From positions 1 through 38,983 of the forward strand of contig CAMCUQ010000013.1 in NCBI GenBank assembly GCA_945878775.1: a DNA stretch of 38,983 nucleotides. Reading direction: 5' to 3'. How positions within the stretch are numbered: position 1 is the stretch's first letter; every line of letters begins with the position of its first letter. Positions 1 through 38,983 of the stretch are shown one piece after another. This DNA comes from Chthonomonas calidirosea (GTDB lineage Bacteria; Armatimonadota; Chthonomonadetes; Chthonomonadales; Chthonomonadaceae). Below the pieces are notes generated by a model. The model was given only the letters and a program-made list of their open reading frames with translations, was not told the DNA's origin and searched no databases. A program made the translations under genes and the position numbers.

Positions 1-56
1 AAGCAGTTTGCTTGTCGAAGGGCTTCGGTAGCGGTTCGGGGTAGAGGATAATTCAT
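1..56 (-). CDS. N-terminal fragment of a minus-strand CDS running off the left edge (MNYPLPRTATEALRQANC...)
   Basis: Reverse complement has aaggaga upstream of ATG (cat at 54-56) and an open frame to the edge; divergent from the 241 gene. Confidence 0.35.
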   Translation of the reverse strand, partial: MNYPLPRTATEALRQANC

Positions 57-127
57 CGGAGGTTTCTCCTTGACGGCTTCCCTTTAGGGTGAAGTCTTAC
101 GTCGTTTGGTTATGTACATATTATACT

Positions 128-141
128 ACAGTAATTACTGT
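128..141. promoter_or_regulatory. 14-bp perfect palindrome ACAGTAATTACTGT, operator-like, in a divergent intergenic region
   Basis: Sequence equals its own reverse complement; lies between the divergent starts at 56(-) and 241(+), near a second short palindrome ATGTACAT (113-120). Confidence 0.4.
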
Positions 142-240
142 TATGTCAAGGGTATTTTGTGATATTTATGGAAAATTGATTAAAGAGTCCTTGATTATTC
201 AGTAGATACAGGTGTATACTATTTATAGGAGGTGCAAGTT

Positions 241-588
241 ATGGAAACTGAACAGGAGATTATGCGACATGCTATGGCTATAGCCCGTTCCCGTAGGAAC
301 CCTGAAAAACTAGCACAGCACGCTGTGTCTATAGCAGAAAAACGAAAAGGACTCCCACTTTCAGAGGAACACAAGTCACGCCTTCGAGAGGCACAGCAAG
401 CCCGGAGAGAACGGGAGTTAGCAGAGCGGGTTGCTAGTGGGATAGTGGAGACCACCGGAGAGAAGAAGCCTGTAGGACGCCCGCGTAAGCAAGCCGATCC
501 ACAAGGAGAAGCCACACCGAAACGAGGGAGAGGACGCCCCAAGAAGCAGACGGGTGAAACCCTTCCGATGGAGGTAGACGGGGCTTAA
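241..588 (+). CDS. Small basic DNA-binding protein with NUMOD3-like segment and two AT-hook motifs
   Basis: AGGAGG at ~227-232 precedes ATG 241. Protein has RKGLPLSEEHKSRLREAQ (NUMOD3-like) plus KKPVGRPRKQ and KRGRGRPKKQ (AT-hooks). Confidence 0.7.
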   Translation: METEQEIMRHAMAIARSRRNPEKLAQHAVSIAEKRKGLPLSEEHKSRLREAQQARRERELAERVASGIVETTGEKKPVGRPRKQADPQGEATPKRGRGRPKKQTGETLPMEVDGA

Positions 589-600
589 AATCGCCTCTTA

Positions 601-909
601 GTGCGAAGGAAGATGGATATTGTGGAGAATTCTTGGAAAGACTTTCAGACGTTGGAGCAGTTTGCCGACTATGTCCGGGGACAAGCCAGCCTGATCATGG
701 GCAAGGCGGCTTATAGAGAGAACATGGAGATATTCCACCTTGCAGCCTCCCTGTGTACCCTCTCAACGAATATCTATAATCAAAGTGAGATGGCGCAGGA
801 ACTGACCTCCGATAAAGCCTATAGCCTCTCGGCTCTTAGTGTAGACTTGCAAGCCGAACACCCGGAACGCGATCCAGAAGATGAAGACAACCCGTTCCGG
901 GATGAATAG
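601..909 (+). CDS. Hypothetical protein (~100 aa); GTG start at 601 or ATG at 613
   Basis: ORF co-directional with flanking accessory genes; no recognised domain. Confidence 0.5.
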   Translation: MRRKMDIVENSWKDFQTLEQFADYVRGQASLIMGKAAYRENMEIFHLAASLCTLSTNIYNQSEMAQELTSDKAYSLSALSVDLQAEHPERDPEDEDNPFRDE

Positions 910-976
910 GGCAAAGTTGTTACAAGGTCACACAGGGGCAAATAGAGGGCTTTTCATATCGAAAGGACAGCAGGAA

Positions 977-1390
977 ATGACTATCACGATTGACTTGACA
1001 CCGGAGGAGGAGGCACGGCTTCAAGCAGAGGCACGAGGGCAGGGCTTAGAGGCTTCCGAGTTTCTGCGCCGTCTCTGGCTTGGGGAAAGCCTTATTGTGC
1101 GTGATGGCGAAGGGTGTCCCACTCTCTCAGGCACTTCTGTGCGTGTCTCCCTTGTTGTCTCCATGCACAAAGTGCAAGGACATACCGCCGAAGAGATAGC
1201 CGAAGACGTGTTCCCTCACCTTAGCCTTCATCAGGTGCAGTCTGCTCTGAGATACTATGAGAGGCACAAGGGAGAGATAGAGGCAGAACTCGAAGCAGAA
1301 CAACGTCTGATTCACGATCTCAGAGCAAAGTCCGATCAGCCTTCTCGTGAGGAGTATCTTCGACGCTTGCAGGAACGCCAATCGGCATGA
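977..1390 (+). CDS. DUF433-domain antitoxin-like protein (VapB45-like)
   Basis: MTITIDLTPEEEARLQAEA... followed by GCPTLSGTSVRVSLVVSMHKVQGHTAEEIAEDVFPHLSLHQVQSALRYYERH, typical of DUF433. Start at 977 chosen over 881. Confidence 0.75.
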   Translation: MTITIDLTPEEEARLQAEARGQGLEASEFLRRLWLGESLIVRDGEGCPTLSGTSVRVSLVVSMHKVQGHTAEEIAEDVFPHLSLHQVQSALRYYERHKGEIEAELEAEQRLIHDLRAKSDQPSREEYLRRLQERQSA

Positions 1391-1728
1391 ATCTCTTCTA
1401 TGCCGATGCTAACTTCCACAGGGCGATCACCACAGGTTTGAAGCAGAGAGGAATAGATGTGCGAACGGCACAAGAGGATCGGGCAGATCACCTCTCCGAT
1501 CCAGACCTGTTAAGCCGTGCTACAGAGCAAGGAAGAGTCTTGCTCACGCATGACACAGACTTCCTCTCCATTGGTGTAGAGTGGCAACAGAGGGGGCAGG
1601 CGTTCTGTGGAGTACTCTTCGTCTCCACTCCCTTCTCTATTGTCCAGTGCATCGAAGACATGGAACTACTTGCTCATGCAGAACTGCCCGAACACCTTGC
1701 CAATCGGGTACTTTTTTTACCATTTTGA
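1387..1728 (+). CDS. DUF5615 PIN-like toxin (VapC45-like)
   Basis: MNLFYADANFHRAITTGLKQRGIDVRTAQEDRADHLSDPDLLSRATEQGRVLLTHDTDFL; overlaps the DUF433 gene by ATGA (1387-1390). Confidence 0.8.
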   Translation: MNLFYADANFHRAITTGLKQRGIDVRTAQEDRADHLSDPDLLSRATEQGRVLLTHDTDFLSIGVEWQQRGQAFCGVLFVSTPFSIVQCIEDMELLAHAELPEHLANRVLFLPF

Positions 1729-1768
1729 GGGTGACTTTGTGCGATTCAGTGTCACCCTGCATTGTACC

Positions 1769-1943
1769 GACAAAACCCAAGAAACTCTCTTCAAGTGGCT
1801 TGATCTGTCCAAATTGGACACATGAGCGGAGTTTTGTCAGTTAAAAAAGGAGTTTTGTCACCCCGAAAACGAGTTTTGTCGGAGGCTCCAAAAGCCGTTA
1901 TGAGATAGGATCGAGTAGTTTTGTCGGTTTTGTCAGTTTTGTC
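1769..1943. repeat. GTTTTGTC repeat array: six direct copies (1831,1852,1873,1918,1927,1936) and one inverted copy (1769-1776)
   Basis: Exact 8-mers; start-to-start spacings 21, 21, 45, 9, 9 bp. Confidence 0.8.
1806..1820. repeat. Perfect inverted repeat TGTCCAA-A-TTGGACA
   Basis: Read directly; adjacent to the GTTTTGTC array. Confidence 0.7.
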
Positions 1944-2067
1944 GTTAGAGTATAAAAAGAAGAGGGGTATAAAGTCCCTCAAAGTGGGTAAGATTCACCG
2001 CTTCCTTGTAGGCTTTCGGTGCAGTGCTTCGAGATAGGAATAGGGTCAAAATGACCTATGATTCAGG

Positions 2068-2115
2068 GCTTCCTTGACACGGAAGAGGTCACTGGTTCAA
2101 ATCCAGTATCGCCAA
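2068..2115 (+). other. 3' half of tRNA-Val(GAC): anticodon arm, variable loop, T arm and 3' acceptor strand; probable att site / tRNA remnant
   Basis: CTTCC-TTGACAC-GGAAG (anticodon stem-loop, anticodon GAC), AGGTC, ACTGG-TTCAAAT-CCAGT (T arm), ATCGCC (acceptor). No D arm or 5' acceptor strand upstream. Confidence 0.8.
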
Positions 2116-2446
2116 TGGTTTTTACGGGAATGGGTAGTTCCCAATGAAGAACGGTAAAATGAACAACAGAGCTTCCTTTTGAAAAATCGGATACTCCGTT
2201 GAGCCTCTTATAGGTGCAACAACACACTGGTAAATGGCTACTGCAATGCCAGATTAGCCAGCATCCTCTCCCCACTCTCTTTAACCATTGCCTGATTCTG
2301 CGTACTCTTCCTCGCTCCTAGGGAACAAAGGTGAGCAATCTTGTGTCGTGGATGAACTCCTTCGCTCTTTCACCTATTTCCAAACGGGTCAATTTTGTAC
2401 ACGCTCTTACGCAAACTGCTTTGCTTTCTATTCACTCCTACAGAGC

Positions 2447-3772
2447 CTAATGAGCCAACGGAGCCTCTGCTTTTGCGCCTTTGCTTCTCGGTATCGCCTT
2501 TAGTGAGAGGCTCACGAGAAAACTCATTCCCATCAGGAAGCCCGAAATAACAAAGGGAACCGCCGAATTCACTCCCACAAGATAGTTATTGATCGGGGGA
2601 GCAAAAATGCGGGCAAGACTGCTCAAGCCCTGTTGTGCACCGCTGATGAGCCCACGGTCCTCATGTTTCGCCGACTGCATAATAATCGCGCTCAAGGAGG
2701 GGTTGCTAACTCCACTGCCAATTGCAATCATTGCGCTCAGCACTTTGATAAGAGGGAGTGTGGGAGCCATGGCGATACCAAACAGCGCGAGAGTCAAAAG
2801 CCCTAGTCCGAAACAGATCAGTTGCTTCTCCCCAATCCGCTTGGAAAGCCCTCCCATTACCGCGCCCTGCGTGATCAGAATCGTAATTCCTACAATCAAG
2901 AAGAGCTGACTTGTGGCGCTTCCCTGTGCTTTTTCAATAAAATCGAGTCGAACATTTGGAAGTGCTTGAAGCCAACTCAAGCCAGGGTTGGTTAGTGCGT
3001 ATGTCTTCTGTGCCGCAAGCTCAATTGCCTCATGGAAGCGCAATAGAACGAGCCAAGAGAAGCACGACTCGACCGCCGCAAAGGCAAATGTGAGGAGCGT
3101 GAACACCATGATGGGGCGACTCGCGTTCGGGTTCTTCATGGCACGATTCACATCAATAAAGGCGTCATACCAACGCTTGCCGTCGTTCTGGGAAGCAATC
3201 CGATCCTTGTGGCTCTCTGGTAGAGCGAAGAGGGCAACAATTGCGTTGGTCAACGCCATCAATGCCGCGAATATCGAAGGAGTCGCAATGGAGGGGAGAC
3301 CCAGTACAGAATAGTGGCTCAACACGCCACCGATAGCGGGACCAAACGCGAACCCTAGCCCAAATGCCGCTCCCAATACCGCCATACCGCCCGCACGGTT
3401 CTCCGGTGTGGTCACATCGGTAATATAGGCTTGTGAGGTTGGCATGCCTGCCGCTGTAAGCACTCCAGACGCCAAGCGCGCCACAAAGAGCATCGTAAGG
3501 CTGGTTGCTAAGCCAAAAGAGAGATAGGTAAATGCCGAGCCAAACAGACTCAAAAGGATGAATGGGCGACGCCCATACCGATCTGAGAGACGCCCCCAAA
3601 TAGGCGCGAAGAGAAACTGTGTAAAGGAGAAACTCGCCATCAACAAGCCACTCACTAACGGTGAACCACCGTAATGCTTTATGTAGACAGGTAAAAGAGG
3701 GAGGATCAAGCCGAAGCCGAGCATATCGATGAACAGCGTGACAAAAAGGATAGCGATAGGGCGTTTGTTCAT
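2447..3772 (-). CDS. MFS transporter (DHA1/TetA-like)
   Basis: MNKRPIAILFVTLFIDMLGFGLILPLLPVYIKHYG...GRLSDRYGRRPFILLSL. Start moved to 3772; the longer ORF would run into the upstream terminator. Confidence 0.85.
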   Translation of the reverse strand: MNKRPIAILFVTLFIDMLGFGLILPLLPVYIKHYGGSPLVSGLLMASFSFTQFLFAPIWGRLSDRYGRRPFILLSLFGSAFTYLSFGLATSLTMLFVARLASGVLTAAGMPTSQAYITDVTTPENRAGGMAVLGAAFGLGFAFGPAIGGVLSHYSVLGLPSIATPSIFAALMALTNAIVALFALPESHKDRIASQNDGKRWYDAFIDVNRAMKNPNASRPIMVFTLLTFAFAAVESCFSWLVLLRFHEAIELAAQKTYALTNPGLSWLQALPNVRLDFIEKAQGSATSQLFLIVGITILITQGAVMGGLSKRIGEKQLICFGLGLLTLALFGIAMAPTLPLIKVLSAMIAIGSGVSNPSLSAIIMQSAKHEDRGLISGAQQGLSSLARIFAPPINNYLVGVNSAVPFVISGFLMGMSFLVSLSLKAIPRSKGAKAEAPLAH

Positions 3773-3825
3773 GGGTGTAGCGTCAAGTGCCTTCCGTATG
3801 TCGCACTGTATAGCGCAGTACAGAC

Positions 3826-3865
3826 AAAAATTCACCCCCTATTATGTCATGTTTAGGGAGTGAAT
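3826..3865 (-). terminator. Rho-independent terminator downstream of the OPA-type transporter
   Basis: Minus strand: ATTCACTCCCTA-N12-TAGGGGGTGAAT (12-bp stem, one mismatch) followed by TTTTT. Confidence 0.7.
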
Positions 3866-3890
3866 TGCAATGTTTTTGACCGACGGTCAC

Positions 3891-5201
3891 CTAAGAGGTG
3901 GGTTTGAGGCGTGTGGATCGAATCTGGTGGAGCCAATAGCCACCAGCCACCAAAGCCGTGCAGATAGCGACAACCGTTAGAAATGTGAATGCAGAACCCC
4001 AGCCTTGCTTTTCGGCGAGTTCGCCAATCACTTTTCCAGAGGCAACGCCCCCCAAATACCCGACGCCATCCACCCAGCCGCAGACCGTCGCACTCCCTTT
4101 CTTTCCGCCAAAATCCAACGAAATTGCGCCCGAAAGAAATGAATAGGGACCCAACAACATAAAGGCAACTGTGCCAAGCGCATAGATAGGCAATGCGCTC
4201 CCCTTCGGGAAATGGACGAATGCAAACACCATTAGCGCAGGAACCGTGAGAAGCAAGCCCACGAAAATGATCGCTGCCCGTCCTGCCCTCCCAAGTTTAT
4301 CACTCAAGTACCCACACACCAGCACCGAGACCCCACCTGCCAAGGGAAAGTAAGAACTTGTTCTGCCCGCCACATCCTTTGCCAGCCCCACAACTTCGGT
4401 GAGGTATAGCGGGGTCCAAGTATTAAATGTCTCGCGCACAAGGGTGACGCCGAGCGATAACAGGCAGACCATCCAGAACACACCACTTCGAAGCACTGTG
4501 CCAAGGATCTCCTTCACGGAAGCATCGTTCTCTGTAGCACCGGCTTCGCCAAACAGGTTATCGGGGCTACCGGCAGGTTCCTCCTCGCCAATCTCCTTGG
4601 GAGACTCCTTAAGGAAAAGTAAGCTAATCACAAATAGGACTGCCAACGTTGCTGCTGCCGAATAGAACACACCACGCCAACCCATACCAAGATGCAATAA
4701 CTGGCTGAGAAACTGGCGCGAAAGGAAATCTCCAAACAGAAAACTCAGGCTTACCGCGCCCATAACTGCACCGTAGGTGGTATATGAATACCAGCGTGAG
4801 GAGATGCGTACCATGCCTGCCCAGCCCATCGACTGCGCTGTGCGGTTTAGTATCCATGCAAAGGTAAAGAGGGGAACGCTTCCTGTTAATCCAAAGAAGA
4901 GCGTGCAGAGAATAGAGCCAATCATTCCAAATAGAAAGACTCTTTTCCCTCCTACTTTGTCGGCGAGGGAGCCACCAAAGAACTTACCAAACGCGTAAAA
5001 GAGGGTTGCGAGGGCAGTCATATCCCCAATGGTCTGCTTGGTGATGCCCAGATGCTTGAACTCTTGAATAAGCACTGGAGTTACAATAGAGAGGTTCGAA
5101 CGACAGACGTAGTAGCCCGCATAACCTGTGATCATGAGGGCAAGTGTTACTCGTTGCCAGAGGCGCATACGAGGCGATTCTTCCAAAATAGTCTTCTCCA
5201 A
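3891..5201 (-). CDS. MFS transporter, organophosphate:Pi antiporter (GlpT/UhpT-like) family
   Basis: GYAGYYVCRSNLSIVTPVLIQEF...ADKVGGKRVFLFGMIGSILCTLFFG...NRTAQSMGWAGMVRISSRWY. Confidence 0.8.
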   Translation of the reverse strand: MEKTILEESPRMRLWQRVTLALMITGYAGYYVCRSNLSIVTPVLIQEFKHLGITKQTIGDMTALATLFYAFGKFFGGSLADKVGGKRVFLFGMIGSILCTLFFGLTGSVPLFTFAWILNRTAQSMGWAGMVRISSRWYSYTTYGAVMGAVSLSFLFGDFLSRQFLSQLLHLGMGWRGVFYSAAATLAVLFVISLLFLKESPKEIGEEEPAGSPDNLFGEAGATENDASVKEILGTVLRSGVFWMVCLLSLGVTLVRETFNTWTPLYLTEVVGLAKDVAGRTSSYFPLAGGVSVLVCGYLSDKLGRAGRAAIIFVGLLLTVPALMVFAFVHFPKGSALPIYALGTVAFMLLGPYSFLSGAISLDFGGKKGSATVCGWVDGVGYLGGVASGKVIGELAEKQGWGSAFTFLTVVAICTALVAGGYWLHQIRSTRLKPTS

Positions 5202-5232
5202 GCATCCTAGTATTGTGCCAAAAACTCTCCGC

Positions 5233-5559
5233 TTAACCCTTTGTGTACTTCCAAATTTTGCAATCCTCGACGGTGATTAGCCCCTCCTGTACCATTTCTT
5301 CAAGGATGGGGAGGAAGTGCTCCACCTTTTCTTCCAAATCCACAATATCGATCACAGCAGGCAGACTCAACGAGGTTACCCTGGCATGGTGAATCCGTTG
5401 ATGCGTGCCAAAACCTTCTATTCCCTGGAGGACGGTTGCACCCGCAAGGCCCTCTTGTAATGCCCTATGTACAATGGCGTTGTAGAGCGCATTTCCGTTC
5501 CAGCGTGTGGTTGAATCGACATAGACCCGAATCCGTTTCCCATCAACCTCTTGTTTCAT
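5233..5559 (-). CDS. DUF190 family protein
   Basis: KRIRVYVDSTTRWNGNALYNAIVHRALQEGLAGATVLQGIEGFG is a typical DUF190 pattern; downstream of crcB. Confidence 0.85.
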   Translation of the reverse strand: MKQEVDGKRIRVYVDSTTRWNGNALYNAIVHRALQEGLAGATVLQGIEGFGTHQRIHHARVTSLSLPAVIDIVDLEEKVEHFLPILEEMVQEGLITVEDCKIWKYTKG

Positions 5560-5571
5560 GCCTTGCTCTCC

Positions 5572-5964
5572 TTACGAATGAGGAGTACCGACCGCCAATC
5601 GTGCTACGATAACACCCAGATACGCGGCGATAAACCCAGCGACGACACTGCCAACAAGGTTCAGAAGTGCCTTACCCCAAGCCCCATCTGAAATCAGCAA
5701 AAGGCTCTCGTATTCAAAGGTGGAAAAAGTGGTGTAGGCTCCCACAAAACCGACAGCTATGAGCAGACGCCACGTGTCATTCCAAGCAAAACGAACTAAA
5801 AAGGTGCCAAAAACACCCAGTATAAAGCAACCCGTAATGTTGATGAGGAACGTCCCATAGGGGAAATCACTTCCCCAGCGGTCTTTGACCCAGTTCCCAA
5901 CAATATAACGGGCATTCGCCCCCAAAAAGCCTCCCAACCCCACAATAATGTATCTGCTTAGCAT
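5572..5964 (-). CDS. crcB: Fluoride-specific ion channel CrcB/Fluc
   Basis: GGFLGANARYIVGNWV, GTFLINITGCFILG, TTFSTFEYE motifs; ~130 aa with four hydrophobic segments. Confidence 0.9.
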   Translation of the reverse strand: MLSRYIIVGLGGFLGANARYIVGNWVKDRWGSDFPYGTFLINITGCFILGVFGTFLVRFAWNDTWRLLIAVGFVGAYTTFSTFEYESLLLISDGAWGKALLNLVGSVVAGFIAAYLGVIVARLAVGTPHS

Positions 5965-5999
5965 GGTGCGAATTACCCGTTATACTGACATGCAAACCC

Positions 6000-7565
6000 C
6001 TAGTCGCGGGGCTTTGTGGTGAAAGGATAGTCGTCTGTACGGAATGGCGAGGCGGGAAGTCCAGCTTTGTTGAAGAGGTTCAGCACGGGGTAGTTCGACC
6101 ACCCGAAACGAATCGCAACGGGGAACGAAACCGCAGAACTCCAAACAACGACCTTATCACCCTCTATTTGTGCCTCTGCCTTCATATAGCGACCATCGGG
6201 ACCCGCTACGGTAAACCCTGTCAGTTTGTCGTTTCCAGCACCACCGTTGGGAGCCGTAGTCAGACCACCGCCAAGATGGCTAAAGGTGAGATATGCCTTT
6301 CCGTCCTTCACCTCAATACCCTTGTATTCGGGACCCGAAAACTCGACCGGTTGTCGGAAGAGATTCGCCAATGCCCAGAGAGCCAACCGTTCGCCCACTT
6401 CACGCTTTTTGCGTGGGTGAATATCTTCCACATCCCCGACATCGGTGATAACTGCCATGCCTGTGTTTTTCAAGGTCAGTTGGGTCTGGCGTTGCGTCTC
6501 GCGCAGCTCTGCCCAGTCACTCTCGACAGGCTGTGTGTCAATGGCACGCCAAGGCGCGAGCTGTACAAAGTAAAAAGGTAAATCCTTCTGCTCAAAGTCT
6601 TCGCGCCAGTTTTTGATCATCTCTGGGAAGAGCGTGCCATACTGATAGGCGCGTCCCGCGTTCGATTCCCCTTGATACCAGAGCGCACCCCGAACGGCGT
6701 AGGGGAGAAGAGGGGCTATCATTCCATTGTAGAGGATACTGGGACCCCAGGGGTTCAGCGGATCACCGGGGGCATCCGGTTTTTTGGGTTCAGGCTTCCC
6801 GTCTTTCTTCGCCTGTTCCGCATCAGATGTCCACTTCTCCATTAAGCGTTGATAGGTCACTTGTTGTTCGGGATAGCTCTTCTTTTGTTCATCATGGTTT
6901 TTGACCATCCATGCCAATTCTGGCTTCGCAAGCATTACCTCGCGGCGTGTCCACGCTTCTGCGGGTGTTCCGCCCCATGCTGTCTCAATCAAGCCGATAG
7001 GGACGTTGAGTTTTTGGCGTAGGTGGCGTCCAAAGAAGTAGGCAACCGCTGAAAAGTCACGGGTGGTTTGCGGGTTTGCGCTTTGCCATGTGGCATTCAC
7101 ATCTGTAACGGGGTAGAAGCTCATGGCATGAGGAACCGTGAACAGATGCAACTGTGCATCGGTGGAGGCTGCAAGGACAGGCGCTGCGTTTTCTGTAGCA
7201 TAGAGGGGCCACTCCATATTGGACTGACCGCTACAGACGAAAACTTCTCCTACGAGGATGTTTTTCACCTCAACGGAGTTATCGCCTTTCACCATCATTG
7301 TGAAGGGACCGCCCGCCTTAAGGGGACGCAGGTTCACTTGCCAATGCCCATTCTGCGCGGTTGTGTTGGCTTTTTGTCCCTGAATTGAGACGGTGACCTG
7401 CTCCCCTTCGCGTGCGGTCCCCCAGATGGGAATCCTCTTCTCGCGCTGAAGAACAGCTCCATCCGTAAAGAGGGAATGCAACTTCACATCCGCCTTGGCT
7501 CGATCACTCATGACTCCCATCAAGAGAGCCGATATTCCCAGCAATAGAGGTACAATCCGTTTCAT
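6000..7565 (-). CDS. Sialate O-acetylesterase-like carbohydrate esterase with signal peptide
   Basis: SDGAVLQR-type N-term (LHSLFTDGAVLQREKRIPIWGTA), VFVCSGQSNMEWPL, LWYQGESNA. Confidence 0.88.
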   Translation of the reverse strand: MKRIVPLLLGISALLMGVMSDRAKADVKLHSLFTDGAVLQREKRIPIWGTAREGEQVTVSIQGQKANTTAQNGHWQVNLRPLKAGGPFTMMVKGDNSVEVKNILVGEVFVCSGQSNMEWPLYATENAAPVLAASTDAQLHLFTVPHAMSFYPVTDVNATWQSANPQTTRDFSAVAYFFGRHLRQKLNVPIGLIETAWGGTPAEAWTRREVMLAKPELAWMVKNHDEQKKSYPEQQVTYQRLMEKWTSDAEQAKKDGKPEPKKPDAPGDPLNPWGPSILYNGMIAPLLPYAVRGALWYQGESNAGRAYQYGTLFPEMIKNWREDFEQKDLPFYFVQLAPWRAIDTQPVESDWAELRETQRQTQLTLKNTGMAVITDVGDVEDIHPRKKREVGERLALWALANLFRQPVEFSGPEYKGIEVKDGKAYLTFSHLGGGLTTAPNGGAGNDKLTGFTVAGPDGRYMKAEAQIEGDKVVVWSSAVSFPVAIRFGWSNYPVLNLFNKAGLPASPFRTDDYPFTTKPRD

Positions 7566-7791
7566 AGTTTGCTTCTTCTCCTCAATTTCGCTTGTGCAGT
7601 AACCATTCTCCCGCAGAGTATCCTTTTGGAAAGAATTCTCACACGGTGAAAACAGACTACCGTTAGGATCAGGTTTAATTTCAACTTACTATTCGACACC
7701 ATTTGTCTTTTCCCTGCTTTTCGAGAATCTTCTTCTTTGTGAGCCGTTCAAGCCGTGGATCGTTGAAGGAGGTTGAGCCACTTGCGCCGAA

Positions 7792-8925
7792 ATGACATGC
7801 ATGAGAACGGATAGTAGTCAAATGGAGTTAGGGGTCTTGGCAGACGATCTTACCGGAGCAGCCGATGTCGTTGCCCCTTTTGCAAGCCGCTTCCGCACGG
7901 GGGTGGGTATTGGGCTGAATTCGGTCTATTCTGGTGGGTTATGGGATGTGTGGGCATGGAACACCGAGACCCGTGGAGTGGACAACAAGACCCTCGTTCA
8001 AGACCGTATTCGGCAGGCAACAGACAAGCTACTGCACCTTGAGCCAAAGCTTCTCTACAAGAAAATAGACAGCACCCTTCGTGGAAACCTCGAATGGGAG
8101 CTGAGAGCGATGTGCACCTGTGTTCCAAAACGGATACCGCTGGTTTGTCCTGCATTTCCTGCTATGGGGAGAACGGTTCGTGAGGGTAAACTCTATGTTC
8201 ATGGCACCTGTTGGACGGATACAGAGTTTGCGCCCGCAACGGGGTGTGGCACTGTCGCCGATGCCTTCGGAGGCACTTTCTCAAATGCTGTTTTCGCCGA
8301 TGCAGAGTCGGAGGAGGAGCTACTTGCTCTGGCACAACGGGTTTTGAAGAACCCTAAGCGGTGGCTAGTGGTGGGGAGTTCCGGACTTTCACGAGCGATA
8401 GCACGCAGTTTTGAGATCGAGAGGAACGCCTCCATTACCTCCTTTTCGGGGCGTATTTTGGTTGTGGTGGGGAGCCAGCATCCGCGCAGTCGCGAACAAG
8501 CAGACCACTACTGCCAGACGCGGGAAGTGCCACGTTTTTGGGTTGATGATACTACAAATCGTAGCGAGATAGTTTCACAAATCAGAGACTTGTGGGGCAA
8601 GGGGGCGACAGAGATCGTGCTGGAGACCTCAAATGAGCATCTTTCTATTTCTCCAAACGATGCACTCAGGCGAATTCTTGCTCCACTCTTTCACGAAGCC
8701 TGTTCTTTCGAGGTGATCTTTGCAACAGGGGGGGACACGGCGATTCAGATAGCGGAAGTTTTGGGTGCAACCTATTTGCGCGTGTTAGGGGAAAAGGAAC
8801 CGGGAGTAGTGGTAAGCCTATTGAAATACAGTTCGAGCCACTCCCTCACCCTGATAACAAAGGCGGGGGGCTTTGGGAATCGGGAGACGATAGCCCACTG
8901 TTTTCAGAGCGAGGTGAGCGAATGA
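7792..8925 (+). CDS. Four-carbon acid sugar kinase (DUF1537, DtnK/OtnK-like)
   Basis: LGVLADDLTGAADVVAPFA, YKKIDSTLRGNLEWEL, CPAFPAMGRTVREGKLYVHG. Internal starts at 7801/7822 possible. Confidence 0.88.
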   Translation: MTCMRTDSSQMELGVLADDLTGAADVVAPFASRFRTGVGIGLNSVYSGGLWDVWAWNTETRGVDNKTLVQDRIRQATDKLLHLEPKLLYKKIDSTLRGNLEWELRAMCTCVPKRIPLVCPAFPAMGRTVREGKLYVHGTCWTDTEFAPATGCGTVADAFGGTFSNAVFADAESEEELLALAQRVLKNPKRWLVVGSSGLSRAIARSFEIERNASITSFSGRILVVVGSQHPRSREQADHYCQTREVPRFWVDDTTNRSEIVSQIRDLWGKGATEIVLETSNEHLSISPNDALRRILAPLFHEACSFEVIFATGGDTAIQIAEVLGATYLRVLGEKEPGVVVSLLKYSSSHSLTLITKAGGFGNRETIAHCFQSEVSE

Positions 8926-9932
8926 AGAGTGAATTGCCCATTATTGGGATCACAATGGGAGACCCGGCAGGAATAGGTTGCGAGGTGATCCTGAAGGCAT
9001 TGCGCCACCCTGAAATCTATGCGCTGTGTCGTCCTGTCGTGTGTGGTGATTTGGCGTGGATAGAGCAAGTGAGCCGTGATCTGCAACTTCCGGTACGTGT
9101 CTTGCCAGATACAGAGGGAGTGCCCGACACCGACATGGTTTGCGTTCGGCAAGCCACTCGTGCCGACCTCTCGGAGGTTCATTATGGAGAACTTTCGGCT
9201 CATGCAGGACGCGCCGCCGCAGAGTGCGTTATCGTGGCGACTCATTTGGCAATGGAGAATGAATTCGACGCAATTGTTACCGCACCTCTAAATAAAGAGG
9301 CGATGGCTTTGGGAGGCTATCCCTATCCGGGGCATACGGAACTCCTTGCCGAGGTGACCCACACACCAAAGTATGGGATGTTTCTCTCGTCTGGAAACCT
9401 GAGAGTGATCCATGTGAGCACCCATGTCTCTCTCCGCGAAGCCATTGAGCGTGTGCGTACTCCGCGCATTATAGAGTGTATTCGCCTAGGGCAGGATGGG
9501 TGTCGCCAGCTCGGCATCACCAACCCTCGTGTGGCAGTTGCGGGCTTGAACCCCCATGCAGGAGAGAACGGGCTATTTGGAACAGAAGAGGTAGAGGAGA
9601 TCGCTCCCGCAATACAACTGGCACGGGACGAGGGGATACTGGCATCAGGACCCCATCCACCGGATACCATCTTTGCGCGAACGGCACTAGGGGAATTCGA
9701 TGTTGTGGTTGCCATGTATCACGATCAAGGACACATTCCCGTCAAGCTACATGGGTTCGACTCGGGTGTTAATATCACTCTTGGATTACCGATTATTCGG
9801 GTTTCTGTGGATCACGGAACCGCTTTCGACATTGCAGGGCAAGGGATCGCACGTGAGGAGAGCCTCCTCGAGGCGGTGCGCGTTGCGGTGCAGATGGTGC
9901 ATGCGCGAACCCAAACCCATATGTCGCTTTAG
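8922..9932 (+). CDS. pdxA2: PdxA/PdxA2-like 4-phospho-threonine or threonate/erythronate 4-phosphate dehydrogenase
   Basis: IIGITMGDPAGIGCEVILKAL, APLNKEAM...GYPGHTELLAE, YHDQGHIPVKL, TLGLPIIRVSVDHGTAFDIAG; ATGA overlap with the DUF1537 gene. Confidence 0.88.
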   Translation: MKSELPIIGITMGDPAGIGCEVILKALRHPEIYALCRPVVCGDLAWIEQVSRDLQLPVRVLPDTEGVPDTDMVCVRQATRADLSEVHYGELSAHAGRAAAECVIVATHLAMENEFDAIVTAPLNKEAMALGGYPYPGHTELLAEVTHTPKYGMFLSSGNLRVIHVSTHVSLREAIERVRTPRIIECIRLGQDGCRQLGITNPRVAVAGLNPHAGENGLFGTEEVEEIAPAIQLARDEGILASGPHPPDTIFARTALGEFDVVVAMYHDQGHIPVKLHGFDSGVNITLGLPIIRVSVDHGTAFDIAGQGIAREESLLEAVRVAVQMVHARTQTHMSL

Positions 9933-9945
9933 AAAGGCATTGGAT

Positions 9946-11286
9946 ATGGAGAACTCTATTCAAGTTACACTTCCCCTCGACATCTACACATTTCCACACA
10001 TTCCCCTTCCAGAGGTGTGGACTGTGGAGCAAAAGGTGACCAAACCTGCCCTCAGCCATGAAGAGATCACCACACTGGCACGGGGAGCCGTTGCTAACCT
10101 CACGCAAGACCCACGCCTAAAACCCGGTGCTACTGTTGCGGTTGGAGTGGGGAGCCGAGGGCTAGATAACCTCGTATTCGTGGTCAAAACAGTGGTCGCA
10201 GAACTCAAAGCGCAAGGGCTAAAGCCCTTCATTGTTCCCGCAATGGGGAGCCACGGTGGAGCGACTGCGGAAGGGCAAAGGCAGGTGCTCGCCGACTATG
10301 GGGTGACCGAAGCGAGTTCTGGAACAGAGATTCGCGCCACGATGGAGGTCACTCTCGTTGGAGTCTTGAACGCAGAAGAAGGGGGCGATTATGAGGGGCA
10401 GAAAGTCTATTGTGACAATAATGCACTCTCTGCTGACGCGATTCTGCTCATCAATCGCATCAAGCCACACACCGATTTTCAGGGTGAAGTGGAGAGCGGT
10501 ATCGCTAAAATGTGCGTTATCGGGCTTGGAAAGCGGTTTGGCGCGGAGTGCGTGCATCAGTACGGTGTCAACGGTCTCCGCGACCTTGTTCCAAGAATCG
10601 CCCGCTTCCTCGTTTCAAAACTTCCCATTGTAGGTGGAGTCGCCTTGATCGAAAACGATTTTGGACGTACTTGCGAGATTCATGCGGTTCCTGCCGAGGA
10701 TGTCGCTGGTAATGGCGAAAAGCGTCTTTTGGCACACTCACGTACTCTTGCGCCCCACCTTCCCTTCCAAGAGATCGATGTTTTGATTGTGGATCAGATG
10801 GGAAAGAACATTAGTGGGGCAGGGATGGATACCCATGTCATTGGGAGAGGCTACCTGCCTAGCCTAAAAGAGCAGGAATGGGGTGGTCCCAACGTGCGCC
10901 TCGTGGCAGTCCTTGACTTGACTAAAGAGACGCACGGCAACGCAACGGCACTGGGCTTGGCAGACTTAACAACGCGCCATCTTGTGGAGCAAGCGGATTT
11001 CGAGACGACTTTTATCAATATTAGAACCAGTGGCGAAGGCGGGGTTCTTCGAGGGCGACTACCTCTCATTATGCCGACGAGTAACGACTGCGTGAAGACC
11101 GCCATTGCAACCTGTGGGCGCAAAACTGCGGAGGAGGTGAGGTTTGTGCGAATCCGTAATACCGCAGACGTGCAGTTCCTCGAAATTTCTCGCGCTCTAC
11201 TTGATGAGGCGCGGCAAAGCTCACAGTTGATAGTGTCCGAGGAGAGCCATCCTCTCGATCTTTGTGCGCCTGTTCGTCCAGAGTAG
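9946..11286 (+). CDS. LarA-like (DUF2088) protein, putative nickel-pincer-dependent racemase/epimerase
   Basis: IVPAMGSHGGATAEGQ, INRIKPHTDFQGEVESGIAKMCVIGLGKRFGA. Start chosen at 9946 because the longer ORF overlaps pdxA2. Confidence 0.72.
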   Translation: MENSIQVTLPLDIYTFPHIPLPEVWTVEQKVTKPALSHEEITTLARGAVANLTQDPRLKPGATVAVGVGSRGLDNLVFVVKTVVAELKAQGLKPFIVPAMGSHGGATAEGQRQVLADYGVTEASSGTEIRATMEVTLVGVLNAEEGGDYEGQKVYCDNNALSADAILLINRIKPHTDFQGEVESGIAKMCVIGLGKRFGAECVHQYGVNGLRDLVPRIARFLVSKLPIVGGVALIENDFGRTCEIHAVPAEDVAGNGEKRLLAHSRTLAPHLPFQEIDVLIVDQMGKNISGAGMDTHVIGRGYLPSLKEQEWGGPNVRLVAVLDLTKETHGNATALGLADLTTRHLVEQADFETTFINIRTSGEGGVLRGRLPLIMPTSNDCVKTAIATCGRKTAEEVRFVRIRNTADVQFLEISRALLDEARQSSQLIVSEESHPLDLCAPVRPE

Positions 11287-11331
11287 CTCCGCATTATTTG
11301 GTTTGTTTTCCGAAGAGGTATCTTTTAGGGA

Positions 11332-11370
11332 GGGGGCTCAAAGAGTAAATCGCTTTTTGAGTCCCCTTCT
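11332..11370 (+). terminator. Rho-independent-like hairpin after the LarA-like gene
   Basis: GGGGGCTCAAA - loop - TTTGAGTCCCC, followed by TTCT. Confidence 0.55.
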
Positions 11371-11439
11371 ACCCGTCAATCCTGAGTATTTTGAACCGCT
11401 GTAAGTAAGCGATGCATGCCAGGAGGTATAATCTCTGAC

Positions 11440-12645
11440 ATGATGCTGAATGTTGAATCACTACCCGAATTTGCCTTTGAGGTGACGGCAACCTCCGACG
11501 AAAAGGGTGTCTCTGGACGTTGTGGACGCCTCACTCTCCCTCACGCCACACTCGAAACCCCCGTCTTCATGCCTGTTGGAACCCAGGCGACTGTTAAGGC
11601 AATGACCCCCGGAGAGCTGGAGACTATCGGCTTTCGACTCATTTTGGGGAACACCTATCACCTCCATCTGCGCCCCGGCGAAGACCTACTTGCGAGAGCT
11701 GGTGGGCTGCATCGCTTTGCGGGCTGGGACAATGCACTCCTCACAGATAGTGGTGGCTTTCAGGTTTTTAGTCTCTCTGGGCTTCGTAGGATAGGGGAGG
11801 ATGGAGTGCAGTTCGCCTCTCACATCGATGGCTCCAAGCACCTGTTTACTCCCGAAAGCGTTATGGAGATTCAGCAGAAGATCGGGGCAGATATTATCAT
11901 GGCGTTCGATGAATGCCCCCCTTATCCCTGCACCGTGGAGTATGCTCAGGAAGCGAACGCACGCACCCACCGTTGGGCAGAGCGGTGCAAAGTCGCTTGG
12001 GAGCAGTCAGGACGCCGCGCTGCTGGAGGCTGGAAGCAGGCATTCTTTGGCATTGTACAGGGCAGTATCTACCGTGAACTACGAGAACAGAGCGCAGAGC
12101 ACCTGATCGAGATGGACTTTTCTGGGTACGCCATTGGTGGGCTTGCTGTTGGAGAGAACTTGGACAGGCGGAACGCCGCAATTACCTGGTGTACCGATCT
12201 TTTGCCTCAGAATAAACCCCGCTATTTGATGGGGGTGGGAACACCTCACGATATTCTGGATGCTGTGCAACGGGGTGTCGATATGTTCGACTGCGTATTG
12301 CCCACTCGTAACGCAAGAAACGGGCAGGTTTTCACCTCGCGAGGTGTCTTGAACCTCCGCAATGCGAAATATAACGAGGACTTTACACCCCTGGATGCCC
12401 ACTGCTCTTGTCGCGTGTGTCAGCGTCACACTCGTGCGTATGTGCGTCATCTTTTTCGAACCAATGAGATGTTGGGCGCGAGGCTGACGACCTATCATAA
12501 TCTTTCGTTCTATCATCACCTCATGCAAGACATTCGCTTCAGCCTTCGAGAAGGGACATTTCACGCCTTTCGTACCGCTTTTTTACAGCAATATTGGAAC
12601 TATGAGGAGGAAGCGACGGAAGACGAAGAGAATGAGAACAATTAA
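11440..12645 (+). CDS. tgt: tRNA-guanine(34) transglycosylase
   Basis: ETPVFMPVGTQATVKAMTP, LILGNTYHLHLRPG, LLTDSGGFQVFSLS, GSIYRELREQSAEHL, YLMGVGTPHDILDAV; AGGAGG at 11421. Confidence 0.95.
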   Translation: MMLNVESLPEFAFEVTATSDEKGVSGRCGRLTLPHATLETPVFMPVGTQATVKAMTPGELETIGFRLILGNTYHLHLRPGEDLLARAGGLHRFAGWDNALLTDSGGFQVFSLSGLRRIGEDGVQFASHIDGSKHLFTPESVMEIQQKIGADIIMAFDECPPYPCTVEYAQEANARTHRWAERCKVAWEQSGRRAAGGWKQAFFGIVQGSIYRELREQSAEHLIEMDFSGYAIGGLAVGENLDRRNAAITWCTDLLPQNKPRYLMGVGTPHDILDAVQRGVDMFDCVLPTRNARNGQVFTSRGVLNLRNAKYNEDFTPLDAHCSCRVCQRHTRAYVRHLFRTNEMLGARLTTYHNLSFYHHLMQDIRFSLREGTFHAFRTAFLQQYWNYEEEATEDEENENN

Positions 12646-12678
12646 GAGTGGGAACTTTTTCCCTGGCGAATCCTATCA

Positions 12679-14046
12679 ATGGAACGGAGAGTGTATCGTA
12701 TGTTACTCAGAAGGCTAAAACATTTTGTGGGGTGTAGTGGATTGGTGTTGCTGGTTGCTAGTAGCTTTTCATTCACCAAGCACGCCCCAACTTTGCCCCC
12801 TGCGCCCAAAGAGGATGCCCTAAAGCCTGCGCCACGAGGTTTTGAGCGCATTTTCGATGGTGAGACCCTGAACGGGTGGCAACTGCACGATAAGGGCGGT
12901 GGGAGTGGCTACATAGTACGTGATGGACTCCTTATTTGTCCCTCCGATGGTGGTGGGAAGATATTCCATGACAAAGTTTATAAGGACTTCGTCTTTCGGT
13001 TTGAATATCGCCTGGAGTCTGGTGGAAACAACGGAGTCGGAATTCGTGCTCCTGCGGAAGGCGATGCCGCGTATATGGGGATGGAATCGCAAATTCTGGA
13101 CGACTATGCCGCCATGTATGCGAATCTGATGCCCGGACAGTATCACAGTTCACTCTATCGGATTGTAGCAGCGAAGCGAGGTGCGCCAAAGCCTGCGGGC
13201 GAGTGGAACCAAGAAGAGGTTTCGGCAGTTGGAAGGCATATCAAGATCACGGTCAACGGCATAGTGACCGTCGATGCAGACCTGAACAAAGTCACCGATC
13301 CTGCCGTTCTTGCCGAGCATCCCGGAATGCTTAGGGATAGGGGATATGTGGGTTTCTTGGGACATGGACCCGCCGAGGTTCAGTTCCGAAATATCTTTCT
13401 AAAGGACCTCTCCAAGCCCGATCAGGATAACAAGGCTCCGAAAGGCTTCAAAGCCCTCTTTAATGGCAAAAACCTGGATGGTTGGCGTGGACTGGTTAAG
13501 AACCCGGAAGCCCGCGCTCAAATGAACCCCGAACAACTCAAAGAGGCGTATGAGAAGGCGACACCAGAGGCACTCAAGCACTGGACGGTACAGGATGGCG
13601 TGATTCACTACGATAGCAAAAACGATAACCTCTGTAGCCCCAAAGATTACAAGGATTTTGAACTGCTTGTCGAATGGAAAATTGGTCCACATGGCGACAG
13701 CGGCATCTACCTTCGGGGAAGCCCCCAAGTTCAGATTTGGGACAACCCACTTGGCTCTGGAGGGTTGTACAACAACCAAAAGAATCCCAGTAACCCTTCG
13801 CGCCTTGCCGATAACCCCACAGGGCAGTGGAACCGTTTCCGAGTTCTCATGGTGGGCGACAAGGTATCCGTCTTTTTGAACGATCACCTCGTCGTGCAAA
13901 ACGTAACTATGGAGAACTACTGGAACCGTAGCAAGGCGATGTACCCGGAAGGAGCCATCGAGCTTCAGCATCATGGTGACCCACTCTTCTTCAAGAACAT
14001 ATACGTTCGTGAGATAGATGCGAAGGCGAGTGGAGAAAAGCACTAA
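12679..14046 (+). CDS. Secreted protein with two tandem DUF1080 (3-keto-disaccharide hydrolase-like) domains
   Basis: Two repeats: GFERIFDGETLNGWQLHDKG... and GFKALFNGKNLDGWRGLV...; hydrophobic N-terminus. Start may be 12700. Confidence 0.85.
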   Translation: MERRVYRMLLRRLKHFVGCSGLVLLVASSFSFTKHAPTLPPAPKEDALKPAPRGFERIFDGETLNGWQLHDKGGGSGYIVRDGLLICPSDGGGKIFHDKVYKDFVFRFEYRLESGGNNGVGIRAPAEGDAAYMGMESQILDDYAAMYANLMPGQYHSSLYRIVAAKRGAPKPAGEWNQEEVSAVGRHIKITVNGIVTVDADLNKVTDPAVLAEHPGMLRDRGYVGFLGHGPAEVQFRNIFLKDLSKPDQDNKAPKGFKALFNGKNLDGWRGLVKNPEARAQMNPEQLKEAYEKATPEALKHWTVQDGVIHYDSKNDNLCSPKDYKDFELLVEWKIGPHGDSGIYLRGSPQVQIWDNPLGSGGLYNNQKNPSNPSRLADNPTGQWNRFRVLMVGDKVSVFLNDHLVVQNVTMENYWNRSKAMYPEGAIELQHHGDPLFFKNIYVREIDAKASGEKH

Positions 14047-14950
14047 CGTTCGGGACATACCGGAAGCGGAGTTTGACTGGAACGAGATTCCCTCGCCTCT
14101 GCTCAACTTGAACGCGACCCTGCGTAGTGGTCAATGTTTTCGGTGGCGACAGGATACCTGCCATATTTGGTGGGGAACGGTAGAGAAGACCGCTATCGCG
14201 CTTTGGCAAGACCCATATAACCCAAACGCCTCCCTACTCTGGCAGACTTTTCCAGAGCTGAATAGGGGGGCGTTTGTTCGTGATTATTTACGCCTGAACG
14301 TCGATCTTGAAGCCCTGTACTCCGATTGGATTGCGACGGAACCGAGGATGACGGAGGTAATTGAGAAGTATAAGGGGCTTCGTATACTGAGGCAACCGCC
14401 CGAAGAGTGCTTCTTTGCGTTCCTTTGTGCCTCCTGCAATACCGTGGTGAAAATCGAGCGGAGCGTCTTCCGTTTGTCGGAACGGTATGGAGAGCCTATT
14501 GAGGTTCCGAGAGGCGTGTGCTTTGCGTTTCCCACAATGGAAGCTCTTGCCGAGGCAGAGGAGCAGGCTCTACGCGCTGACCTTTGGGGTTACCGTGCGC
14601 CCCGCGTGATTGCCCTTGCGAAAGAGCTTTCGGGGCGTCCCAAAGGTTGGCTACGGGGATTACGTGAGGTTGAACACAGTGCTGCACGCGCCGAATTAGT
14701 TCAACTGTATGGTATTGGCTCAAAACTTGCGGATTGTATTTGTCTCTTCTGTCTGGACAAGGATTCGGCAACACCTGTGGACACGCATATCTGGCAGCTC
14801 ACCTGCCGACTCTTTCGCCCCGATCTCGTGGGCAAATCTTTAACGCCCAGAGTCTATTCTGAGATAGAGCAGGAGTGGCAAGGGCGATTTGGGGATTACG
14901 CAGGGTGGGCACAGCAGTATCTCTTCTTGGGGGAACTGGATCACCACTAG
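14018..14950 (+). CDS. ogg: 8-oxoguanine DNA glycosylase, OGG1-type (HhH-GPD)
   Basis: LRSGQCFRWRQ, FLCASCNTVVKIERSV, DLWGYRAPRVIALAKEL, YGIGSKLADCICLFCLDKDSATPVDTHIWQL. Confidence 0.9.
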   Translation: MRRRVEKSTNVRDIPEAEFDWNEIPSPLLNLNATLRSGQCFRWRQDTCHIWWGTVEKTAIALWQDPYNPNASLLWQTFPELNRGAFVRDYLRLNVDLEALYSDWIATEPRMTEVIEKYKGLRILRQPPEECFFAFLCASCNTVVKIERSVFRLSERYGEPIEVPRGVCFAFPTMEALAEAEEQALRADLWGYRAPRVIALAKELSGRPKGWLRGLREVEHSAARAELVQLYGIGSKLADCICLFCLDKDSATPVDTHIWQLTCRLFRPDLVGKSLTPRVYSEIEQEWQGRFGDYAGWAQQYLFLGELDHH

Positions 14951-15019
14951 CAATTGCTATTACCAACAGCATCTTGCGTCGAGGCTTGTTGACCTGCCAA
15001 GTCAATTTGTTTAGCTATG

Positions 15020-16162
15020 CTACTGTCTAGTTGCCTGTAGTTTCATAATGTAATACTGTTTGCCTCCTCTCAGATTAGAGGCTGCAAAACAAAGTGTCGT
15101 CCCATTTTGAGAGATGCCTATCGTTGCTCCTATATGATTACCGCGAATTGTTTCCTTGGGGTGAAACAAGAGCCACTTTTCATGAGTTTTTAGATCAAAT
15201 AGCCAAACTTTCAACCTCTCTACATCAGTGAGCGGCTTCGCATCATAGTACCCCGCACCAACAAGCCAACTTTGCCTCGTTGCGAAGTCAAACGACATAA
15301 CACCTTCAGAGGAAGACAAGTCTTCTGGAATATGCATATAAAAATCCAATGGTGCTTGAGATGTGCCAACAGAGATACCATCCTCACGCACAAAAACGGC
15401 GTGCCCATTGTCCAAAATATAATTAGGAACGTCTTTATACTCCTTAACTTCACCAATCAATTCTCCATTGGGAATGGATACTGATCCAACGTGTACTACA
15501 TCAGCATTACCATCTTGGCGATATGCAGCAAAGACGGAGATCGCTTGAGGGCTTTTCCATTGGATAATGCCATTAGCCATAAGATAATACTCATTAGGCA
15601 TCTGGCGCGTAAACGCTTTTGTCCAGAGAGAGAGGGTTTTGGAATCGCCTGTAGTTGTATTGACAATACGTAGAACGGTATTGGGTGGTTGGCTCTCATC
15701 GTGTTCAAGCCAAGCGACATATTGGCTATCGGGGGAGAAAATCAATTTCCCAAAGCTTGGACTTGATTGAGGTGAGATGGGAAATGTGTATTTGAACGAC
15801 TTTGCCCATTGTTTTTTCAAATTTTGAGTGTCATAGAGAGTCAAGGTAATCTGATCTCTTGGGCTATATATCTGATATAACATCACCCGCTCTTCGTTTG
15901 GTGACAGTATGGATCTGAGCAATACTCCCGATGGTATCTGCATAATGGTTCTGAGCTGGCGTGTCTTTGTATCATAACAACTGATTCGCTTTTGCCCCTC
16001 AATTAAAACATATCTTCCATATTGTCCCATGTGAACTATACCAGCACTCTCACTTGGAACGTTAAACGACGATACTTTGTAGATGGGTAGACGATTACGT
16101 TTCGTCGTATTTGGCTGAATGAGTATCGCCAATCCTAAAATTAAACTCAGTAGATATTGCAT
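15020..16162 (-). CDS. Hypothetical secreted TolB/WD-like beta-propeller protein
   Basis: Signal-like N-term; repeated strands such as LIFSPDSQYVAWLEHD, ILSPNEERVMLYQIY. Confidence 0.6.
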   Translation of the reverse strand: MQYLLSLILGLAILIQPNTTKRNRLPIYKVSSFNVPSESAGIVHMGQYGRYVLIEGQKRISCYDTKTRQLRTIMQIPSGVLLRSILSPNEERVMLYQIYSPRDQITLTLYDTQNLKKQWAKSFKYTFPISPQSSPSFGKLIFSPDSQYVAWLEHDESQPPNTVLRIVNTTTGDSKTLSLWTKAFTRQMPNEYYLMANGIIQWKSPQAISVFAAYRQDGNADVVHVGSVSIPNGELIGEVKEYKDVPNYILDNGHAVFVREDGISVGTSQAPLDFYMHIPEDLSSSEGVMSFDFATRQSWLVGAGYYDAKPLTDVERLKVWLFDLKTHEKWLLFHPKETIRGNHIGATIGISQNGTTLCFAASNLRGGKQYYIMKLQATRQ

Positions 16163-16221
16163 CTCTTCTGCTCCTGAATTTGCAAGAACGCTATAAGAAT
16201 GCCTCCAATTGGGATAAGCTC

Positions 16222-16647
16222 TTAGGCGGCATCATTCCTTGCCCCCAGCCGATTCTGCTGGATCGCCTGCTCTTGACGGTCGAGGGCAGTACGAATATCC
16301 TGTAACTCCTTGGAGCTAAAACCCTCTGTTTGTAGGAGATATTTGATGAGAAGAGCGGGGGAGCCTGCAAAAAGGCGCGTGAGAACATCTTGCATTATGT
16401 CCCCTTTGGCATCGTGTGCCGAAACCATCGGGCGGAAGAGATGCATCCGTGTTCCGGGAACCACCTCGTGCATAACAAGCCCCTTTTTTTCGAGGTTGCG
16501 AAGCACTGTCAATATGGTCGTGTAGGCGAGTTTGCGCTCTTGAGTGAGCGCATTGATAACCTCGTGAACGCTGGCTTGTTGTTGAGTCCAAAGAACGTTT
16601 AGCACGGCGAGTTGTAACTCACCGAGCTCGTTTAATCGAGACGCCAT
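16222..16647 (-). CDS. BlaI/MecI/CopY-family transcriptional regulator
   Basis: LNELGELQLAVLNVLWTQQQASVHEVINALTQERKLAYTTILTVLRNLEKKGLV. Start moved to 16647. Confidence 0.88.
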   Translation of the reverse strand: MASRLNELGELQLAVLNVLWTQQQASVHEVINALTQERKLAYTTILTVLRNLEKKGLVMHEVVPGTRMHLFRPMVSAHDAKGDIMQDVLTRLFAGSPALLIKYLLQTEGFSSKELQDIRTALDRQEQAIQQNRLGARNDAA

Positions 16648-16810
16648 CCGTATACTCACTTTCTGTAGGTGTCGCCTTCTCCTTTTCGAGTGCCTGAGGA
16701 GGTGCTCGTCTCCGGGGGAGAGGCGATCTGTTATGAGGGGGAACCAAGACCAAAAACAAGGCAATAGAGCGGATTTGGCATGGCGTTGCCGTTAGAAATC
16801 TATGTGGTTA

Positions 16811-19534
16811 TTAGGGTCTACGTTTGGTTATGTCGAATTTCTCTCCAGTGAGGGGTGTGTTCAGCGGCACAGGGCGAATCGTACCGTTGGGAGTAAAACC
16901 TGCCGGCGTGATCATAATGGCGTCTATCGCGAAGGAGTACTCCTGTTTTGCCTGATTGGGACCAATGACATAGAGGCTGATAGATTGACCGGGACCCTTT
17001 TTAAGATTGGCTGTGCCAAGCATAGTCCACCCAAACTCTTGCCCCAAGTATCTCTCACCCACCACACGTTTGGTTTCAGGATCGCGCTCAGGCTCCGAGT
17101 TCATTCGCCAACGGAACGGCGAAGTTGATCGTCCTGGTATGCTTCCCGCCAGCCAAACGTTATAGCGACCATCATCTAAGACATCAAAATTATACCTCAC
17201 GCCATACCCAAATCTACCGGGTGGTGATTGTGCCTGAAGCTTGAGATAGGAACCTCGACTCGCCTCCACATTCAAGGCGACCTCCGTGAAAGTGTGGATG
17301 TCTCGGAAAGGGCGCTCTCCTTCAATCCAAATATAGGGGACGGTATGATCGATTATCTCGTCTAATTCTGGGCGTGATTGAATAAAGGCGATCTCAAAGT
17401 TGCGTTGTGCAAAATAGTTTTTTGCCTGCTCTAGTCGCGCTCTCTCCTGAAGTCCTGTTGTCACCTTCTGCCGAACGCCTATGTCCGTCAAACCTTGGAA
17501 CTGTATGATGGTGTCAAAGGCGGCTTCCGCTGGGAAGAGCGTCTGTTTGTTGGGAACGAAGATCGTGGGTTTGTCATCCAGAACCACTTCGATCACATCT
17601 TTGCTTATTACTTTGATGGGAACAGGGGTTCCATCTGCGCGAAATGCGAAAATGTCTTTTGGGCGTCCCACTACGAAGTGAGTCTTGCGCGGACCACGAA
17701 GCGATTGGATTACGTAGCGGGAGACGCTGTCACCATTCTTGAGCGAGTAGCCCGAATAGGCGGGCCACCAATCCAGTGCCTCTCCCTGAACGAATCTTCC
17801 CATCCAGAGGACTCTGGTTGTGCCTGGAACAATGCCATAATGCCCGTTGCCCGGAGAATATTGTGGGAAGGTGAGCGTTTGGGGCGCATCGTTGACCAAA
17901 GTGCCAGATATGCGCTGGACGTTGGAAAGGCTCTCGGCAAGCCATGTTAGGCTTTGATCCGAAGTGAGCCAGTCGTAGAGTTGTTTAGGCTCGCTGTGGA
18001 AAGTTGCGAAGTAGTATCCTTTAAAGCCATAGCGCACGGACTGGTCAATGTCGTTTGCCAATGCCCCCGCTACGGTATAGGTAGGCGGAGCATTGTCACT
18101 CTTGTTTGGGTCGGGTGGGGTGTCATAGAGGGCAGGCTCCGCCTCCACCTCTGTAATGAGACTCCAAAGAGTGCGTTTCCCTTGTTCGAGGGCACTATAG
18201 GCGGGCGCAAGAATCTTGTTGGCGAAGGTAGGATCACTGGATTTCAGAGCGACACTAAGACCATCGTAGCCCCCCTCCGTATCAGGATTGAGGAAGATGG
18301 GGTGCAACTGGGTCCATGTATAGACCACAGGAACACTGACGACTTGCTTCTTGAGGAGGTTCGCCATAGTGTTCATGTAGTAGAGGATGCTCTCATTCCG
18401 AAACTGAAGGAAGTCCTGCCACCATTTGGAAAGTCGCGTGTCGCCTGTTGGTACAGAACGCCGCTTTTGCTTGTCAAAATAAAAGGGAATGCCTCTGTTA
18501 TTTGCCCACAGTGGAATGAGCTGTGCCAGTTGGGCATGGGTCTTGATGTCGCTCTCCACTAGCCCCCAATTTTGTCGAATCTCTTCCAGGTTTGGGTACT
18601 GACGCCCAAGCCACGCCTCAAACTCCACTTGAAAACTTGCCGAATCGGGGATCAGATAGTCTGTCTCGCCCTCCATGCCGATGTGTCGCGCCAACGGATC
18701 GAGGAAAAAGCGTAATCCCGCCCCAAACTTTATCTGTTTGAGATAGGAAATGAGTTTATCACGATAGGCATCGAAGCCTGACCAGAGATCGGGAATAGAT
18801 TCTGAATGTGCAGGAAGAGTCTTATGTGGATAGAGGAGCGCAACGGTGCGCCCTGTTCCGGCAGGAGGCTCAACGGGAATGGCGATCACGGGAGACGTGA
18901 TTTTTGCGATGGAATTTTGAAGAACAGGGCGGCTGTTGCTGATGTCGTAGAGATAGTAGAGGGCACTATCGGTATTTGTGACGGTCCACTGGGCAGTGAG
19001 GCTTTCGCGGGTATCGTAACGATAGGTGCTTGGCTTGACTACGGTTCCTGTGAGTGGGGTGGTCATGCCAATCCCAAACGACAGCCCATACTGAAATTGG
19101 TTGTTATCGAGATAGCTTATGAGGCGTTGAAAAGCGGGAAGGGGAATCTCCATCAAAGGTCGGTCTTGCCATATCAGCAAGTCCTTTAGCCCCTTTGCGG
19201 TCAGTGCCTCTAGTGCCTTTATGTCGGCTTTCCAAGCTGCCTCTGAGGGGTCTTTTAGGGAAGACGGAATGAATCTGCCTCCCACGGGAAAGTAGGGCTT
19301 CGTGTCCCAGAGTAGGGTGTGCCGTTCGTTAATTGACCAGTTATGGACTCCACCAGTAGCATCGGTGTAGATGCCGGACGTGACTATCTTCTGAGGAGAC
19401 GTCTGGTAGAGTGAGGTCTCAACCTGTGGTTGAGGTTGTCTCTGTTGTGCGAATGTGGGGGCGACACTGCCACTGAGCAAGGCAAGGGGCAAAAGAGTGT
19501 TACGCCAAACAACAAGCCGAGTTGAACTCATCAT
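16811..19534 (-). CDS. Large secreted protein, possible beta-galactosidase/GH42-like TIM-barrel hydrolase
   Basis: Signal peptide MMSSTRLVVWRNTLLPLALLSGSVAPTFAQ; HTLLWDTKPYFPVGGRFIPSS, W..FLQFRNESILYYMNTMANLLKK; C-terminal beta-rich segment. Family by gestalt only. Confidence 0.5.
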   Translation of the reverse strand: MMSSTRLVVWRNTLLPLALLSGSVAPTFAQQRQPQPQVETSLYQTSPQKIVTSGIYTDATGGVHNWSINERHTLLWDTKPYFPVGGRFIPSSLKDPSEAAWKADIKALEALTAKGLKDLLIWQDRPLMEIPLPAFQRLISYLDNNQFQYGLSFGIGMTTPLTGTVVKPSTYRYDTRESLTAQWTVTNTDSALYYLYDISNSRPVLQNSIAKITSPVIAIPVEPPAGTGRTVALLYPHKTLPAHSESIPDLWSGFDAYRDKLISYLKQIKFGAGLRFFLDPLARHIGMEGETDYLIPDSASFQVEFEAWLGRQYPNLEEIRQNWGLVESDIKTHAQLAQLIPLWANNRGIPFYFDKQKRRSVPTGDTRLSKWWQDFLQFRNESILYYMNTMANLLKKQVVSVPVVYTWTQLHPIFLNPDTEGGYDGLSVALKSSDPTFANKILAPAYSALEQGKRTLWSLITEVEAEPALYDTPPDPNKSDNAPPTYTVAGALANDIDQSVRYGFKGYYFATFHSEPKQLYDWLTSDQSLTWLAESLSNVQRISGTLVNDAPQTLTFPQYSPGNGHYGIVPGTTRVLWMGRFVQGEALDWWPAYSGYSLKNGDSVSRYVIQSLRGPRKTHFVVGRPKDIFAFRADGTPVPIKVISKDVIEVVLDDKPTIFVPNKQTLFPAEAAFDTIIQFQGLTDIGVRQKVTTGLQERARLEQAKNYFAQRNFEIAFIQSRPELDEIIDHTVPYIWIEGERPFRDIHTFTEVALNVEASRGSYLKLQAQSPPGRFGYGVRYNFDVLDDGRYNVWLAGSIPGRSTSPFRWRMNSEPERDPETKRVVGERYLGQEFGWTMLGTANLKKGPGQSISLYVIGPNQAKQEYSFAIDAIMITPAGFTPNGTIRPVPLNTPLTGEKFDITKRRP

Positions 19535-19589
19535 TAAGGGGGGTGTCCTGTCTAGTTGCCGAGGTGGGGCATGGGCGGGACCGCGCGTC

Positions 19590-19940
19590 TTAGTATTCGG
19601 AAACAGGTGAGAAATGTATGATCGTGACGGTGTCTTCAACCGAAATATCTGCGCCATAGAGCCGTTGCATGAGGTGCACTACATCTTCAGTCGTCCGAAA
19701 CTCAGGGTTCTCTTTTTGTACTTCACGGGGGGAGAGTTGATCAATGGTCTTGACCTCAACTCTGTCGAGAATACAAGTGAACAGTTTTTGGCGACGCCCA
19801 AATCGGGGACCGATTGTCACCCATGCCAGCATACCCGATTGGTACTTGTCCGATTTGTCGCCTAGTCGTATGGTCAGGGTCTTGCGTCCATTTTTGAGAA
19901 CCTCTTCATAGAACTCCGAATAAAAGTTCAGGGCATACAT
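19590..19940 (-). CDS. ASCH-domain protein
   Basis: Small alpha/beta protein: LNFYSEFYEEVLKNGRKTLTIRLGDKSDKYQSGMLAWVTIG...LFTCILDRVEVKTIDQL. Confidence 0.7.
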   Translation of the reverse strand: MYALNFYSEFYEEVLKNGRKTLTIRLGDKSDKYQSGMLAWVTIGPRFGRRQKLFTCILDRVEVKTIDQLSPREVQKENPEFRTTEDVVHLMQRLYGADISVEDTVTIIHFSPVSEY

Positions 19941-20234
19941 CAGGTTGGTTTCGTTCCTTCTTGCAGAGAGATAGACTTATGCCTCACATATTATCATATA
20001 AAGCGCATGGCGTCAACCGCTATCAGCGCCTGCGGGTTGTCCGCATTGTGAGAATTCGCTCATCCGTTGTAAATTACACGGTGTCTCTGTGAGGAGAAGG
20101 CACGATGCGCCCTGCGGATATTGACGCTGTGGAGAGTGTGGAAAGTTCTATGCCACGGCATCCTGCTTTTGATAGGGATAGAATGTCGTGAGATGGGTGC
20201 TAGGAAGGGGTTGGCTGGAACAGACAAAGCACAC

Positions 20235-20275
20235 AAAAAAACAGAGTGCAAGTGGTATGACTTTCACCTACACTC
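20235..20275 (-). terminator. Rho-independent terminator after the LolA-like gene
   Basis: Minus strand GAGTGTAGGTG-N10-CACTTGCACTC (11 bp, two G-U pairs) followed by TGTTTTTTT. Confidence 0.75.
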
Positions 20276-20298
20276 CGTTATTATCTTGCTAAATTCAA

Positions 20299-21177
20299 TT
20301 AGCGGGTCTCTTCAAAAATCTGCTTGGCTCCGGCAGGGGGCGCGAAACGGAATGAATCGAAGTTAAGTGGCGAATTGGGTTGCTGGTCTTTATGATCCTC
20401 TTCAAGCACCATGCCTTGAACCAAGAGGCGTTCTTTCACGCCGGGGCGCTGGAGCTTGACTTGCCACATGATGTTCATAACGGCGCGAGTAACGAGATAG
20501 GTCTGCTTATCTATCCAAAGGCGTACCACGCAACGATTTGCCATGAAGTTCTGCTTGCCCACCATGCCTGTCAACCAAGTCATATCAACGGGCGATTGTA
20601 TGACGTAGTTATCCTTGCCGCCACGTTTCTCTGCGGGAAGTACCTTGAAAGCTTTGGCTTCGCGTGGGAGGTCTTTGGCGATCATGAAGCCGACCGGACT
20701 CAGTAACTGCTGAATATTCATATCCAAAAGCTCTTTCGCGACCTTCTCGTATTGAGCGACGGTGGTGACAAAATTGCCTGTGTAGTTGCGTTGGGTGAAG
20801 ATGTTTTGGCGACCGCCATAGATGGTTACTTTTTTACCGTCGGAATATATTTGTAGGGTTCCCGACTGTGGGTCTGAAGTCGTCGAAACGAACGCAGAGG
20901 GCTTTTGGTATTTCAGGCTTGCTGTCTGAATCTGTTGGGGACCACCCAACACGACGATCTTTGCTTCCGAAGTCTCCGAGTAGGTATTTAAGTTGTGATA
21001 GGTTTGTATCATCTTTCGCGCGATGGCGTTGCCGTCTTGTGCGTGCGCCATTGGGAGTATTGTGATCCCCATTCCCAATATGAGTGCTATGGGAGCGAGG
21101 GAACGGAATGCGCGGTGTGTGGGTTTGAAGAACACTTGCTTCCTCCTTGTAAGTTGACTGAACCCGTATAATGTCAT
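20299..21177 (-). CDS. LolA-like / DUF2092-type exported protein
   Basis: Signal peptide; ARKMIQTYHNLNTYSETSEAKIV...LKYQKPSAFVSTTS...QIYSDGKKVTIYGG...RLWIDKQTYLVTRAVM. Confidence 0.65.
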   Translation of the reverse strand: MTLYGFSQLTRRKQVFFKPTHRAFRSLAPIALILGMGITILPMAHAQDGNAIARKMIQTYHNLNTYSETSEAKIVVLGGPQQIQTASLKYQKPSAFVSTTSDPQSGTLQIYSDGKKVTIYGGRQNIFTQRNYTGNFVTTVAQYEKVAKELLDMNIQQLLSPVGFMIAKDLPREAKAFKVLPAEKRGGKDNYVIQSPVDMTWLTGMVGKQNFMANRCVVRLWIDKQTYLVTRAVMNIMWQVKLQRPGVKERLLVQGMVLEEDHKDQQPNSPLNFDSFRFAPPAGAKQIFEETR

Positions 21178-21315
21178 TATGGTTTATTGTACCCTAGTCT
21201 ATAGTATACAACGAACTCCTGTTTTGTCAACGGGTGTTTCACCTCTCCCACCAACGCGCCTCTCTCTACTCTTCATGCGAAAATGCGATCTCAGAATGCT
21301 TTGCACGGTATAAGG

Positions 21316-21367
21316 TTTTCTGGCTCCCAAACAAGCGAAAGAGATCGTTTGCCTGAGAGCCAGAAGG
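21316..21367. other. Intergenic two-part hairpin, possible structured RNA element
   Basis: TTCTGGCTC (21318-21326) pairs perfectly with GAGCCAGAA (21357-21365); inner CAAAC/GTTTG stem; no T-run. Confidence 0.4.
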
Positions 21368-21419
21368 TTCCTCTGTCTGCGGTTATACGTTGCGATGCTT
21401 CTTTTGCAAGGCGAGAAAA

Positions 21420-22706
21420 TTACACCTTCCACCCTGATCGATAGTGTGCCTGAATAAGAGCATCGGCGGCAGGGCAGTTTTTGGCACGCAGGCGCTTGGC
21501 ATCCCATTCTAATTTTTGCCCCACACGGAAGGCGACATTCCCAAGCAGAACGGATTCAGTGAGCGCACCGCTGTAGTCAAAGTTGCAGGTGGTGGGACCT
21601 CCTGTTTTGCACGCCTGTATCCATTCGTTGTGGTGACCAATCGAGTTGGGAATGGAGGGGGTGGGGGGAGTATAGTCCTTGAAGTCGTTTTCAGGGAACA
21701 ACTTATACTGCCCGTAGTCCGCCATCATCATGCCTTTATCTCCAATAAAGAGGTTGCCTCCGCCCCATTGTGGCAACCCCTTCTCCTTGAGAATAGGAGG
21801 TGTGCGATCACCGTCGTACCAAGTGAGTTGAACCTCTTTGCGCTTGCCTTGTGCGGGGAAAGTGTAGTGAACGGTGATCCAAGGCGGAGTTGCATAGGGA
21901 TGTACGGCGGGACCCTCTGCTGAGACCTGAGAGGGATGGCGTAGCCCCAATGCCCAGAACGGTAAATCCATGTGGTGACACGCCATATCGCCGAGGGTTC
22001 CCCCTCCAAAGTCCCAATAACCGCGCCAGGTTGCGGGCAAGTAGTCGGGATGGTAGGGACGCTCGTCTGCGGGTCCAAGCCACTCATTCCAGTGGATATG
22101 GGCAGGAACGGCAGGGGTGTCTGTAGGCTTGTCTTTGCCAGACCAAACCTTGCTCACCCAAGTATGAACCTCCGTCACATTCCCAATCGCGCCACTCTGG
22201 AGAACCTCTACCACACGACGGTAGTTGTTCTCTGCGTGTATCTGCGTTCCCATCTGAGTGACACGCTTATATTTTTTTGCTAGCTCCGCGATCTTGCGTG
22301 CCTCCGAAACGGTGTGCGTGAGAGGTTTTTCGCAGTACGCATGAAGCCCCGCATGGAGTGCAAGCGATGTTGCGGGGGCGTGATGATGATCTGGTGTGCT
22401 TATCACAACGGCATCAAGACCCTTCATCTCCAGCATTTTGCGATAATCGTTATAGACCTTGGCTTGTGGGAATCGTGCCTTTGCCCGCGTTAGGTAGTTG
22501 TCGTTCGTATCACAAAGCGCAACGATATTTTGGCTCGCGACTCCGTTCAAGTTATCGCCGCCTCGGTTATCCACTCCAATAATGCCGAGGTTTAGCTTGT
22601 CGTGAATCGAGTCTTGGTTTCCTTGCGCCGCATTAACCAAGGTCATGCCTGCGCCCAGAAAGAGACCCTTTTGTAGAAACCTACGCCTACTGAAATCTTC
22701 TGCCAT
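21420..22706 (-). CDS. Gfo/Idh/MocA-family oxidoreductase with Tat signal
   Basis: MAEDFSRRRFLQKGLFLGAG (RRxFL), LGIIGVDNRGGDNL, YNDYRKMLEMKGLDAVVISTPDHHHAPATSLALHAGLHAYCEKPLTH. Confidence 0.93.
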   Translation of the reverse strand: MAEDFSRRRFLQKGLFLGAGMTLVNAAQGNQDSIHDKLNLGIIGVDNRGGDNLNGVASQNIVALCDTNDNYLTRAKARFPQAKVYNDYRKMLEMKGLDAVVISTPDHHHAPATSLALHAGLHAYCEKPLTHTVSEARKIAELAKKYKRVTQMGTQIHAENNYRRVVEVLQSGAIGNVTEVHTWVSKVWSGKDKPTDTPAVPAHIHWNEWLGPADERPYHPDYLPATWRGYWDFGGGTLGDMACHHMDLPFWALGLRHPSQVSAEGPAVHPYATPPWITVHYTFPAQGKRKEVQLTWYDGDRTPPILKEKGLPQWGGGNLFIGDKGMMMADYGQYKLFPENDFKDYTPPTPSIPNSIGHHNEWIQACKTGGPTTCNFDYSGALTESVLLGNVAFRVGQKLEWDAKRLRAKNCPAADALIQAHYRSGWKV

Positions 22707-22731
22707 GCTCCCGCTCCTTTAGAATCGAGTG

Positions 22732-24630
22732 TTATACGAAAAGAATACGTTCATCTCCCACACGCCGTGTGAATCGAATGGAATCGAGGTACTCCAATAC
22801 CTGAAGTGCGAACTTCCGATTCGATTCTGTGGCGTCTCGTAGCTCTCCAACAGTGACTTTGCCATGCTCCTCTATGATTTTGTTTACGGTCGTCTTGAGC
22901 ATCTCTAGTGTGCCTAAATCGTAGTAGATACCTTCGGCAATGCGGACAAAATCACCTCGTTCTGCGCCCACGCGCAGTAGAGCAGTGATAGCGTCGGGCG
23001 GAGCCTGTACGATCCTGCTCACCTCATCGATAGTGGGGGTTGCGATCCCGCGCTCCCCATAGAACTGCACAATACGTGCCAAAAGCACCTGTTGGCGTTC
23101 ATTCAGTTGCACTTGGAAGCTTGCACGCCGGACAGTGCTAGCTTCTACCACGATTTCGCTCTTGGATTGCCAATAGCCGATGAGCGATCCGAATGCACGA
23201 GGATCGCAGTCACGCCCCAAGGAACCGCGCAACTCCTCTTTTGGGATACCTGCCCGAAGCGGAAACTGAGTGTGGTAGGCATCTAAGGCAGAAAGGATAC
23301 GAGCCGTGGCACGTTGGAGTTGGGACGCGTGAAACGCTCTGTCACCGGAAAGCACGAAAGCGCGCTCATGTCCCCGAAGAGTCTCTAGTGCCGTCTCCGC
23401 CTCTATTGGAGGCATTGCTGCTGCGGTAAAAAGGTCTTTCTTTATGATCCCGTATGCGAACCGTTGTAGGATTCCCTCAATCAAGTCTTCTGGGGTTCCT
23501 CGCTCTCTCGCCTCCAGTGCGTTCAAAACCTCTTCGTTTGCTTTGCGGTGACGTTGTGGCTCCACATCGAGCACCGTTCCTCCTCCAATCGTCGTCATAG
23601 GAGAATAGGCACGAACGACGAATCTGTCTCCTCTTGCACAGGCAAGCTCAGTCTCGGCGCGGAACTGTATGTAGGCGCGATCCTTTGGTTCCAGCACTTC
23701 ACGGTTATCTAGGATACGCACTCTCCCGATCAGCTCTGCCGTTCCGATATGGACCCGCACCCGTGCTCTGTCCTTGAGGGGCTTCACATTGGGTAAAAGC
23801 TGAAGCGTAGCATCGAACACCTGAGTTTTGTTCATGGTTCCGGGAGCGGCTAACTGCGCTCCGCGCTCAATCGCTTCGGTCTCCACCCCAGCCACGTTGA
23901 CCGCAACCCGCATTCCTGCAAACGCCTCAGAACATTTTGCACCATGCACCTGCAAGCCACGAACGCGCGTTGTGATTCCTTGGGGAACGATCTCTACTGC
24001 ATCACCTACATGGATACTTCCGGCGACGAGAGTACCCGTGACGACGGTTCCAAAACCAGGGCGGGTAAAAACGCGGTCAATGGGAAGCCGGAACGGAAGC
24101 GAGGCGTTTCGTGTTTCTGCTCTACTGACCGACGACATGAGCACTTTTTTGAGGGCTTCGATCCCCTTGTTTCTGGTGGATGCTACCTGCATAATGGGCG
24201 CATTCTCCAAAAACGTGCCTTTCAGCGTGGTTCGAACGTCGTCTATCACAGTCTCAATCCAGTCTCGATCCACGGTATCACACTTAGTGAGTGCCACGAC
24301 ACCATTTTTTACGTCCAGTAGGCGAAGAATATCGAGATGCTCCCGTGTTTGAGGCATAACGCTCTCATCTGCCGCGATGACAAGCAGAACGAGATCGACA
24401 CCACTGGCTCCCGCCAGCATATTCTTGAGGAAACGCTCGTGCCCCGGCACATCAACGATTCCGGCAATGGTTCCATCTGGCAGTTTCAGCGCGGCGAAGC
24501 CAATATCAATGGTCATTCCCCGCTCTTGCTCCTCTTTCAGCCGATCCGGATTGGTTCCTGTGAGTGCCTGTATAAGAGTGGTTTTGCCGTGATCGACATG
24601 CCCTGCTGTCCCTATGATGACGTGTTTCAT
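22732..24630 (-). CDS. selB: Selenocysteine-specific elongation factor
   Basis: [60 protein letters not shown], and C-terminal winged-helix-like region of the right length. Confidence 0.93.
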
Positions 24631-25604
24631 CCGAGCATCTTCAGGGTTGTTTCGCGCGTTACATAACACCCCTCATTCAGCACTGGCTCTTCAGAGGTTG
24701 CAGAAGCCCACTGCCAAAGCCTATCGGGTGCATGGAATCCCGAATAGGTAGAAGCTCCCCCATAGAGTCCATCCTTCCGAATGGCGATGAGTGCGGCTCC
24801 GTAATGGTTGTGCAGTTTGGGGGGGCGTTTGCGAAGCAGATAACGTAGGGTTTCGACACATGCTTCTGTTGGTGTCAAACCGCGCTCCATGAGCATGACA
24901 ACCCGATAGCTCACGCAGGCTTTCATCATCTCATCCCCATGCCCTGTACCCGCAGCCCCTCCTATTTCGTTATCCACATAGAGACCAGAGCCGATAATGG
25001 GGGAGTCGCCAACGCGCCCCGGCACTTTCCACGCCATACCGCTTGTGGTGCAACCCACGGCAAGGTTTCCGTGCGCGTCGAGAGCGCAAAGCCCTATTGT
25101 GTCGTGATCGTCGGGCGTCGCAAGAGGCTTAGGGGGGACATGGCTGGTGGGACCCAAGTCGAAATGTGCGACATCGGAATCTGTCTGCGTCTTGCGCCAC
25201 TCCTCGTAGCGTTGTCGGCTTTCATCAGTCAAGAGGTTTGCCTCTGGAAACCCCTCTTTGCGGGCAAATAGCATCGCGTTGTCGCCTACAAGCATGACAT
25301 GGGGCGTCTTCTCCATAACACGACGCGCTACAGAAATGGGGCGTCGCGTTCGGCATAACCCACCAACAGACCCTGCGGCATGATCTGCCCCATTCATGAT
25401 CGCGGCATCTAGTTCCACTTCACCTGCGGCATTGGGAAGCCCCCCGTACCCAACTGAATTGACGGCAGGGTCTTCTTCTGTTAGGTTGCCCGCTGCCTCT
25501 ATCGCGTCCAGGGCAGAGTGTCCGTCATGTAGGGCTTTCCATCCAACCCGCGCCGCATCAACTCCAAACCTCCACGTTGCCAAAAAAACAGGTTCTACCG
25601 GCAT
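24627..25604 (-). CDS. Isoaspartyl peptidase / N4-(beta-N-acetylglucosaminyl)-L-asparaginase (Ntn hydrolase)
   Basis: DHDTIGLCALDAHGNLAVGCTTSGMAWKVPGRVGDSPIIGSGLYVDNEIGGAAGTGHGDEMMK; ATGA overlap with selB. Confidence 0.92.
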   Translation of the reverse strand: MPVEPVFLATWRFGVDAARVGWKALHDGHSALDAIEAAGNLTEEDPAVNSVGYGGLPNAAGEVELDAAIMNGADHAAGSVGGLCRTRRPISVARRVMEKTPHVMLVGDNAMLFARKEGFPEANLLTDESRQRYEEWRKTQTDSDVAHFDLGPTSHVPPKPLATPDDHDTIGLCALDAHGNLAVGCTTSGMAWKVPGRVGDSPIIGSGLYVDNEIGGAAGTGHGDEMMKACVSYRVVMLMERGLTPTEACVETLRYLLRKRPPKLHNHYGAALIAIRKDGLYGGASTYSGFHAPDRLWQWASATSEEPVLNEGCYVTRETTLKMLG

Positions 25605-25635
25605 TCAATAGGCTCCTTTTACGAATGATTTCGCC

Positions 25636-27180
25636 TCACTTGGCGGGATTGGCAAACAGGATAGTCCAATAGGGTATTTTGTTTCCGTTCGTGTCGGGTT
25701 GAGCCATCTCTACAAAACCGATGCCAACCTCTTTTATTTCTGGGTCCAGCAAATTGAGATGATAGATTCGCTCTTGCTTTACCCAACGATCTAAAACGGC
25801 GTCTGGTTCCATCAGCCCCATCGAGATATTCTCGCGCACGGTGAGGGCGTTATAGCCACTCTTGCGAACCCGCTCATCGGGGAGAGACGCTCCAGAACCT
25901 ATATGGCTGAAGGAGTTGCTCTCCATCATACTTTTCGCGTGGGCACGTGCGGTTTTTGAGAGGGTGAGACTCAGTGTTAGCTCAGCAAGACCTCGCTCTT
26001 TGCGCTCTTTATTTAGACGCTCAAATAGTTTTTGCTCCGATTCGCTCAATCGGAATTTGAAGGGCTTCTTCTTTGGCGTAAATGGCACGGGATCGGCTTT
26101 TGGCGGATCGAGAGTGGGAGGAGGACTCGCGGGGATCGGATTTGGCTTTGCGACGATGGGCGTCTCAGATTTCTTGGGTGCAAAAGTGGGAAGCGGCTCT
26201 AGTGGGGGAGGGGAAGCGTTTGTCTGATTTAACTCCTCGTAAGCCAACACGTTCGCGGAGACAGAATCCTCGGCGGAATCTCCCTTTCCGATCAACACGA
26301 CCCGCATCCCTTCCGAAACACGAGACCACTCCTTGGGGCTTTGCAAATCAGTAGCCCGCAGAATCTTCGCGCCGGTCATTTTTATAGTGATACGTTTGGG
26401 TGCGATGATGGAGGTTGATATCCCATCGGGTTGAGTAGTAGAGAGAAGATCGAGCTTTAACTCTGTTCCCTTCTCTGAAATAGAGCGTACTATTCCATCA
26501 AGTCGAACCTCTCCTTTTCGAGGGCGAATCTCGTTATGGATGAGTGTGACGAGTGGGGCTTCAATCCGTTTTGCCATTTTCAACGATGCCGTGGGGTTGA
26601 TGCACCCTTCCAGACCATACATCTCAAAATGGCAATGGGGATCGCCGCCACGTGCATTCCCGCTGTTGCCCACCCAAGCCAAGAGTTGTCCTGCAAATAC
26701 ACGATCCCCATTTTTTAGCCCTGCAACGAAGGCATAGTCTGGAGTTCCATTTCCATCGGTTGTGCCGGGAGTATCGATATTAATGTGCATATACTTGACG
26801 GTGTATCCGTTGTCTCCCACGAGAGTCAAGCGGTTATGCCCTGTGGGAGTTGTCGCGGTAAATATCTGAACGACACCGTTAAAGGCTGCCACAAGCGGGC
26901 GCATTTTGGGAGCCATGAGGTCTTCGCCATGATGAACCCGTTTGCCAGCGATCACATCGATATTGAAGGTATCGGTCCAATCGACCTTCCCAAGTACAGG
27001 GAAGATCATGGGAACGATAACCTCGTCTTGAGAGTGGCGAGCCAGCCCCCCACGCGTCGGCAGATTTGTGCCACGTTGTGGTATGCGGGGCTTTTGAGGA
27101 CTGTTGGTCTGTCCCCAAGCAAGGCTCTGTAATGTCAGCCCTGCCGAGAGGGTGATAAGGCATGATGCTCGCCATTTCAT
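25636..27180 (-). CDS. Secreted M23 (LytM-like) domain fused to C-terminal CAP/SCP domain
   Basis: VHHGEDLMAP, YTVKYMHI, GNSGNARGGDPHCHFEMY (M23 HxxxD/HxH); Pro-rich linker; LFERLNKERKERGLAELTLSLTLSKTARAHAKSMMESNSFSHIG...VRENISMG (CAP). Confidence 0.82.
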   Translation of the reverse strand: MKWRASCLITLSAGLTLQSLAWGQTNSPQKPRIPQRGTNLPTRGGLARHSQDEVIVPMIFPVLGKVDWTDTFNIDVIAGKRVHHGEDLMAPKMRPLVAAFNGVVQIFTATTPTGHNRLTLVGDNGYTVKYMHINIDTPGTTDGNGTPDYAFVAGLKNGDRVFAGQLLAWVGNSGNARGGDPHCHFEMYGLEGCINPTASLKMAKRIEAPLVTLIHNEIRPRKGEVRLDGIVRSISEKGTELKLDLLSTTQPDGISTSIIAPKRITIKMTGAKILRATDLQSPKEWSRVSEGMRVVLIGKGDSAEDSVSANVLAYEELNQTNASPPPLEPLPTFAPKKSETPIVAKPNPIPASPPPTLDPPKADPVPFTPKKKPFKFRLSESEQKLFERLNKERKERGLAELTLSLTLSKTARAHAKSMMESNSFSHIGSGASLPDERVRKSGYNALTVRENISMGLMEPDAVLDRWVKQERIYHLNLLDPEIKEVGIGFVEMAQPDTNGNKIPYWTILFANPAK

Positions 27181-27250
27181 TGTCTTGGACTCTCCTCTCC
27201 TGTTTTGCAGGGCTTTATGCTTCAGTGTTATGGAACCCTAAAAGGCGAAA

Positions 27251-29968
27251 TTATTGGTTTGGCAAGTCTGAACTGGTGAGTGCAGAACTTGCGGGGGCGA
27301 AGAGAATGCTGTTCCATAGCATTCGTCGGAGACCCGTCCAGAGTGCGCGAAATGTCGGATCGTTCAAGAACAGAATGGCGTGACCTCTGCCATGTTGTTC
27401 CTCAAGGACATAGGAGGTTCCTCCCAGCATCTCTTCTGTGTTTTTCTCCCAAACATAACCCGAAAGGCGTATTTTGCCCGTTTTAAAGGTTACGACATTG
27501 GAGCCTTTTTGGGTCGGTTTCAAGAACGTGTTTCCCATGAGTGGAACGGCTATCGTTTCGCTACTGTAGCCGTACCCCAAAAAGTGGTTTAAGTCGATCT
27601 GTGCAGAGAATATCGCGCCCGCTAACTCCACTGGGCGTTTGCCTGCCCCTTCACCTAGCACAGAAGCTGCCGACAAGGTAGCCTCTTTTTCAGTGAACCA
27701 GACGCCTCCGCCCTCCAAGCCAATCAACGCGCCCCCTTTTTGAATCCACTCCTTCAAGCGGTCTATGCCAGTTTTACCAAGCGACCCCGAATATCCTCCT
27801 CCGTCGGGCAGGATTATCACATTGAACCGTGAGAGTTCGACTCGCTTCAACTGTTCAAGGCTGAGCATCGAGAACTTAATGCCTGCTGTCTGCTCTAGGA
27901 GATACCAAACGGCTCCCACACTGGTTGTCGAAGTTCCTTCCCCTGCTACCAATGCAATAGAAGGTGAACGCAATATGGAAACGGAGTCGGAACCCAATCC
28001 CACGGGGGCGTCTTCTGCGTAGGAGGACTTAATGGCGAAGACCTCTGCTTGAAGCTCTTTTGCAAGTGTCTCCAGTCTTTTGTGGAGATCGGCAGGGTTC
28101 CGATTAGTGCGAAGAATGAGCGTTCCACGCCCCCAATCTTTGCCATCTGCCCGAAAAGGCTTGTTTGCCACTGCCAACCGATAGCCTTCTTGAGAGAGTT
28201 TTAACCCTAGCAGTATCGCGCTTTCTGAGGTATAGGGAATGAGATAGGCAACCTGACTCTCTCCACCTGCAATCCCTCCGTGTGTTGTGGCGAGTTCAAC
28301 TTGAGAGTTATGGAGCAGTTTGAGGGGGCGGGACTCGACTTTGGGAGAATCTTCGAGCCAGTATGCCTCTAGTTGAAATGCGTAGGGGAGTGACCAGGCA
28401 GTGATGTCATAAAACTCGTACCATTCATTCCGTTCACCCTCATTACGCTTCTCATTTCGCGCCTTCTTTTCGCCTTGTTGTTTCACAAAGGCAGGGTTAA
28501 AGACGGGGTCTGCTTCCAAAAAGGCGAGTGCGAGTCTGCCTTGCGGTTGCGCAAGATCAACAATGAGGCTCCCTTTGGGGAAAGAATGCTTCTCTGCGAG
28601 CGCATTGGCAGGGAGATAAGCGTGTGACTTGGGACTCTCAAAGGGTTGGGTTGTCTCCTGAATTTCAACTCCAGAACGTAACAGTATTGCCGCCAACTCC
28701 TTCAATCGCAAGGGATCGGAGGGAGGGAAGACAAACCGGCGGACTTTTCCTGTCTGTCCCGCTTCTATCGTCTGTTGGCGGTAGGCATAGAAGTCACGAA
28801 GCAACTCCTCATGGTGTTTTGCGGAGGTGAATAGGGTAGTGAGTGCGGTCTCAACGTGGTGTGCTGTCGCATCACGAAGAGTGGAGATAGTCTCATCGCG
28901 TCGGCGCCGTGTTAATTCTCCGCCACCGTCGGTCTCGTAGGTCATCCCAATCGCGCCAGAGAAGCCTGCCCAACTATCCAGATACCCCGGATAGAAAAAG
29001 TCGAAGTCTTCCCGTGTGACGTGTTGCCAACCGTATGAATCGAAGGTTTCTGCATTCGCCTTACCGAAGATGTTCGTCCATTTATTGAGGCGAGCCACAT
29101 CGACCTGCTGATGAATCGCCTCTGGATTTGGGGGAAAGAAATAGGTTTCAGGCTGCCCATGTTGATCGACATATACCTGCGGAAACCAACGGGTATAGGC
29201 GGCTATCTCTTGGCGAACTTCTGCCTGTGACTGGGCTAGTTTGTCGCGGTTCATATCGAATCGATAGTGGTTGAAGCGCCCATAGATTGCCCACGGAGAG
29301 TCATGTTCTAAAGACCAGCGTTCTGGGCTTCCCAGCGCAAGTGAATTATAGTATACAACGGAGCGTTCATGACCATCGGGGTTAAAGACAGGGTTTAGAA
29401 TGACAATCGCGTTTTGCAAAACCTGCTTCACAGCGGGGGCATCGCTTGCCGCAAGGGTGTACAGAGTCCACATGAACGATTCAAAGGAGGCGGTTTCTGC
29501 TCCATGGATACAGTGGTTGATCCACAGGACTGTCGGTGCAGATTTGAGTATCTTTTCCCGCTCTGCGTTCGAGGCAATCTGTCTCGGATCAGCGATTTTG
29601 AGATTTTGGAGGCGCAGGGCTTCCAGTTTTGCCATGTTTTCGGGGGAGGAGACGAGGACTAGTCTTAAGGGGCGCCCTTCAACGGATTTACCATAGTCTA
29701 CGACCTGAACCCGATCTTTTGCTGTCTGTGCAATCGCATTAATAACACGTTCTTGATCCCGGAAAGTGGAGTGCCACGCTCCCGCCTCATAGCCCAAAAT
29801 ACTCGAGGGGCGGGGAACGGCGTTACGATAGGGTGGGCGCGAATAGAACGAGTAAGGGCGTTCGTTGAGTGAGATAGACGAACGCCCTGTTTGAGCAGAA
29901 ATGGGTGTGGCGCAGAGCAAGAGCAACAGCAAAAGAGAGGTGCGTTTCAACGAGTTGTCCCTATCCAT
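27251..29968 (-). CDS. M14-family zinc carboxypeptidase, secreted
   Basis: Signal peptide; VLWINHCIHGAETASFESFMWTLY (HxxE), ILNPVFNPDGHERSV, YVDQHGQPETYFFPPNPEA; C-terminal GATase-like segment. Confidence 0.85.
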   Translation of the reverse strand: MDRDNSLKRTSLLLLLLLCATPISAQTGRSSISLNERPYSFYSRPPYRNAVPRPSSILGYEAGAWHSTFRDQERVINAIAQTAKDRVQVVDYGKSVEGRPLRLVLVSSPENMAKLEALRLQNLKIADPRQIASNAEREKILKSAPTVLWINHCIHGAETASFESFMWTLYTLAASDAPAVKQVLQNAIVILNPVFNPDGHERSVVYYNSLALGSPERWSLEHDSPWAIYGRFNHYRFDMNRDKLAQSQAEVRQEIAAYTRWFPQVYVDQHGQPETYFFPPNPEAIHQQVDVARLNKWTNIFGKANAETFDSYGWQHVTREDFDFFYPGYLDSWAGFSGAIGMTYETDGGGELTRRRRDETISTLRDATAHHVETALTTLFTSAKHHEELLRDFYAYRQQTIEAGQTGKVRRFVFPPSDPLRLKELAAILLRSGVEIQETTQPFESPKSHAYLPANALAEKHSFPKGSLIVDLAQPQGRLALAFLEADPVFNPAFVKQQGEKKARNEKRNEGERNEWYEFYDITAWSLPYAFQLEAYWLEDSPKVESRPLKLLHNSQVELATTHGGIAGGESQVAYLIPYTSESAILLGLKLSQEGYRLAVANKPFRADGKDWGRGTLILRTNRNPADLHKRLETLAKELQAEVFAIKSSYAEDAPVGLGSDSVSILRSPSIALVAGEGTSTTSVGAVWYLLEQTAGIKFSMLSLEQLKRVELSRFNVIILPDGGGYSGSLGKTGIDRLKEWIQKGGALIGLEGGGVWFTEKEATLSAASVLGEGAGKRPVELAGAIFSAQIDLNHFLGYGYSSETIAVPLMGNTFLKPTQKGSNVVTFKTGKIRLSGYVWEKNTEEMLGGTSYVLEEQHGRGHAILFLNDPTFRALWTGLRRMLWNSILFAPASSALTSSDLPNQ

Positions 29969-29991
29969 ATTGAGAGTTGCCCTTGTCCCGT

Positions 29992-30792
29992 TTAGACAGC
30001 GATGCCTGATTCACGTAATGATTCGAGGTTGCGTCTGCCAACTTCTCCAACGCGGGAATCGTCCCAACGCTCTAAGAAGTGGTAGTTCGGGTGTCCGTGC
30101 ACTTTGTACGGATCGTTGTGTTTCGTGTTATAACAACAGATAAGCGTCCAGCGTGAGTTTGGGCTTAGGTTTGCGTCAGAGCGATGAAGCGTGTTGCTAT
30201 GGAAGAAAACGGCATCCCCCGGCTCCATCTCGCAATAGACGATCTCGTGGTGCTTCAAGAGTTCGTCAACACGCTCCAAATCGGCACCAGTCTGATCTGC
30301 AATTCTGCCATGTTCGATTCTGCCCATCTTGTGGGAGCCACGAATCACTTGCAGACAGCCGTTCTGTTTTGTAGCACGATCCACCGCGACCATAACGCTT
30401 GCCATGTCGGGAAAGAGGCATCCATTATTGTACCAGTATCCGTAGTCCTGATGCCACTCCCAAGCCCCTCCCACGTAAGGCTCTTTCATTGTCATTTTGT
30501 GATGATAGTGGTAGACCTCATCCTCTAGTAATGTTTCCATGGTGTTCACGATACGCTCGCATCGGCTAACGGCACTATAGATATCGTCCCCGAGGTCGTT
30601 CCTGAGGGCAATTCTGGTGTTGTTTCCCTCTTTGTCGTGCCTGTTCCCTGCACCCTTTGCCAATTCTGTATCGGCATGTGCTATTTTGCGGAGGAGATCA
30701 GTCTCCTCGTCATCAAAAAGCTTTGGTACAACGAGATACCCATCTTCATGAAATTGCGCGAACTGTTCGGTGGTAAGTTTGAAGCGACTCAT
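29992..30792 (-). CDS. Phytanoyl-CoA dioxygenase (PhyH) family protein
   Basis: FHEDGYLVVPKLFDDEETDLLR, WEWHQDYGYWYNNG, HSNTLHRSDANLSPNSRWTLICCYN. Start moved to 30792 with GGAGG upstream. Confidence 0.88.
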   Translation of the reverse strand: MSRFKLTTEQFAQFHEDGYLVVPKLFDDEETDLLRKIAHADTELAKGAGNRHDKEGNNTRIALRNDLGDDIYSAVSRCERIVNTMETLLEDEVYHYHHKMTMKEPYVGGAWEWHQDYGYWYNNGCLFPDMASVMVAVDRATKQNGCLQVIRGSHKMGRIEHGRIADQTGADLERVDELLKHHEIVYCEMEPGDAVFFHSNTLHRSDANLSPNSRWTLICCYNTKHNDPYKVHGHPNYHFLERWDDSRVGEVGRRNLESLRESGIAV

Positions 30793-31058
30793 TGCCGTCT
30801 CCTCCAAGGTTAGAGTTATTTGCGAGCGGGCGAATTGGCTGACTTGCAAACAAAATGGTTAGGGCATTCAGCCTTTATTGACCCAATGCCCCTTCAATCG
30901 GGTACAGTTCTTCTGACAAAGGAGGAACCAAACCCAATGGATTCTAACATACTTTCCAACTTTATACAGAGCAACTCTACTTTTTCATCGTTTATTGCGG
31001 TGCTACCGAACGGAGAGTGCCGATACTATAATTAAAAGTGCCGCTAAGGACGCTGATC

Positions 31059-32630
31059 ATGCTTTGTGAGTCTCATCTCCAGCACAATAATACCCTAGAA
31101 CCAAAGTCCCCTCCAAGACCAGATCGTATTGCCTTCTGGATGGGGGTGGCGACGCTGTGTTTGGTACTCATTACAGGTATTTTTCTGCATAGAACCGGAG
31201 TGGGAGGGTTGGACAACGACGCCTATAGCTACATTGGTGAGGCGCAGTGGGTTCTCCACAAGGGATTTACGGGTGAGGTGCGACCGCTCACTGGCAACGT
31301 TCCAAAACCTTTGCTTGTGCTGATCTACGGCGTATGTTGGCACATTGGTCAGCCCGGCGTGCTAATCACAATCCTTTGTGCTATGATTGCAGGCGCAGTT
31401 ATCTCACTTTTTGTACACATTGGGGCACTACTTTGCTCCCGCACAGCGGGAATTATTACGGCAATCCTTGGGTTGGTGGCATTCTCGACGCTAGAGGTGG
31501 CACTCACCGCAAACTCGGGACTGTTCCTCCTTCTATTCGCGCTTCTAGCACTGCATGAACTGCTTGCGCTTGAACCGGGCAGAAGGCGAGTGAGGCGGGT
31601 TTTGGTGGCACTCACCTTTGCTGGGTTATCGCGACCAGAGGGCTGGATTCTCTATTTACTTGCCACTCTCTTTTTACTTCGTAACGAGGTTCGTTCAGAG
31701 AAGGCAAGCAGAAGATACCTTGCGTTGCTTCTCCTCTGTGTGCCCTTTCTCTCTCCACTGCTGGATAGGCTTCTGTTTGGAGATTGGCTCTACGGTATTC
31801 ATTCATTCCAGTATTTCTCCACACGCTTTTTGGGGTTGATGGCACCGGCGTCCTGGCAAGGAGCGGATTGGGGGCGGTTTGGTGCGTCACTTCAGGGGAT
31901 GTTAGGAAACCCTATATCGACGTTCACACTGCTGTTTTTTGCATGCGTTGGAATCTGGTCGCTCTGGAAGAACTCACGCACTCGACTTGGTTTTTTACTG
32001 TTTCCCTTTAGTGCAATATTATTGTTTCATGCCCACACATTCCGTTACGGCTTTTTTGCGCCCCGATTTGTCGTCGTGCCTTGGGCAATATTGGTTTTGC
32101 TGAGCGGTGTCGGTTTGGCGGAGTTGGCAAAAGCACTTGCCATTTGGAGACACAAAACGCGCTCTTATCCCTTTGTTAAGCGACTGCTGCCAATGACTCT
32201 CTCGTTCGCGTTTTGCCTTTTAGGAGGGCTATGCACAATGGCGTTTTGGGCAAGGACAAGACGGGGTGTGGAGGTCATGCATATTTTCAATGCCTACACC
32301 ACAGAGATCGTCTTACACTGCAACGCCCCAAACCGTGATAACCTCCGTATTCTTGTCGATAATGCGTTCTACAACCCTGTACAGTTCCACCTCTCCAAGC
32401 CTCACACCGTTCTACATCGAACACTTGAAGAGTGGAATAGGGAGACCTCTCTTGACCAGTATGACATTATCTGTCCCGGAACAAGAAGCCCGCGTCTCGC
32501 CTCTCTCTTTGCCAAGATCGCACAAGAAGGATCACGTTGGCAAACCTACTCCTACTATCCCGCTCAACCACTCTACATCTTCGTCAAACGCTCCACTGCC
32601 TCCGCACATGTCGCTTTCACCAAAGAGTAA
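31059..32630 (+). CDS. Polytopic membrane protein, GT-C/ArnT-PMT-like glycosyltransferase candidate
   Basis: TGIFLHRTGVGGLDNDAYSYIGEAQWVL in the first loop, SRPEGWILYLLATLFLLR, many TM helices. Confidence 0.65.
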   Translation: MLCESHLQHNNTLEPKSPPRPDRIAFWMGVATLCLVLITGIFLHRTGVGGLDNDAYSYIGEAQWVLHKGFTGEVRPLTGNVPKPLLVLIYGVCWHIGQPGVLITILCAMIAGAVISLFVHIGALLCSRTAGIITAILGLVAFSTLEVALTANSGLFLLLFALLALHELLALEPGRRRVRRVLVALTFAGLSRPEGWILYLLATLFLLRNEVRSEKASRRYLALLLLCVPFLSPLLDRLLFGDWLYGIHSFQYFSTRFLGLMAPASWQGADWGRFGASLQGMLGNPISTFTLLFFACVGIWSLWKNSRTRLGFLLFPFSAILLFHAHTFRYGFFAPRFVVVPWAILVLLSGVGLAELAKALAIWRHKTRSYPFVKRLLPMTLSFAFCLLGGLCTMAFWARTRRGVEVMHIFNAYTTEIVLHCNAPNRDNLRILVDNAFYNPVQFHLSKPHTVLHRTLEEWNRETSLDQYDIICPGTRSPRLASLFAKIAQEGSRWQTYSYYPAQPLYIFVKRSTASAHVAFTKE

Positions 32631-32737
32631 TCCCTGAATTGACCTCTCCCTTTTGCTACAAGTCTCGCAAAGTAACAAAAAGAGCACGATCCATAACTCG
32701 ATAGTGTTATTTGTGCTATGAAACTGTGTATATGTTG

Positions 32738-32766
32738 TTGCAAAAATATGAATGGTTTGTTATACT
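32738..32766 (+). promoter_or_regulatory. Sigma70-like promoter TTGCAA-N17-TATACT for the three-gene cassette
   Basis: -35-like at 32738-32743, -10-like at 32761-32766, optimal 17-bp spacing, ~75 nt before ATG 32847. Confidence 0.5.
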
Positions 32767-32846
32767 ATGTTCTACTTATGAGTAGTGTTATGCAGGATAG
32801 TTATTTTTCCTAATGAACTGTCTAACACGCTAGAGATGAGAGCATT

Positions 32847-34553
32847 ATGTCTACCTTACAGAACTCGCAGTCCGCTCGACTTAGCCCCGCATTCGATCCT
32901 ATCCGTCGGCAATATCTCTGTAGTTTTGCCCGTTGGATGCTCTTGTTTGCTTTGGTGTTAGGGGTCACGGGAGGGGTGGGTAGTGTGCGTATCGATCTCC
33001 AAGGCGTCGTTCATTACGAGCGTTCCTACTATCTCCTAGAGCACTGTCTCGCGGCATTTGTCTCTGCGGTGCTTGTTGTGGGTGGAATTCGGGTTCTCAT
33101 TTTCCCACTGCTGGAGATTTGGTATGATGCCACAGATGCCATACGCGACTGGATGGCGATAGGGATCGTGACAGGCTTATGTTATGGTGGGCTCATCTAT
33201 GCCTCGTTGACAATGGGGCGTCCCGGAGCCATCGATTTTGAAAGCTGGATGCACGAAAGGTTTGGGCTTGCCTGCTTTGCGTCTTTTGTGGGCATACTTC
33301 TCGCCCAGTATCGTGCTATTGCACCAGAGGGGCTACGTAGCCGAGGTTACGCTGCCCCTTTTTTGGTGTTACTTCAAGTGGTACTCATGGGGTGGAGCTT
33401 TTGGTACACGACTTGGGGGGTTCGGAATCTGCTCTTAGACCCTAGTGCGAGGCAAGTATGCCTTATCACTTGCATACTGGCTCTGTTTGTTGGTCTCTCT
33501 ATTCTTTTTGTCGCATACTCTCAAGAGAAAGACCTCTATCATGCTCAACGCGAGGGAAAGCCAGAGAGCGGAATAAGTAGCATCGATATGGTGATGCAAG
33601 TGACCATCATTGGAGGGAGGCACTCAGGGAAAACCTGTTGTTTGGCGGGGGCATACCAAGAATCGGTCGACGCTATCGCCTTTCCCAATATTCAGATCGA
33701 ATCGATGCTCGCTAGCGGAGTTCTGGGAGAGGCTGCAAGCCCACTCAAGACCCTTAAAGAGCTAGCAGACCAGATTTATACACCAAACGTGACGCCTAAT
33801 CTTCCTCCCGGAAGCGCTTCTTGTTCGCACCATGCATTCCGTCTGAAATATCGGAATACACCTGTTGCTGAGTTCAAGATATTGGACTATCCTGGCGAGA
33901 TCATTCGCGGGAATTGGCATGATCCCAAGGACATTGAAGACTTTAATAATCGTGTGCAGTATACCGATCTCCTGCTTCTTGTGGTGGATATGTCTGCGCT
34001 ACGGTTGCGGGAAGGGGCAAGCGATGCCAAGGAGATCATTACAAAATACCGGAACTATATGCAACAGATCGCCTTCAGGAATGGTAGCAGACGGATCGTC
34101 CCCGTCGCCTTAGTTTTGACGAAGGCAGATGAGTTTCGTGATGGCGAAGGGTTGGACACCGCTGCTATTGAGAGCACGCTACAGCTTTATGGCTTTGACC
34201 AGTTAGAAGAGTTATGGAAATCACTTGCCTATGAACCAGAGGGACCCAAATACTTCCAGTTTTCAACTTGGTACTCCTCCGCATTCACAGAGACGGAGCC
34301 TCGAACAATAAGGAGCGACGGAAAAGACCAGACGCTCTACTATCCGCTCTCAGGACTGAAGCCTACCAACTGCCTTGCGCCTATTTTCTGGCTCTGCTCT
34401 CAGGGGATGCGGTGGAACTATACGGTAGTAGGAAACCTTTGGGGCTGGATTTGGGGAGGCTCGAAGACAGACCGAGAGTTTCGTAAAGCGATGCTCTATA
34501 TGGAACAACGTGCCCAGAGGCATCGTGAAAGAGGTCTCTCATGGAAAAACTAA
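32847..34553 (+). CDS. Membrane-anchored P-loop GTPase (about six TM helices + TRAFAC-like GTPase domain)
   Basis: G1 GGRHSGKT (33612-33635), G3 DYPGE (33885-33899), G4 TKAD (34119-34130); hydrophobic segments through the N-terminal ~230 aa. Confidence 0.8.
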   Translation: MSTLQNSQSARLSPAFDPIRRQYLCSFARWMLLFALVLGVTGGVGSVRIDLQGVVHYERSYYLLEHCLAAFVSAVLVVGGIRVLIFPLLEIWYDATDAIRDWMAIGIVTGLCYGGLIYASLTMGRPGAIDFESWMHERFGLACFASFVGILLAQYRAIAPEGLRSRGYAAPFLVLLQVVLMGWSFWYTTWGVRNLLLDPSARQVCLITCILALFVGLSILFVAYSQEKDLYHAQREGKPESGISSIDMVMQVTIIGGRHSGKTCCLAGAYQESVDAIAFPNIQIESMLASGVLGEAASPLKTLKELADQIYTPNVTPNLPPGSASCSHHAFRLKYRNTPVAEFKILDYPGEIIRGNWHDPKDIEDFNNRVQYTDLLLLVVDMSALRLREGASDAKEIITKYRNYMQQIAFRNGSRRIVPVALVLTKADEFRDGEGLDTAAIESTLQLYGFDQLEELWKSLAYEPEGPKYFQFSTWYSSAFTETEPRTIRSDGKDQTLYYPLSGLKPTNCLAPIFWLCSQGMRWNYTVVGNLWGWIWGGSKTDREFRKAMLYMEQRAQRHRERGLSWKN

Positions 34554-36076
34554 CCTCCCCAAGTACGAAGTATGTGCTCCATTGGGCAGTATTTCAGCCA
34601 AATTGTGAGAAAGATAACCATTATGATCTCATAAGACCCCCTAATTGCTCTGGAACATTGATTACAGGAGTAAATCGTGTGAAGCGGCTGATCCATGAGG
34701 CTTCACTTCCTGATAGCCCTAAGACATACCTTGTTTGGTTTGATTATTCCTCCGACACCTATGTCCTTGCCCTTGTCTCACCTCATACAATAGCAGGGCG
34801 ACAACGTATCGAGAAGCGGTATGTATATTTGTTTTTGCCGAGGAAAATTATGAACGGCATTCTTGCTTTCAATCCATTAAATGCGGTGAAGTGGGGCTGG
34901 CTAGAGCAAGTAATCGAGTGCTATCATCGTGACCCAATGTATCACTCCATGAGTGTAGAGGTTACTAGTGGAATGCACTCACAACGAGAATCCGGTTACT
35001 CAGCCGACACAGATGCTGTTACTCCAGAGCCGGTTCAGGAGTGGAATGACACAAATCGCGAAAACCTCTTGGATTATGTGGAGGCGCAGGCACGGCTACA
35101 ACGGACGGTTACCTTTGCAACGTGGCTTCCCTCTTTGAAGTCTCCACCAAATGATCTCTTCTCTGTTATTCTCTCCCCCAAGACACCAGAACTGCCTACT
35201 AAATCAGACGCTCAAAACAGTGATGCTACGGCTTTAGCACTCAGCCTCGTCAATGATGTTGCCGGATTGACCTCCAGTCTTAAAGCACAAGCCAAGGAAC
35301 TACAGGCTGTACGAAGACAGGCAAGTCGACTCCACAAAACACTGAAGCGTACCACCACGTGGGAGCTAGATTCCCCCAGAACGTTCCAGATGAAGGAGGA
35401 TGCGCAAAAAGTACAGGTGAGCTTAGGTGAAGTTCTGAAGGCTCTGAGTGATGTGAACATTCTGACCTCACTTCAAGAGAATGCAACACGAATGTCGGAC
35501 GCGATTGTACAACTAGAAAAGCCTGCCAAGGCAGACCCTCTTGAACCAGACAAACCCCCTAGAATGAGGCGGTTCACTGTTCCACGAGAGAAAGTGAAAC
35601 GCATTCTTACCTATTCTGGCGTCATTGCAGGCATTATTGTGATATGTCTTTTGGCGTTCCTGGACAACACGAACCAGGCTACCACAGAGTTTGGTGATTC
35701 CGATCCTATTGCTGCAATTTTGCACCAGTCGGGCGCGATTGAAGCGGAAATTAAAGCCCAAATGGTTAATCGCGTGGCGAAACTATGGAAGAAGGAATCT
35801 CTATCCACTAATTCGCTTAGTGTGAGGCAGACGACTCTACAACGTATGGCAGTGCATGATGTGAGGCTGAAGTGTATCGAACAAAATGTATTACCCAAAG
35901 AGCAGGTCGATGCGGTGTTCGAGTGGAAGGAAAATGCTAACAAGCCGGACATGGGGTATCCAGACGTTTCGAAGCGTTTGAAATTAGTTGAGCGTGTCTA
36001 TGAGCTTGGTGCTACTGAACTGGGGAGATGGGGAAAGAAACAGAAAAATCGGGAGGCAGCAAATAAGGATGAATAG
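34541..36076 (+). CDS. GTPase-associated protein of unknown family: N-terminal globular domain, coiled-coil region, single TM, ~130-aa C-terminal tail
   Basis: Overlaps the GTPase gene by 13 nt; AGAGG before ATG; TM segment RILTYSGVIAGIIVICLLAFLD preceded by basic residues. Confidence 0.75.
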   Translation: MEKLTSPSTKYVLHWAVFQPNCEKDNHYDLIRPPNCSGTLITGVNRVKRLIHEASLPDSPKTYLVWFDYSSDTYVLALVSPHTIAGRQRIEKRYVYLFLPRKIMNGILAFNPLNAVKWGWLEQVIECYHRDPMYHSMSVEVTSGMHSQRESGYSADTDAVTPEPVQEWNDTNRENLLDYVEAQARLQRTVTFATWLPSLKSPPNDLFSVILSPKTPELPTKSDAQNSDATALALSLVNDVAGLTSSLKAQAKELQAVRRQASRLHKTLKRTTTWELDSPRTFQMKEDAQKVQVSLGEVLKALSDVNILTSLQENATRMSDAIVQLEKPAKADPLEPDKPPRMRRFTVPREKVKRILTYSGVIAGIIVICLLAFLDNTNQATTEFGDSDPIAAILHQSGAIEAEIKAQMVNRVAKLWKKESLSTNSLSVRQTTLQRMAVHDVRLKCIEQNVLPKEQVDAVFEWKENANKPDMGYPDVSKRLKLVERVYELGATELGRWGKKQKNREAANKDE

Positions 36077-37196
36077 CAAGAGAATACTAAAGCTGTGGCT
36101 TGCAGTGTTGCCGATAGTTCTTAGTGCCGTAGCCGTAGCATACAACGGGAACACTTCCTACCAATCCTACTACCATCGCTATCTGGAGATCATTCCTCAA
36201 CACCTTGATAACAAGGGCAGAAATGGAGGGATGCAACGAAGCACCGTCAATGTCGCCTTTGTGAAAAATCAAAAAAGCACCCCTGAGTTAATCGCTCTTG
36301 GCGCGTCTCCATCGCTTCAGCAAGTCGAGGCAGGAGAGAAGGCATCTCCACAGGGAGACTTTACGGATATTGATATTCCTATGGAGAAAGTAGTGCATCG
36401 TGTTGATATTGTCTACGGTGGAGGGTGGGTGGCAGTCGCAAACGCTTTTGCGGGCGGTGATAAAATTAGACTCTATATGCGGGGTGCAGACAGTACTAGG
36501 TTCATTCCGAAAGGAGAGATTTCCCTCAAGGCGCAAGCGGTGTCATTGCGGTTTCATTGGTACAAAACCAACTGGGAACTCCTCGTAGGCACTAGCAATA
36601 ATGAGGTGTTCGCATACTCCATTATCAACGGTGTGCCGGTATTTCGTACCTTCCGAAAGCTACAAAGCTCCCCATCTGTGCTGACGTGTACCCAAGATAA
36701 CGCTTGGCTCATCGCAGGTTCCACAAATATTGAACTTGTCCCCATGGACGATTGGCAAAAGTCATACCCGATAGGATTGCCCTCTCCTGCAAGCGCGATT
36801 ACGGTTATAGACGACAGCCATTTTGTGGTGGGTCTTCTGAAAAACCTAGATGTTCTTGTGTTCTCAACAGGCATTCCAACACGACCTCCCATTCGACTCA
36901 CAGGTAATCCTGCCCGAGTCAATTGTTTGGTGTTTTGCAAAGGAACCAATTGCCTGATAGCAGGAGATGAGAGTGGGAACATGACCCTTTGGAAGTGGCA
37001 AAAAGAGGGACGTTTCAAGGTAGATGCGGTACAGGTAATAAAGGCGAAGCAACAGCCAGATGAGGGGCATGTGAATGGTATTGGGGCAATGGCGTTGAGT
37101 CTTGACCAAGAGCAGAAGTGGCTCGCCTCTGTGGGCATCCGTGGCGCACTCTATCTTTGGAATACGGAGAGCCTTTTGAGAGGGGCAAGGTTGTAG
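36069..37196 (+). CDS. N-terminally anchored/exported WD40-like beta-propeller protein
   Basis: MNSKRILKLWLAVLPIVLSAVAVAY signal-anchor; repeated blades, e.g. NCLIAGDESGNMTLWKWQ and WLASVGIRGALYLWNTE; 8-nt overlap with the preceding gene. Confidence 0.72.
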   Translation: MNSKRILKLWLAVLPIVLSAVAVAYNGNTSYQSYYHRYLEIIPQHLDNKGRNGGMQRSTVNVAFVKNQKSTPELIALGASPSLQQVEAGEKASPQGDFTDIDIPMEKVVHRVDIVYGGGWVAVANAFAGGDKIRLYMRGADSTRFIPKGEISLKAQAVSLRFHWYKTNWELLVGTSNNEVFAYSIINGVPVFRTFRKLQSSPSVLTCTQDNAWLIAGSTNIELVPMDDWQKSYPIGLPSPASAITVIDDSHFVVGLLKNLDVLVFSTGIPTRPPIRLTGNPARVNCLVFCKGTNCLIAGDESGNMTLWKWQKEGRFKVDAVQVIKAKQQPDEGHVNGIGAMALSLDQEQKWLASVGIRGALYLWNTESLLRGARL

Positions 37197-37350
37197 TGGT
37201 GAGGTATTTTCGTCACAGGGAGGTTTTTGCACGGCTCCTGTAGAATCTGTTGCTTTAGAAGGGGATACATCCTTGCAAACCGACGATAGCCTTTTTGATT
37301 GCCCACCGGAAGCCAGACCACTCCGCCCGAAGCCAAAGATAAGGGTAGGG

Positions 37351-37497
37351 ATGCGATGTGCAAAGTGTGAAAGCGAAGCCCTTGATGCGCTTCCCTATTT
37401 CTCTGTCGGCAGTGGAACTGCGGCGCGTGGTGTTGCCGATGATGTACTGTGCCGCCGGTGTGGACACACTGCTCCACCCGCGATGCGATCCCTATAG
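37351..37497 (+). CDS. Small zinc-ribbon protein (CxxC...CxxC)
   Basis: MRCAKCESEALDALPYFSVGSGTAARGVADDVLCRRCGHTAPP; AGGG upstream of ATG 37351 (longer TTG start at 37273 possible). Confidence 0.5.
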   Translation: MRCAKCESEALDALPYFSVGSGTAARGVADDVLCRRCGHTAPPAMRSL

Positions 37498-37526
37498 CCT
37501 AAAATAGCCAAAGGAGAAGCGATACG

Positions 37527-38282
37527 ATGTTATCTGTCATGGGTTTGGTTTTGACCCTCGCCTTGCTAGGGACACCTGCAAATCAACAAGGGGTGCCTCC
37601 TGCTCAGGAGAGCATTCGGTTTGAAAAGGAGATCGTAAAAAAGATAAAGGTAGAGGGCAACTTTTTGCTTTATCTTCCCAAAGAATATGCCAAGAAGGGG
37701 CGCGAGCATTTCCCGCTGATCATTTTCCTGCATGGCTCTGGTGAACGTGGTAGCGATCTGGAATTGGTGAAGAAGCATGGACCTCCAAAACTGGTAGAAG
37801 CGGGCAAAGACTTTCCGTTTATTATATGTTCGCCTCAATGCCCAGAAGGGCAGGGGTGGTCGCTTGACATGCTTAATGGAATGCTAGATTATCTTTTGAA
37901 GAAGTATCGTGTAAATGCGGATCGCGTCTACCTTACCGGGTTGAGCATGGGAGGCTACGGAAGTTGGGCTTGGGTGGCACAAAACCCAGAACGCTTTGCC
38001 GCCGTTGCGCCGATATGCGGTGGTGGAGACCCCAAAACGGTAGGGAGTTTCAAGAAAATACCATTATGGGCATTCCATGGTATGAAGGACGGTGCTGTCC
38101 CTGTAGAGAGATCGATTCAGATGATCGACGCACTTAAAGCTGTGGGTGCGTCACCTAAACTAACTCTCTATCCCGAAGCAGGGCACGATTCGTGGACAGA
38201 GTCCTACAACAATCCAGAACTGTATGAGTGGTTTTTGAAACAGGTTCGTCCAAAGCCCATAGAGGGAACCGAACGACCCTAA
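37527..38282 (+). CDS. Secreted alpha/beta hydrolase (dienelactone hydrolase/PHB depolymerase-like esterase)
   Basis: PLIIFLHGSGERGSDLE, VYLTGLSMGGYGSWAWVAQNPERFAAVAPICGG, FHGMKDGAVPVERS, GHDSW catalytic motifs; AAAGGAGAAGCG RBS. Confidence 0.9.
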   Translation: MLSVMGLVLTLALLGTPANQQGVPPAQESIRFEKEIVKKIKVEGNFLLYLPKEYAKKGREHFPLIIFLHGSGERGSDLELVKKHGPPKLVEAGKDFPFIICSPQCPEGQGWSLDMLNGMLDYLLKKYRVNADRVYLTGLSMGGYGSWAWVAQNPERFAAVAPICGGGDPKTVGSFKKIPLWAFHGMKDGAVPVERSIQMIDALKAVGASPKLTLYPEAGHDSWTESYNNPELYEWFLKQVRPKPIEGTERP

Positions 38283-38848
38283 AGACCTGTAAGGGCTTCG
38301 CCGCGCATTTGGGTCTCGAAACGCGTGTAGAGTAGGCTTACCAGTAGAAGAATCACGCCTAGTGTAAAGAATGAGGCGATTCGATATACACCCTCCAGCC
38401 CGCTCAAGTCGAACACAAATACCTTCAACACAGAGAGGTAGAGCAACCCCATTGCGAAGAGGCGAACCTGTCTGTTTCGTTGTATGATGCCAAAACAGAC
38501 TCCTGTAACCGCGTAGACTGTCCAGAAGATGGACATCGCCAGTTGTGGCGCGTTGCCCCGACCACCAGCAGTCCAGTGGGTTTCTGCGTACTGCCACAGG
38601 TCACAACTCACAAATATCAATGTGAAACTATGCGCGATGAGGTACAAGCTCCATAGAACGCCTTGCTCGTTTGGTGAGGTTTCGTCGCGCTTTTTCCGAT
38701 AGGCGAAAGCACAAAGATAGGCGGAAGCGACGACGGATATGCCAGAGAGAAAACGCGGGTTCCAGAAAAGCGAGAAACTGACCGGAGACGCGGTAGCATC
38801 CAGCAGCAACGATTTCGTCGCAGTGAGAGTTAATAGAGGGTTGGTCAT
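38279..38848 (-). pseudogene. Short DUF2339-like C-terminal membrane fragment, probably truncated
   Basis: LTATKSLLLDATASPVSFSLFWNPRFLSG...LKVFVFDLSGLEGVYRIASFFTLGVILLLVSLLYTRF resembles the C-terminus of DUF2339 proteins, but only 189 aa; in-frame TGA at 38885-38887. Confidence 0.5.
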
Positions 38849-38857
38849 AAATGAATT

Positions 38858-38887
38858 TGACCGCGCAAGAGGAAACCTGCGCGGTCA
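38858..38887. repeat. Inverted repeat TGACCGCGCA-N10-TGCGCGGTCA
   Basis: Perfect 10-bp stem read directly. Confidence 0.7.
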
Positions 38888-38897
38888 CCTCCGAATT

Positions 38898-38935
38898 ATA
38901 AAGTTGCGAAAATCCATAACCGGAGGCAACTTTAT
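38898..38935. repeat. Inverted repeat ATAAAGTTGC-N18-GCAACTTTAT overlapping an RBS/start codon
   Basis: Perfect 10-bp stem; right arm contains the last G of GGAGG and the first bases of ATG 38934. Confidence 0.65.
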
Positions 38936-38983
38936 GATACCCAAAGAATCTCTGTTGGTGTGCTTGGTCAAATTGGTCGACCA
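38934..38983 (+). CDS. 5' end of an unidentified plus-strand CDS (MIPKESLLVCLVKLVD...), runs off the right edge
   Basis: GGAGG at 38922-38926, ATG at 38934, open to the window edge; too short to classify. Confidence 0.45.
   Translation, partial: MIPKESLLVCLVKLVD

Follow-up and report, generated by a model that had tools for sequence, protein, structure and literature searches.

A putative membrane-embedded DO-GTPase system with a candidate GAP1-N2-like partner in Chthonomonas calidirosea and other Armatimonadota

Results

In the window analysed here, a 38,983-nucleotide contig of Chthonomonas calidirosea, two neighbouring genes form a real conserved unit that recurs more than chance would allow: gene 1, which its sequence clearly places among the DO-GTPases, on a base of six transmembrane (TM) segments, and gene 2, probably its membrane-anchored partner, whose family carries an N-terminal domain that is probably a distant likeness of GAP1-N2. 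In independent profile searches of 292 Armatimonadota genomes, gene 1 and gene 2 were recovered from the identical seven, namely the window genome together with three further members of its genus (all four searched genomes of this genus carry the cassette) and three genomes of another family, and the two genes were adjacent in all seven, with gene starts in the cassettes that overlap or lie close together. A WD40-type propeller gene (gene 3 in the window) is found downstream in five of the seven (window, G001, G002, G003 and G114), which represent the genus of the window and a single other genus. The remaining two, G042 and G102, hold genes 1 and 2 only, and the propeller is therefore not core there. 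The co-localisation that the earlier note had expected of a three-gene cassette was thus found for genes 1 and 2 in every carrier, and for the propeller in these five.

When bacteria and archaea were scanned with two motifs, each species being represented by one genome, four loci were obtained (L022-L025), of which L023, L024 and L025 are titled Armatimonadota or Chthonomonas and L022 comes from bacterium isolate AM_0876. Since only four loci were returned and at least three of them have these titles, the gene 1-gene 2 family is suggested to be lineage-specific, within the limits of a scan with two motifs. None of the plasmids, phages or viral contigs searched contained a relative of gene 1, and a mobile-element origin was rejected on this ground. 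At the G002 locus (L017 4996-8476), an assembly gap (Ns) falls within gene 2, and the coding sequence of gene 1 is divided over two frames, which may reflect either an assembly error or a broken gene.

The three open reading frames (ORFs) of the window lie on one strand and overlap by 13 nt and 8 nt (Table 1), as the earlier note had claimed. For gene 3, the ATG at 36069 (375 aa) is most likely the start and is preferred over a longer TTG frame from 35988. The promoter that the note had called good is present as a sequence, but its quality did not hold up: one match of the TTGCAA-N17-TATACT type was observed in 5 kb against 5.6 expected from shuffled sequence, so that the match carries no weight and was rejected as evidence for the cassette. 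At 37273-37497 (+) there is also a 74-aa zinc-ribbon-like ORF (CxxC...CxxC) that was absent from the ORF list. Eight further genomes of the family have it at 43-54% conservation, on a contig other than that of the cassette or in a genome that lacks the cassette, and it is probably a real small gene outside the cassette.

Table 1 Features of the cassette and its surroundings. Coordinates refer to the window unless a locus is named.
Feature	Coordinates	Strand	Description
GT-C-like (PMT_2-like) polytopic gene	31038..32630	+	Upstream; possible associated gene, outside the core
Promoter-like TTGCAA-N17-TATACT	32738..32766	+	80 nt 5' of gene 1
Gene 1	32847..34553	+	568 aa; six predicted N-terminal TM segments, then DO-GTPase domain
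DO-GTPase2 domain, gene 1	33600..34211	+	G1 GGRHSGKT, G3 LDYPGE, G4 TKAD
Gene 2	34541..36076	+	511 aa; N-domain, helical/coiled-coil region, one TM, predicted periplasmic helical tail
Candidate GAP1-N2-like N-terminal domain, gene 2	34568..34930	+	Residues about 10-130
Gene 3	36069..37196	+	375 aa; signal/anchor segment, short helix, predicted WD40 beta-propeller
g2b	L018 5961-6674, L017 3967-4686	-	Homology to gene 2 tail

Six hydrophobic segments were found in gene 1 (about residues 31-49, 68-86, 103-121, 141-159, 167-188 and 204-222), the single sequence and the average of six homologues being in agreement, and these are followed by a DO-GTPase domain (about residues 250-510) with a conserved C-terminal 'P..C..P..W' block. 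The Pfam DO-GTPase2 model (PF19993) matched gene 1 at E 3.7e-10 with 40.3 bits, which exceeds the gathering score of 27, and all six members of the gene 1 alignment matched this model at E 1 or better. The P-loop (GxxxxGK[ST]), DxxG and [NT]KxD motifs are kept in the relatives with one exception, the glutamate after DxxG (Walker B), which is described as typical of DO-GTPases; the window has it (LDYPGE), and the six relatives show G, K or S at this position. With zinc-ribbon DO-GTPases from elsewhere in the phylum, the G domain aligned over 253 columns including the C-terminal block (hhalign, 90%), and two of the aligned Armatimonadota proteins sit near GAP1-N2 genes. Taken together, the PF19993 match, the motifs and this alignment make the family membership of gene 1 clear, and they agree with the polytopic N-terminus and GTPase domain previously read from it; its distinguishing feature is the TM base in the place where a zinc ribbon would be. 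Comparison with PDB sequence profiles gave nothing convincing for gene 1, and a FastTree phylogeny of the G domains, which placed the window GTPase beside a long zinc-ribbon branch, was set aside as probable long-branch attraction. At the threshold used, the DO-GTPase2 model matched a single protein each in G003 and in the window genome (65% complete) and none in G001 or G002, and no second, paralogous GTPase was found with it in these four genomes.

Gene 3 is, judging by its homologues and its predicted model, a WD40 propeller, with a hydrophobic signal or anchor segment (residues 6-24) and a short helix ahead of the propeller itself (about 105-370). The WD40 match falls below the cut-off in the window protein, while its counterparts reach 8.6e-17 (G001) and 1.5e-74 (G114), and the predicted model (mean pLDDT 55, moderate confidence) had WD40-type propellers as its best PDB matches. 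Of the "anchored propeller" described earlier, the propeller is thus retained and the anchor is doubtful, as the N-terminus has an AVA-YN site and may just as well be a signal peptide that is cleaved off. The propeller is probably exported.

In three genomes of the genus (window, G001 and G002), the gene immediately 5' of gene 1 and on its strand is GT-C-like (30-35% identical), and SelB follows the cassette in G001 and G002 but is found on the opposite side of it in the window. SelB thus switches sides and the GT-C gene stays upstream, so that the GT gene and the cassette have been kept together through a rearrangement. This arrangement is what one would look for if the cassette were an envelope-maintenance or surface-glycan module, in which the GTPase would regulate the neighbouring GT-C-like protein and the propeller would act as a periplasmic scaffold, and such a module would also suit the lack of a recognised toxin-like or nuclease domain in the scanned cassette proteins, the occurrence of the cassette in every searched genome of the genus and the lack of a copy in plasmids, phages and viral contigs. 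We nevertheless consider it unlikely, given that GT-C genes are common, that the GT-C gene near the cassette in G042 and G102 is convergent and has no detectable relation to that of the window by blastp, and that none was identified among the searched neighbours of the G114 cassette.

Secreted-looking alpha/beta hydrolases were observed in the window (37527-38282) and at L019 11539-12405 (G102/G042), and these are only 24% identical. The former was rejected as an effector as it lies downstream of the cassette in the window only; the distant one is upstream of gene 1 in G042 and G102, and none adjoins the cassette in G001 or G002. That the cassette has such neighbours in the window, G102 and G042 is probably a coincidence.

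Gene 1 of the window shares 27.5% identity with that of G001, compared with 65.6% for SelB and 79% for the neighbouring peptidase, and over the same-genus genomes the corresponding values are 27-33%, 65-66% and 79% (adjacent peptidase). Because the wider background of reciprocal hits and genome-wide identities is confounded by paralogues, a statement on fast evolution of gene 1 applies to the comparison with these few neighbours. The low identity, together with the patchy occurrence of the cassette (7/292 genomes), would be compatible with an anti-invader conflict system in which the triggered GTPase would cause the six-TM base of gene 1 to permeabilise the membrane, and DO-GTPase systems are predicted to be conflict systems in the portion of the GTPase survey on which we draw (Kaur, Burroughs, Iyer and Aravind 2020, eLife 9:e52696, PMC7159879), where this function is likewise a prediction. 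However, searches of PADLOC-DB and NCBIfam returned no matches, a scan of cassette proteins and immediate neighbours revealed no recognisable effector, tubulin, HSP70 or kinase, and there was no sign of mobility. Fast change would also suit a surface-facing module of any kind or a replacement by some distant copy, and we regard a conflict role of this kind as distinctly improbable.

Gene 2 consists of an N-domain (about residues 10-130), a helical/coiled-coil region (about 220-330), one TM (355-373) and a helical tail after the TM, which agrees with the single TM and coiled coil of the earlier description. No relevant Pfam model matched any of the seven family members even at E 5, the GAP1-N2 model included, and PDB sequence profiles gave nothing convincing. 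For a more sensitive comparison at the profile level, GAP1-N2 proteins were taken from seven other Armatimonadota genomes and six were aligned. Against this profile, the N-domain of the gene 2 family scored 38.9 (hhalign probability 86%), compared with a mean of 10.6 (sd 2.0, maximum 18.3) for 150 column shuffles, 10.9 for the reversed profile and a highest value of 16.3 among unrelated natural profiles. The best profile pair aligned 51 columns, and non-overlapping subsets of the family reproduced the same register, one of them across 100 columns. The window's gene 2 alone gave no signal, and the match is thus to be read at the family level only. In the predicted model, the N-domain (pLDDT mostly 52-78; confidence is low outside it) is ordered strand-strand-helix-strand-strand-strand-helix (E-E-H-E-E-E-H).

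One could take gene 2 instead for a new type of DO-GTPase partner, unrelated to GAP1, with the profile match being a short convergence of beta-strands, as would be suggested by the lack of a Pfam match, by the 51 columns of the best pair and by GAP1-M and GAP1-C, which were not found in the rest of gene 2 when it was compared with canonical GAP1 and Pfam. We give this little credence: the score lies far outside both the shuffled and the natural controls, independent subsets agree in register, the order of strands and helices is compatible with GAP1-N2, and the genomic position is the same. A distant GAP1-N2-like domain therefore remains our preferred reading of the family. Only G001 and G002 have a separate single-TM gene between genes 2 and 3 (g2b, Table 1); it is homologous to the gene 2 tail, and a separate anchored copy of this sort would be expected if the tail is a modular exterior domain. 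Finally, WD40 and GTPase genes are common, but a chance adjacency of three unrelated genes has a negligible probability and is refuted for genes 1 and 2 by their exact co-occurrence and adjacency in seven genomes of two families, with starts overlapping or close.

Discussion

The earlier note had suspected a relation to the GTPase-centred systems described by the Aravind group, and this suspicion is borne out by a DO-GTPase in gene 1 and a probable GAP1-N2-like N-domain in the gene 2 family. Such systems are defined by a DO-GTPase plus GAP1, with the GAP1 gene directly downstream of the DO-GTPase gene, and their GAP1-N2 types include GTPases anchored in the membrane and GAP1 proteins with C-terminal TMs, along with FNIII, tubulin, HSP70 or kinase partners, as far as the portion of PMC7159879 used here describes them. 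The cassette has the same order, a DO-GTPase gene and then a partner gene with a probable GAP1-N2-like N-domain (at the family level), and it shares with the GAP1-N2 types of that source a TM-bearing GTPase, a partner with a C-terminal TM and extracellular partner domains, the exterior location being predicted. It differs in having a single GTPase with six N-terminal TMs, as opposed to the zinc ribbons, or the four N-terminal plus one C-terminal TMs, described there. Two paralogous GTPases occur in 38% of the GAP1-N2-type systems covered and are not strictly required. Also in contrast to these types, no GAP1-M/C, FNIII, tubulin, HSP70, kinase, SLATT or zinc-ribbon GTPase was recognised in the cassette; FNIII had no match among the scanned proteins, gene 3 being the WD40 propeller. 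Such a propeller is an addition, none being listed for the GTPase systems in the portion of PMC7159879 considered, which places propellers in vWA-MoxR systems. The ternary vWA-MoxR systems with a beta-propeller (subsystem 4 of that source) resemble the cassette in combining a propeller and a membrane-spanning component in a conserved gene set, but their core, as described there, is a MoxR AAA+ protein and a vWA protein (neither recognised in the cassette) with the propeller fused to vWA, whereas the propeller of the cassette is separate and probably exported.

Closer to hand, the Armatimonadota loci L050 and L053, with a zinc-ribbon DO-GTPase and GAP1-N2, have a homologous G domain and a C-terminal 'P...PL.W' block, but their GTPase has no TM base and their GAP1 matches PF20013 directly, and the cassette differs in both respects. 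Another zinc-ribbon DO-GTPase, found in G123, does have TMs, at its C-terminus. As the cassette appears to have the core logic of the GAP1-N2 type but not several of its defining partners, we file it, on present sequence comparisons, as a variant that would work like the GAP1-N2 type, short of full membership.

With a little better than even confidence, we propose that the cassette is a divergent, minimal, membrane-embedded DO-GTPase system of the GAP1-N2 type with a relay across the envelope. The GTPase and the gene 2 N-domain would lie together at the cytoplasmic face, with the propeller and the tail of gene 2 on the periplasmic side, an envelope-spanning topology that is plausible and is drawn solely from hydropathy and charge. 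Binding of a ligand, or a change in the state of the envelope, would be sensed at the propeller and the gene 2 tail, and gene 2 would carry the signal via its single TM and coiled coil to its GAP1-N2-like domain, and this domain would determine which nucleotide state the GTPase takes. As output, there may be a change in the six-TM base itself or in a factor encoded elsewhere. A bolder version, namely that this is a new class of transmembrane G-protein signalling, running from an exported WD40 propeller through a single-TM adaptor to a cytosolic GTPase with the six-TM base as output, is tentative and would more often be expected to fail than to hold.

DO-GTPase systems are known from genome predictions, and our literature search found the family otherwise mentioned in passing, with no experiment. 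Most of these systems carry many parts, whereas the version described here consists of a two-gene core plus an optional propeller, and is therefore small enough to reconstitute. Reconstitution would make testable both the GAP1-type regulation of DO-GTPases and the passage of signals across the envelope to them.
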